This document shows positions 1 through 64,000 of a stretch of DNA of 64,000 nucleotides, one piece after another. How positions within the stretch are numbered: position 1 is the first letter of the stretch; each line of letters opens with the position of its first letter. The notes below the pieces were generated by a model that was given only the letters and a program-made list of their open reading frames with translations, ran no database searches and had not been told where the DNA came from. Source of the stretch: Arctopsyche grandis. Taxonomy: Eukaryota; Arthropoda; Insecta; Trichoptera; Hydropsychidae. Position numbers and translations under genes: made by a program. The stretch spans positions 41,583,986 to 41,647,985 of the forward strand of contig NC_135355.1 in NCBI RefSeq assembly GCF_051622035.1, read 5' to 3'.

Positions 1-111
1 TTTAAAAAATGGCAGATATATGTACGTACGTAGTAGGTTTAAAATTCAAAGTTTCTTTTAAATTTGGGAGCTTTTAAAAGGAGGAGATATATGAAACAGA
101 TCGATTAGAAC

Positions 112-395
112 ATGCTCAATAAGAAATGGAGACCATCAATTCATAATGTAAAAACATTTCCAAGAACCGACTGTAGATCTAATCATCTTATCCTTGCAGA
201 GTTGAAACTTAAATTAAGAATAACCTATGCTTCATCTGTATGGAATAACGCCTCGAATACTAACCTTTCCAAGCTCCAAGTAATACAAAATAAATCCCTA
301 GAAATAATTTATAATATATACTAACATATATACTAACTTTAAAAAAATGCATGCCATATATAATATTCCGTTTATTACAGACATTACTAACAAAC
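112..395 (+). mobile_element. LINE J1 fragment, C-terminal coding remnant
   Basis: This is a decayed, 5'-truncated piece of a Jockey/CR1-type non-LTR retrotransposon, called J1 here. The frame from 112 reads YASSVWNNASNTNLSKLQ, matching the J1 copy at 15220-15300. That stretch lies C-terminal to the reverse transcriptase (RT) palm in such LINEs. A stop near 322 and frame loss just before the words for HAIYNIP show it is dead. No RT catalytic motif is present because the 5' part is missing. The match ends near 395, where SINE-like sequence begins. The sequence similarity is clear; the clade is inferred from the protein style only. Confidence 0.75.
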
Positions 396-597
396 TAACC
401 AGTATTAATCGTATTTATACGATGTTTGTAATATCTGACCATATATGTCAGGTATTGTTTCGATTTACATGTGTATGTATATAATAATTATGTATTTAGA
501 TGTCTCGTTAATTGTGAGTTTTCAATGTCTTGTAATAAATTAGCCATAGTAATCTGTAATGTCACTATGGCGAAATTGTAAAATAAATAAATAAATA
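396..597 (+). mobile_element. SINE/LINE 3'-end fragment with terminal hairpin
   Basis: The segment around 405-490 recurs in reverse complement at about 63490-63580, inside a minus-strand SINE. The word ATGTCTCGTTAATT near 500 recurs near 54965 in another SINE. It ends with a hairpin (arms GCCATAGT at 542 and ACTATGGC at 565) and an (AAATA)n tail. The loop keeps TCTGTAATG but lacks the usual GCRTTGG word, so it looks shortened. The tRNA-like head is absent, so this is a 5'-truncated insertion. Confidence 0.6.
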
Positions 598-1294
598 ACA
601 CTGTTCGACACGAAAACTGGTTCAGAGACGAGATATGACTTTTCTTATAGATCTATGCCCAGTAAACACGAATCTGGTAATAAAAATGTTGATTGGCTCG
701 AGATTTGGAGATATGTATGTGTTTTTTAAATCGCGCGATTTTTCTATATCTTGGTGTTGTTCGGTCAATGTCTCAAAATCTGTCAATTTTCTGTTCAAAA
801 TGTATATTGAAATCTATAGTCGGGTATTTTATCTTTCATTGTAGTACTTTTCAGCTTTCAAATCTCTTTAAGTAGTGGTCCAGTTTAAATCAAAAGTCAA
901 AAGTACGTATTTTCACTTGGGATTTTTTTCCACTGTTAATACTATTTTATATTGAGTTTTTTCTATTGAAACATATTTATTGGGATAGTGGTTTGGAAAC
1001 ACCGTTTATTGATTTCGTTTAAAAGGGTTAGTTGGAAGTGTGCTGAATTTTAAATCGGTAATATTGTGAGCTAAAAGCTCGTACTAGTATTTACACGAAT
1101 CTGAATTGAATTAATAGGGATAATATATTAAATTGCCTTTATTTATGAGAATTTAACAAAATTCCTCTTATAAAAATCATATTTCGACTATTCTTGTTGA
1201 TTAATAACAAAAATTGTATTGATACCTCGATAAAATAAATGAATCTATAAGAAAAGTCATATCTCGTCTCTGAACCATTTTTCGCGTCAAACAG
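598..1294. mobile_element. TIR DNA transposon (non-autonomous), copy 1
   Basis: Inverted ends of about 50 bp face each other. The left end reads CACTGTTCGACACGAAAA then GGTTCAGAGACGAGATATGA; the right end near 1248-1294 is its reverse complement with a few changes. Two more copies lie at 12009-12625 (right end lost) and 55689-56081 (internally shortened). Short open frames here (635-875) recur in the other copies but carry no recognisable domain and are broken differently, so I do not call a gene. A cut-and-paste element is inferred from the TIRs; the superfamily is unknown. Confidence 0.75.
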
Positions 1295-2253
1295 CCAATA
1301 TCAACAAAAATATTAAAGAATTTTGTTGCATCAAAAAATACATTTACTCAACAGTAATTAAATACGAAGCCGTCATCATTCAAACGTGCGCTCGAAAGCT
1401 AGAAGAGTGTTACAATCGAGATACAATCGGCAGTATTATATGAATCATAAATATTTGATGAAAACGGAGCAATATACATACAAATAAATTCCTCATATTC
1501 ATCCAGGAGAACGGCACGCCATTAATCCATTTATAATTGACGAGTGTGCGGAAACGTTAATATAAACCGAACGCAACGATACGAGTATCGAACAAACTCA
1601 CTCGAATATACCGCAAGAGTTATTTACGACCATAATGTATACGACGCCGGGGAATATTTCACGTGAAAAAAAAAAGTATATGTATATAAATTTATTTATA
1701 TAAAAAGAGCGAATTCGCAAATTAGAAATTGACTTGAATTATCGCTTCTGAATATTTGAAAAGTTGCCACGATACGTCGATAAATTTTCGTCCGCGCGAA
1801 AATATTCTTTTTTCGCCGCGTGATGATCGGAAAATGGAGGAGAGAGAGGTGGGCGGGGGAAGAAGAAGCCTCGGTGAAAGAAGTTGGGTGAAATGCACCC
1901 CGTCGATATATATCTGCGGCATCTTTCACGTTTTCTTTTTCAAAAACTTCCTTTCAACTTCCTTGACTTATCGCCCCCATTTTCCGCCGAACACCTCAGC
2001 GGCACACTTCCGACTTAGCTCTGCAGAATTTTTATAAATACGGGAAAATGGGGAAACAATGTGTCGGATTTTTATGTTGAATTGTACATTATAGCATTTT
2101 TTGGAAATGTATAGCTTAAATTATTATGATAATAGTGAAGCAGGTACGTCAGAAGCTTCATAGTAATTTTAAATAACCTTGTGCAACTACAAGATAATTG
2201 CAAAATTTTAAATTAACCAGAAGTAGTATCTTCTTTTTTTATTTTTTTCATAT
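1295..2253. other. Single-copy DNA, no gene recognised
   Basis: The stretch has no match to other parts of the window. It contains a GC-richer purine-rich block near 1830-1900. Open frames on both strands around 1700-2040 lack domain signatures and overlap each other. The end near 2216 has a degenerate CCGGAAGT-type word (ACCAGAAGTAGT). Confidence 0.4.
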
Positions 2254-2636
2254 TGTTGCGTAGGGGTGGGTGGAGGATCCAAATTAAAGGCCAAAGTCGC
2301 TTCACAGCATTTATTGGGTGATTAAAGAGATCCACGCACTGCCAGTGCTCCGTCCAGAATGCCTTCATATGCTCTAAGTACCTGCTTATAAAGGGCAGGT
2401 CGCTCACTGCATCTTCCTCGACGCGTTTGTTGACATATTATTATAGTCACGCAACAGATATGCAGTCCCACGGTCTCGCGCTGTCAGTTCTGAGAACTCT
2501 AGCGGGAAACGACCAAATGCTGTTACCGACCACTAAGTTAATTCTGGGGGTCTCCATTGTAAGCCGACAGCACTTAAACCTGGAGATAATCCTTGAAAAT
2601 CAATTATAACGGCGGCTCCTTTTAGCATATGCTACA
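2254..2636 (-). mobile_element. Solo LTR of an LTR retrotransposon (family LTR3)
   Basis: A 383-bp block begins TGTTGCG and ends GCTACA on the plus strand, giving the canonical TG...CA ends. It is flanked by the 4-bp direct repeat ATAT at 2250-2253 and 2637-2640. Read on the minus strand it carries a TATA-like CTTTATAAGC near 2390 and the polyadenylation signal AATAAA near 2315. A diverged fragment with the same AATAAATGCTGTGAAGCG words lies at 62650-62815. No internal retroelement genes adjoin it, so it is a solo LTR left by recombination. A 4-bp TSD fits Gypsy-like elements, but the family cannot be fixed without internal sequence. Confidence 0.8.
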
Positions 2637-2695
2637 ATATCTTTCTCTTCTTAACCGTTGAATGAATTGACCTAAAACTTTTATACATATAAAAG

Positions 2696-3094
2696 GGGTC
2701 TACCTCACGGGCCTGAATGTGAAACAACCGGAAACGCAAATATTGCAAGGCAAAGATCGAAAATCGAAAGATCTTAAGTCGAAAGATAAAAAAAGGGTGC
2801 ATGGTAAACGGTACATACTCACTTAATTTGCGCGAGCAGGATACAACAGGAACAAGAGGAACAGGCTTTTCCTCCCGTATTCTGCGCGCGAACATTAATA
2901 CGGGAGGAAAAGCCTGTTTCTCTTGTTCCTGTTGTATCCTGCTCGCGGAAATTAAGTGAGTATGTACATGAGTATGTACCGTTTACCATGCACCCTTTTT
3001 TTATCTTTCGACTTGAGATCTTTCGATTTTCGATCTTTGCCTTCAGATATTTGCGTTTTAGGGGGTTTCACATTCGGGCCCGTGACGGAGACCG
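2696..3094. mobile_element. Foldback MITE, nearly palindromic, 9-bp TSD
   Basis: The element is two inverted arms of about 190 bp that meet near 2890, with termini GGTCTACC and GGAGACC. Direct repeats ATATAAAAG at 2687-2695 and 3095-3103 flank it. Arm words such as GGATACAACAGGAACAAGAG and its complement mark the centre. A second copy lies at 35973-36369 with the same arms. A 9-bp TSD with very long TIRs fits a Mutator-like (MULE) non-autonomous element; that class call is inference. It encodes nothing recognisable. Confidence 0.85.
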
Positions 3095-3103
3095 ATATAA
3101 AAG

Positions 3104-3945
3104 GTATGATAAAATTCAGAAAATGATATAATATAAATATTTTTTTCTCAACCGGAAGTATAACTTTACTCGTAAGTTTCAAGATTTTTTGCATTTTAAT
3201 GTGTCAAATTAAAATTTCATAATTTTAAGTTTCAACTTATTTATAAATAGCTTTTTTGCTTTTCTTCTACTAGTGACGCATTTCCTTTTACTTACTTCGA
3301 CCTTTTAAATGTGATTTCATATCTTGAGAAAATTATGATATAATCCTTGTATCAATGTCATAAAAAAATAGTAAATTTTATAAACCATTTATATGATAAA
3401 AAAATTCCACCGGACGATTTTTCCTAAACCATCAAATGTATAGAACTGATTATTTTTTTTTAATTTTTGATTAACCGGAAGTAGTATAAATATTCTATGT
3501 ACATCAGTGGTGGCCATATGTGCTTTCCTTAGGCGTAATTTATATTTTAGGCATGAATTTTTTTTCGACTAATAAAGGATGAATCAAGAAATCGATATCG
3601 TTTTCACATATTTTGAAAGGAATTAACTGCACTGAATACTTATGGTATATTGGTCACTGCTATTCCCGTTCATTGAGACAATTTTTACAAGATTTATTTT
3701 AGGTTTACTTCGCTAATCGGTCAGACAAGATTCCCTACATTCTTCCCATCGCTTTAAAACTGTGCCATTTTGCAAGGTTTGGCCGGCAGATTTAAATTTA
3801 AAGATTATTCAAGGTTAGATTTAAATTTCTTCCACTTATTCGATGGTGAAATATAATCGTAATAAACACGTTTAAAATTCCAAAAATTTTGGAGACGATG
3901 ACAGCTAATCATATGCCAGTAGCTTGTAGCCTTATGTACATATAT
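3104..3945. repeat. AT-rich DNA with CCGGAAGT motifs
   Basis: Two CCGGAAGT words occur at about 3153 and 3476, each after AACC or TAACC, as in the arrays at 28970-29130 and 31790-32680. The rest is AT-rich with no gene. Confidence 0.45.
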
Positions 3946-3947
3946 GT

Positions 3948-4062
3948 TTGAGTTTCCGCCTCTCACTCATTTTGTCAGATTTTAATAGTTTAAACGCCTA
4001 TAACTATAACATATTTCACACTGTATCTTATAAAATTTGCATTATAAGCTTCCATATTGTCT
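3948..4062 (-). mobile_element. MITE-V fragment (5' leader part)
   Basis: On the minus strand this matches the leader segment of MITE-V: the words GTTTAAAC, TATAGGCG and TTTATAA of the 34660-34750 and 37090-37160 copies appear in the same order. The short conserved reading frame is not included. Confidence 0.55.
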
Positions 4063-4179
4063 CATATGTATATATTTTTACTTTACTAACAGGTTATTCA
4101 CACTGCCGTTTATATGCAGTTGCTGGCTTGAGCTGTGCTCGTATAAACGAACCTTAATCCGCACCTGGATAATACATAT

Positions 4180-4660
4180 TGTTATGTACCTCGCTAATCA
4201 ATGTAGTCGACTAACCAGTAGGGATAAGACACACCATAATTTGTGGCACACCCAAATTAATAAGAAGCACCATTGATTTATAGCACACCTTAAACACTGA
4301 CTAACCAAAATTGTACGACACGTGTTTTCAACACTTCATTGTTTTAAAGAAGAGTATATAAACTCATTACTGAGTAATTAGAATTTAAGTTAGTCATCAC
4401 CATCGAGACTCCGAGAGTGGTAGTCATCACCATAGAGACTCCGAGAGTAGCAGTCAACACATCAGCAGCAGAACAAAGTTAAATAGTGAAACAAAGTTAA
4501 AGTGAAACAGTTCTACGTATCTCATTTAAATTCTCCGTTCCATAATTAAATTCTACCAATAAGATAAATGCAACACTTTAATAGCAATAAAAATATCTTG
4601 GTAAGTTAATCAAGTAGCTTAAAAAAGAAAAATTATTTAATTTTTCATTGGAACGTGACA
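4180..4660 (+). mobile_element. Solo LTR (family LTR1)
   Basis: The block starts TGTTATGTACCTCGC and ends GGAACGTGACA. It matches 59701-60195 (same strand) and 46405-46880 (opposite strand). It has a TATA box (AGTATATAAACTC near 4352), then two tandem units of about 33-36 bp built on AGTCATCACCATCGAGACTC near 4394 and 4430, then a polyadenylation region with a short hairpin around CTTGGTAAGTTAATCAAG. No internal domain follows, so it is a solo LTR. A clear TSD was not found. Confidence 0.75.
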
Positions 4661-4664
4661 ATAC

Positions 4665-4885
4665 ATGCGTATTGATTTTCGGATTGTAAATGGGTTTTTG
4701 AGCTCTTTTTCCTATTATGCTGTAGATTAACATTAGAATAATATAATACTATGATTATTAACCAAATTAAATTAAATTGTAAAAAAGAAAATGATCAGTA
4801 GATCAGTAGCTATTAAAATAGATATAAGATGTATTGTGAACATAATTTCGTAATAATAAAAAGCATTTAAAAATCAAAAAAAAAT
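4665..4885 (+). mobile_element. LINE J1 3' untranslated end
   Basis: This matches the 3' UTR of the fuller J1 at 15570-15775. Shared words include GGGTTTTTGAGCTC and the terminal AATAATAAAAAGCATTT. Coding sequence is missing, as in most copies here, which is typical of 5'-truncated LINE insertion. Confidence 0.8.
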
Positions 4886-5648
4886 ACGTATTGATTTTGA
4901 GAAGATTTGTAGTTTGCTCAATCAAACAAACGACAGTTAAAAATTAATAACCAAACAATTATATTGCTTTGCTTTAGTTAATTGAGAGAAAGCAGTTAAT
5001 CCGTTGCTGTCTTGTAATATCCATTTAAAATTTAATAGGCACCAGACAATTCATTGGGAAGATAGTACATATCAAATGAAGCCCATTAAGAGGCTGTACA
5101 GCAGCGCCTTGTCCATACAAACGTACTATACTTCTCCCTTCCTTAATTATGGCACTAGAAAAATTATTTTTTAATATGCTATGGATATCCACCATTGGGG
5201 TGCATCTATCGTTTTATTTTTTATATGAGCTAGGAGCCGCCAAACATCTATAAAATCGCCTCTTTTTTACACCCACGAAACGAGTCCAGCGTGCTTATTT
5301 AACGGTCGATTTAAAAAAAAATACGCCGATAAATGCACAGAAAGTATCTTTCTCATACCGATGATGAATTTTTTTTAAAAATTGGTCCACTTTTGGAGGA
5401 GAAAATAGTAGAATACGAAACCTCGATTTTGTCAATTTAAAATACGTTTTATCTGGTCGAAGCGCAACTGTCGCATTCACTCAATATATATATATTGATA
5501 TATATTGTCGCATTCACTCAATATATACATACACTCAATATATATATCGAAGAAAGGAACGATAACAAAATTAAGGTTTCAGGTGTACAGTCCTCTTAAG
5601 TATAAATCAAACGTAAAAATAATTAGCCATCGTATGTACGTTCAGGTT
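4886..5648. other. AT-rich DNA without recognised gene
   Basis: No coding signal is visible. A short local tandem occurs at 5474-5545 (CATTCACTCAATATATA, two to three times). Confidence 0.4.
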
Positions 5649-5755
5649 AAAAAACATAATTAAATTCTACCAATAAGATAAATGTTACACTTTAATAATA
5701 ATAAAAATATCTTGGTTATTTACCAAGTAGTTTAAAAATAGAAAAATTACAATAT
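5649..5755 (+). mobile_element. LTR1 3'-end fragment
   Basis: This segment repeats the last 110 bp or so of LTR1, including AATTAAATTCTACCAATAAG, AAAATATCTTGG and the CTTGGTTATTTACCAAG hairpin. Only the end of the LTR is present. Confidence 0.65.
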
Positions 5756-7016
5756 TAAGTCTAAATTCTATATAATTATTATAAAATTTGGATATGTACG
5801 ATATGAAATTTCCCATGTATAAGTGTCAGATTAAGGTTAAGTAGCATAGTAAATTTGGCAAAAATTCAAAGCCAACCGGAACTGGTTGCTTTTTCTCTTT
5901 TACATATTTTCCTAGAACTGAATACTGACCTTAGGCAAAATTGCCATGACGTGAAGTGACTAACCTGCATCACCCATATGTACCTTCTGATTTTCCACAT
6001 ACACGCATACATACATGTACCTTTGAATTTTCCGACCGAAATGTAAATTCACATTAACACGTCTTACCTGGCCTCGCATTTCCCACATTACACGAACCCG
6101 CCCGTCGTACTTCATAGTCGTCTTGGTAAAGTTTCGTTAATTCGGCACATCTCACTTCGTGCTCACGTCCCCGAAACGATGTCCGGGACCCTTAATCTGC
6201 CCGGCAATACAGCCTCTTTTTGTTTCTCGCGGCCCCGAATTTACTGCTAGACCTTAATGAGAGTTTTTTTCCCTTCTTCTGCCGACACAAAAGCCGGGTC
6301 CGTCGTTTTTGCCACCCCCGCAAGTGGGTTCGGTTCCTCAAGACCGAGGGTCGGATGGCCAAAATCTACCTGTTCGTGTAAAATAAGACTGTATTCGGAG
6401 CACGTAGAGCGCGAGTGCGCAGTAAACCATTTGCAAAGGGCTTATCTTGCATGTTAAGCGGCTCGCCCAACACCAAAAACAACAACTTAAGACCGTGGAC
6501 CCTCTGCGGGTCCAAACTCTAAAAAAAAAACTCCGTTACTGGACCTTTAACTGCGTCGATTCAGATCTTTCTCACATAACTCATATACAGTAAACGCGCG
6601 GGTACTATTAACCCTCTAATCTAATACTAGCGAATACATTTATGTGGTCCGCTCAGGCCGTAACCAAATCGAGAAATTCCTTTCGGAAAATTTCAAAACT
6701 CACAACATTTCAACCGAATTAAAGCAACAACCAATTAAGTGTGGGTCAATTTAATGAAAATAATATACGTAAATACCCACATGTATTCGTCCTCTTTTTA
6801 GAAGCTTTAACTCTTTGAACTACAGGGTAGCGAATATATACGTTCTGTATATTATGAATTGTTGGGTCACCTTTAAGCCCTATTCGCTCTTAATTTAAAC
6901 AAATAAATTATATACGGTTTACATATATGAGATGATAGTATATTGAAAGTGAGAAAAGTAACTATTTTGGTTGTGAAGGGGCGGTAAAAAGCCGCATTTG
7001 GATAGATAACTGTTAT
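5756..7016. other. Single-copy island, GC-richer core
   Basis: The part from about 6050 to 6560 is GC- and CpG-richer than its surroundings and matches nothing else in the window. An open frame at 6257-6457 shows no domain. It resembles the other single-copy islands and could be a regulatory element or intronic DNA. Confidence 0.35.
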
Positions 7017-7258
7017 TGTTCTCGAATAATTTTCAATTTAATCGACACAGAAAATATTTGTTTGCGAGCCACAAAAATGCTGGGATTCTTACTACGAGTT
7101 AGTAAACCTTTCCAGAGTGCGTTGGTGCTTAAAATGCTTTATGAATCTCTAGTACGTAACATTCTAGAATTTTCTTCCATTACATGGAATCCTAACCATA
7201 TAACTCATTCATTAAAGATTAAGAGAATCCAAAAACGGTTTCTCAAATATCTTTATTT
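7017..7258 (+). mobile_element. LINE J2 copy A, first segment
   Basis: Frame 7062-7256 reads MLGFLLRVSKPFQSAL and LVRNILEFSSITWNP, the post-palm region of a Jockey/CR1-type RT. It stops abruptly at 7258 and continues at 8511 (YGYYP), so the antisense J2 copy B inserted into it. Copy A is plus strand and 5'-truncated, since no palm motif precedes it. Confidence 0.85.
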
Positions 7259-7460
7259 ATTTATTTATTTAACATATTAGCCACAGTGACATTACAGAGA
7301 TCTCCAACGCGTCGCTGTGGCCGGTCATTCAGTAATAATAACATGATAACAGTAATAATAACAATATTAACACAACATCATTAAAATCATAAAATCATAA
7401 AAAAAAAAAGAAAAACATAGATAAAGTAATAACAATCATTAATATTTATAATAGGCAAAA

Positions 7461-8018
7461 TCAACCACTGGCATTCCTCAATAACCACTCAACCAGATTA
7501 GTATATTTTATATTGAAGAGGTCAATTTCACCATAAATCCTGTTAAGCAGATATATCGCTCTAGATATAGGAGCCGTTGACAACATATTTGTGCGAGCCA
7601 CAGGAGGAACAAACAAATCACAATTTCTCAAGTCCCTGAATTTACAAGGTGCATTAAACCTAAATTCCTTTAGAACCTGAGGATTGTGTATTATCCCATT
7701 CAACAGCTTAAAAAAGTGTCTTCCCAGTAACATATTCCGACGAGACTCCAATGAGTTGAAACCTAACGCCCCTAATAGGAATGCACTAGGATATAGCCAA
7801 GGATAATAACCATACTGTTTCAAATAAAGATATCTGAGAAACCGTTTTTGGATTCTCTCAATCTTCAATGAATGAGTTATATGGGTAGGATTCCATATAA
7901 TAGAAGAAAATTCTAGAATACTACGTACTAAAGATTCATAAAGAATTTTAAGCACCAACGTACTCTGGAAAGGTTTGCTAACTCTTAGTAAGAATCCCAG
8001 CATTTTTGTTGCACGCAA
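7461..8018 (-). pseudogene. LINE J2 copy B C-terminal region
   Basis: This open stretch of 185 codons begins MRATKMLGFLLRVSK and ends at the natural stop after LLRNASG. It is the C-terminal segment found downstream of RT in this LINE family. It is the best reference for the broken copy A and for fragments at 24955-25140 and 49914-50390. Between 8186 and 8018 the frame has further stops, so it is not expressed as part of an intact ORF2. Confidence 0.8.
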
Positions 8019-8185
8019 ACAAATATTGTCTATTATTTAAATTGAAAATTATTCGAGAACAAGACCCCCAAATCACAATATGCATCTACAAACTTTAATT
8101 CAACACCACTTAGGCGATATGGATAAATCAAGCGATTTGAAGATCTTGTCACATTGAGAACACAGCATTTTTGAATGCTAAAAAA

Positions 8186-8510
8186 TTATTTATTATCGAC
8201 AGACCAACTTGACAGCGCATCTAAGTCCAATTGGAGAAGGGCTGCGTCACTATGAGACTTAACTGTCTTAAAAAGCTTAAGGTCATCGGCGAATAAAAGA
8301 TAGTCTGAATACTTAATTATTTTTGAGATGTCATTAATGTAAATTAAAAAGAATAATGTCCCTAAGTTGGACCCCTGAGGTACCCCAGAATATGAAAAAA
8401 ACTCATTTGAGGAATTAGGGTGAAAATATTCAAATTGCCTCCGATTTTCAAAGTAATTTTGTATAAGTTGCATCAAGCTATTTGATAAACCAAAATTTCT
8501 TAACTTATGG
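8186..8510 (-). pseudogene. Reverse transcriptase palm fragment of LINE J2 copy B
   Basis: The translated piece covers RT motifs up to the metal-binding FADD box: NSLMQLIQNYFENRRQ, then SGVPQGSNLG, LIYINDI and FADDLKLF. An intact RT has FADD or YADD here, so the catalytic box itself is preserved. The upstream endonuclease, the RT fingers and ORF1 are absent. The frame ends in TAA inside the conserved WSVDNK region and the same frame resumes homology after it. Confidence 0.85.
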
Positions 8511-8773
8511 ATTTATATGAAACGGTATGGTTATTATCCTAGTTCATTCCTATTAGGGGCGTTGGGTTTCAACTCATCGGAGTCTCGTCGAGATATGTTA
8601 CTGGGAAGGCACTTTTTTAAGCTGTTTAATGGGCTAATACACAATCCTCAGGTTCTTAATGAATTTAGGTTTTATGCACCTTGTAAATTCGGGGACCTGA
8701 GGAATCGTGATTTGTTTGTTCCTCCTGTGGCTCGCACAAATATGTTGGCAACGACTCTTACATATATCTAGGG
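8511..8773 (+). mobile_element. LINE J2 copy A, second segment
   Basis: Homology to J2 resumes with YGYYP..SSFLLGALGFNS and runs to NMLATT. Relative to copy B it has lost the codons for WLYP. It is cut at 8773 by the hAT element. The duplicated 8-mer ATCTAGGG at 8766-8773 is LINE sequence. Confidence 0.85.
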
Positions 8774-9797
8774 CAGTGCTACTCAAACTATGGTCCGCGG
8801 CCCATTACTGGTCCGCGGAGAAAGACGTAATTAAAAAAATAAAACAATAGCTTATGTCAGAACTATTTCAGAATATAGACAGGATAGCCAAGCTAGCTTA
8901 TTTTAAAGATATTTTTTTCATTTTGAATGGCCTTAACTTATCCATGCAAGGAAGAATGTCATCTTGTTTCACAATGGCAGACAATACAGATGGGTTGAAA
9001 CGAAACTAAAAACATGGAAGATTCGTGTTTCAAACGATTGCTATGACATGTTTCACAATTTGGCTGATAATATTTACGAAGGAGGAGAGGAGCATTTAAT
9101 ATTACGTCTTTGCGCGATATAATCAGTTGTCATTTGACAAATTTATCAGAGCGATTCGATTTCTATTTTCCACCAGATGACGATCCACGAAAGGGAAAAG
9201 GATGGATACGAAATCCATTTTTGCCATGGAATGATGAAATATCACCTAATTTGGAAGATAAACTAATTGATCTGACTGCAAATCAAGAATTAAAAAAAAA
9301 TGTTTTGAAACCACAACTTCACTTGCAGGCTTTTGGATCAAATTAAAAGTAGAATTCCCATATTTTTATGAACTTGCAGTGAAAACTTTTTTATCATTTG
9401 CATCAACTTCTGCGATACTGGTTTCTCAACTATGAGTATATTTAAAACAAAACATCGTAATAATGTGGATATTTATGATCCTTTGCTTGTGGCATTGTCT
9501 TCGATTAAACCACGACTGGATAAGTTATCTAATAACAAACAAGCTCATATGTACATATGTATCATTAGTTTTTTTTTCATTTTTTATCTTTGTCTATATT
9601 TAAGTATATTCATATTGTACTTCTTTGAATTCAATAAAATAAATTTTACTATTTAGATTTTATATTATTTTAATTTGTTTACAAGTTTTCAACCATATAC
9701 ATATATAACCTTTTTATTTTAAAATATGATGCTGGTCCGTGAGAATTACTGAAAAATATAAACTGGTCCGCCAGCTGAAAAAGTTTGAGTAGCACTG
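8774..9797 (+). mobile_element. hAT transposon with 8-bp TSD
   Basis: Perfect 16-bp TIRs CAGTGCTACTCAAACT / AGTTTGAGTAGCACTG bound a 1024-bp element. The 8-bp TSD ATCTAGGG is at 8766-8773 and 9798-9805. Just inside both ends is the word ACTGGTCCGC. An 8-bp TSD and CAG-type ends are hallmarks of hAT elements. The inside holds a broken hAT transposase C-terminus. It inserted into LINE J2 copy A. Confidence 0.95.
9110..9545 (+). pseudogene. hAT transposase C-terminal remnant (ZBED5-like)
   Basis: The frame 9110-9346 reads HLTNLSERFDFYFPPDDDP and GWIRNPFLPW, and 9432-9545 reads FKTKHRNNVDIYDPLL and KPRLDKLSNNKQAH. These are the words of the C-terminal (dimerisation) region of hAT transposases of the ZBED5/FAM200 type. 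A stop near 9344 and a frame change before 9432 break it. The N-terminal BED finger and the catalytic core are missing, so it cannot act alone. Confidence 0.8.
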
Positions 9798-9805
9798 ATC
9801 TAGGG

Positions 9806-10085
9806 CGATATATCTGCTTAACCGGATTGCTGGTAAAATTGACCTCTTCAATATAAACTATGCTAATCTGGTTGAGTGGTTGTTGAGGAATGCCAGTGGT
9901 TGATTTTGCCAATTATAAATGTGAATGATTGTTATTTCTATGATTTTATGATTATAATGATGTTGTGTTATTATTATAAGTTATTATTATTGTTATCATG
10001 TTATTATTATTGAATGAATGGCCTCAGTGACGCGTTGGAGCTCTCTGTAATGTGACTGTGGCTAATATGTTAAATAAATAAATAA
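9806..10085 (+). mobile_element. LINE J2 copy A, 3' end
   Basis: After the hAT element the LINE continues with codons for RIAGKIDLFNINYANLVEWLL and the stop TGA, then a 3' UTR. The terminal hairpin at 10021-10061 has arms GCCTCAGT and ACTGTGGC around a loop with CGCGTTGG and TCTGTAATG, followed by (AAATA)n. Confidence 0.88.
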
Positions 10086-10125
10086 GTTGCTTCACACTCA
10101 CACAAAATTCCTCTGTAATTTTCAA

Positions 10126-10330
10126 TGAGTTTATGATTAAACTCCTCTGGTTTCATGTCGGAGACATTAGTTATTTATTTTATTTATTTATATAGTTTTA
10201 GCTATTTAGTTTATTTAAAAATACATTCTTAATTACTTAACTCTAAAATTTTATATATAAATTTATATGCACTGTCCTTCACAGAGGTGTCTCCTCACAC
10301 CTCGTAAGAATACATTCACACAAGTTGCAA
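10126..10330 (-). mobile_element. LINE L3 3'-end fragment
   Basis: This matches 22520-22700 over about 170 bp and, more weakly, 30207-30420 and 40609-40870. In those longer copies the minus strand encodes an RT C-terminus, so this is the 3' end of the same minus-strand LINE. The tail lies at about 10170-10195. Confidence 0.65.
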
Positions 10331-12008
10331 GTAATATCACTGAACTAAGCTACATAATAAATACATGTAATAAAAAGCTTGTAGTAAAAATAAAATACGA
10401 TTTAGTTAAGAGTCTCTCGATTTAAAACGAGCTTGATTCTGCGAAATCCAACATATTTAACACGCCTCTGGTTTTCCCCAATCTGTGTATTGTAACAGTT
10501 AAATTTATCTTGACGTTTATCACTTCAGACAACACCACTTTCAACTATCAAAGATGACTCGTTTACCGCTAAGTTCGTTAATTATGTAGCAATCAATCAC
10601 AAACCGCAAAATTATATACAATTAGATATAGAGACGTGGGAGTAGCCAATCACACGTAAATCAATAGCCTAGTTTCTGATTTACAGTGAATTTATACTAT
10701 GTATGTAGATATATATGTGGGGCTGTCTGTGCTTTCATCCTGCATAATTGATTAGATACCCACATTCATACATGTATTTTTTATTTTAATTTCCGTTTCA
10801 AAATAGACAGTCAAACTTCGTATAATATACTGTATATCGTTTTCTTTGAACGCATATACAATATCATATGTAGTACATAACAGTGGCGTAGGCATCTTCG
10901 ATATTTCGCTGTAATATTGAATCTCATATGTGTATCATTATACTATACATGATACTGCTGTAGTCAATGTATTACATATATGCATGGACTCGATGTTTGA
11001 ACTGTGTGTACTAATAATGTGCGAAATTAGCGAAAATCGCAAGAAACTTGAATAAACATCGTCGTTAAATAAATCAAACAGCCACTGTGGAAACGGGCCT
11101 TTGACGTTGTACCATACAAAATGGCGTACGCTAATTTTTTGACAAATCGATACATGTTTATATCTTTCACTGGTGTATTTATTTCTTTGATATTTCATTC
11201 GAGATTTTCCCTCGCCGAAGTCTCAAAACTTAATTCCCTTTATGGCCGCAAAAACCGCGATCTGGCAATTTATCATATTTTCTAAGGCTTTCATTTCGGT
11301 AATGATATTAATAAAAAAAATTCACTGAAGAGGAACGCATGCCATGGGCAAATTATAAACGTATTATTCTACATTGTAATGTGCCGTCTATAATATAATA
11401 CAGGCTTTGATAATTTAACATTTGATCATTCCAATCAATGACATTCCGTTACAATGCACCATGATTGACAGTGTATGCCCGAGGGGATGTTGATATTTCA
11501 ACAACATGATATGAACATGGATACATATATTTTGTATTATATATATACATATATATATATATATATGTACATATATATAAAATTTAAGCATAAAACTTAT
11601 GTCAGGATTATTTAGCTCAATATATTGATGCTACATATTAAGATTTGTATTCAAAGTTCACTACAATTCTATTTAAATGTTGTAGTCAAATTATACATAT
11701 GTATATAATATGGGCTTGGGAATTAATTCTAACAACCCACAGTATATATGTATATACTACAAAGCGAGATTAGAAAGTTCTCGCAACTTTCAATTGAATC
11801 AATATACAATTTAGTATTTAATGTGTTCTACATTGATAGTAGAAAAATTATTTGTAAATGTTCCGTATGTAATGAGAGATTTTATCTTACCTGTCCTTAC
11901 TGTGCTAGATTATCATATAGTTATATAAAATATTTTTCAATAGAAATATTTCAAGATATCCTGATCAAGCTGAAAGAATGACTAGTTGATCAGGCATGGA
12001 TAAAACGT
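10331..12008. other. AT-rich DNA, no supported gene
   Basis: The stretch contains a (TA)n run near 11535-11580 and no repeat with clear ends. The frame 11748-11981 is noted because it encodes C-K-C-S-V-C and, eight residues later, C-P-Y-C, but nothing else supports a gene. Confidence 0.35.
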
Positions 12009-12625
12009 CAATAACACTGTTCGAAACGAAAAATGGTTCAGAGACGAGATATAACTTTTATTATAGATCTATGCCCAGTGAACACGAATCTAGTAATAAA
12101 AAATGTTGATTGGCTCGAGATTCGGAGATATATGTGTTTTTTAAATCACGCGATTTTTCTATACCTTGGTGTTGTTCGATCGATGTCTCAAAATCTGTCA
12201 ATTCCCTGTTCAAAATGAATATAAGAATCTATAGCAGGGTATTTTATTTTTCGTTTGTAATACTTTTTAGCTTTCAAATCTCTCTAAGTAGTCGTCCAGT
12301 TTAAATCAAAAGTCAAAAGTACGTATTTTCATTTGGGATTTTTTCCCACTGTTAATACTATTTTATATTGAGTATTTTCTATTGAAACATATTTTTTAGG
12401 ATAGTTTTCTGACTACAATATTTTTTGTTTTCGTTTAAATAAGTTAATTATAAGTGTGCTGAATTTTAAATCGGTAAAATTTCGAGCTAAAAGCTCGTAT
12501 TAGTATTTACACGAATCTGAATTGAATTAATAGGCATAATATATTAAATTGTCTTTATATGAGAATTAAATAAAATTCCACTTAAAAAAAATATATTTCG
12601 ACTATTCTTGTGGATTAATAACATG
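12009..12625. mobile_element. TIR DNA transposon, copy 2 (right end lost)
   Basis: The left terminus and about 600 bp match 598-1215, including GATCTATGCCCAGT and the AAAAGCTCGTA word near 12490. The matching right TIR of copy 1 is missing; similarity fades near 12625. Confidence 0.75.
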
Positions 12626-14062
12626 TTATTTATGGCTTTCAGTTTTTTGAAGTTAATATATATGGGTGTATTATAAATTATTTCAGGGATTTATTTTGTG
12701 TTATATAGGGGAAGCATAGGTTAATAATGGTAATGTGGTTGGCCATGTTTGTATGTACATATATATTTGCATAGAATTATTTACAACCTTAGTATGGCTC
12801 GATCTGTCTACTTTTAAGTCGCAATAAAATCTAGAACGAATTGAAATTTTCGCCGCACAAAAAGGCTCACTTTACGGCATTTTCCCGAGAGTGAAAAATC
12901 GGAAATTCACAGTGATGCGGTTCGGTTCGGTCTAGCCAGTATCCCATCGAAATCAGTGCCGTGCAAAACAGTATCATCCAACTACATTACCGCCTCATAT
13001 ATTTGAACTTCAATTGACCATAAATGTCAAATAAAACGTTGCGTGGACGCCAACATTCGAACAAGGGTGGGACTGTATACATATAGGTACATATGTATGG
13101 ATATAAATAAGCACATACACAGCCGAACCCATGAGCTTTTATCGTCACTCATTTTCAATATAGTCGTTAACGAATTTCATCAATAGCTGGAACTGCTCAA
13201 CTATCAGCATGCACCTAGGAAGTAAATGACTTTTTATTTTTTGCTATTTATAATAGTTTTTTAATAATTTAATAATAATAATTTTATTTTTTGAAATCGT
13301 AGACTATTATTTTTAGAAATCGTATTTGTCTATTTTGAGGATCAAATAGTAAAAAGCATAAATACAACCAATGATTATGCGATTCAAAAGTTTCATCGTT
13401 TATGCAACACGAGTACTGTCTGAAGGCAAAGTATCGCTAAGAAGATACGAGAAAAGAGAAGTATTTTAAAATTCTGATTAAAAAAGGCACCGGTCGAAAT
13501 AGAATTTAGTATTGAGTTCACTTCGTGTATATGTATGTATTTATGTACCTACATACATAGAGGTACATGAAATTTGGTCGCAAAATGTCGTGATCGAAAT
13601 GTCGAATTGCATTATTAAATTGAACCTGGGAATACCAGTGCGAGTCGAGCTATTTGAATTACAATACGAGTTCGGTTCTTATGTGGAATATGTGTGGTAA
13701 AACTTCGAATTTACGTTTCAAATCGTGCAATTTTCATACGATCAATGAAATTGAACGAACGGACAGTTTCCTTGAACTATTCAGATACGAGAAATTCCAT
13801 CCGACTGGAAGCGAATTCAGACTTCGATTCGTTTCAGTTCAGATTTCAATAATTTTACTACTTTTTACCCAATAGATACATAGATTTAAAATATCTGACG
13901 TACATACATAGATATAGAATACCATAGATACGCCCTTACGCTCTAAGCCGGTCACCCTGTTGGACCATGCACAAACAAAAAAAATTACAGATCATGCAAA
14001 CTCTCTCTCAGTAGCTATGTAGTTAGCTTCTAAGTAGGAAGGTCGATTGACATTTTTCGAAA
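12626..14062. other. Single-copy DNA upstream of the THAP exon
   Basis: No repeat family is visible between 12830 and 13960. The island 12840-13020 is GC-richer. Candidate frames at 13512-13875 lack any domain. If the THAP exon is real, its promoter and 5' UTR would lie at the end of this stretch. Confidence 0.35.
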
Positions 14063-14139
14063 ATGCCAACGTGTTCAGTGAAATTGTGTTACAATTACTC
14101 AAAAAAACATAAAAAGGCGGATGGCATCACATATCATAA
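14063..14139 (+). CDS. THAP-domain first exon (partial gene)
   Basis: From the ATG the 25 codons read MPTCSVKLCYNYSKKHKKAD then GITYHK, with the last Lys codon split as AA|G. The next bases are GTAAGA, a strong splice donor. THAP domains are C2CH zinc fingers of DNA-binding proteins and P-type transposases. They start M-x-x-x-C-x(2-4)-C and have an HKFP or HRFP word about 20 residues later. Here the two Cys (residues 4 and 9) and the H-K before the junction fit, and the junction falls at HK|FP. The rest of the domain (the second Cys/His pair and the AVPTIF word) was not found downstream before the repeats begin at 14814. It may be the first exon of a host gene, a fragment, or a transposon exon. 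Confidence 0.6.
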
Positions 14140-14233
14140 GTAAGAATTAATATAAAATGTCTTCAATTATAGTAGTATTTTAACATATAATGAAATATCA
14201 GCGCGATGTATGTAGTGTTGTATGCAGTGATTG

Positions 14234-14330
14234 AACAGCGGTCGACAACCTCTGCCACAGATGTCTCTAAATGCACACTTATATCTTGTTGGCACTGAAG
14301 GAAATTCAGAAATCGACATTTAGTTTAAAT
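14234..14330 (+). repeat. Possible hAT-type terminus
   Basis: The word CAGCGGTCGACAACCT at 14234 resembles the hAT end CAGNGGTCGGCAACCT and the end at 14814. No matching right terminus or 8-bp TSD was found, so only a remnant is proposed. Confidence 0.3.
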
Positions 14331-14813
14331 CTACAAACAATGAACTAAATATTAAAGTGTCAGCTTTAAAGTTGATCCTTGCGGAAGTTACTAATATTTA
14401 AATATTGTAATAGTTAATGATGGTTTTATTATAGTAACATACATTTGTAGTTTAATATAGTGTGTATAGCTAAATATGGCTTTATTAGTTTGATTTACTG
14501 TCACGCGGAGTGTCCAATAAAATAAAGCTATAAATAAAATAAAACTTCAGTGCATGTACATATGTACATAAACTGACCACTGACGATCGCTGCGTCGATC
14601 TTTTTTTTTCACCACTTCCCCGCTATTTAAACCCCTCGCACCCCTCAGTTAATGGCGACAACATCTCCAACGAAATTTGTATGTAAAGGAATATCTATGT
14701 ATGTACATTCTATATCTATGCGTACATACATATAATAAACACAAATAAGTCTTAAAACATTAAACATAAAGCCACTTCTCAAAAAATTTTGAGAATCGAC
14801 GATATATGTAGAT

Positions 14814-15971
14814 CAGCGGTGGCAACCTTTTCACCATTTTCCCTTCTTTCAAAAACTGTCACATAATCCTATATGCAGATGATGCCACTTGTTTCATAAG
14901 TAGCAAAAAACCAGACACTATTCGTAAAAATATTGAATTTGCAATTAAAACAACGACGAAACACTTAACGTTAGAAAGCATAAGTCAAGTTCAGATCTGA
15001 AAATCTCCACTGGAGAAAGTCTGAAATGGCAATCAGTAATAAAATATTTAGGAGTAACGTTCGAGAAAAGATTGAGATGAGCACCTCACATTGAGGCAGC
15101 GAAATGCAAGGCGATGCGTGGTATATCCTCAATATACCCAATATTTAATCGCCATAGTTCTTTATCAACTCAAAATAAAATAAAATTATATCGCGCACTC
15201 ATATTACCATTTTTAACCTATGCTTCACCTGTATGGAATAACGCCTCGAATACTAACCTTTCCAAGCTCCAAATAATACAAATAAATCCCTAAAAATAAT
15301 TTATAACACACCCATACATATTAAATTGAAAAAACTGCATGCAATATATAATATTCCGTTAGTTACAGACATTAATAACAAACTAACCCGTAGATTGTAT
15401 GACAGAATCACTAATAACCATACTAACACACTTGTGAAGAGTCTCGGTGATTACAACAAAATGTCTATGCCCTTCAGGTATAAACACAGATTACCTAAAC
15501 ACAATCTGCTTTTGGTCATCGACTTTAGACAGTCTTAAATTAATATTATGTATTAGATGTATTATGAACATTTATAAGGATTGTAAATAGGTTTTTGAGC
15601 TCTTTTTCCTATCATGCTGTAGATTAACATTAGAATAATATAATACTATGATTACTAACCAAATTAAATTAAATTGTAAAATAGAAAATGATCAGTAGAT
15701 CAGTAGCTATTAAAATAGATATAATATGTATTGTGACCATAATTTAGTAATAATAAAAAGCATTTAAAAATCAAAATTTTCCATTCTTTCTTGTTTTCCG
15801 AAAGGACATAAATCCCAAGAAGAAGTGTAGCTTTTGAGGTCTAATGGGAGATTAATTGTATAATTAAATTGTAATGGTGTTTTATTTATGAAACGGAATT
15901 ACAATATTAGTGGCGGGCACCTTAACTATACTTTAAAGTCACTTGGGTGAGCCCAAGGTTGCCGATCCCCG
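14814..15971. mobile_element. Decayed hAT element carrying a LINE J1
   Basis: The left end CAGCGGTGGCAACCTTTT and the right end AAGGTTGCCGATCCCCG form imperfect TIRs of hAT type. Flanks ATGTAGAT (14806-14813) and ATCTAGAC (15972-15979) agree at 6 of 8 positions, a likely decayed 8-bp TSD. Apart from the LINE insertion only about 230 bp remains, with no transposase, so it was a short non-autonomous element. Confidence 0.65.
14851..15775 (+). mobile_element. LINE J1, 5'-truncated, with 15-bp TSD
   Basis: This is the longest J1 copy. It opens with codons for ILYADDATCFIS (the RT catalytic box at 14872-14883), continues through YLGVTFEKRL, LPFLTYASPVWNNA, and ends with NHTNTLVKSLGDYNK and a stop near 15538. 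A 3' UTR of about 240 bp ends AATAATAAAAAGCATTT. The flanks ATTTTCCCTTCTTTC (14836-14850) and ATTTTCCATTCTTTC (15776-15790) are a TSD with one mismatch. Several stops and a frameshift near 15283 make it inactive. It inserted into the decayed hAT. Confidence 0.9.
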
Positions 15972-15979
15972 ATCTAGAC

Positions 15980-16756
15980 AGTAAAAGTTAACGATTTCGA
16001 TCGGTTAGTACAAAGCGTACTATTGGGGCTATTGGCACGAATAGTATCAATTTCTACGTCATACCTATTTCTAAGCCCCTCGTGGTTTCGACTTTGAACA
16101 GACACAACGTTACAGATGTTTTCTATTGCGGTTGTAACATGAAAATTTTAAATTTAACTATCTCGACTTGTGTCGTCGTCGATTTATTCTCTAGCCCAAT
16201 CTCGAAATGTGACACTGCCTATATAACATCTTGGATATCCACTCTAAGCGCATGTGAATTTGTGCGTTTTTAGGTCATTGTCATTTAGGTATTGCCATTC
16301 CAGTCACGTCTGTTCGCATTTAAGATACGTCTAACATTCATAAAGGGTTCTTCCAAGCGAATATTATATTTAAATGCTCCCCTCGCACCCCATCCGCCAT
16401 ATACATATGTATTTTCCACAACCCCCTGCTTCACCTTCCAATGTTCATATTTTCCAAACTGCAGACAATTTTTCATAACATACATACGTAACGTCCATAA
16501 TGTACGTCCATGAAAGGAGTGTTTATTATATTATATATTTGTCAATTTTTTCTCAAAAAAATAGACTGACATTTATTTTAACGAAATTGCTTATATTATA
16601 CATACAATCTCTATTCGATTGTCATTGTAGTATTCTGAGGTTTATATATCGATATTTGTATAGTTTATATATCTAAACTATGAATGTGGGGCTTTTAGGC
16701 GTTCTGTAGACTATAAGGCATATATGTATAATATTATATATATATTTATTTATTTA
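15980..16756. other. Single-copy DNA
   Basis: Frames at 16082-16513 show no domain and lie on both strands. No repeat boundary is visible. Confidence 0.35.
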
Positions 16757-17304
16757 CCAGCAGAATTGACTAGTGGTTAGAATATAATGCTTTGAACAAA
16801 GTTGTCACGGGTTCCAATTCCACTGGATTCTGCTGACCAGACCTTGGATTTGTGACTTCAGGTCGATCATTTCATATCAGAGATTGCCAATTTATCTCAT
16901 TTTCATTGAAATGGTTCCAACAAATTGTCAACCTTACCCAAATCTAGAGTTTTCAGCAATCTCGAATTTCGCTGAATTGTATAAAATGCTGCAAATTCAC
17001 AATTTCAACCATAAATGTCTCTGTGGATGTTAATTGATACATATGTATTTACTGAATTTCGCTGCATTGTTTAAAAATGCATCAAATTAGACCATACATA
17101 CATACATATATGTCTCTGTGGATGTTAATTGATATGTACATATTTACTTTGCATAATACTAATAATACTTGTATAAAATCTTTGTACTTGTATATAATCA
17201 ATGTACTAATAATACTTGTATATAATCAATGTTTCTGACCAGGAATGTGCACTAGAGTTATCTGCTAGGTTTTTCTGATATAAATTAAAAATAAATAAAT
17301 AAAT
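16757..17304 (+). mobile_element. tRNA-derived SINE with internal duplication
   Basis: The head starts CCAGCAG, has a box A-like GACTAGTGGTTAG and a box B-like GGGTTCCAATTCC, then TTCTGCTG closing the acceptor-like stem. The shared body follows (TTGTGACTTCAGGTCGATC, then ATTGCCAATTTATC and GAAATGGTTCC). In this subfamily a unit ending GATGTTAATTGATA occurs twice (near 17026 and 17117), as in the copy at 58361. The tail is (AAATA)n. Pol III transcription and LINE-driven mobility are inferred from the family type. Confidence 0.8.
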
Positions 17305-17825
17305 GTGTATATCTACCAGCAAGACCTCACATTTAAACCCAATGCGCTTTTCCTAGCCAATTACGAACATCGATTAACAATTATATTTATACAGTATCAT
17401 AGACACATCTCTAGACAAATTTAATAATGCTAATATTTCTAGAAGTACCTATACACATTTTTCAGAGTGGGTAGCATATTTATTATTATAATGAACAAAT
17501 CCTGGAAGTTATAAACACGGATTTGCGAGAGACAGGAATAGGTTCCAAATTTTGATTGTTTGTATGAATTCGCATTGTATAAAATGCATATGCATATTGA
17601 TTTTTTTTATATCTATAAGTGCTCTCGTCGCTTTGAAGCGATCAAAAATGTTCGTCGACTTCAACTATTCGGATATCGAGTAGTAAATCAAGAGCTATTC
17701 GAATATTCGAATATATTCGAAAATTAAAAAAAAGGTAATTACATATAATAAAACATAATTTTAAGAAAATTAAAAAAAATATGTAAAACTAAAATACACA
17801 CGCATAAAATATAAGATAAAAATTT
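17305..17825. other. AT-rich DNA, no gene seen
   Basis: No coding or repeat signal apart from short AT words and TATTCGAATA-type palindromes near 17700. Confidence 0.35.
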
Positions 17826-18005
17826 AACTCCTTCTGCTGTTATTAAAGATGCACTATTTTTGCTTAATTCTTTGATTGCGGTTTCAACGGGAGTAAGAAC
17901 ATCAATTAAAATTTTCAAAATATCAATTTCATTCTTAGAAACAGTATTGAAATTATATTCTTTAAGTGCGTAAACTTGAATATATCGTCTTATCATAGTT
18001 GCCAT
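17826..18005 (-). pseudogene. hAT transposase fragment
   Basis: On the minus strand the frame reads ILIDVLTPVETAIKELSKNS then LITAEGVKF. The run L-x-P-[FV]-E-x-A-x-K-E-L-S and the word TAEGV are characteristic of the middle of hAT transposases found in BED-finger proteins. Only about 60 codons are recognisable; beyond 17826 the frame becomes AT-rich hydrophobic sequence and is not part of the domain. No TIRs were found around it. Confidence 0.55.
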
Positions 18006-18139
18006 TGAATTCTACCTCGTTTTTACATTCAATAATAATTTCAATTTTTTCATTATGATTTCTTCTAAAAAATTATATTTTGTCAGTGTGCAGGTTCTTT
18101 GAAATAAAATAAAATAAAACAATGAAATCAGACAAATTT

Positions 18140-18285
18140 TCAAACTAAAGTATAGCAAATGATTCACCTAAAGTCACATACATACATATATCCAAGGTCT
18201 GGCCAGCAATACTGTGCCAGGAAATAACCCATGACCCCTCAGTTGAAAGCATTACACACTGACCACTAAGCTATTGCCTGTTAGG
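18140..18285 (-). mobile_element. SINE head fragment
   Basis: In reverse complement this gives the acceptor-like and box B region of the SINE, then the word CCAGACCTTGGAT near 18200. The body and tail are mostly missing. Confidence 0.6.
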
Positions 18286-19337
18286 TTAGATTATAAGTCT
18301 CTAATGTAAATCTAATAAAGACATTGAAAATAAATTAATCATTTGTATGCTTTCACTTACATATATAATATTTGAATCAATGCAAATTGATTCAAATAGA
18401 AATACGTTCATATAATATGTATATATTATTTAGTGTGCTGTCGTTGAAAACATTCAAACGAGAACGACTATTGAAAATCGTTTCAGAATTAATCAAAAAC
18501 ATCAGACGTTTCACTTTCTCGATCATTGAGCTACAGCTGTTGCTTTAGCTGAAACTTTATACAAAGTTTTTGAAGTCGAATTATTCGCCTGTAAATAAAT
18601 ATCATGAACTGAAGATTAATTGACGCGTTCAATTTATTGCAAGCTTAAATTTTGATACTTTTAATCTATGATTCACTATGAAACACTTAGTTTGCTGTTT
18701 TTTGAAAGTGTAGACCGGCAACGATTCACTCTCTTTAAAGGCTTTTTTTTACTAAGATTTGCATAAACTTTAATTTGAAATGCCTTCCATTAGAGAATGT
18801 GCGGTGTAAAAACTTCTGCCATCGACACTGCACAATGACGCGGTAAAAAATACCGATTCGATTTTTTTTCTGTATTTTTTTCCCGTGGAAAGCTTTCGCG
18901 GGAATTTTCCAGTTGTATTTTTCCCAAAGTTCGCGAGTTGCTGGCACAAAGGATTATTTCGTGTTTTGTTATTGTATTTTATTTTTACTTTTCCTTCACA
19001 TTTTGCGTCCATTCGTTTTTTTTTATTACATCGGAAAATATAATACTGCTCTCTGTATTACTTCTGCCATTGTAAAAGTGACACTTCACGAAACAATGAG
19101 CTCGTTTTCAATATCGGTTGCGAAATAGGCAAATGACGTACAAATCAGAATCATTGGTAAAATGAGAATAATATTTTTTGGCAGCCTCAATCAGTTTCGT
19201 CATATGTACATTGCGACATTTTACGAGAACCTTTATCGAAAAAAAGCCAAATTGGCAAAGCAAAATTATGTTTATAATCATTTTATTCTGATTTAATATA
19301 GTAAATCTTACATTTTGATTACAATTCCGTTTATATG
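18286..19337. other. Single-copy island
   Basis: From about 18430 to 19130 there is non-repetitive sequence with frames on both strands (18735-19128) that overlap and lack domains. No gene is supported. Confidence 0.35.
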
Positions 19338-19465
19338 TATAACCAGCAACATAGCTCATTAGTTAGCATTTATGACTCCAGGTTGATCGTTTCCTATCAA
19401 ATTTATCTAATTTAATTGTTGAAACGGTTCCACCAAATATGCAACCTACATATGTATATTGAGTT
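19338..19465 (+). mobile_element. SINE fragment
   Basis: CCAGCAACATAGCTCATTAG matches the SINE head at 54685. The body words TGACTCCAGGTTGATCG, TTTCCTATCA and GAAACGGTTCC follow. The box B region is deleted and the tail is absent. Confidence 0.65.
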
Positions 19466-19483
19466 TTGTTGATTATTATATAC

Positions 19484-19705
19484 TAGTTGTTTTACCCGGC
19501 TTCGCTCAGCATTTGTAATATAAACAGCTCAAACATGGCGAATCCAACAGTAAATATTAATTTGTTTTTTTATTAAATTTATTTGAATCGAAAAAAATAT
19601 AATATTCAACCAATTGAATTGTCGTCATAGAAATTTCGTTTCGTTTGCGAAATTTCCTTACATACAAAGTCTCTTTCTAAATTATATATTAGACTTAAAT
19701 GTGCT
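19484..19705 (+). repeat. TACTAGT...CCCGGCTTCGCTC repeat, copy 1
   Basis: It starts TACTAGTTGTTTTACCCGG and CTTCGCTCAGCATTTG, and shares its first 60 bp and an ACAAAGTCTCTTT word with the reverse-oriented copy at 54045-54362. A related start occurs at 33508. The class is not clear; a Helitron-like or other rolling element is possible but no proof is visible. Confidence 0.5.
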
Positions 19706-19844
19706 ACACATTCTGTAAAATGAATGTTTTTCTCGAAATATTAGTACAACGGATTTCTCTTAGAGTATCTATTATAATAATAACTTTTTTTCGGACACTA
19801 GAGATAATAGTGCAATCCCCATCGTCCATATAAATAATATCATC

Positions 19845-20112
19845 ATCATCATCATCTACAGCCGCTCACCATCCACTGCTGGATAAAGGCCTCTCCAACA
19901 CGCTTCCACGCTCTAAAGGAGGTTTTTTGTTTTTCCCTTTTGCATTCTCTCGGGTACCATTCTAGCACTTCTTTTATCCACCTTTCATCCATTTTTCTAG
20001 CCACGTGACCCGCCCATTGCCATTTCAATCTCTTTACTCTATCTACTCTCTTCACTGCCCTTGTCATACATCTCACCCACCTATTCCGCTTAATACCAAT
20101 GAATGATAACAT
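19845..20112 (-). pseudogene. LINE C-terminal fragment (RWAGHVAR type)
   Basis: The minus-strand frame reads RLKWQWAGHVARKMDERWIK then EVLEWYPRECKR and ends near VQQW-like FIQQW. This is the conserved C-terminal segment of an endonuclease/RT LINE family common in insects. The RT palm is missing. A 52375-52475 fragment carries the same VLEWYPRECKR words on the plus strand. Confidence 0.8.
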
Positions 20113-20310
20113 ATAATAAATTTATATAATGATAACAATAATATGCATATATACATATAATAATATTATTTTATATTATTATATTATATAGCAATTAATC
20201 AATTGAAAGTCAATTTATGGCGGAACATATGTACAGACATGAACGGAAATGGGAAGACGTGGAAGCAAGAAAACAATTTCCAAATACACGACGACGTAGG
20301 GAGGCCACTC

Positions 20311-20555
20311 TCATCCTGAGAATGGTCTCAAAGTGAGGCACGTGCCCTTATATAATACATACAAATCCTTTGGTGGTCCGAAAAGAGCACGGTAGCAGTT
20401 GTTGTATTGTACCTTTATCCTCTTCATTGTCTCCTGCTTGTATTTCTTCCATAGTTCACCAGTATAGAGGCTAGTACAAAAGGACAAAAACAATTGTCTC
20501 TTTACCTTTATACTGTATGGAGTGGAAAACCAGCTAGATAGCATTTTCGATCTTA
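20311..20555 (-). pseudogene. LINE thumb-region fragment (YNNCYRALFG type)
   Basis: The minus-strand frame 20544-20311 reads LFLSFCTSLYTGELWKKY then MKRIKVQYNNCYRALFGPP. This is typical of the segment just after the RT palm in CR1/RTE-like LINEs (LW.x(4-6)..L.VAYNNA.R.LF.LPR). It ends before any further domain, and no catalytic box is present. Confidence 0.65.
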
Positions 20556-20637
20556 CACATATTGATATTCTTTACCTTTCGATGTCCCGGTCATCGGAGA
20601 GATTCTTCATAAATATAATTGTTGATTGATGATGTGA

Positions 20638-20697
20638 ATAGGACTAGGAAAGCACATTTGGTTTACCTGTTAGGTCTTCCTGTATGAAATAAATATT
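20638..20697 (+). mobile_element. SINE 3'-tail fragment
   Basis: ACTAGGAAAGCACATTTGG followed by TACCTGTTAGGTCTTCCTG and AAATAAATATT is the SINE terminal hairpin and tail in plus orientation. Only about 60 bp remain. Confidence 0.6.
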
Positions 20698-20724
20698 TTA
20701 CATGACTGAATCTAGCTCGTAGTC

Positions 20725-21165
20725 TCATTGTAAATTCCGTTAGTTACAAACATTACTAACAAACTAACCAATAGATTCTATGACAGAATCACTAATAGCC
20801 ATACTAACACACCTGTGAAGAGTCTCGGTGATTACAACAAAATGTCTATACCCTTCAAGTATAACACACAAATGACCTAAACATAATCTGCTTTAGATCA
20901 TCGATTTTAGAGAGTCTTTAATTAATATTATGTATTAGATGTATTATGAGCATTTATAAGAATTGTAAATAGGTTTTTGAGTTATTTTTTCTATAATGCT
21001 GTACATTCACATTAGAATCATATAATTCTATGATTACTAACAAAATTAAATTAAAATTTTAAAATAGAAAATTATCAGTAGATCAGTAGCTATTAAATAG
21101 ATATAAAATATATTTTGAATATAATTAAGTCATAATAAAAAGCATTTAAAATAAAATAAAAGTCT
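20725..21165 (+). mobile_element. LINE J1 3' end
   Basis: The coding words for ITNKLTNRFYDRITN and TPVKSLGDYNKMSIPF precede the J1 3' UTR, which ends CATAATAAAAAGCATTT. Frameshifts are visible near 20860. It is a 5'-truncated copy. Confidence 0.8.
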
Positions 21166-22502
21166 CATTGTCATCCTTTACTTAATTATTAAAACGCCCC
21201 CACCTAGCATGAGTTGGTCTTCGGGTAATTTAAAACAATAAAAACACATATTTTCATACGTTATGAAAATATGTGATACAATATGATGTATACATATGTA
21301 GAATAGGCGATGTTGAGAGCCACACTTTATCATGCAAAGTGCCTCCGATTCCCGACCACTGGCTTATGAAATAATTCCTCTTGCAAACTTTCAACTCAAA
21401 CTAGAATATTTTCGGGTAGTATTTCGTGGTGAATTCCGGTGAGTTCCGTGATTAAGTGATTTTTAATTTTTCTGTGCTTCTTCGCGTCCTTGCAGCCGCA
21501 GGCTCGAGAATTTTGGTACTTTCTTTTTAAAGATTCCCGCCTCCAACGGGTGGCAATCAATCTTGATGATCGCACCTGTCCAAAAGTGAAAATCTCCCCG
21601 TGAAGGTGAAGCTAACATAACCGGGCAATCTCGGCAACTTTTCCGCGAGTTTTCCGCCGGCCGGAAAAAAAACGTCACGCATTTTCCGTGCCGTAATTTT
21701 GACATCAATCTACGCCGAACGCGCGAAGGAGAGAATAAAAAACCCGTGTCAGCCAAATTCACTGACAAAATGAAAATTGATGAAATGTCGCTAGTATGCA
21801 AAGTGTTCCCGGCTCTCTCTCTCTCTCGAAAAACTGCTTACCGACTTAATGTCCCTGTCGAATAATTAAGCTATCACTTTAAAAAAAAATTATTCAATCG
21901 ACATTCCATCAAAACGGAAACATTCCATTTTGAAATGTAATTTAAAGAAATATTCACTTACTTCCTCGCCCCAAATTAACAAGCGAATTTGGTTCAAATG
22001 TTTACCTAACCCACATATGTATGATGGGTAGTCCTCAAACCAGCCGTTCATTCAATTTCCTCTTTATCCTCTTAATAGAAGTGCTTTCATACTTGTGTGA
22101 AGAGCTTAATTGAAACACTTGCTCACCCAAAAATATTCCAATTGATGTCGCAAATCCAATTTACTTCTAATATTCCATTTATTGCTTTATCAAATGCTTC
22201 CTACTAAGAAACTAATACTTCCATATTACCATTTACCCGATTTAGGTGTTTTTTTATTCAAGGCCATCGTTTTTAATCTCAAATTTGTCATCAACTGACA
22301 TGTATTCATTACACAAACTACTTGAGAAAACATAAGAGAAAATTTATATTAAAATTAGTACTCAGTGTTATGATTTGGCCAAAACACTTCAATCGGCCAC
22401 GAGATTCACCAATATATTACTTTAGTTAATATATTAGTGAATTAAAAACGTATATGAGAAAGTATGCAAGCTTGTACTAAGTTTATATGAGATCTGACAC
22501 GA
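21166..22502. other. Single-copy island 21300-22450
   Basis: Non-repetitive DNA, GC-richer at 21420-21800. The minus-strand frame 21801-21463 has 112 codons but no recognisable domain and no supporting splice context. It is treated as noncoding. Confidence 0.35.
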
Positions 22503-22700
22503 GATTCCAATGTAAACTTTAATGAGTTTGTTAATGATTTTACTCCTCTAGCTTCATGTCGGAGACATTAGTTATTTATTTTATTTATTTATATAGTTTT
22601 AGCTATTTAGCTTATTTAAAAATACATTCTTAATTACTTAACTCTAAAATTTTATATATAAATTTATATGCACTCTCCTTCACAGAGGTGTCTCCGGTGA
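22503..22700 (-). mobile_element. LINE L3 3'-end fragment
   Basis: It matches 10126-10290 at high identity (TCATGTCGGAGACATTAG and onward). It is the minus-strand L3 3' end. Confidence 0.65.
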
Positions 22701-22854
22701 ATTTTAGCTAACAATAAAATATCAAAGCGATCTAAAGAGTGGAATTGGTTCAAAATCAAATCACAAATTTTTTACGTACAGGAATGTCGCTAAACTAATA
22801 GCTAATAAAAAGCTTATAAAAATATCAAGTATCATTTTTTATTGTATTTGTTTT

Positions 22855-22925
22855 TTTTTTTTTAATATTTTGCCTCAGTGACATTACAGAATACCACAAC
22901 GCATCACTGTGACCAGATATATATG
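22855..22925 (-). mobile_element. LINE 3' hairpin and tail
   Basis: In reverse complement this reads CACAGTGATGCGTTGTGG, TATTCTGTAATG, TCACTGAGGC, then an A-rich tail. Arms CAGTGA and TCACTG pair. Only the end of the LINE was inserted. Confidence 0.6.
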
Positions 22926-23194
22926 CATAATATATTTAATAAACTTGTATATAATTAATTAATTAATTATATATAAGAAAATTGGCGAGACATCTATGTA
23001 TGTATATACACAAGTTACAGATAATACATTTTTGAAACCATATTCATAATTGATAACGAGTCTAACGCTACGTCCGTAGTTAATGTATTTATAATAGTAA
23101 TAAGATATAAAATAAAATAAAATATTCATGAGATTCAACTTAAGTCTATTTGAATTAGATGAATGATTGCTAATTTCTTACTGTTCTTGTTTAA

Positions 23195-23310
23195 TTATAA
23201 GACTGGTGTGACACATTGGGGCAACCTCTCAGGTCACATTGATCATTAATTTGTTATTGTTATTCTTTATTCATTTTTTGTGTATTAATTAAAATAATAA
23301 AATAAATAAA
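23195..23310 (+). mobile_element. LINE 3' hairpin and tail, diverged
   Basis: GGTGTGACACATTGGGGC, AACCTCTCAG, GTCACATT gives a hairpin with the arms GTGTGAC and GTCACAT, followed downstream by (AATA)n at 23290-23310. Loop words fit the common design. Confidence 0.45.
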
Positions 23311-23334
23311 TAGTGGTGACATAGTGGATAGAAT

Positions 23335-23565
23335 GGTTTTTGCCAATTTTATGGAGGAACCGCTTCAACAATGAAATCATATAAATTAGCAAACTCTAAT
23401 AGGAAGCGACGACGTGGAGTCACAAATATCCAAGTTTGACCAGCAGCATTTAAGATTATACTCAAAATAAATTCTTTTCTATTGAGGTCAGCCCACGGGA
23501 TCGAATTTGGCGCCTCTCGGTGCTTAGTATCAACTACCGAGACACGCTGCTGGCTAAAAGTTTGT
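23335..23565 (-). mobile_element. SINE, minus strand
   Basis: Reverse complement gives AGCCAGCAGCGTGTCTCGG, the box B region near 23500 (GGCGCCAAATTCGATCC), the second CTGCTGG-like arm, and body words GTGACTCCACGTCGTCG and GAAGCGGTTCC. The tail is missing. Confidence 0.7.
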
Positions 23566-24880
23566 GAAAAAAACCCAAAGAAATTGAATCTGTGAATGGA
23601 TTTGATCGCATTGGAATATTTTTACCTTATTATTAAAATCCTTATATGTAGGTCTATGCTTATAATAAAATAAAAAAATAAGCACTGCATAGTAAAAGCA
23701 GGTTTTTGTTTCATTTTGCATACACATGTTAAATCAAAATTAGAACTGACCCAGTTCTTATGTATGTAAGTCAATAGTATATTTACATTTCATTGTTAGG
23801 GCCACTCGTCAGGGAGGCAAATGAGCTTTTAATACGTTTCCTTTATTTGAGAAAGGGCTCCCGTGCACTAATTAAACTGTCAGACCCACATACGGACAGG
23901 GGGGGGATAAAACTCTTTACAAAAAGCTAACCAGAAAAGAGATTTTCCGCTAAAGAATTGGGCACTGAAAGTTTTTTACATGCGTACTAAAACCTATATT
24001 ATTTTCTTTTCGTTGCGTAAAATCCTTTTGTACGAGATTTCGCCTTTACCTACCTACGTACGTACGTATGTCTACGTTTATACGTGATTTTATACATGTT
24101 TGTGTGTGTGTGTGTGTGAATAAAAGCTGTGTAACACTGTCGAAACCATTACCGAGTGAACGTGAAAGCTCGGTATCATCTCTAGAGGACTTCCACACGT
24201 TTGACTGGAAAACGATTCAGGCTGGAAAATGCGTGTGTGTGTGGAAAACGGCCACAGTACTTCGTGCACGTACGTTCTGTATAAATGACGGAAAATTTAA
24301 TTTCGAAATAGGGCTGTGTACAAATATCAACGATTATATGTATATTTATATTTATGTGTACATTTATTTTACACATATGTACATGCTATGGATTGAATAG
24401 AATATAAAGCTTTAAACAAAATCAAACCAGCCAATATTTTATTCTAATTATAAAACTTATCTCTTTTGCTTTAATTGACCTTACACGGTATATAACAAAA
24501 AGATTGTAACAATTTTTTTTTAATTTATCCAAAAAAGGACTATAGTATCTAAATATAATGAAATTAAAAATTTGTTTGTATCAAAACGTTTCTTAATGCA
24601 TCAAAAATATATAAATATATACATAAAAAAAAGTTTTTTAATGTATATATTTATATATTTTATGTACTATTTTAATTTTGTTCAATGTGAACTAAGAATG
24701 GGATTTATGGATTTTTTTTTTGTTTTTTACATTTTGTTCATTTTTTTCTGATGTATTATTTTTCTTTTGTTACTTTTTTTATTTTATTTTATCATGTTTT
24801 TCTGCTTTTGCTTTTTTCTTTTAAATTTCATATTTTACTTGTTTTATCTTATTTCATCTTTGTTTTTTCTTTATCAAATG
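23566..24880. other. Single-copy DNA with (GT)n
   Basis: Unique sequence runs from about 23780 to 24400, with a (TG)n run near 24098-24118. The frame 24068-24400 is created by the repeat and AT-rich sequence. Downstream to 24880 is T-rich. Confidence 0.35.
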
Positions 24881-24950
24881 TAGGCCATTGTGGTGCATTA
24901 GGTTCTTCCTGTAATGTCCCAATGGTTTTTTATATTAAATAAATAAATGT
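24881..24950 (+). mobile_element. LINE 3' hairpin and tail
   Basis: GGCCATTGTGGTGCATTAGG, TTCTTCCTGTAATG, TCCCAATGG then (AAATA)n. The arms CCATTG and CAATGG pair; the loop contains GCATTAGG and CCTGTAATG. The T-rich DNA before it may be its 3' UTR. Confidence 0.6.
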
Positions 24951-24954
24951 ACTT

Positions 24955-25140
24955 CCAGTAGGTAGGCACTAGGGTAGAGGCAAGGATAGCAACTGTAAAT
25001 TGTTATATAAGAGATATTTGTTATATATCTGAGGAAACTCCTTTGCACTCTCAATTTTTTAGCAATGGACTTCATATAATAGAAGAATACTTAAGAATGC
25101 TTCGTACTCACATAGAATTCGAAGCACTATGGAAAGTAAT
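24955..25140 (-). pseudogene. LINE J2-like coding fragment
   Basis: On the minus strand, with two frame changes, the words for LRVQRSFLRYI and SCYPCLYP match the J2 stretch IERIQKRFLRYLYL..GYYPWLYPS. It is a short, strongly decayed LINE remnant. Confidence 0.5.
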
Positions 25141-25275
25141 GATTGGGTTCATATTACACACATAAATATACTTTTTTTCGCTTCTGATATAATGATTGTG
25201 TGAAAACCTTGTACTGTATTCCATATAATAAAATTATGTTCAAATATTATATTATAAAAAAATTTTTTTTCAAAA

Positions 25276-25499
25276 ACATACCTCTTCTATAATTTGTATA
25301 TAAAATTAATATTTTGAATAAAAATACCAATAATTTTATTTTACTACCGCCATCTATGTTTAAAACTAAAAACTGGATAAACGTCAGGCACTTTCAGAAA
25401 TTCAAATTTCAAACGCGTCAAAAACGTTTTTTTTTCACTGTAATGGCGGGGGATACATTTACTTCTATTGATGACCAAAATGAGCAATATGGCAAAGTA
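25276..25499 (+). mobile_element. MITE-V copy with conserved short frame
   Basis: The left TIR reads ACATACCTCTTCTATAAT. The leader carries AAACGTCAGGCAC and CAAACGCGTC. The short frame starts at 25443: MAGDTFTS then IDDQNEQYGKV. GTAAGC at 25497 follows as a potential donor. The right part is replaced by a minus-strand SINE, whose CCCCAATACGCCTTCC tail begins at 25501. Confidence 0.75.
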
Positions 25500-25500
25500 A

Positions 25501-25860
25501 GCCCCAATACGCCTTCCTGGCTATTTAGAATCATCGATATACAATTTTAGATTAATTTTAACGGAGCATCATAGATACATCTATGGATAAATTTGATTTT
25601 TTGTAAATCGCCAAATTTTAGGATACCGAAAAACTTGAAATTTGCGAGAAATAGGACAGGGATTATCAATTTTTTGGAACCATTACAATGAAATCAGATA
25701 AATTGGCAAACTCTGATAGGAAATGATCGACCGGAAGTCACGTATTCAAGATCTGGCCAGCAGCACAGCCAATGGATTGAGCTCGGGACCGCAAACTTAA
25801 ATGCATTACACAATTACCATTGATCTACGAAAAGATTTACCATTGATCTACTGAAAAGAT
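25501..25860 (-). mobile_element. SINE, minus strand
   Basis: From the tail side it reads CCCCAATACGCCTTCCTGGC, then AACCATTACAATGAAATCAG, CTCTGATAGGAAATGATCG, AGATCTGGCCAGCAGCAC. The head with a box B-like element lies at about 25770. It cuts off the MITE-V copy on its left. Confidence 0.7.
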
Positions 25861-26289
25861 AAATTCAATGAAAAACAAAATCAAATAATTATATGTTCAC
25901 TTATTGAATTCCCATAAGAATCGGTCCATTTGGAGGAATAAATATAATAGGTTTTTAAATAGAAAAATATGTTACTATTATATATGTATGTATGTATGTA
26001 TGTATGCTTACACGTAGTTTCAAAATTACTAAAGCGGTTTGAATGTGTTTTGCAAAACCAGAAAGGATAATAATTTAAATTTTCGTGGAGATAGGAAACA
26101 TTCAAATGGTTGAAAAAGCTTCCAGTTGGCATATCATTTCCAAATGTATTATTTCAACGGTGGAAATTTATTGCAATTACCTCAATTTAAAACTTACAGC
26201 AATGAAATTTATATTCAAAACACTATGTAATATCAAAAAAATTAAAATAATGTTGCGTGGACGTTTAGAGTGGTTTCTAAGAGAGGAGT

Positions 26290-26590
26290 AAAAAACGTAC
26301 AAGTTGTGGTAGAGGTAGTTTATCGTTCTTGATCCAGCTCCAAATGAAACATTGACTAAAACCGCTTAATATTTATACCCAGTGGGTACTCTCAATACAG
26401 AGTGGTCATTGGTCGATGTGTCGCGAGATCTTATTGGCTGTTGTACACAGCTTGTTCATTCGTCGAGGCCTTTTTGGCGCGAACCCGAAATCAGGTGATT
26501 AGTAAAGGTAAACCAACGGTCCACGAGTAACAATTACCCAACCTCTTTACAAAACTATTTTATTATTAATACTTTTATATATATTTTATA
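26290..26590 (-). mobile_element. LTR fragment (family LTR2)
   Basis: Reverse complement shares with 59246-59530 the words CAGCCAATAAG, TCGCGACNCATCGACCAAT and a TATA box (GGGTATAAATATT against CTGTATAAATAGT). This is the promoter side of an LTR. No TG..CA borders or TSD were established. Confidence 0.55.
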
Positions 26591-26593
26591 AAC

Positions 26594-26767
26594 ACTCACC
26601 TCAGAGGTCACTCGCTTAGACTCCAAAAAGAAAAATTTAATAAATTGATCAGAGATTCCTTCTTTTCAAACAGAGTGGTTTCAGCTTGGAATAGTCTTCC
26701 CAGTGATATAGTAACCTCTGATAACGTTAATCTTTTTAAGAATAAGCTAAACTCTTTTGAAAACTAA
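26594..26767 (+). pseudogene. LINE C-terminus (LRGHSLRLQKEKFN type)
   Basis: An uninterrupted frame of 57 codons ends at TAA. It reads THLRGHSLRLQKEKFNKLIR, then DSFFSNRVVSAWNSLPSDIV and ends NLFKNKLNSFEN. This is the extreme C-terminus of CR1/Jockey-type LINE ORF2 (RGHSLRL..FF..RVV..WNSLP..V). The frame is intact, suggesting a younger insertion than the other LINEs here, but it is 5'-truncated and has no RT. Confidence 0.88.
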
Positions 26768-27008
26768 AGGATTTCTGTAATTCTTCTTTCCCACAATCGA
26801 ATTTCTGTTTTTTTTTTTTTTGTTTATATATTTTTTGCCCCCTTATTTTTATTTTAATACTGTTTTTTTATGTATTTTAATTTTTCTCATTTTAATTGCA
26901 TATATGTACATACATATGTATAATTTGTTAAAATATGTTTGATCAAACCCCTTGGGTCTATCGGCTTTGCCGCCTCCCCCAAGTATATTAAATAAATAAA
27001 TAAATAAA
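26768..27008 (+). mobile_element. 3' UTR and tail of the same LINE
   Basis: The UTR ends with a hairpin built on CTTGGG and CCCAAG around GGCTTTGCCGCC (26951-26984), then (TAAA)n to 27008. Its loop differs from the GCRTTGG design of the other families here. Confidence 0.75.
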
Positions 27009-28376
27009 TATTTTAGTATAATTATACACATAGATACATGTAGATTTCCATTCTACCATTTATCGTCGCAATGCGCTCAAAGTTATGAAATAAATAAGCA
27101 AAACGTAAAATGAATTTTCTCACTCCGTTTGGAACTGAGATGAGAGATTCTGGGAGAGGAAGAGGTTGGGGGATGGTGATGTGGGGGGTGTGACTGACTG
27201 TAGACTTCACTTTCCAGGAAAAACGGCAGGGAGAGAAAAAAATCACGAGCCACGGAGCAAAAGCTCGGAAAAGTCTCGCTTAATTATAACGTCAAACTAT
27301 TCTTTGAAGCCTTCCGTTCAGAACTCGAGTCGCTTATTACCCGGGTCCTGAGACTTTATCCGGGTGGTGGGGGTAAACAAAACAGAAACCTCGCTCAAGA
27401 AAAAGCCAAGTTCATTAACTTTGAGCAATATTCGTTTGCCTGTTAATCCGCCACCCTCCGCGACCCACCCTTTCCCAGGGTGAACTATTTTCCGGCCTGA
27501 ATATGCTCCTTCTCGGTCCACATTTTAATTTATGGTCCTCTGCCACAACTTTGATTGTTCACGGTGACTAACTGCGAATAATCTATTGACGTAGAACTAC
27601 GCTTATTTATGAGGGTGCGTATAATAGACGCGACACGAAAATACGTTGCCTTTAAATTGGCCATAATTCCAATACCACATACATACATATATGTGCGTGT
27701 ATTTCTCGCATATCGATAATACTTACATACAGCAAAAATGACTTTGTAATGATAGTTAATATAGAGCTTTTTGATATACGGCATTTATTCGAAAACGTAT
27801 GAAAACCAACTGCAATAAACCAAACAGTTGATAGCGTTCACAAAGCAAACTTAAGTGCTTCTACTTTTTTTAAATCAATACAGTTGATGAAAAAAATTCT
27901 AAACTTATATTTATGTCGTATTTTGCCTACTATTAAATATGTCAAGTTATAATATATCAAGCTAAGGATCTCGATACAATTATTTTTCATACTATATTCT
28001 ACTAGTATGTAGTTTTAATATAAGTCATATTTTACGTCTACTTGTGAAGGTAGATTTTCAAGATAGCCTCGACTACTTTTTAAAAAAGCTATTAGTGCGA
28101 TATTTTCTCTTTCATAGCAATCATAAATATACGAATAGAGCAAGAATGATGCTGTGTAACAATCATTATTATTTGGCCTGTTGATTTACAGTCAGTCCAC
28201 AGTATTGTGATAAATGTATGAACTATCGTAAATCAGGGCTACTCGAACTAAACAAAAACTAACATTGTAAAAATGAACATGAAATAGAAGTCAGAACGAT
28301 CCAATGAGATGAAATCTACATAGTTTATCGTTATAGGCTTAAACTTTAAAGATTATCCATGACATTGGTAATTATT
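27009..28376. other. Single-copy island
   Basis: The part 27030-27650 is GC-richer and unique. Overlapping frames on both strands lack domains. The part 27780-28370 is AT-rich. Confidence 0.35.
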
Positions 28377-28379
28377 TAA

Positions 28380-28740
28380 CCAGCAGTTTGGCTTAATGGT
28401 AGCGTATATATTTAGCACCACTGCGATCGATGGTTCGACTCGTCAAACTGCTGGTTAGATTTGGGGGTTTTGTGACTTTAAATCGATCGTTTCTCTATCA
28501 GAGTTTGCCAATTTTATCTCATCATTGTTGAAACGGTTCCTGAAAATTGGTAATAGATAATTTCCTGTTCTCACAAAAATATGTGTGTATAATTTGTAGA
28601 AGTTATGCACAGAAATCTGAAATCTATAGATGTCTTTATAATTTCGTGTTTATTATGTGTATAAAAATTGTAATAATAAGTGTGCACAAAATCTAAAAAT
28701 AATCCATAGATGTATCTATGATTATTATTTCTGTACTTGA
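28380..28740 (+). mobile_element. tRNA-derived SINE with clear head
   Basis: The 75-nt head at 28380-28454 folds like a tRNA: acceptor arms CCAGCAG (28380-28386) and CTGCTGG (28448-28454), box A TGGCTTAATGG (28389-28399), box B GGTTCGACTC (28432-28441). The body words TCGATCGTTTCTC, AGAGTTTGCCAATTTTATC and GAAACGGTTCC follow. The 3' end has been replaced by an LD-type LINE tail. Confidence 0.85.
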
Positions 28741-28769
28741 TTAATTATTATATTCTATGTTTATTGAAC

Positions 28770-28870
28770 GAACTGTATACGTTGTCTGTCCGTTCTCGTA
28801 CACTCGTCGCATTGGAGCGATCTGTTATGACGAGTGTACATTGATTGTAATAAAAATAAAAATTTAATTC
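28770..28870 (+). mobile_element. LINE D-type 3' hairpin and tail
   Basis: Perfect 11-bp arms GTACACTCGTC and GACGAGTGTAC enclose GCATTGGAGCGATCTGTTAT (28809-28828), followed by A-rich tail. It matches the end of LINE D at 47922-47972 and a copy at 51050. Confidence 0.8.
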
Positions 28871-29185
28871 TTCCACTATGTTTTTTCATCCTTTTAATAT
28901 GTGTGCTCTTCACGAGAAAATTCAGGTATAATTTTTGTTTCAATAGGATGTAATAAATAAAATAAATAAACCCGAAGTGGGATTTTTCTCTTGGAAAAGT
29001 CAAAAATGGTATGACCACACGATTTTTTTCACTCCACTGAACGTAAAAAGGTGAAAATTTATATTTGCATTCTTTATGTGCTAACTTAAAGTTGATAAGG
29101 TTTTGCTTAGAATTAATAAACCGGAAGTAGTGATTTTTTTTAACATTTAAATTATTTCTATCTTCATGATAATTTATGTTTATAG
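28871..29185. repeat. CCGGAAGT-type repeat units
   Basis: Two motif words, CCCGAAGTGGGATTTTT near 28970 and CCGGAAGTAGTG at 29125, lie about 150 bp apart and repeat the units at 32345 and 32493, including GAACGTAAAAAGGTGAAAAT. Confidence 0.7.
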
Positions 29186-29189
29186 TGTG

Positions 29190-29490
29190 ATTTTGATTTT
29201 TAAATGCTTTTTATTATTACTAAATTATGTTCACGATACATCTTATATCTATTTTAATAGCTACTGACCTACTGATCATTTTCTATTTTACAATTTTAAT
29301 TTAATTTTGTTAGTAATCCCAGTATTATATTATTGTAATGTTAATGTACAGTATAATAAGAAAAAGAGCTCAAAAACCTATTTACAATTCTTATAAATGC
29401 TCATAATACATCTAATACATAATATTAATTAAATACTCTCTAAAGTCGATGATCTAAAACAGATTGTGTTTAGTTAATCTGTGTTTATGT
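29190..29490 (-). mobile_element. LINE J1 3' end, minus strand
   Basis: The segment begins (plus strand) AAATGCTTTTTATTATTAC, the complement of the J1 end, and runs back through the 3' UTR to words for the last codons near 29450. Confidence 0.8.
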
Positions 29491-30404
<914 letters not shown>

Positions 30405-30420
<16 letters not shown>

Positions 30421-30740
30421 CTCTTATACGTTTCACATTCATCCCCTATCTCTTATCCGATCGTTTTCATACTTTGCCATATTGCTCATTTTGGTCATCA
30501 ATATAAGTTAAGGTATCATCCGCAATTACGATGGTGAAAAAATATCGTATTAGACACGTTTGAAAATACTGCATCGTATTACACGGTGACGTTTATCTGT
30601 CACATTCATCATTCACATCGGTAGTTTCATTACTTTTCGCCCTACCATCTCACTGTCAAATTTTAATTATTTAAACGCCTAAAAACTTTTTTTTTTCAGT
30701 CTATATTTTATAAAATTTGCTTTATATGTTCTCGTTATCT
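30405..30740 (-). mobile_element. MITE-V copy, start codon lost
   Basis: Reverse complement contains GACCAAAATGAGCAATATGG and the GTATGAAAACGATCGG donor region. The start codon reads ATT instead of ATG. The leader words ACGTCACC, TTTAAA and TATAAAATATAGACTG follow toward 30730. Confidence 0.75.
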
Positions 30741-31740
30741 CTAATATATAAATATTTATAGTTTTGTGGAGGCTTGCTGAGCCAACGGTCTTGGGTGTTG
30801 CCACACTGGCCTTTATGCAGGGTGGCAACACTGTTGGGTGAGTCTGACAGAATGACGTTTGACCCATAACCTAAAATCAAAACAAACTTTCTAACCAATA
30901 CAGGCTTAATATATGTACACAGATCAAACAGTGATAGTTTTATTTTTAGTTATTAGTTATCAGCTGATTTATTCTTACTCTACTTACAACTACTTATCTC
31001 TATTCCTTATTATATAATCATCAAAGTATTGTATAAATAAAATATTGTCTCCGTGCGTGGGTTATGTACCATGCTTGCTTTGTGTCACCACGCACCCATC
31101 GTGTCCTAATTTAAACAAAGCTTAATAAACCTTACATTTTACACATTTATATTAAAGTGGTGCTTGTTCTAATGAAATTTAGATATTTTTATCAATTATA
31201 ATTAAAAAAAAATCATATAATAGACTTTATCTATTATATGTATTTGAGGAATGTACGAAGGTCACAAAACAAAATTCAATAATTAAACATGTGTATGTGT
31301 ATATGTGTGAAGACACATAAAAGTAAGCGTTGGCATTCGAGTGAAAATATTCCGTATTCGTATCCATCGGAAAAAATAACGAGGACTCCGAGAAAACTCG
31401 TAAATTAGATTAGGCGGTGAAGTCTAAAAGAAAAAAGATATTCATTTAAATTATTACATTTTTTACATCGCATAATTCAATTTGAAATTCGCGCGCGCGA
31501 GTTTGAATGAACCAAGTTCGCTTAATTCACTCGGACATTTCAATGAATTATTTTCAAATTCAATATCAAACTATTCCTCATTGTCGTTCGAGAGTTTGCC
31601 GGATTTTTTAAAATTAAAATTGTATGTAATGGGAATATTAAATCACGGGTTCCACAACCATGAGTCATAAGATTTCTAAGTAGTCACAAATTAATACTAA
31701 CAATTTTTACTTTATCTATGTACGTAATAACAATAGATGA
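30741..31740. other. AT-rich DNA with one hairpin and an inverted repeat fragment
   Basis: A short hairpin GTTGCCAC..GTGGCAAC lies at 30797-30832. The part 31225-31310 (ATGTATTTGAGGAATGTACG) is an inverted partial copy of the 32760-32820 segment. Unique DNA with no gene fills 31320-31700. Confidence 0.4.
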
Positions 31741-31789
31741 AGTATTGTGATTATGCGAAAACTCCAACTCGAGATTTTAACTGTCTTCG

Positions 31790-32680
31790 AACTATTTTTT
31801 AAATATTTTTCCTAAACTGGTAGTAGTACTTTTACTCTAGAGAATCGATGTTTTTTTTTATGTTTTTATCAGAAACCTTTTGGTTTATTGAACTGAAATA
31901 TCATATTTTTTATTTGATATTTTTACTTTATCTGTTATTATTAAATGCTATTTTTTATGTTTATGTATGGATAAACATACAAACCGCTAACTGAATCGAA
32001 CTGAAATTTTATTACATGTAATAGAAATTATAAATTTTATACCCTAATATTTTTACCTGAACCGGAAGTAGTTCTATTACTCTAGAAAATCGAGGTTTTT
32101 TATATTTTTCTCAGAAACCTTTTGATTTATTGAACTAAAATTTAATGTCTAGAAGTTTAAGCTTAATACCAAGCTATGTATAAAATTTGATAAGCATTCC
32201 TCAACCGGAAGTGGCAGTTTACTCTTGTTCGATTATTCTTCCACTATTTTTTCGACCCCTTAAGCATGTGTGCTCGTCGCGAAAAAAATGAAGAATAATT
32301 CATGTATCAATGTGATGAAAATAAAAAAAACACTAAATTTAATAAACCGGAAGTGGGATTTTTTCCACTTAGAAAGGCCAAAAATGTTGTCGCCACGATT
32401 CTATCCACACTCCTGAACGTGTCAAGCTGAAAATTTATAATTATATTTTTTATGTACTAACTTAGAGCTGATAAGGTTTTGGTCAGAATTCATAAACCGG
32501 AAGTAGTATTTTTTTTTAAAACAATATTTCATTATTTTATTTTGACCTTTTAAATTATTTTAATATGCTTGCTTTTTATTGTGTATAATACTGATAGTGA
32601 TTTTAAGTAATAAAAAAATTAACAAAATACAACAACCGGAAGTAGAACTTTTGTCTTGTGCAAGTTTCCATACATTTGCG
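31790..32680 (+). repeat. Tandem-like array with CCGGAAGT every 139-146 bp
   Basis: The motif ACCGGAAGT (or a close variant) lies near 31815, 32063, 32207, 32349, 32495 and 32634. After the first, spacings are about 140-146 bp. Units share context: AAACC before, then a T-rich stretch such as GTAGTNNTTTT, and in some units CTCAGAAACCTTTTG. Units are diverged, unlike a young satellite. CCGGAAGT is the core recognised by ETS-type factors, which may be coincidence. Confidence 0.75.
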
Positions 32681-33440
32681 CTCAATATATATTGAAAATG
32701 CTGTCATAGCTATTAGTATTTCATAATGCTGCCGGTATGTGTGAATGTGTCTGTACAGTTCAATATCGAATTTTGCTTTGTGACCTTCTTATATTCCTCA
32801 AATACATGGATAAAGTCATGGGTTGGTCACACCCGAATTTTGTATGTTGGCAAGCGAAAGCGCGGTGTATGGATATTTTGGTGTGCGCGAAAATGAAAAC
32901 AGGTGTTGGTATGAAAATAGATTGTTTTCAATAATAGGTCATTGGGTTGTGAATGATGAAATGTTGTTGTGATGTGTTTGTGGTTGAAAATTAGAAGAGA
33001 GTTTGCAAGCGTCAGGATGGCCGAGCGGTCTAAGGCGCCAGACTCAAGGTTCACCTTATCTGCTGTAAACGCAGAGCGAGCGGTTCTGGTCCTCTCTGAG
33101 GGCGTGGGTTCGAATCCCACTTCTGACAAATTCTTTTGTATTTTTTCTCTCTATTTTAATATAATTTATGTACATCCATACATATGTAAGTAAGAATCAA
33201 TTTTTTTTTTAAATTCGCTAGTAAAATTATAATTTCCCTAGCTCAAACAATAAAAAATTCACTTCTCAATGTTAGAAAGCGGATAATTCGTAAAGGAGTG
33301 TTTAAATGTTAAAGGCTTTAATCAAGGCTTTGTGATATTAAAATATAAAATTTATAAGAATTTAAAGTTGGCAAAAAAATATCAAACGAAATCAGAGGCC
33401 TTAACCTAACTTATGTAAACATACATACATACATACAAAC
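32277..33440 (+). repeat. Segmental duplication copy 1 (tRNA-Leu block)
   Basis: The block matches 41650-42690 almost base for base, including CCGGAAGT units, 330 bp upstream of the tRNA, the tRNA and about 170 bp downstream. It shares AACCTAACTT(A/T)TGTAAA at its far end with 43317-43332. Copy 2 has about 620 extra bp before that word. Copies are about 9.4 kb apart in the same orientation. Confidence 0.85.
33011..33128 (+). tRNA. tRNA-Leu(CAA) with intron, copy 1
   Basis: The acceptor arms GTCAGGA (33011) and TTCTGAC (33121-33127) pair with one G-T, and A33128 is the discriminator. The D arm carries the box A-like TGGCCGAGCGG. The anticodon is CAA at 33045-33047, and a 35-nt intron at 33049-33083 follows the base 3' of the anticodon, the canonical place. 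The long variable arm expected of tRNA-Leu and the T arm GGTTCGAATCC are present. A TTTT terminator follows at 33132-33136. The copy at 42391 is identical, intron included. Confidence 0.96.
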
Positions 33441-33507
33441 ATACATACATATATATGTATATAGATGTTTTGTATTTGCGGCTGGTTCTTATATAAGGTA
33501 CTAGTGT

Positions 33508-33560
33508 TGTGCCCGTTGATTTCAACGGGTGGTTTCGAAAAGGAATTGAAACACGAATAA
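33508..33560 (+). repeat. TACTAGT..CCCG repeat start
   Basis: TACTAGTGTTGTGCCCGTTG and TTCAACGGG begins like the repeats at 19484 and 54362. Much of the following DNA to 34215 may belong to it, including the GC-rich block. Confidence 0.4.
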
Positions 33561-33627
33561 ATATAAAGTTATAATGTATAATGTAAGGTAAAATGCGCAT
33601 GAAATATTAATCATAATAAAGTATATA

Positions 33628-33753
33628 TTTATGACCAAAATGAGCAATATGGCAAAGTATGAAAACGATCGGATAAGAGATAAGAGATATAAAAAATTAC
33701 CACTTACACGAAAACAATGTGAACTGTATAAGAGGTATGTAATAAAAGTGGCA
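33628..33753 (+). mobile_element. MITE-V 3' fragment
   Basis: It begins inside the short frame (TGACCAAAATGAGCAATATGG), keeps GTATGAAAACGATCGG, and ends AAGAGGTATGTAATAAAAG, the right TIR form. The start codon and leader are missing. Confidence 0.7.
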
Positions 33754-33797
33754 CATTATACACTTAGCAATCCAACCCGTTCGAAATGATTAGTGAA

Positions 33798-34120
33798 TGT
33801 GTGTGTGTGTGTGTGTGTGAGTGTTTGTGTGTGCCCTAAGGGCTTCGCCTCCCGCGCTCCCGACGCCTCCAACGGCCTGGGGGCTTTGGCCCCAGCACCT
33901 CCGTAGCCCTGGGGGCTTCGCCCCCCGATGCTTCTGGCGCCCTGGGAACTTTGCCCCCAACGCCTACGCCCCCAACTCCAGGGTTTTCGCCTCCCGAGCT
34001 CCAGGGTTTTCGCCTCCACGCCCTAGGCAACGTCCAGCGTGGCCGGAAGACACCCGACAAATGCGAGGACGCTCGTCACCCCCCCTCCTCTACTTCCCCA
34101 CTACCACGCTTCCCGGCGTC
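33798..34120. repeat. (GT)n plus GC-rich degenerate minisatellite
   Basis: A (TG)n run is followed by about 230 bp of GC-rich DNA made of imperfect units such as CTGGGGGCTTCGCCCCC, and CTCCAGGGTTTTCGCCTCC twice (33974 and 33999). Frames are open on both strands (33821-34138, 34060-33836) and give Pro/Gly/Arg-rich sequence, a product of composition rather than a gene. A similar CCCCCGGGGGC word occurs at 54130 in the related repeat. Confidence 0.7.
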
Positions 34121-34249
34121 TTGATTACTTGGCTGTGATAGATTCCCCATACTGGTTAATCGTCCGTCACAAACATAAACACATATTTAGCGACAGTCGG
34201 TTTTTATGTATATTATTATAGTGCTGGTTATAGGTGCAAGATATTCCCC

Positions 34250-34440
34250 ACTTATTTTATTATTTGATATTTTTACTTTATCTGTCATTATCGTAATATT
34301 TTTTTTTTTATGATTATGTATAAAAGTATTTTTGTCTGCATAGATTGTTTTTTTACTTTATCTATGTACGTAGTAACAATATATGACGTTTTGTGATGAT
34401 GCGAAAATTCGAACTCGAGATTTTGACTGATTCGGACTCA
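34250..34440 (+). repeat. Repeat shared with 31700-31950
   Basis: TTTACTTTATCTATGTACGTA and CGAACTCGAGATTTTGACTG match 31705-31785, and TTTGATATTTTTACTTTATC matches 31915. It belongs to the same repeat neighbourhood as the CCGGAAGT array. Confidence 0.6.
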
Positions 34441-34475
34441 GACTCGATTACTGATCAGGTTTTCATGATCTAGAA

Positions 34476-35008
34476 ATTAGATACAACATAACTTCTTATT
34501 GAATACTTATCTCGCAGATAAAACTGACTGAGGAGATATACAGTGAAATGTCAGATTTGACATATTTGGCCAAAAATCAATATATATCGTGTATTACATT
34601 ACATGAAGCTAGACGCCAAATTTGAAATTTATATATACATATGAGAGTTAAAACTATAAATATTTCAATATTAGAGATAACGAGAACCTATTGAGCAAAT
34701 TTTATAAAATATAGAGTGAAGTATAGGCGTTTAAACAATTAAAATCTGAAATAGCATATCAAGGCGAAAAGGTTGAAGATAGATTATGGTAGCCTTACGT
34801 ACCGTCATAAACGTCACCGTATCCGAGATTCTGGATATTTGTTACGCATTGTATACGATATTTTATCTCCAACGTAATGGCAGACGATACATTTACGTAT
34901 ATTGATGACCAAAATGAGCAATATGGCAAAGTATGAAAACGATCGGATAAGAGATAAAAATGACCACTGACACGAAAGCCATGTGAAACGCAAAGGAGGG
35001 ATGTAATA
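34476..35008 (+). mobile_element. MITE-V copy, long form
   Basis: A leader of about 400 bp (from AATTAGATACAACATAAC) precedes the short frame, which starts at 34877: MADDTFTY then IDDQNEQYGKV and TGA. The GTATGA at 34931 overlaps the last codon. The 3' part ends AAAGGAGGGATGTAA, a variant right TIR. The same layout is at 36922, 39596 and 60785. Confidence 0.8.
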
Positions 35009-35221
35009 AAAAATGTGAGCCTTTGTGTGTGTATCTATGTGTGTGTCTGTGTGCCTGTGTAATTTGGAGATTTTTTGCACACCGTTAGTCCTATCGAACT
35101 AAAACTTAGTATTGGTTACTGAAATTCTTATGGACACGACGTAATTTTTTTTCAAATCTTTAAGTTGACAGGAAATGGCACCTCCCCTTTTTCAAGTTTA
35201 TTTTTTCTATATCTTCTCTTT

Positions 35222-35285
35222 ATTATATTTGGACCATTATATGTCACAATGGTCCAAACTTTAATAAATAAATAATTCAGTCATA
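35222..35285 (+). mobile_element. LINE tail with short hairpin
   Basis: Arms GGACCATT and AATGGTCC surround ATATGTCAC, followed by (TAAA)n. It resembles the 43690 and 24881 ends with a deleted loop. Confidence 0.5.
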
Positions 35286-35289
35286 AAAA

Positions 35290-35827
35290 TGTTAATATGA
35301 AATAAATATGTATTATCAATAAATTTAGTCAAATGTAAGCTACATATAAAAAACGGGACACTAGGCTATTTTTTCACATTGCGTGAAAAATCAAAGTTTT
35401 AAAATGTGCTCGACTTATGGGTCTCGCGTCTGAGCTGAAAATCCGCGCGATCTTTTCAACGATGAATTTTTCGATATGTAAATCGAGTTTGGCCGTATTT
35501 TGAATAATACATGTGCATACTTGCACCGATGAATAAAACATGCACACGAGGGGGGCGGGTAAACAATCAAACTGTCTGACTGTGAGCCCGTTTGTTTTGC
35601 CATCGACTACCAAACGCTCAAGTTCTGATCAAAGGATCCTCAAGAGCTGCCATAAGCGCTAAGTGTAAACTCGAAAATGTATCAAAAGACGTCACCAACA
35701 GACTCCACTAACATCAGACTACTAACGACTGAATTATCAACGGGATGATGTAATCGAATGAGCGGAAATCGGTGATTCCCAAGCAGTGGGGCGCAACTTT
35801 AAAATTGAAAATACCTACATACATACA
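35290..35827. other. Single-copy DNA
   Basis: Unique, partly GC-richer sequence (35400-35780). Minus-strand frames at 35374-35613 lack domains. Confidence 0.35.
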
Positions 35828-35972
35828 TTAGCCAGTATGGCTCAGTGGTTACGTTTATATTTAGCACCAAGAGTTTATTGGGTTCGATCTTTAATACTGC
35901 TGGTTAGACTCGTTTCATATCAGAGTTTCCCAATTTTATCTGATTTTCATTATTGTAACGGTTCCTCAAATT
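35828..35972 (+). mobile_element. SINE, interrupted by the foldback MITE
   Basis: AGCCAGTATGGCTCAGTGG starts the head; box B is GGGTTCGATC (35879-35888) and the arm CTGCTGG follows at 35899. The body runs to CGGTTCCTCAAATTG, where the MITE begins. The SINE's remaining body and tail are not found after the MITE, so it was truncated. Confidence 0.75.
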
Positions 35973-36369
35973 GGGTCTACGTGACGAGCCAGAATGTTAA
36001 ATTACAGAAAACACAAATATCGGAAGGCAAAGATCGAAAATCAAAAGATCTCAAGTCGAAAGATCAAAAAAAAGGGTGCATAGTAAACGGTACATACTCA
36101 CTTAATTTGCGCGAGCAGGGTACAACAGGAACAAGAGGAACAGGCTTTTCCTTCCGTATTCAGCGCGCGCACATTAATACGGGAGGAAAAGCCTGTACCT
36201 CTTGTTCCTGTTGTATCCTGCTCGCGCAAATTAAGTGAGTATGTACCGTTTACCATGCACCCTTTTTTTTATCTTTCGACTTAAGATCTTTCGATTTTCG
36301 CTCTTTGCCTTCCGATATTTGTGTTTTCTGTAATTTAACATTCTGGCTCGTCACGGAGACCGGTATTTT
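35973..36369. mobile_element. Foldback MITE, copy 2
   Basis: The arms are nearly perfect complements meeting near 36170, with termini GGGTCTACGTGACGAGCC and GGCTCGTCACGGAGACC. It shares GGCAAAGATCGAAAATC and TACAACAGGAACAAGAGG with 2696-3094. Unlike copy 1 it shows no clear TSD. The 150-codon frame 35786-36238 crosses the SINE and one arm and is an artefact. Confidence 0.85.
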
Positions 36370-36921
36370 TGATATGGCGTGACGTAAGCAATTTATGACT
36401 TGTAACAGACTGGTAATATAATGATAGACCCGATGAAAATTTAATGGGGTGTATTATAAGTAAAAACTACTTACCTACCTACATATAAATATTATAAAAC
36501 ACCAATATAAAAATTAATTTAAATTAACTTTAACTTTAAATTAATTTTACCTATGTATATAACCTATGTACATACATAGGTAGGTATTTTTTACCAAATT
36601 TTTTTCTTATTAACAATTAAATATAAAAATAAAATTAAATATACATATATAAAAGGTATTTAAAAAATATTCGACCACGTGCGGATTGAACACAGAACCG
36701 ATATATTTTAATTTTTTATTTATTTAATAACTTAAAATGCCAGCTCCCATGCGATGATATTTCATGGGGTTTCTCGTTGTTTATATAATTGCAGTGTAAT
36801 ATTTTTGTTGTTAGTATTTGTACAAAATCAGCTGATAACTAAAAATAAGTGTATGTGATGTATGTATGTATTTAAGCTTATTGTAAAAAACTAAATGTTT
36901 GTAAGCTTATTGTAAATCATA
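36370..36921. other. AT-rich DNA
   Basis: Contains short palindromic words (36480-36590) and the direct repeat AAGCTTATTGTAAA at about 36876 and 36904. No gene. Confidence 0.35.
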
Positions 36922-37412
36922 TTAACAATTAGATACAACATAACTTCTTATTGAATACTTATCTCGCAGATAAAACCGACTGAGGAGATATACAGTGAAA
37001 TGTCAGATTTGATCAATATATATCGTGTATTGCATTACAATTTATATATACATATGAGAGTTAAAACTATAAATATTTAAATATTAGAGATAACGATAAC
37101 CTATAGAGCAAATTTTATAAAATATAGAGTGAATTATAGGCGTTTAAACAATTAAAATCTTATATGGCCATATCAAGGCGAACAGGTTGGAAGACACGGG
37201 ACGAACGCTTATTAAACGTCAGGAAGGTTTACGGGCCCCGTTTTTAAAACGCGTTGTATACGATATTTTATCTCCTACGTAATGACAGACGAGACATTAA
37301 CGTGTATTGATGACCAAAATGAGCAATATGGCAAAGTATGAAAACGATCGAATAAGAGATAAAAATGACCACTAACACGAAAGACATGTGAAACGTAAAG
37401 GAGGAATGTAAA
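36922..37412 (+). mobile_element. MITE-V copy, long form
   Basis: The short frame starts at 37282 (MTDETLTC, then IDDQNEQYGKV) and stops in GTATGA at 37336. The leader matches 34476 and the 3' end reads AAAGGAGGAATGTAAAAA. Confidence 0.8.
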
Positions 37413-38841
37413 AATACTATTAATTATATAATATATTATAATATAATTGATATTTCATATCAGGGCACCTATGCTTGAAATGTATGTTATAAAATAAAAA
37501 AAATATTTTAAAACGTGATTAGGGATCAATACTAGATACGCATCAATCAAAACCAATATAAAAAACTGTGTTAATATTATTTTTAATGTTAACTTGTTAG
37601 GAGCTATCCAAATATGGTCTTTTTTGAAGCATTGCTTGTTTATTTATCTGTATTTTTAGCATCGACAAGTTCAAATGAGTTTATTTTTGTAACTTTTTAA
37701 ATTTAAAGTACTTATAGATGATTCAATAATGCCGATGGCAATAAATAAGTACGCGTTTATGCAAACGAAAATAAATTTCATCTTTGAAGTGAAAATACTC
37801 GACGTTAACTTAAAAGGCGCGTCAAACGAACATCAATGAATCAACACTTGATTAAAAATTCTTGGTGTTAACGTTGTTTATTGTGCATTTTTTTTCCTCC
37901 TCCTCACCCTCTTCCTCTTCGTTCCGAATACCAAAATAGCGCCTTTAATCTTCGAATTCTCATTATTTAATCATCAACTCGGCGAGATTTCACAGGCGGT
38001 CGAGCCTCGTCTTCCTCCCAATTCATTATTATAATGAGTTCTTTCTCTCGGGACGTTTTAATTACAATTTGATGGTATCAGAAACCCTCTTGAACTGGCT
38101 TTGCTGAATAATTAAAACATTGAAAATGAAACTCAAAGGTCAAATACTGTATTCGAACCGCGATATGCCTTCGACATTGGTACACCTTTGAGAAAAGCCC
38201 CTAATCTCGGCCACAAAAACGCGAGAAATTTTTAAAGGAGAGAAATTCTAAAGAGAGCCGACGTGAAAGAATTTCATTGCAGAAAGTGAAGGAACTCGCT
38301 CGATTAGAGATTAAGATTGCATTAAATTAACTCGTCTTTATAATTTATTGTCTATTTTTTTTCAGCTTCAAAGGTAACGATCTAATTAATTCACTGAATG
38401 TAATTATTATCTATGTACATATATACGAAATATGTATAATACAATTCATATAATACTCATCTTCATCATTTACATTTCAGATAGATTCGTATATGTACAT
38501 ATGTAGTTTATATACTATATATATTATATAAAAAATACACATATTATAAGTATAAGATATCTTCTACCAATAAATCATATTAAATCGAGCCATCATTGTA
38601 AAGATTAAGTCAATATTTTTGTACATTATCAAACGTGTTTTCAATTTTCTTAACTTAGACATCTTAGCACAAACTCATAAAATCAGGCCTAAATTAGAAT
38701 TCGATGTTTTAACATGGAATACTCATTAAAAAAAAAGAGATTTGTAAAAAATCCATCGTATAACTTCTGAACCAAATGAAAAAAAAACAAACATAAAAAC
38801 TACAACAAAAAAATATATACATAAAAAAAAGTTTTTTAAAA
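37413..38841. other. Single-copy island
   Basis: Unique DNA with a GC-richer part 37790-38340. A minimal exon-like pattern occurs at 38354-38379: TTTTTTTTCAG, eight bases, GTAACG. No frame supports it. The DNA from 38390 is AT-rich. Confidence 0.35.
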
Positions 38842-39145
38842 ACATCCCTCTTCTATAATTTGTATATAAAATTATTATTTTGAATAAAAACAACAATTTT
38901 ATTTTACTACCGTCATCTATGTTTAAAACTAATAAACAAACGATGTATAAACGTGAACGACTATCTCGCCGGGCAGATATCAAATGCGTCTTACACGATA
39001 TTTTTGCACCATCGTAATGGCGGAGGATCCATTTACTTATATTAAAAGACCAAAATGAGCAATATGGCAAAGTATGAAAACGATCGGATAAGAGACAAAA
39101 TTTTTCCTGAATTTTAATCGTAAGTGAAACGTAAAGGAGGTATGT
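38842..39145 (+). mobile_element. MITE-V copy, short form with both TIRs
   Basis: The left TIR ACATCCCTCTTCTATAAT and the right end AAAGGAGGTATGT are partly complementary, defining an element of about 304 bp. The frame starts at 39017 (MAEDPFTYI) and is shifted by one base before the DQNEQYGK words. GTATGAAAACGATCGG follows. Confidence 0.8.
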
Positions 39146-39163
39146 AAAAAGTTATACATGTGT

Positions 39164-39265
39164 ATTGAAAAGGTACAAAGGAGAATTACTAAAATACCTT
39201 CCGAAATTCAATCACTTTCTTATAATGAAAGGTTGAAAAATCGATTCCGAACTAAGAAGAGGTTA
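39164..39265 (+). pseudogene. LINE fragment (IEKVQRRITK type)
   Basis: An open run of 34 codons reads IEKVQRRITKIPSEIQSLSY then NERLKNRFRTKKRL. It is the CR1/Jockey-type segment (LE.VQRR.TK...L..L.Y.ERL..L) downstream of RT. Both ends are cut. Confidence 0.75.
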
Positions 39266-39595
39266 GTAAAAAATTATATTAAAAAAAAGTCAAGTAAAAT
39301 AAATGTATATAAACAAATAATGTAGTAAAATATAATAAATAATTAAATAAATATATAATAAATTAAATACAATTAATTTATTAAAATAAAAAGGCAATTT
39401 AAACAATATTTCAACAACAAATGTACAAATGTGTGGGATTAAAATTTCAATCAAAATGATTTCAATGATTGGGGTTTCAGTCAAAAAGATTTCAATGATT
39501 GGGGTTTCAATCAAAATTATGATCCCGGCTTAAACTAATGTAATTAAATATATTACTAAGAGGTATGTGCCGCTTTTAGATCATCACATACATAA

Positions 39596-39885
39596 AATAT
39601 AGAGTGAATTATAGGCGTTTAAACAATTAAAATCTTATATCGCCATATCAAGGCGAACAGGTTGGAAGATACGGGACGAACGCTTATTAAACGTCAGGGA
39701 GATTTACTTTCCGCGTGTTTAAAACGCGTTTTATACGATATTTTATCTCCAACGTAATGGCAGACGATACATTAACGTGTATTGTTGACCAAAATGAGCA
39801 ATATGGCAATGTATGAAAACGATCGGATAAGAGGCAATTTTTTTTCCTGAATTGTAATCGAAAGTGAAGCGTTAAGGAGGTATGT
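39596..39885 (+). mobile_element. MITE-V copy
   Basis: The leader begins within ATAGAGTGAATTATAGGCG. The frame starts at 39757 (MADDTLTC, then IVDQNEQYGNV) and ends in GTATGA. The right end is TAAGGAGGTATGT. Confidence 0.8.
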
Positions 39886-40608
39886 AAAAAAAAGAGATAA
39901 TTTTATAAATATGATACATTTAAGCGGTACGAAATGTTAGAAAATCGAAAGTTCCGACACGTCTAGTTACCCTATTTGAATTGGATCTTGTGGGCAAAAT
40001 TTAGACGTTCAATTCGTTTTAAAACGAAAACTAGTTATTATTGACTCAATTACAAATATTAATTAATTTAGATGTGGTCAGTATGTGTGTGTGTGTGTGT
40101 GTGTGTGTTCCGGTCGGGATTGGGGAAACAAAACGGAAAAGCGCAAAGCTACGGTTCAACGATGCGGAAATCGGACGCGAGTAGTTAAGCGGGCGAATTT
40201 TCACTCGCAAATTCCGCTTTTCCAGTAGCCGTTTTCCAGTAGTGCACAGACAGGCCTCGGACTGGTAATAAAGGCTTTCACGCGCCACGCTTAATATGGA
40301 AAACATAATGCGACGGAAGCGGATGCGAGGAATCCGACGCGAAAAATGCTCAAATTTCACTTTGCCGAAACGCGCTCGCAAATTTGTCATTTTTATTGCG
40401 AGACGTAAACGTAACGCGTTAATTTTTCAACTAGACGCCGTTTTTCACAATTCGCACTATTTCACGGACGTGCGACAACTTTTATTTTGGACTTTTCTTT
40501 TTGTTTTTAAACCCCATCGAACGTTCTTACATGTACATAGATTCTGATTAGAGACTCTAATACTGGCACTACCGAAACTGGCTTTACCGGTAGTGCATAA
40601 AAGACTAC
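39886..40608. other. Single-copy island with (GT)n
   Basis: A (GT)n run at 40084-40108 precedes unique, GC-richer DNA (40110-40550). The minus frame 40390-40046 and plus frame 40296-40547 overlap and lack domains. Confidence 0.35.
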
Positions 40609-40870
40609 CGGTAATTTATTTATTTATATATTATCTTAGCTATCAAGCTAATTTAAAAATACATCTTAATTACTTTACTCTAAAATTTATAATTATCTTA
40701 TTTGTACTGTCCGTCACAGAGGTATCTCTTTGCACCTCGCAAGAATGCATCCATGGTCTTAGAAGACCTGATGCACTCAGGGAGGGCATTATACATGAGC
40801 ACACCCCTGTGGATGTCTTTTTTTTTCATACTCAACTTACAACTAGTTTCTCCTTATTTCTAGTATAAAA
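40609..40870 (-). pseudogene. LINE L3 C-terminal end, copy 2
   Basis: Minus-strand codons give VLMYNALPECIRSSKTMDAF with the same following 3' UTR as 30207-30420; the tail TTATTTATTTATATA is at 40615. Confidence 0.7.
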
Positions 40871-41179
40871 ACTATGTTTATCTATATTCCTCATTATAGA
40901 ATCATCAAGTACTTAGGCAATTACTTATAATCTAACTTATAAACAAAAGACGGTAATACCGAAATATAACATTTTTATGTGAGGTCAATAGTTTTGAATT
41001 TAAAATAAAACGTCGTATTGCCTAGTTCGTATAGATAAGTCGAAAAATGAGTCAACACTCAACATCCTTTTATAGATCTGCAATTAAAAGGCGCCGCTTA
41101 GTGTAAGATAAAGTATGCCAAAAATAGCTTACTTGTAAATAACAATGAGAAGCCTTTTCATCTTATTTACATTACTCTT

Positions 41180-41512
41180 CACTGTCTATACCCTTCGGGT
41201 ATAGTGACAGATTACCTAAACATTATCTGCTTTAGATCGTCGACTTTAGAGAGTCTTTAATTAATATTATGTAGTAGATGTACATATTATGAGCATTAAT
41301 AAGAATTGTAAATAGGGTTTTGAGCTATTTTTTCTATTATGCTGTACATTAACATTAGTATAATATAATACTATGATTACTAAACAAATTAAATAAAAAT
41401 TGTAAAATAGAAAATGAACAGTAGATGAGTTGCTATTAAAATAGATTTAAGATGTACTATGAACATAATTTAGTAATAATAAAAAGCATTTAAAAATCAA
41501 AATCAAAAACAT
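41180..41512 (+). mobile_element. LINE J1 3' end
   Basis: It starts in the last J1 codons (words for MPFRYSDRLPKHYL, broken), then the 3' UTR, ending AATAATAAAAAGCATTT and ATCAAAATCAAAA. Confidence 0.8.
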
Positions 41513-41639
41513 TACTCTTCGCTGATTTGTTTCACTTGACAATTTTTTGCATATGATATTTATATTATTAAAATCTAAAACCATCCCTTTCATACGAAAA
41601 ATATTCAAAGCAAAGAGCGCACTATAAATTATTTACCTT

Positions 41640-43350
41640 GATTTTTTTCGTCGCGAAAAAAATCAAGTATAATTCATGTATCAATGTGATGAAAATAAAA
41701 AAAAATCACTAAATTTAATGAGCCAAAAGTGGGATTTTTTCTTCTTAGAAAGGCCAAAAATGTTGTCGCCACGATTCTATCCACACTCCTGAATGTGTCA
41801 AGCTGAAAATTTATTATTATATTTTGTATGTACTAACTTAGAGCTGATAAGGTTTTGGTCAGAATTCATAAACCGGAAGTAGTATTTTTTTTTTAAAACA
41901 ATATTTCATTATTTTATTTTGACCTTTTAAATTATTTTAATCTTCTTGCTTTCTATTGTGTATAATACTGATAGTAATTTTAAGTAATAAAAAAATTTTG
42001 AACAAAATACAACAACCGGAAGTAGAACTTTTGTCTTGTGCAAGTTTCCATACATTTGCGCTCAATATATATTGAAAATGCTGGCATAGCTATTAGTATT
42101 TCATAATGCTGCCGGTATGTGTGAATGTGTCTGTACAGTTCAATATTCATTTTTGCTTTGTGACCTTCTTATATTCCTCAAATAGAAAGATAGAGTCATG
42201 GGTTGGTCACACCCGAATTTTGTATGTTGGCAAGCGAAAGCGCGGTGTATGGATATTTTGGTGTGCGCGAAAATGAAAACAGGTGTTGGTATGAAAATAG
42301 ATCGTTTTCAATAATAGGTCATTGGGTTGTGAATGATAAAATGTTGTTGTGATGTGTTTGTGGTTGAAAATTAGAAGAGAGTTTGTAAGCGTCAGGATGG
42401 CCGAGCGGTCTAAGGCGCCAGACTCAAGGTTCACCTTATCTGCTGTAAACGCAGAGCGAGCGGTTCTGGTCCTCTCTGAGGGCGTGGGTTCGAATCCCAC
42501 TTCTGACAAATTCTTTTGTATTTTTTTTCTCTATTTTTCAAATATGCTATATTTAAGTACATACATATGCAAGTAAGAATGATTTTTTTTAAATTCGCTA
42601 GTGAAATTATAATTTCCCTAGCTCATACAAGTAAAAATTCACTTATCAATGTTAGAAAAGCGGATAATTCGTAAAGGAGTGTTAAAGTGAATTTAAGAAG
42701 TTATAAGGGAACAAAAGTGTCGACAAAAGGTTTCCAGATAACTTAAATTTGAATTCATTCTCGAATTCTCACCTGCAAAACATTCAAACATAGCTTTAAT
42801 TGTAAAAAAATTGGCATTGAATGATAAGAAATTTGGATGTGACCAACCCACGATTTTATCTATGTATTTGAGGAATATAAGAAGTATAAAAACAAAATTC
42901 GATTATGAAACATACATACACGTTTACACATACTGGCTATGAGAGCATTTTGGTTACAAATTGAATGTAGGGAAACTTACCCAAGACAAAAGTTTTACCT
43001 CCAGTTGTCTGATTTTGTTAATAAAAATTATCACTTAAAATTACTATTAAAATTATTAATATTGTAAATATAAAATAACTATTAATATTGTAAATATAAA
43101 ATATATATAAATAATTTAAAATAAAATAACTAAGTGTTGCTTTAAAAAAATGAAAAATAAAAAATAAAAATATAAATTTTCAGTTTGGTACATTCAGCGG
43201 TTTGGAAAAAATCATGTGGTCACAACATTTTTGACTTTTATAAGAGGAAAAAATCTAAGTTCAGGTTAATTAAATTTGATGATTTAATTAAATTGTTAAA
43301 TTAAAATCATGTCTTAACCTAACTTTTGTAAATATTTATGTATGTATATA
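41640..43350 (+). repeat. Segmental duplication copy 2 with inverted arm
   Basis: The part 41650-42690 matches 32277-33310. After it, 42830-43300 is a diverged reverse complement of 41715-42210 in the same block (for example TGTGACCAACCCACGATTTT against the TGGGTTGGTCACACC words upstream). The tRNA therefore lies between inverted arms of about 470 bp. Copy 1 lacks the downstream arm. Confidence 0.8.
42391..42508 (+). tRNA. tRNA-Leu(CAA) with intron, copy 2
   Basis: Identical over all 118 nt to the copy at 33011, including the 35-nt intron (42429-42463). The anticodon CAA is at 42425-42427. T-rich termination follows at 42512-42516. Flanks differ at scattered sites, so identity of the gene is higher than that of its surroundings. 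Confidence 0.96.
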
Positions 43351-43680
43351 TATATGTAGGATGCACAGATGTGAAGTTCAAATTTTGTTTTGTTATCAAA
43401 ACTACGCTTATTTTTTTTATTTTTTTTATAAAATAGACCCAGATATTGAACAAGACACCAATGATCGTACCACTCATTTTTATTTTGTTCAATTCGAATT
43501 ATTTCATAAAATCGTTTGGTGTAATTCTTCGTAATCAATTATGTACTTATTGAATTGTGAAGAGTTCTATGAAATAATGTTAAATATGAATCATACAATC
43601 ATTCATCTTTCAAAAATTATAATTTCAAAATTCGAAAATATGTATGTAATATGTAGTGAAAATATATGAAAATATATTTA
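43351..43680. other. AT-rich DNA
   Basis: No gene or repeat end identified. Confidence 0.35.
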
Positions 43681-43755
43681 TTTATTTAAAGTTTGGACCA
43701 TTGTAGCATTACAGGAATTCCTAATGCGCCACAATGGTCAAAAATATAACAAAAA
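43681..43755 (-). mobile_element. LINE 3' hairpin and tail, minus strand
   Basis: Reverse complement reads GACCATTGTGGC, GCATTAGGAATTCCTGTAAT, GCTACAATGGTC, then AAATAAATAAA. The 12-bp arms pair with one G-T. Confidence 0.7.
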
Positions 43756-43919
43756 AATAAAAGAAACAAAATAATAGCTAAAGAAATTAGATTATATACA
43801 CAAACAACTAATAATAATAATAATAAAAATTACAAATTATAAAAAACAACAAAGAAGGGAATGTCTTACAAAATAAAGGAGAGAAAGAAAAATAAATATA
43901 AACAAATAACATATGAAAT

Positions 43920-43995
43920 AAATATATACATATAAATGTATGTATATGTATATATTTATGTATGTATATACATGTATGTATGTATGTATATCTAG
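43920..43995. repeat. (TATG)n microsatellite
   Basis: TATGTATG-type tandem repeats, common in this genome. Confidence 0.85.
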
Positions 43996-44300
43996 TGATT
44001 TTGATTTTTAAATGCTTTTTATTATCACGAAATTATGTTCACAATACATCTTATATCTATTTTAAAAGGGCTCTAATCTACTGATCATTTTCTATTTTAC
44101 AATTTTAATTTAATTTTGTTAGTAATCATAGTATTATATTATTCTAATGTTAATGTACAGCATAATGGGATATAGAGCCCAAAAACCTATTTACAATTCT
44201 TATAAACAGTCATAATACATCTAATACATAATATTAATTAAAGACTCTCTAAAGTCGATGACCTGAGGCAGATTGTGTTTAGGTAATCTGTAATGTATAT
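43996..44300 (-). mobile_element. LINE J1 3' end, minus strand
   Basis: AAATGCTTTTTATTATCAC begins the complement of the J1 end; the match to the 29190-29490 copy runs to the last-codon words near 44290. Confidence 0.8.
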
Positions 44301-44411
44301 CTAGTGAAGGCGTAATAAGATATGAAATCATTGAAACTTCAGTGTAATTATAATTTCACTGTAACATAAATAAACAAAATATCATCTTCATATTTTACAT
44401 ATAATATGTTA

Positions 44412-44885
44412 CAGTCGAAGTGTATTTTCAGTTGAAATATATTCAAACTGGCGTTCAAGTATACAATTCAACTAGTAAATTGTATCTCCACAAGCGCAAA
44501 TATACTTCCAAGAATGTGCGGCAGTTGTAATAAAACAGTCGAGTTTTGACAGCTCTGATGTTTTTATTACAAATGCTTTAGAATTCAATAATGCGTTAAT
44601 ATTTGCTAGATATTACCAATAAAATTAATGAGTACCTTTTTACGATAACGCTAAGAATGTGTTTTCTCAAGCAAATTTACTAGTCAAATGATGTTTTCAC
44701 GAAAACCTAACCTATCCATCTTACCTGATACAAAATTTTAGTTGAACTGTATTTTCAGTTGTAATATATTTTGACCAGTTGGAATGTAATTCGCCATATG
44801 ATTCAACTAACGTGAGGTAGACGGAATATATTCCGACTAGTCAAATTATACTGCAACTGAAAATATACTCCAACTATTACGGTAG
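44412..44885. mobile_element. MITE-like element with repeated terminal motif
   Basis: The left end GTTACAGTCGAAGTGTATT and the right end, in reverse complement GTAATAGTTGGAGTATATT, both continue into TTCAGTTG. The same TATTTTCAGTTGTAATATATT word occurs a third time internally at 44750. It has no gene. Confidence 0.65.
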
Positions 44886-45043
44886 ATGGTACCAGGTTAG
44901 ATGGAATTTTTTTTTTAGGAAATGAAACCATTTCTTTTAGGAAATCCACCCAGTATTAGAGAGGGGGGGGGGGAATTATGAGAATTCATTTTAAGTATTA
45001 TAGTGTAAATTATATGTAGTATACATTATATAGATAGATATGA

Positions 45044-45063
45044 GCCTCCGTGGCGCAATTGGC

Positions 45064-45100
<37 letters not shown>

Positions 45101-45117
45101 GAGCCCACTCGGGGGCG
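45044..45117 (+). tRNA. tRNA-Asn(GTT)
   Basis: The 74-nt gene has acceptor arms GCCTCCG and CGGGGGC with one T-G pair, D arm with box A TGGCGCAATTGG, anticodon arms TTCGG / CCGAA with GTT at 45078-45080, and T arm with GGTTCGAGCCC. There is no intron. A T6 terminator follows at 45125-45130. It decodes AAY codons. Confidence 0.96.
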
Positions 45118-45409
45118 GCTCAAATTTTTTATTCATTATATTTTTAGCCCCAAATTTGTCTAGTAACTTTGTGGCATTATTATTTGACAAAAATATCCAT
45201 GGAAATTCAAATAATTACAATAAAAGATCATAATGTATGAATAATAATAAAGTCTCAAGGTCATTTTTTTTATTTTAAAAATTTAGATAGTGGTATACAT
45301 AGATGAGATAGCGGTTAACGTTTTTTAACGTTAAACGGACACGAATTTGTGTAATCATCTGATATAATGATGTTAGACTATATATCATGAAAGTTTTCGA
45401 TTTAAAATA
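45118..45409. other. AT-rich spacer
   Basis: No gene seen between the tRNA and the pogo-like MITE. Confidence 0.4.
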
Positions 45410-45857
45410 CAGTGTACTCTCGATTATCCGGGTGCGGATTATCCATGCTTGAAAAATATTAATTATTTTTTTAAATTAATTAAATTTTGTTCATATATGA
45501 TAATGAGACGCACCGATTGATTGCGACCTAAACATGCGTGCTATTTGAAACAAATGATGTCACACAGAAATGTTTTTTGTTCGCTTTTTAAATGTATTTT
45601 ACTATTGCGTCAATTCTTTCAGTCGCTTTTGATCATCGAAGAAGTAACAAGTGCGTGTATCAGAGCAGATTTTTTTGAATATACGTATGTATGTTTAATT
45701 ATTATCAATTATAATACTTTGTATGTGAAATTATTTTGTTTGCTATTAACTCGAAAATATTTCAGATTTACATACCTATTCGAAATATAGTCAGTGTTTT
45801 TCAATTATCCATGCCCTCCCTCCCCAGCATTAGCCCGGATAATCGAGAGTATTTCAA
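45410..45857. mobile_element. Pogo/Tigger-like MITE
   Basis: Inverted ends TACTCTCGATTATCCGGG (45415) and CCCGGATAATCGAGAGTA (45834-45851) match the CTCGATTATCCG terminus typical of pogo/Tigger-type Tc1-mariner elements. Inner inverted words GGATTATCCATGC and AATTATCCATGCC follow. The frame 45521-45790 shows no DDE transposase motif. Confidence 0.75.
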
Positions 45858-45989
45858 TTTTAAATAAATTAAAATTTAAAAAAAAATTTGACTAGATCCT
45901 GATAATTTTAAATAAATTTCATTGTAAATAAAACACCTTTCTCATTGTATCGACTATTTTGTACGTTAAGTTGCAAACAAAACTGCTGC

Positions 45990-46390
45990 CAATATATAAA
46001 ATTAGTCGATAACTCTAATTTGGGGGTATTTGTGACTCCAATTAATTGATCGATTCTTATCAGAGTTTGCCAATTTTATCTCATCATTGTTGAAACGGTT
46101 TCTCAAAATTGGCAAAAAAATCATCTTTTCCGTTGTCACAAATCTTCTGTATTTATTGTATGTATAATTTGTAAAAATTATGTATAAAATCTAAATCTAT
46201 AGATGTCTCAATGGATTAATTCTGTAATTAATTCATTAATTAATTGTTATTTCATGTTCTTCAGCTTCTGCAAATACAGTGATTAATGTAATAATAAAAT
46301 GCTGCATTGTTTGTAATTAATTGTCCAGAAAGGCGCATTGGGGTCTTCCTGTTATATATGTATGTATATTTGTAAAATAAAATAAAATAT
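45990..46390 (+). mobile_element. SINE lacking its head
   Basis: Starts near AACTCTAATTTGGGGG, then TTTGTGACTCCAATTAATTG, CAGAGTTTGCCAATTTTATC, GAAACGGTTTCTC. The end carries GTCCAGAAAGGCGCATTGGG, GTCTTCCTGTTATA and (AAAAT)n. Confidence 0.7.
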
Positions 46391-46404
46391 GGTTGAAATC
46401 ATCA

Positions 46405-46880
46405 ATAAAAAATTACTTGCATAATTAACCAAGATTTCTTTATTATTATTATTATATTACATTTATCTTATTGTTAGATACACTCTAAAAACAACAGATT
46501 TAATTATGGAACGGATAATTTAAATGAGATAGGTAGAACTATTTCACTTTTACTTTGCTTCACTATTTAACTTTGTTCTTTTGCTGTGCTGTGTTGACCG
46601 TCACTTGCGGGGTCTATATTAATGACTGACTGTCACTTGCGGAGTTGATGGTGATGACTGACTATACGAAGTCGATGGTAATGACTGACTAATTCTAACA
46701 ATAATGAGTTTATATACTCTTCTTTAAAACAAGTGTTGAAGACACGTGTCGTACAATTTCGGTTCGTCAGTAAATTAGGTGTTCCAAAAATCAATGATAC
46801 TTCTTATTAAATTAGGTGTGCCACACATCAATGGTGTGTCTTATCCCTACTGGTTAGTTAACTACATTGATCATCGAGGT
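46405..46880 (-). mobile_element. Solo LTR (family LTR1), minus strand
   Basis: Reverse complement matches 4180-4660: TACCTCGATGATCAATG, ACACGTGTCTTCAACACTTG, AAGAAGAGTATATAAACTC, then three tandem leader units (against two at 4394), and the AATCTTGGTTAATTATGC end. No internal domain. Confidence 0.75.
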
Positions 46881-46886
46881 ATGCAA

Positions 46887-47885
46887 ATAAGGGTTAGACA
46901 ACAGAGATATTCGGCTAATTGGTAATCTCTACTGGAATCAGACGACCGTAGTACTTGTCAAACGTGAAACAACAGAGAGCGTAAAAATATTGAAGGGAGT
47001 TCGGCAAGGATGCGTGCTATCACCGCTACTGCTTAATTTATATTCCGAAAATATTATTGCTGAACCCTTGGAAGACATAGATTCCGGAATAACAATAAAT
47101 GGCACAGTAATTAATAACATTCGGTACCCGGATGATACGGTACTACTGACTACTAACTTCAACGACTTACAAGCAACACTGGACGCAGTTGTTATGCATA
47201 GCTCTAGAGCGGGGTTGACGCTGAATATAAAAAAAAAAACAAAATGGATGATATTCAGCAAGTCGACGCGCAATACGGTCAAGTCTCGTATACAAGTCAA
47301 TAACAATATGGTGGAAAGAGTGGATAGTTTTAGATATCTTGGGTGCTATTTGGGTAAAACGTGTGAAACTAAACAGGAAATTCGCGTTAGATTAGAGCAA
47401 GCAAGAGCTGCATTCTTGAAATTGAAAAAAGTCCTAACCACACGTGATCTCAGCATAGCACACCGACTGAGACTTCTACAATGCTACGTTTTCAGCATCC
47501 TTCTGTATGGGACACAAACATGGACCCTGACAGATGCCGCGTGCAAAAGCTACAGGCATTTGAGATGTGGACACACAGAAGGATGCTGAGAATCTCATGG
47601 ATGGCGCGTCGTACCAATGCCGAGGTGCTTGCCCTGATGGGAAAACATGTCGAAGTGCTTAAAAGTGTGAAAAGGCGTAAATTGGAGTATGTACTTCGGA
47701 CATGTGATGCGGAACGAAAAATACGATCTCCCGCGCTTAATAATCCAGGGGAAAGTCGGGGCAGGAGGAAAACATTGTGGCTAAAGAATCTTCAGCAGTG
47801 GTACGACCTCAGCACCCAAGCACTATTCCGAGCAACCATTGACAAAATAGGAATGGAACATCTAGTTGCCGACGTTCTGGGAGGA
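46887..47885 (+). mobile_element. LINE C (RT remnant)
   Basis: The coding part begins LDNRDIRLIGNLYWNQ, runs through KGVRQGCVLSPLLLNLYSE, and NNIRYPDDTVLL at the catalytic site, where codons 47125-47136 give YPDD instead of YADD. It continues IVNNN-like RVDSFRYLGCYLGKT, FSILLYGTQTWTL, and in another frame RRMLRISWMARRTNAEVL. A one-base shift near 47540 splits it. The Ala-to-Pro change next to the Asp pair and the frameshift imply inactivity. The endonuclease and 5' end are missing. It is of the GVRQGCVLSP..YADDTVL type common in insects (RTE-like or related). Confidence 0.88.
46990..47589 (+). pseudogene. LINE C reverse transcriptase, first frame
   Basis: This frame covers the palm and thumb from GVRQG to the frameshift. 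After about residue 185 it leaves the true frame (CKSYRHLRCGHTEGC is not family sequence). The true frame continues in 47540-47885, with QKLQAFEMWTHRRMLRISW and the WLKNLQQWYDLS word near its end. Confidence 0.85.
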
Positions 47886-49035
47886 CATTTTTTTATTTTT
47901 TTTTTATTTTACAAAATCAATTAATCAAGCACACTCGTCTAACAGATTGCTCCAAAGCGACGAGTGTGCTAAAAAGATTAAGAAGTACAATAGGAAAAAA
48001 TACAAGTTAAATAAACAAATTATATATACAAATATACAAATTAAATAAGGAAAGGATAACTAAATAAAACATGAAATCATAATAAAATCATAATTAAAAA
48101 CACTAACTCAACCTTTCTAAATGGTCGAGACTTCCATAACTTAGGAAGTGGTGCAGAGAATGAAGAGAGACGTGACAAATGTCAATGGCACCATCCAGTG
48201 AATTTAAGAAACGGAGGCCGCGAGGAATGGAAGAATAACTAAATGCCACAGTTCTAGCCAAAGGAGTGTGAAAAAGGGGACGATGGCGGGTCCATATCAC
48301 ACTCTCTGGAGCATGAAGGCCCAACTCAGCCAGGATAGACGGACAGGAGATACAGCCTCTAAATATGGAAAACAAGAACTTGATGAGGGCAACACTCCTC
48401 CTGTGGTCAAGAGAAGTGTAGCCGACCATACCCATGACGAATTTTGAAGGAAATAAGTATGGGTAAATCCCATATTGCTCCTTATAAAGCAGTCTGAGAA
48501 ATCGGACAAGTTCAAGCTTCACAGACTTAGTGTAAGGATTCCAAATCATAGAGGCGTATTCCAAGATACTCCTAACTAGATCATTGTACAGCAATCTCAA
48601 AACAGCGGGATTTTGGTAGTGTCGAGAATTACGAAAGACAAACCCAAGCATTCGTGAGGCAGAGCAACACACAGAGTCGATATGAACAGATAAATTTAGG
48701 TCACTCTGGAATGCAACCCCAAGATCAACAGTTGAATCGATCCAGTTCAATAAAAAGTTACCAACAAGATATGGAAAGGTACGATCGGGGTGGATCTGGA
48801 TCTGGAGTAACACATAACCTTGCACTTGGAGACATTAAGAGGCAAACAGTTGGTTAACGACCAATCATGAAGAGCATTAAGATCATCTTGTAAAAGCTCA
48901 CAAGAACGTTCAGAATCGAGACTCAAATAGAGCTTTAAATCATCAGCGTATAGTGAGAAACGACAATTGACCAGTTTAGAACTAATATCATTTACAAATA
49001 AATTGAATAACATGGGCCCTAGGTTAGAGAAGAAG
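47886..49035 (-). mobile_element. LINE D, RT fragment inserted at the LINE C end
   Basis: Minus strand: SNLGPMLFNLFVNDI, YADDLKLYLSLD (catalytic codons 48950-48939), CLPLNVSKCKVM, then after a frameshift near 48785 PYLVGNFLLNWI, SILEYASMIWNP, and ends at a stop near 48103. The 3' hairpin (arms AGCACACTCGTC / GACGAGTGTGCT, perfect 12 bp) lies at 47929-47971, followed by an A-rich tail. It is 5'-truncated exactly before SNLGP. The YADD box is intact. Confidence 0.88.
48103..48825 (-). pseudogene. LINE D C-terminal frame
   Basis: About 230 family codons from PYLVGNFLLNWIDSTVDLG to the stop, similar in order to J2 (RMLGF, LVRSILEYASMIWNP, EQYGIYPYLFPSKFVMG, IPRGLRFLNSLDG). J2 and D are therefore related lineages. 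The first dozen codons (MQGYVLLQ...) are out of frame and not part of the protein. Confidence 0.85.
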
Positions 49036-49098
49036 AATAATAAAGAAGAAGAAGAATACTTCTTCTTCTTGTATGGCAAATGAAGAAGAAGAAGTATG
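49036..49098. repeat. (GAA)n / (TTC)n tract
   Basis: GAAGAAGAA and TTCTTCTTC runs alternate and can fold back. The second run, after TATGGCAAA, may be the GAA tail of LINE C displaced by LINE D. Confidence 0.7.
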
Positions 49099-49835
49099 TA
49101 CTTAGCACTGGGTTGGGCAAAATCCGGTACTCGTGTAATTGATAAGTGAGGTACATAACAGTACGTAGATAAAGTAACGACAGAGTCGCGTTGCTATTGT
49201 CCTGCGCGTTTGGACAGTATGGACGTTACGTGCCTTTTAATTAAAAAAAATGATTTGTTTTTCAGCGAACAATGACTATAATATGTAATACGAGACGCGT
49301 TTAATTAGCGTCGTCGTTCTCACTTTGCGGCTTTTCGCCGGAATAAATTAGTCATCAATCGTGATAAATATTCATGAGACCGCTTTCAGCGTCGACTCTC
49401 GTGATTTTTCACACAGAACAAAAATTGATCAAGATATCCATCTCTCGGGACCAGATAGCAAACATTTCCATGTGTCTCTTTGTGTAACGACCCACCCACC
49501 CGTCATCCAAACAAAAACGTGTGCGATATTACTTACCAGCGGGGAATACGGATGGTGAGTTAGTATCCGGGGAGTGGGTGGGTGGGTGGGAAAATGAAAA
49601 GGTAACTTGCCTCCACTCGTTTTTACCGGAAAACTCCGAATTGTGGAATAAAGCATAGCCGCCGTGAAATATTCGACTCGCGTAGCGATTTACGCGTTTG
49701 CGGCCGATAGATCGATTCGACGTCCATTCCCGACTCCCTTTCCCGCTTTTTTTCACCTGAAAAATAGGATGACCGTATCTTTGTGGATGTTCAGCTTTAA
49801 AACCTACTCCACAAAAAAGACGTAGTGTTCTAAAA
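49099..49835. other. Single-copy island
   Basis: Unique and GC-richer (49150-49760). Several overlapping frames on both strands (49361-49909), none with a domain. Confidence 0.35.
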
Positions 49836-49913
49836 CAGCGCTTCTCAACCGGGACCATACTACACAGGTCAAAATTCAACTTTTGAGTATACATTTGAGT
49901 ATAATTCAACTTT
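49836..49913. repeat. hAT-type end and short inverted words
   Basis: CAGCGCTTCTCAACCGGGAC at 49836 looks like a hAT terminus. It is followed by AATTCAACTTTTGAGTATA repeated with a change at 49873 and 49902, between AGGTCAAAA and TTTTGACCT. No right end or TSD was found. Confidence 0.35.
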
Positions 49914-50390
49914 TGACCTGAGGAATCGTGATTTGTTACAAATCTCCTTTACGTTTCACTTTCGATTACAATTCAGGAAAAAATTTGCCTCTGATCCGAT
50001 CGATTTCATACTTTGCCACTTTGCTCATTTTGGTCATCAATAAAAGTAAATGGATCCTCTGCCATTACGATAGAGATAAAATATCGTTTAAGACGCTTTG
50101 AAGTTTGCAAATTTGAAATATGGGTGACGTCTATGTAGGCTTTAGTTTTATACATAGATGGCGGTAGTAAAATAAAACTATTAGTATTTTTATTCAAATA
50201 ATATTTTTTTCCTCCTGTGGCACTCACAAGTATATTGGCAACGTCTCCAATATCTAGAGCGATATATCTGCTCAACCGGGTTTCTAGTGAATTGACCTGT
50301 TTAATATAATCTGTGCTGAACTGCTTGTGGAGCAACGTCCGTGGTTGATTTTACTATAAATTTCAATGATTTTTCCATCAAAATATAACA
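49914..50390 (+). mobile_element. LINE J2 fragment broken by MITE-V
   Basis: GACCTGAGGAATCGTGATTTG (49914) and, after the MITE, TTCCTCCTGTGGCACTCACA (50208 on) are adjacent in LINE J2 copy A (8695-8740). The J2 match then runs through the words for RAIYLLNRV and the stop region near 50345. Confidence 0.85.
49938..50207 (-). mobile_element. MITE-V copy inserted in LINE J2
   Basis: Minus strand: the frame starts at 50065 (MAEDPFTF, then IDDQNEQSGKV) and ends in GTATGA. The leader contains ACATAGATGGCGGTAGTAAA on the plus side at 50151. The edges are set by the interrupted LINE, giving about 270 bp. Confidence 0.82.
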
Positions 50391-50479
50391 GGTGGTAATT
50401 ATTATGATTAAGGTTATTATTATTATTTATTTGTTGAAAACTCAACAGACAACAGATGTAATTCATAAAAATAAAGAAT

Positions 50480-50540
50480 AAATATAACAAAATAGTATCT
50501 GAGCCCAATTTTAGATTTTTACAAAATATATAATATATCA
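50480..50540 (+). repeat. Short repeat next to a SINE
   Basis: About 60 bp (TGAGCCCAATTTTAGATTTTT) matches 54615-54675 in reverse complement; a SINE directly follows in both places. Confidence 0.6.
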
Positions 50541-50545
50541 ATTAA

Positions 50546-50965
50546 CCAGCAGTTTGACTTAATGGTAGTGTGTATGTTTAGCACCATGTGATCAGTGGGT
50601 TTGATCCGCTATACTGCTGGTTAGATTTGGAGGTATTTGTGACTCCAAATCGATCGTTTCTCTATCAGAGTTTGCCAATTTTATTTGATCATTGTTGAAA
50701 CGGTTCCTCAAATTGGCAAATAATTCCTTTCCTGTTGTCACAAAAAATCTTATGTATTATTGTGTATAATTTGTAAGAATTATGCACAAAATCTAAATCT
50801 ATATATGTCTCAATAATCGTCTGTATTTATTCTGTGTATAAATTGTAATAATTGTGCACAAAATCTAAAATCCATAGATGTCTCAATGGATTAATTCTTT
50901 ACTTAATTTATTGTTAAAATTAATTCAATGGTCCTTGCGGCCGTATATATATATGTAAAATAAAA
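50546..50965 (+). mobile_element. tRNA-derived SINE
   Basis: Head CCAGCAGTTTGACTTAATGG, box B GGGTTTGATCC, closing arm CTGCTGG at 50615, body words as at 28380, tail region GTCCTTGCGGCC with (TATA)n. Box B has a T in place of the usual C. Confidence 0.8.
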
Positions 50966-51044
50966 ATGTCTAGCCGTATATTTTATTTATGGTTTCGAAT
51001 TATGTAATGATTATGTATTAAAAATACATATGTAATTTCTTGAT

Positions 51045-51125
51045 GTGTATAGTACAATCGTCGCATTGGAGCGATCTGTGATGACGAGTGTACTTTGATT
51101 GATTGAATAAAAATATTGTAAGATG
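51045..51125 (+). mobile_element. LINE D-type 3' hairpin and tail
   Basis: AGTACAATCGTC, GCATTGGAGCGATCTGTGAT, GACGAGTGTACT: 12-bp arms with one mismatch, then AATAAAAATA. Confidence 0.78.
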
Positions 51126-51734
51126 AAAAAATACGCAATTTTCGTTTGTTGTTGACAGCATTGAAATCAGACTCAATGGTTTTGAGTGAGGGGTGCCACA
51201 TAAATATGAGAAACTCAAAAGGAAGCTACAGCTAAAATAAAGTAAAAAAAGGTTTAGAGTATGTGTTCTAAAAAGTTTCCGTAATGAATATGTGTTCCGG
51301 TCGAGCTTTGGTAATTACTTACCGAAAGTTTGACTAATGACTTTCGGAAATATCCTTCTCGAAATGAGAGCGTGTCAGCTTCTGGTTTGGCGTTGCTAGT
51401 TTTGCGACCCGTCAATTAAAATTAATTTCATAACATGCTAACTCAGTTTTGATGCCTATCTATAACATCCTCCCTATTAATTGATGTGAAAATAATAACT
51501 ATGTATTCGTTTACTTTTTAATACGAACTGGTTTCCATGCAGACATGTACATATACATACAGTAAATATGTAATTGAAACAATTCCACGAGGAATCAAAT
51601 GTTAATTCATTAAACGAATCCCTTACGAAACTTGCTAATCAGTTTCGCAAACACTTTAACTTCAATCCTATCAAACTTGTCAAACTGTCAATTATATTGT
51701 ATGCGATAGATATTCATTTATATTATATTAATAA
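51126..51734. other. Single-copy DNA
   Basis: No repeat or gene recognised. Confidence 0.35.
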
Positions 51735-51848
51735 TTTATGTATAGTTGGAATGTAAAGCTAAATGATGTATAAAATCTAGTGAAATCAAAGAAGTATACA
51801 TATGTAGAACGCTGTATGGGCATAACGAGGAGAGATAAAAAACGGAAT
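51735..51848 (+). repeat. Unknown repeat, inverse copy at 53908-54010
   Basis: AAAATCTAGTGAAATCAAAG and GAACGCTGTATGGGCATAAC match the complement of 53920-53970. Nature unknown. Confidence 0.6.
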
Positions 51849-51904
51849 ATTTTTTTGATTTTTAAATGCTTTTTATTATTACTAAATTGTATATAATTTT
51901 ATTT

Positions 51905-52262
51905 TATTTTGACTTTATCAACTCAAAATAAATCAAAATTATATCGCACGCTCATATTATCATTATTAACCTATACGGAATAACGCCTCGAATACTAAAC
52001 CTTCCAAGCTCCAAATAAAACAAAATAAATCCCTAAAAATAATTTATAACACACTCATATATGCTAACTTGAAAAAACTGAATGCCATAAATAATATTCC
52101 GTTAGTTATAGACATTACTAACAAAATAACCAGTAGATTCTATGACAGAATCACTAATAACCATACTAACATGCTTGTGAAGAGTCTCGGTGATTACAAC
52201 AAAATGTCTTGACCCTTCAGGTATGAATTCTTCAGGTAGATTACCTAAACACAATCTGCTTT
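51905..52262 (+). mobile_element. LINE J1 fragment
   Basis: Codons for LYRTLILSLLTY, WNNASNTKPSKLQ, and SLGDYNKMS* run to 52262, with shifts near 51975 and 52210. A minus-strand scrap of the J1 end lies just before it (51857-51892). Confidence 0.75.
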
Positions 52263-52374
52263 ATGTTATTGTGGTGTAAATTTATTTATTGTGGTGGTGG
52301 TTACAATGGTGGTTGATGTTATTGTGAGAGTAAATATATTGAAATGGCAACGCTTTGATCAGGTAGCTAGAAGA

Positions 52375-52475
52375 ACAAACGACAGATGCACGAAATAAGT
52401 GCTCGAATGGTACCCGAGAGAATGTAAAAGGGTACAAGAAAGATGAGAGGGCAGATGGGTGACAGGCTTTCCAGG
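52375..52475 (+). pseudogene. LINE fragment (VLEWYPRECKR type)
   Basis: Plus-strand codons read ARRTNDRCTK, stop, VLEWYPRECKRVQER. It is the same family as 19845-20112. Too short and broken to act. Confidence 0.65.
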
Positions 52476-52640
52476 TCAATCGTTTCCAATCAGAGTTTTC
52501 CAATGTATCTGATTTCGTTGAAACGGTTCCGAAAAATTGACAACCCTCTACCATTCCTCGCGAAATTTGAGTATTTAACATCTCAATTTCACTGATTTAT
52601 AATTTGTTGCAAAAAATGTATAGATGTATCTAAGGCTCTG
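52476..52640 (+). mobile_element. SINE body fragment
   Basis: CCAGGTCAATCGTTTCCAAT, TCAGAGTTTTCCAATGTATC and GAAACGGTTCCG are the SINE body. Head and tail are missing. Confidence 0.65.
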
Positions 52641-53392
52641 CAAAATTACTGTATAAATTTATAATTTCTTTTATACGGGTATAACATTTTTATTCACACG
52701 ACATCTATGGTTATTTTTATTCACACAACATCTAGAATACATTTTTTTTACATACCTCTTATTTTTAATTAACAAGTTAAAGATTTATCACATCGCGATT
52801 ATGGCATTCGCGAACAATTACGCAGTGTAACATCAAACATTATAAAACAATGCTCAACGACTTCGCAAACAATCTCACCCTTGCCACGTCGAGATGGGAT
52901 CTCAACGATTCCGAGCCCTCCGGTGAAATTTCGGGGCCCCTCACCCTCGCTTATTATTTCTGAAATAAACACCTGAACGTTCACTTTGTGGACCCTCCTT
53001 TGTGGGACCGCGGAAAACATCCGCGGGATTTTCCGGCGTCGCCATTGTCGCGAATCTGAGAGCGGGGCAAAGCGGTGCGGAAAAACGCGAAAATCCCCGC
53101 GAAATTATTTTCCGAGTGCGTCCCGCGCGAACAGGGCCGAACAAACGGAATGATATATACGCCGCCCCCTTTTTAAAACGCTTTGTCGTTTCGGGACGCG
53201 TGTGTCGCGAGGGTGAACTCTTTGACAATAGACAAATACTTGTGCATACAATTTTACTGCCGAAAAGGAAAAAAATAATAAAAGAACACGTGTATTTCTT
53301 TCAGAGAGTCTTTCGAGCAAATTCTCTCATATAAAAAGAGCGATTTGTGTAAGTGAAAGCTTGGGTTATCTTCATTGTTGTGTGCTTTGTTT
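52641..53392. other. Single-copy GC-rich island
   Basis: The part 52850-53240 is the most GC- and CpG-rich unique DNA of the window. Long frames on both strands (53002-53334, 53228-52941) follow from composition. No domain is visible; a promoter or conserved noncoding element is possible. Confidence 0.35.
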
Positions 53393-53583
53393 ATAAAACC
53401 GCGCTCGTTTCTCACAAAACATGTTGGGAACAAATATAAACCGATTTCAATACTTATATTCTACATACATATATTCTATCCTTTCAAAATGATACACAGA
53501 TAATAGTTTAGTCTATATTAATATATTAACTTTCACCATAACATCAACCACCATAATATTTCTAACCCACATATTCCGTTTTT

Positions 53584-53882
53584 ACATACCTCCTTTTAGC
53601 TTCACTTACGATTACAATTCAGGAAAAAATTTGCCTCTTATCCAATCGTTTTCATACTTTGCCATATTGCTCATTTTAGTCATCAATGTAAGTGAATGTA
53701 TCCTACGCCATTACGATGGAGAAAAAATATCGTTTTAGACGTGTTTGGAATTTTAATTTCTGAAAAGTGCCTGAGGTTTATCCAGTTTTTAGTTTTAAAC
53801 ATAGATGGCGGTAGTAAAATAAAATTATTAGTATTTTTATTAAAAATAATAATTTTATATATAAATTATAGAAGAGGTGTGT
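53584..53882 (-). mobile_element. MITE-V copy, short form
   Basis: Plus-strand left end ACATACCTCCTTTTAGC and right end GAAGAGGTGTGT are the two TIRs. On the minus strand the frame keeps ATGGCG at about 53713 but has TAG as third codon and a stop in the DDQNE region, so it is dead. Confidence 0.8.
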
Positions 53883-53907
53883 TTTTAAAAAAACTTTTTT
53901 TTTATCT

Positions 53908-54010
53908 CTCTTCGTTATGCCCATACAGCGTTCTATACTTCTTTGACTTCACTAGATTTTATACAGCATTTAGCTTTAAATTCCCACTATACATAAATCT
54001 AATATATAAT
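53908..54010 (-). repeat. Unknown repeat, partner of 51735-51848
   Basis: Reverse complement of the 51735 segment, next to a MITE-V end here. Confidence 0.55.
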
Positions 54011-54044
54011 TTTGAAAGCGACTTTGCATATATGTAACCTTGAT

Positions 54045-54362
54045 TGGTTGATTCGTAGACAATACATTCGATTTATTTTTTTCGATTCATAGGCGCCGAT
54101 TCGATTTTTTTCGATTCAAGGGATTCGAAGCCCCCGGGGGCGCAGGCGCCGGATTCTGGTATACATATAATTTTTAAAGAGACTTAGTTTGTTTGTTCGT
54201 GACAGTCAGTTTAATAAAAAAAAACAAATGAGTATTCAAATAAATTTATATAAAATAAAACTATTCAAATAAATTTAATAAAATGTTTAATATTAGATTA
54301 GTTATGTTTAGGTGGTTTATACATATAACAAATACCGAGCGAGGCCGGGTAAAACCACTAGT
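54045..54362 (-). repeat. TACTAGT...CCCGGCCTCGCTC repeat, copy 2
   Basis: Minus strand starts AACTAGTGGTTTTACCCGG, CCTCGCTCGGTATTTG, like 19484. It ends with GCCCCCGGGGGC and TCGATTTTTTTCGATTC words. Confidence 0.5.
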
Positions 54363-54684
54363 TATTGATATAATACACATTATTATCGCTTACAATATAA
54401 TTGACAGTTTGATAGAATTGAAGTTTAAGTGCTTGCGAAACTATATAGTATCATTTTGAAAGGAAAGAATATATGTAGAATATAAATATTGGAATCGGTT
54501 TGTATATTTGTTCCCAACATGTTTTGTAAGAAACGAGCACGGTTAGTCTATTAGTCATATTTTAGTTTTTATTCTTTTTTTTCATTTGTTTGTCTATATA
54601 CATATAAAAATACTAGACATATTATGTATTTTGTAAAAATCTATAATTGGGCTCAGATGTTATTTTGTTATATTTATTATTTAG

Positions 54685-55140
54685 CCAGCAGCATAGCTCG
54701 GACGTTAAGCTTCTGCTTACCGTCAAGAAGGTGCCGGGTTCTATCCCTGAATGAAAATGAATTTTTCAGAGTATGCTGTTGGTCAGACCTGGATTTGTGA
54801 CTCCAGGTTGATCGTTTCCTATCAGAGTTTGCCAATTTTCTCTGATTTCATTGTTGAAACGATTCCCGGAAAAAAAATTGGCTAAAAATCCTTCCTACCT
54901 ACTATGTCACCACTATTTTGAAAAATTTGATTGATGTACAATAAAAATTTATGTACAATTCATAGATGTCTCGTTAATTTGCGAGTTTTTTCAGTGTCTC
55001 GCAATTCAACGACTTATAATAAAAATGCTGTATTTGTATTTGTAATTGGCCAGGAAGGCGCATTGGGATTTACCTGTAAGGCCTTCCTGGTATATATGTA
55101 AAATAAAATAAAATAAAATAAAATAAAAATAAAATAAAAT
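54685..55140 (+). mobile_element. tRNA-derived SINE, nearly complete
   Basis: Head CCAGCAGCATAGCTCGG, box B GGGTTCTATCCC, a repeated arm TATGCTGTTGG, the body GTGACTCCAGGTTGATCG, GAAACGATTCC, and the 3' hairpin with perfect 10-bp arms CCAGGAAGGC / GCCTTCCTGG (55049-55091) around GCATTGGGATTTACCTGTAA. Tail (AAAAT)n to 55140. Confidence 0.85.
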
Positions 55141-55274
55141 TTATTTTTATGAATTTCTGCATCTGAGGCCTGTTGATTTTTCAATAAATAAATAAATCTA
55201 GGCTAGATTCAAATATTTTATATTAAAAACAACAGATTGCATTAAATCGTGTCTCGCCTGATTTTTTCCCACTA

Positions 55275-55360
55275 CAACCAGCAACATTTTATTTTTATTT
55301 TTTATTCAATAAATCATACACCCTCGTCCTACGGATCCTCAATGGAGTGTACTAAACAAA
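55275..55360 (-). mobile_element. LINE tail, D-like, minus strand
   Basis: Reverse complement TAGTACACTCCATTGAGG, ATCCGTAGGACGAGGGTGTA: arms TACACTC and GAGGGTGTA. The loop is shortened. Confidence 0.5.
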
Positions 55361-55499
55361 AATTAGAAATATCAAAGATACATATATACTTATTATTTTA
55401 TATGTTTTACATTAAATAAAATAACTATAATAACTACAGTCAAAAATTGTACAGAAGCATTTTATTATGGCAAATACGATCAAAATACGCAGAAATTTG

Positions 55500-55688
55500 C
55501 AGCATTAATATTTTTGATTTTATTTTATTTTTACATTATTTTATAAATATATGTATATACCAGAAAGGCTTGACAGGAAGACCCCAATGCGCCACCTAGA
55601 CAATTAATTACAAACTAGGCAGCATTTTACTAGATAAATCACTGTATTAATTTGAAGAACACGAAGTTAACAATTAATTAATAAACTA
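55500..55688 (-). mobile_element. SINE 3' end, minus strand
   Basis: Reverse complement carries GGTGGCGCATTGGGG, TCTTCCTGTCAAGCC, TTTCTGG then the A-rich tail. Confidence 0.65.
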
Positions 55689-56081
55689 CACTGTTCGACA
55701 AATTACGACTTTTTTTGGTTCGGAGACGAGATATGACTTTTCTTATAGATCTATGCCAGTGAACACGAATCTCGTAATAAAAAATGGTGATTTTCTCGAG
55801 ATTCCGAGATATATTTGTTTTTTAAATCGCGCGATTTTTCTATATCTTGGTGTTGTTCGGTCGATGTCTCAAAATCTGTCAATTTCCTGTTCAAAATGAA
55901 TATTGGAATCTATAATTTTATCTTTCATTTGTAGTACTTTTCAGCTTTCAACTCTCTCTAAGTAGTCGTCCAGTTCAAATCAAAAGTACGTATTTTCACT
56001 TGTTTACTGGGCATAGATCTACAATAAGAAAAGTCATATCTCGTCTCTGAACCATTTTTCGTGTCGAACAGTGTTATTTAA
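55689..56081. mobile_element. TIR DNA transposon, copy 3 (both ends)
   Basis: Left CACTGTTCGACAAATT..GGTTCGGAGACGAG and right CTCGTCTCTGAACC..TTCGTGTCGAACAGTG. It is about 300 bp shorter than copy 1 by internal deletion. Confidence 0.8.
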
Positions 56082-58360
56082 TTAATGCATTGAGACATCT
56101 ATAGATATATACTCGGTAATCGGTATAGTGATTTAGGAGCCTAAACGAGAGAGACAAACAGACATTCAATTTTATATATGTAGATATACATATCGTAACA
56201 GGCTAAATTCATGATATAGTTCTCAAAAGAGGCCTTTCCAGTGTTAATTGTGTCTCTACAATGTTAAAAACTTACGTTACATATTCAGCCGCACAAACTC
56301 TATGTAAAGAAGTTTTTTTTGTAATTTTATCTTTTCCAAGAATTCTAGTAATTCGATACATATATATCTACGTATATGCAATACTCGATTGCTTAGGGGT
56401 TTCCCTTTCGTTTCTCATTACATCTGTTCGTCGTGCACGTGCTCATACTCACCCTAGAAGATTCCCTTATTAAAGAAAAGCCCATTGTATTGCACGTGGA
56501 AGCCCAAAGAGAGAGTCGACCACATCCTCGCCTCTGTCAGATTTTAATAAATCGTTTGCTCTGCAAAAGCCTTCCCCGGAGCATCCGCGAAGGACGATTC
56601 GTTTAAATAAGCCTCGTTATTTTCTTTTTGTTCTTCGGATAGCGCATCGCCGCTGTGTAGCTTCGGCGAATCCGTATGCATTTTCTTTTGATGTGAAAAT
56701 AGGAAGATGAAAAAAAAATTGAAATGAAATGTAGGGCGGGTCGGTCTCATTGGGGATTACCTCATTCTATACGTTTGCTACGAGTTTAAGCTGATTACAC
56801 TGAAAATATTCACTTTTTTTTTTTTTGGTTATTTTGAGCTTTTCAGATCATCGAAATGATACATAAATAAAATTATTGGAACCTTTGCTAAATCATTGTA
56901 TTATACATACGCTTCCCTTTAAGTGTTTGCACGTGAATTGTTCAATTTATCAATTTGTACGATATGAACGAACAAAGCTGTCAATTTTCTTTTCATACTA
57001 TTTTATTTATAAAAAAAGCACATTGTATTTGGATTTTAAACACTGCATGAAATCTATTGTGAATAATACTCCTATATAAGATATATGTATTATACTACAT
57101 ATCTGCTGGATTATACTGGAACAAAGACAGAACCACTTAAATAATATCATATATCAGTAGATTCCCTCATCAACCCAATATAATATAAGAATATTGCAAA
57201 ACAACCTCTTTTATCTCCTATCCTTTGATTTATTGGCAATTTATAATAAAATACATACATACATACTACGTAGTTTATTCTTCGATGTTTTTAATAAGCA
57301 ATTAGATGATTCTTCCTTCATATTAAAAATAAATAATGACTTGTTTGACAGGAAAAAATGCGATTATCGACACTTAATACATATCAATAAAAAATAATCA
57401 AAACACAGTATTATTTTAAATACTTGTTGCTCAGATTTCAATAGTTATATATATATACATAGTATGTAGATAAATAAATTAGCCGAATTCATCAAATTCA
57501 TTGGTCAATATAATAAATATTTTAGACTCAGACCCATCACGATCAAATCTACATTGTCTTTAATTATACGGTGTTGTTTTTGTTTAATTAAAGCAGAATC
57601 AAAGGGCGACTGGCTCATACAATGGCTATGAAACAAAGCAGGTGAAATCAATTAAGGATAATCTTGTTTATTTGACCTCCCCCCCCCCACCCCTTTCCTT
57701 TTCCAGGTAAAAGTCCTTTTCGCACGTAAAAGTGCGTAGTATGCGTAAACTTTCATTTAGAATACATTCCTGCTATGGCATGTATGTATGTATTTATCTG
57801 TGATGATATTAAACGGCTCCATAAATATGACAAACAAAAATAAAGTACGACCGTGTACGAAGGGAATTCGCAATCACACGCTAGAGCGAAGAAGTGGGTT
57901 AACTACTTCCGACTTGAAAATCTTATAAATCTTTAACTAATTACATTTCCTCTTAGGTCGTAATCTTCCCTGGGTAGCATTTGCAAATGCGGTCTAGATA
58001 TGTGTATAAACGCAGTTGCAGCGGAGCTAGATAAGCTTAAAACTCGTATGAAACTGAAATAATTCATATTAATCGAGATACATGTATGAATTTGCTAGTA
58101 TTTTTATTTAGGACGACTCTGTGCGACGTTTTCCAAAGTACCACTTCCGATCATCAAATCATACTTTTATCATGTCATGATTTTATAAACGCCTCAAGAT
58201 TTTATATTTTTGGCATATAAAGAAATATTAAGTTACCAAGAGTATTTAAATGTCCGGAGGAAATTTGTTGTGGAGAAAGAATATTCATATTCAACTATTT
58301 TTATGTCCATTTTAATGCATTAATATTAATGTAAAAATTATATTTACTACATCTATGTAT
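56082..58360. other. Long single-copy stretch
   Basis: No repeat family member found apart from microsatellites. GC-richer parts lie at 56380-56780 and 57840-58040. Frames at 56261-57397 lack domains. A poly-C run lies at 57681. Confidence 0.35.
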
Positions 58361-58815
58361 ATACTAGTGGTTAGCATAAAATGCTTTGAACAAAGTGGTC
58401 ACGGATTCAATTACCACTGGTTTCTGCTGGCCAGACCATGGATTTGTGACTTCAGGTCAATCGTTTCCTTTCATAGTTTGCCAATTTGTATGATTATCAT
58501 TGAAACGGTTCCAACAAATCATCAACTTTGCAAATTTTGAATTTTCAGCCATCTTGAACTTCGCTGACGTGTATAAAATGCTGCAAGTTTACAAATTTGA
58601 CCAAAGATGTCTCTGTGTATGTTAATTGATATGTATTTACTGAATTCTTTAAAAATGCTGCAAATTTACAAGTTTGACCATAGATGTGTCTGTTAATTGA
58701 TATGTATTTACTTTGTATAATACTAATAATACTTGTATCACATGTACAATGCTTCTGGCCAGGAAGCTGCATTGGGGTTATATTTTAGGCCTTCCTGGTA
58801 TAAATAAATAAAAAT
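58361..58815 (+). mobile_element. tRNA-derived SINE with internal duplication
   Basis: Box A region ACTAGTGGTTAGC, box B-like GGATTCAATTACC, body, the duplicated GTTAATTGATATGTATTTAC unit (58620 and 58690), and the hairpin CCAGGAAGCTGCATTGGGG..AGGCCTTCCTGG. Same subfamily as 16757. Confidence 0.82.
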
Positions 58816-58882
58816 ACCAAGGTCAGGAATTTAACTCGGTTTGAAAACATTATATGCTAACCACTAATCTGCTGGCTTTATT
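58816..58882 (-). mobile_element. SINE head fragment, minus strand
   Basis: Reverse complement reads GCCAGCAGATTAGTGGTTAG then GCATATAATG and ACCTTGGTATTT. It abuts the tail of the plus-strand SINE, so the two lie tail to tail. Confidence 0.6.
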
Positions 58883-59245
58883 GAGGACTAACAGCAATAC
58901 TTCCTAGGAAAAATAGCTTCCTATACACTTGTGAAGCTTCAGCTTCATCTCAATACATTCAGAAGAAGGTACCACTTTCGGTTAAACAAAGTTTTTTTTT
59001 TTAATTACCACGTTATCATTGAAAAGTTATTAGGGGTCAATACTATGTAAGTACATATCAGTTAAAATCTGGAGAGTGGAATACTTATATCAAATGTACG
59101 ATGTTTCTGTGTCATATATATATGATTAAATGACGTATGTATTTACTTTGATGTTTATTTTTGTTATTATTCTAATGTAATTTTATTTTTCTATATATCA
59201 AAATGGATTTTAGCTACATATAATAAATAAATAAAAAAGTTACAA
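58883..59245. other. AT-rich DNA
   Basis: No gene. A TAAATAAATAAA run near 59222 could be a LINE tail remnant. Confidence 0.35.
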
Positions 59246-59530
59246 CATTGTAACGTGGAGATAAGGTAATTGGTGCTCATCGACCACTGTTTTATCGACA
59301 CCAATTGCCTGATCATTCGATCGCATAAAAAAGGTATTGACCTATGGGAACGCTGCATGCAACAGCCAATAAGGTGTCGCGACTCATCGACCAATAAGCT
59401 CACTGCAACGAGAGTGCACGATCTGTATAAATAGTCAGCGGATTGTTCCATGATTCATTCGGAGCTCACTGCTCCACGAGTCAACAGTAAACCAATTATA
59501 CCACTACTACTTTTCAATCCGAGTTTTTGC
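59246..59530 (+). mobile_element. LTR fragment (family LTR2)
   Basis: Starts near TGTAACGTGGAG, contains CAGCCAATAAGGTGTCGCG, CATCGACCAATAAGC and the TATA box CTGTATAAATAGTCAGC, then CTCACTGCTCCACGAGTC. Related to 26290-26590. Confidence 0.55.
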
Positions 59531-59700
59531 AACATTGAGACCCAATTCATTGCAATTTTAGCAGCTTTAAGAAAGTTTCATGTTTTACCATTTTTATGTG
59601 CATTGAATAGTGAATATGTCGCTGTTTGAAACGAGGTGCCTATATTCCACTCACTGGATAAGAATACTTTTCATATCATATACTTACATACAGTATAAGT

Positions 59701-60195
59701 TGTTATGTACTTCGCTTATCAATGTATGTAGATCCCACAATAATCGAATTCACTTTTTCACATTCATATACGTGAGTAACAAGTCCATTAAAATTCCTGT
59801 AAAGGGATAGTCAGATAGGATAGCAGTGCCGGACTTTGTCCAACCCAGGAATGCCGGAATTTGCCCAACCCAAAAGATAAAAAATCATTTATATAGATAA
59901 CGATTCGATCACATTAGTCAGTCATCACCATCGAGACTCCGAGGGCGGTAGTCATTAACATCGACCCCGCAAGTGACGGTCAGTACAGCAGCAGAACAAA
60001 GTGAAGCAAAGTTAATTAGTGAAACAAAGTTCTATGTATCTCATTTTAAATTCATTATCGTTCCATAATTAAATGTGAAGTTTTCGAATATATCTAAAAA
60101 TAACATAAATGTAACGCTTTTATGATAATAAATAAATCTTGGTTTGTTAACCAAGTAATTTGAAAAATATATAAACTGCGTTTTGGAACATGACA
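59701..60195 (+). mobile_element. Solo LTR (family LTR1)
   Basis: TGTTATGTACTTCGC to GGAACATGACA. The central part (59740-59890) differs from 4180-4660, but the leader units (AGTCATCACCATCGAGACTC), the AATAAATAAATCTTGG signal and the TTGGTTTGTTAACCAA hairpin agree. Confidence 0.75.
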
Positions 60196-60784
60196 AATTG
60201 TACATAATTGTATTGCTAAATTATATGGCATTAGCAAGCGTTTGGGAATGCGATCGGGGCAATTAATATATACATAGATACATGTAGATGAGCATTTGTG
60301 CATCGGTAGTTTAAAATGTAATATATTTGAAGTGATAGCTCGAGTTGTTTTCGTTGTAGTGAAAACGAGCTCCAATTTGCGAACCACTGACCGAAAGCCT
60401 CAAAGCCTTATTTGGAGACACTTTGTATGCAATGAAACACCATAGGGGAGGTTCACATTACGCGAAACTATGTCGTAGATAATTTAATTACACTCCACTG
60501 GATAGGTCACATTGTTACGGCGACAGAGATCCTCTGAATCTGCACATTTTCTTACAAAGGAATGCTTTAAGCGTGATCCAAAAATATGCTAGCATTTTAA
60601 AAGCGGCCCTGGCTCAGTTGTAAAGATTGTGCAAGATATGATATGGAATTAGTGAATTAAAAACGTACATATATATGAGAAAAACAACATTAAAAATTAA
60701 GGTTGAAATTTGAGATTATGGGTTAAACGTCAAATGCGGCCCCAGCTTTGTTTGTTGGTGGAAAACTTATTTATAAATGATATT
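60196..60784. other. Single-copy DNA
   Basis: No repeat or gene recognised; short GC-richer part 60400-60610. Confidence 0.35.
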
Positions 60785-61320
60785 AACAATTAGATAAAAC
60801 ATAACTTTTTATTGAATACTTATCTTAACATCTCAATTAACAGCGCAGATAATGCTTAGTGAAGAGATGTAGTTCTAGCTGTGAAATGTCAGATCTGACA
60901 CATTTGGCCGTAAATCGATATAGAGGCTATATGCCATTACACGAAACTATTTGAAATTTATATATAATATATATGAGAGTTAAAACTATTAATATTTATA
61001 TATGAGAGATAATGATAACCTATAGAGCAAATTTTATAAAATATAGAGTGAAAAAGAAATAGTTATATGCGTTTAAGCAATTAAAGCAAGATGACGGCGA
61101 AAACGGATATTCATCAATAAAACGCCGAAGCGAGCGCAGTAGGCGAACAATGCGACCGAACATTTTGGGTGATTAACGTCAGGCACATCTTCGTCGGAGA
61201 ATTTTCAAACGCGTCTTAAACGATATTTTTTCACCATCGTAATGGCGGATGATACCTTTACTTACATACATATATTGATGACCAAAATGATCAATATGGC
61301 AAAGTATGAAAACGATCAAA
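60785..61320 (+). mobile_element. MITE-V copy, long form
   Basis: Leader matches 34476. The frame starts at 61242 (MADDTFTY), is interrupted by an inserted ACATACATAT-type stretch, and the remainder encodes DDQNDQYGK before GTATGAAAACGATC at 61304. The right TIR is lost. Confidence 0.78.
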
Positions 61321-61969
61321 ATTGGATCACAAAACTTTGACAGGTAGGAATTTCATGTAACTAACACAGTGACGATAGTAAAAAGCTTGTAAAAAGACCA
61401 TATATGATATAAGTGTTTACTTTAAAGATGTACGTAAATTGCATTGAACATTTTTGTAGACCTTTCAAACATTAACATCGGCAATTGAAAACTTTATTAT
61501 AAAAAATCATACATTTATGATTCCAACTATTCCTTAGGAAAAAAAACATATATCAATTGAAAGAGTTGTTTTTTTATGTTTTTTTCTAGATAGACAACGT
61601 TCATCGAAAACATATTCCATCTCCAGCACTATCTTTCTCTCTATCCCCGAGACAATTGTAGCTGGAAATGAACTAGTTTTTCCTCATCGCGATAGTCGCG
61701 GAAAAACCGCACGAGGGGCTTTCAATCCCCTTCGGGAAACTGTTATTTACAAATGAAAGAGATCTACATGAAAGATTACCATAAATTGGCCTATATCAAC
61801 GTATGATTTACATGATACAGCTTAATAATACATACATATACTAAAACATTATTTTATCGTACACATACATACATACATACAAATACGTATGTATTTTAAG
61901 CCTGCACAAGACATATTTCTTATGCCGTATCATGTATAATACAATACATTATGTATACATATATCACAT
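61321..61969. other. Single-copy DNA with (CATA)n
   Basis: A unique GC-richer spot lies at 61620-61745. (ACAT)n at 61862-61882. No gene. Confidence 0.35.
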
Positions 61970-62230
61970 ATGCGTGCATGTGTATGTATGTATGCATACA
62001 GAATTCGGAGAACGTTAACAAGCATATTCGAGGCCATTATTGGTAAACTTGTCGAATTAGCGATAATAACAGACTTTGAGCCCATTCAACAATCAATGGC
62101 TTTGATGTTGCGCAATATAATATATCCAATTATGGCAAATAACACTTGCGAAATTCAGTTAAGCGCCACAGTGAATGAACGATTATCACACCCGTTGAAT
62201 GCCTATAATAAATACTTGTACAATGTCTAA
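61970..62230 (+). CDS. Open frame of unknown nature
   Basis: An 86-codon frame runs from a TATG microsatellite into unique DNA and stops at TAA 62228-62230. From residue 13 it reads RTLTSIFEAIIGKLVELAII, then TDFEPIQQSMALMLRNIIYP. This is amphipathic-helix-like and of balanced composition, unlike the AT-rich frames elsewhere. I recognise no family. There is no Kozak-like start and no obvious acceptor, so it may be an exon end or chance. Confidence 0.2.
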   Translation: MRACVCMYAYRIRRTLTSIFEAIIGKLVELAIITDFEPIQQSMALMLRNIIYPIMANNTCEIQLSATVNERLSHPLNAYNKYLYNV

Positions 62231-62649
62231 TTCCTAGGGAGATCCGATTCGAACACGATCACACTCCCGCAAGTGTACGAACACTTTCAATGGAGATACA
62301 TAATGCCCCCCCCCCCACAAATTTATCTTTTTGTTCCATTCAAACACGCATATGTAGAATGGTGCTTAATTAATGCAGACTTTACCCTATCGACTTACAT
62401 ATACATATGTATATATGTACGTATGTATGTCAATCGAAGAGTGTAGGTCAGGTATGTTAAACTTCGGCACGTGGGTTATGTGGTTCTCAGAAGTATAGGT
62501 ACATATATCCAGGGATTTGTCAAGTAAAGGTTATCTCCTCAATTTTATCTAAACATGAGAAAAAGTAAGAAGAGGCTAAAAAACGCTCGATAAACGTCAG
62601 GAAGAAATACGAGGAAGTAATTTCAAACGTGTCGAAAGCGTGAGACTGC
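62231..62649. other. Unique DNA with poly-C
   Basis: A C10-11 run lies near 62305. No gene. Confidence 0.35.
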
Positions 62650-62815
62650 GTGACAGACGGGTCGAGGACGCTACAGTGAGCAACCTGTCCTTGAAAAGGA
62701 AGTACACTTCGCATGGGGGATCATTCTGGAAGGAGCACTAACTGTGACCTCCTTAATTACCCAATAAATGCTGTGAAGCGACTTTGGCCTTTCATTTGGA
62801 TCCTCTTGGGTTTTT
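62650..62815 (+). mobile_element. LTR3 fragment
   Basis: GACGCTACAGTGAGCAACCT, ACCCAATAAATGCTGTGAAG and TTTGGATCCTC match the solo LTR at 2254-2636 (opposite strand). The promoter side is mostly missing. Confidence 0.7.
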
Positions 62816-62977
62816 GCATGAGTATCTGATCTCGGTAAGTAACATCAAAGTATTTTAGTAGCCTCATATCATTACCGCTCTCGTCAAAATGAAGTTAATA
62901 GAGACTCCGTTTTTTTTTCAAGTCGGTTACATCCGTCGGAGGCTTTTTATCGCTTAATAAAATCCTCGTTGGAACGG

Positions 62978-63313
62978 AGGCGTACAAAATATCGAAATAA
63001 AAATTAAATTAAATATCAAAATCAAAACTGTAATATTATTATATTAAAATTAAAATTAAATATCAAAAGTTAAAACAGAATATACACAATTTTAATAAAT
63101 TTTCAAGAATGAGCTAAAATTTGATTATCGACTAGCATATACATATGTACAGGTAATCCTCGACTCACGATGTTTTGAATTCGTGAGTCGAGGATTACCT
63201 GTATGAATATGCTAGTTTATAATATTTCTCAGGTCGTAAATACGACCAGAGAAATATTATAATTTCTCTACTTACGACCGAATTTTTTTTTATTTCGATA
63301 TTTTGTACGCCAC
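62978..63313. mobile_element. Palindromic MITE with nested hairpins
   Basis: TIRs GGCGTACAAAATATCGAAAT (62980) and ATTTCGATATTTTGTACGCC (63293) are exact complements of at least 20 bp. Inside lie a long hairpin (63132-63216) and a second (63219-63263). Confidence 0.8.
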
Positions 63314-63404
63314 TGGTCCCAAAGCTGAATCCACCTCGCTTGCCTTCGTTGGTTAATGTGAACGCATCATAACACTTCCGTATAACCGACCAATCATTGT
63401 CCCA

Positions 63405-63860
63405 CTTTGGTTTTATTTTATTTATTTATTTACAAATATAACAGGAAGGCTTAACAGGTATACCCCAAATGCGCCTTCCTGGTCCACATAATTATTACAT
63501 AGATACATGTAAATCTAAACAATATCTGACATGTATGGTCAGATATTACAAACATCGTATTAATACGATAAATAACAATGAATAACTTTCATGTAACAAT
63601 ACGAATTTTTATATTCGATAAACAACCACAGAGACATCTATGGTGAGCAATATGGCGAAACCTAAGATATAACAATAACTAAAGGTTCGCAACAGAAAAT
63701 TGGGAAGGAAACGCCAAATTTTACAGGAATCGTTTTAATGAAAATCAGAAAAATTGGCAAATTCTGATAAGAAACGATCGACCTTGACAAACCAAGGTCT
63801 GGCCAACAGCGAGACTTAGCGGGAATCGAACTCGTAACATCAAGTACGAAATAATATTCT
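63405..63860 (-). mobile_element. SINE, nearly complete, minus strand
   Basis: Tail and hairpin at 63418-63485 (complement: ACCAGGAAGGCGCATTTGGG, TATACCTGTTAAGCC, TTCCTG), body to 63800, and head with box B-like GAGTTCGATTCCC (complement of 63818-63830). Confidence 0.78.
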
Positions 63861-64000
63861 TATCTGCAGTGCGTTTATCGTATGTTTAACGGAGAGCTGA
63901 ATGAGGTTGATCTATTTGGTATTTCCCTACATCAATTCAGGTGTAACATCAAGAGAATCTTGACCGATTGATTCATTTCTTCTCCTATTCTATTTTATAA
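63861..64000. other. Window end, no feature
   Basis: No gene or repeat seen. Confidence 0.4.

Follow-up and report, generated by a model that had tools for sequence, protein, structure and literature searches.

The recognition of LINE RNA by the element's own protein has been worked out on few elements. In the eel, UnaL2 and UnaSINE1 have in common a 3′-terminal stem-loop followed by a short repeat; the internal loop of the UnaL2 stem has an unpaired C and a U–U mismatch, both of which are needed, and the element combines a GGAUA loop with a (TGTAA)n tandem repeat (PMC5135761). In the zebrafish L2-clade elements ZfL2-1 and ZfL2-2, a protein region between the endonuclease and the reverse transcriptase (RT) is described as binding the 3′ stem-loop, with the loop as the specific determinant and stems that can be swapped, and four LINEs that are on average 60% identical in RT are reported to share almost one stem-loop (PMC4176376). 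Since that report describes a near-identical stem-loop in four LINEs, the conservation of a hairpin across diverged LINEs is not new. Among insect SINEs, HaSE1/HaSE2 and PxSE5 are described with an RNA-gene-like head, a LINE-like 3′ tail and a central domain common to families with different tails (PMC3272025, PMC8010984).

Here we analysed a window of 64,000 nt from Arctopsyche grandis (G000:C1:41583986-41647985; assembly of 475.7 Mb in 189 contigs) and the hairpins at the 3′ ends of its LINEs and SINEs. As in the eel pair, LINE and SINE have the hairpin in common and a short repeat follows it, and a C with a facing U·U in the internal loop resembles the unpaired C and U–U mismatch of UnaL2; unlike in UnaL2, the kept part here is the internal loop with a 4-bp helix, whereas the tip varies and the repeat is AT-rich (PMC5135761). 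As among the LINEs described with ZfL2 (PMC4176376), the hairpin is kept across diverged LINEs, but here the identity between LINE types is 42–45%, and a conserved apical module is combined with stems that differ through compensated changes. The SINEs resemble HaSE1/HaSE2 and PxSE5 by description, not in body sequence, and the main texts on those families do not use the words stem-loop or hairpin (PMC3272025, PMC8010984). No description of the present hairpin was found in titles and abstract openings of the open-licence PMC literature, which is weak evidence of absence. A LINE/SINE tail hairpin is thus known in kind; what stands out is an apical module kept separately from drifting stems across diverged LINEs.

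Hairpin sites and architecture

We built a covariance model, R1, from a seed of 44 hairpins, 14 of them in the window. R1 matched all 12 ends at which the initial annotation had placed stem-loops, with E values of 5.6e-16 to 4.6e-8 that are flattered by the membership of these sites in the seed; the stem-loops thus stood at every listed end (E ≤5e-8), two of which (22855 and 23200) belong to one nested region. Five window sites were added, comprising two further seed members, 20639(+) and 55556(−), and 46320(+), 17234(+) and 17312(−) (Table 1). Outside the seed, 12 matches had E <1e-3; nine of these lie in a 200 kb sample, where three (L014, L028:7125 and L019:7380) closely copy rows of the seed. 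Later counts excluded the two weakest matches, L021:7854 (E 0.033) and L026:7020 (E 0.39), and so covered 42 of the 44 model matches in the window and the 200 kb sample. At E <1e-6 the density was 25 hairpins per 200 kb, or about 59,000 genome-wide by extrapolation.

Table 1 Hairpins and the elements that carry them in the window (E, covariance model R1 unless stated; z, folding against shuffles)
Feature	Position	Strand	Observations
LINE-C 3′ end, hairpin type C	7277..7325	-	E 8e-11; z -3.9
LINE-C, C-terminal RT protein part	7461..8036	-	42% to LINE-A, 45% to LINE-D; alone without Pfam match
Hairpin type C and LINE-C fragment at 9799-9900	10017..10065	+	E 5e-11; tblastn 88% over 34 aa
Hairpin type B on SINE, weak and decayed	17234..17282	+	E 4e-4
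Hairpin type B, weak and decayed	17312..17361	-	E 7.5e-4
Hairpin type B-like, absent from first list	20639..20687	+	E 5e-8
Hairpin type C, decayed; nested SINE-rich region	22869..22917	-	E 5e-9
Hairpin type F, decayed	23198..23246	+	E 5e-8; resembles L026:1535
Hairpin type D-like	24880..24929	+	E 5e-11; z -3.6
SINE: A-box/B-box-like head (by eye), central domain, hairpin A, AT-rich tail	28379..28860	+	~490 nt homology with other copies; ends approximate
Hairpin type A on SINE	28794..28842	+	E 5e-14; z -4.1; SINE central domain upstream
Hairpin type D	43694..43742	-	E 2e-13; z -5.7
Hairpin type B on SINE, 3′ arm lost	46320..46356	+	E 6e-4
LINE-A 3′ end, hairpin type A	47926..47973	-	E 1e-12; z -5.9
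LINE-A, 5′-truncated RT part	48103..49193	-	two frames, 48103-48834 and 48747-49193; RVT_1 E 4e-10 on 48747-49193
Hairpin type A, SINE central domain upstream	51048..51096	+	E 1e-12
Hairpin type B on SINE	55045..55094	+	E 6e-16; central domain 96%
Hairpin type B, absent from first list	55556..55605	-	E 9e-9
Hairpin type B on SINE with another head	58754..58802	+	E 6e-11; decayed
Hairpin type B on SINE	63437..63487	-	E 7e-12

The hairpins follow one design: a family-specific outer stem of 11–12 bp, a 3×3 internal loop (5′-CNU/UNA-3′), a 4-bp apical helix with the pairs U-G, R-U, G-C and R-Y in a strand-by-strand reading of the sites, and a tip of 4–5 nt. The loop words given in the initial annotation are present, but they do not make up one plain loop; they form the internal loop and the apical helix, and their spelling departs from that given at 24881 and 43690 (GCATTAGG) and at 47929 (GCTTTGG). 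An AT-rich simple repeat mostly follows: an AT-repeat word was present in the 60 nt downstream of 38 of the 42 hairpins, compared with 18% of random places.

Ten hairpins folded with z values of -3.0 to -8.2 and, among 200 shuffles each, none folded as well for nine of them and two did so for the hairpin at 63437. The minimum-energy fold was the design, or differed from it by one closing pair, in six of seven representatives, and we rejected a plain loop in favour of the 3×3 internal loop and 4-bp helix on this basis; the exception, LINE-C, prefers a variant fold, and its window copy carries a C·A stem pair. A CATTA/TAATG inner stem was likewise rejected, as its inner pairing breaks in types with TTA, TGA or TCA. 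RNAalifold returned the outer 11 pairs only; the case for the apical helix is made by folds of single sequences together with one compensated pair. Four core letters are invariant in the 44-row alignment A2, an invariance partly imposed by the choice of a seed gathered with patterns that fixed part of the core, so that core conservation is partly built in; the hairpin at L026:1535 deviates at one of the four.

Stem types and compensated changes

Five stem types were seen, with the arms GTACACTCGTCG/TGACGAGTGTAC (A), GCCAGGAAGGCG/NGCCTTCCTGGT (B), GCCACAGYGACG/TGTCACTGTGGC (C), ACCATTGTGGCG/TGCYACAATGGT (D) and ACCATGGTGTCA/TGACACTATGGT (F). The last is that of L026:1535, which was found by the model outside the seed; its decayed relative at 23198 is a seed member. 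Types were assigned by manual reading of alignments, and a script that scores the arms apart agreed in 42 of 44 rows. A basal CCA/TGG is common to stems B, C, D and F, which differ in mid-stem with compensation; judged from these sequences, this suggests common descent with mid-stem changes.

In A2, 89.4% of cells are paired, and changes on both sides occur in 11 of the 12 outer pairs and one of the four apical pairs (R-Y). The covariation score was 0.660; shuffled alignments gave 0.231, and sliding the structure gave no more than 0.216. On three of five measures none of 500 shuffles did as well; the other two, the numbers of pairs with both-side changes (12) and of pair types (36), were not outstanding, with 34 and 151 of the 500 shuffles as high. 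Because copies within a family are clones, we repeated the analysis with seven representatives. Both-side changes were found in 10 of 16 pairs (shuffled mean 4.8), the score was 0.732 against 0.264 for shuffles, and none of 500 shuffles reached the observed value of any of the five measures, bearing out the initial proposal that stems differ by family with both arms changing together. The representatives include two of type D and two of type F and hence amount to about five independent stems, with stem A represented by the SINE since the aligner shifted LINE-A by one base and LINE-A was excluded. Thousands of copies are therefore not thousands of covariation events. As to the further proposal that covariation marks a selected structure, the arms do stay complementary across types, but the independent evidence for selection comes to about five stems.

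LINEs and SINEs that carry the hairpin

The RT fragments upstream of hairpins A, C and D are 42–45% identical to one another. LINE-A had at least 151 genome matches (150 of 11495 first-look candidates were scored). Among 20 close-copy loci, five of which (L038 and L040–L043) are near-identical and share one stretch of contig C2, the hairpin was found downstream of the RT in 18, within about 150 nt in 16 and at 739 and 972 nt in two; at L035 and L048 there was none within the flank examined. On contig C1, an exact A/A hairpin lies 123–142 nt downstream in 10 of 21 LINE-A protein matches. The Pfam domain RVT_1 was found for LINE-A in the window (48747-49193) and at L037, whereas the window frame 48103-48834 gave no Pfam match. 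The C-terminal parts of LINE-C and LINE-D, taken alone, also gave no Pfam match and are linked to LINE-A by their 42–45% identity.

A strict pattern for the C hairpin had 389 genome matches against 0 when reversed, and a looser pattern 538 against 3. The looser pattern was present at the expected place in 17 of 36 LINE-C protein matches (8/19 on C1 and 9/17 on C2) and had no match there in the other 19; all six long-frame LINE-C copies on the two contigs (829–972 aa) were without a matching hairpin at the expected place. For LINE-D (L018:7455-8201), the hairpin lies 257 nt past the stop codon and is found again at L025. An RT fragment at L004, 35% identical to A, 39% to C and 45% to D, had an end without a clear hairpin. 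With LINEs A, C and D all carrying one architecture, the proposal that several lineages share the loop while their stems differ is supported.

A different RT fragment (RVT_1) at 46891-47924(+) in the window is 29% identical to one in L024 and is followed closely by the 3′ end of LINE-A, which runs the other way. The five near-identical C2 loci (L038, L040, L041, L042 and L043, at 30.8–34.3 Mb) are 99.8–100% identical over 1558 nt, with LINE-A either next to or within a LINE-D-like element, in both orientations, which represents a recent amplification.

The SINEs are about 450–550 bp long and consist of a head with A-box and B-box words, a common central domain, a variable body and the hairpin at the end. 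Among the 42 hairpins of the window and the 200 kb sample, the central domain was found within 700 nt upstream in 20, RT in five and both in none. One SINE superfamily, defined by its central domain, bears either tail A, as in LINE-A, or tail B. The stem of tail A is that of LINE-A (CACTCGTC/GACGAGTG). In alignments, three SINE tails matched LINE-A at 54/75 (A), 53/76 (A′) and 48/78 (A″) positions, and other SINE/LINE pairs matched at 38–49 of 69–84, including 47/72 for SINE-A with LINE-C and 49/72 for SINE-B with LINE-D′; this margin is modest, so the common stem is the main point. SINEs with stem B were the commonest in the sample. By manual reading, 21 of the 42 hairpins are of type B. The SINE central domain accompanies 14 of them, and in a tblastn search with the LINE-A, LINE-C, LINE-D and 46891 proteins, which would miss a more distant RT, none of the 21 had RT within 700 nt upstream. 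The pairing of SINE stems with LINE stems suggested initially thus succeeded for stem A (SINE-A with LINE-A), whereas no LINE carrying stem B was found.

The A-box and B-box words of the heads were read by eye only, and six loci gave no Rfam tRNA match at E 0.1. Target-site duplications were not convincing in any of 19 SINE copies, two of which had exact repeats of 8–9 nt, both AT-rich; the head pattern of the script may have missed some SINE starts. Heads of different sequence (for example at 28380-28460 in the window and at L004) often keep the complementary ends CCAGCAG ... CTGCTGG, so that the SINE head too may keep a closing stem. A module of repeat family D7 occurs in the window at 25464-25523, 33624-33683, 34898-34957, 37303-37362, 39039-39098, 39778-39837 and 61271-61330; read on the other strand, it looks by eye like a portion of the SINE central domain, and it perhaps marks a further SINE family.

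Proposed recognition by LINE proteins and other readings

We interpret the hairpins as the 3′-terminal recognition hairpins of a group of stringent-type LINEs, also carried by SINEs that exploit these LINEs, with a probability of about 0.85. Recognition itself is inferred by analogy with other LINEs, whose proteins bind such hairpins (PMC4176376), and here would be performed by the LINE protein. In the element RNA, the apical module would be the specific address gripped by the protein, and the stem would count only as a helix whose sequence could drift provided that both arms change together; target-primed reverse transcription would then start within the adjacent repeat, and SINEs would gain mobility through their copy of a LINE tail. 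The pattern of kept and changed positions suggests that the internal loop and apical helix are the part that is read and the stem sequence the part that is free. A lead comes from a LINE-D-like frame before the RT at L038:2796-3608(−), a single frame with PPW-x18-W and many basic residues, in which the spacing of P-W, 18 residues and W matches P324 W325 ... W344 of the ZfL2 tail-binding region (PMC4176376).

A bolder extension, which we regard as possible but rather doubtful, is that one apical RNA module serves as a common address for several diverged LINE proteins within one genome, every SINE tail with the module being served by the whole LINE community and no SINE having to depend on one partner. 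Stems would then be private, drifting spacers, 'stringent' recognition would be stringent per LINE group rather than per element pair, and the lack of a LINE with stem B would not prevent SINEs with that stem from persisting. With LINE types that are 42–45% identical, an extrapolated ~59,000 hairpins and SINEs with at least two tails, this one genome is a natural experiment in which 'one SINE, one LINE' and shared service are directly testable against each other.

An alternative function for the hairpin, in RNA 3′-end formation, stability or export or in a DNA-level step rather than as an RT address, is unlikely but the most plausible of the other explanations, and the position before an AT-rich repeat would also suit 3′-end processing. 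Against it, LINEs and Pol III-type SINEs differ in how their transcripts are made and ended, but both depend on the LINE protein. The ZfL2 experiments, as described, place recognition in the LINE protein (PMC4176376).

Somewhat less probable again is that the hairpins reflect recent common copies only, with one tail spread among elements and stems that pair by descent under no continuing selection. Within families the arms are indeed clonal: genome-wide, matched inner arms numbered 827 (A/A), 5494 (B/B) and 3962 (D/D), and arm swaps A/B, B/A and C/D were 0 each, as descent would also predict. Such counts show co-inheritance and are not by themselves evidence of selection, and we rejected them as proof of it because clonal families yield the same outcome. 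Letter similarity between LINE hairpins is also modest, with scores against shuffle means of 13 against 6.4 (A-C), 10 against 6.8 (A-D) and 13 against 6.2 (C-D), none exceeding the best of 300 shuffles, and an 18-nt C-D core at chance (5 against 4.2). As read from these alignments, the likeness between LINE hairpins is one of architecture with scattered kept letters. Against copying alone, the architecture persists although the LINE-A, LINE-C and LINE-D proteins are so diverged, and stems B, C, D and F share their basal CCA/TGG yet differ in mid-stem with compensation. For A-C and A-D, alignment of the 3′ UTRs before the hairpin also gave no improvement over shuffles, and for C-D only a slight one (40 against 33.3, sd 3.6).

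Chance inverted repeats and a chance word in AT-rich DNA were assessed with the motif GCATTGGN{2,10}CTGTNATG, which had 2919 genome matches against 15 for the reversed pattern (~195×). Two scans of viral contigs with a like motif gave 22 and 17 loci, 36 distinct, none with a stem: 4–9 of 12 flanking positions could pair in the best of three registers, compared with 11–12 of 12 at 14 motif matches in the own genome. Short stems are common at the 30–36% GC of the window, but with this excess over the reversed motif, folding better than shuffles and the poor pairing at viral matches, AT-rich coincidence is extremely improbable, and recognition hairpins of LINEs and their SINEs remain the preferred reading.

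Two other structured sequences were noted. A long inverted repeat at L005:1992-2130 matches miRNA families below gathering scores on both strands and is probably a foldback element, not a miRNA. In the window, two 118-nt Rfam tRNA matches (33011-33128 and 42391-42508) have equal scores, and a copy of repeat D9 starts 403 nt before each, so they are probably one duplicated stretch.
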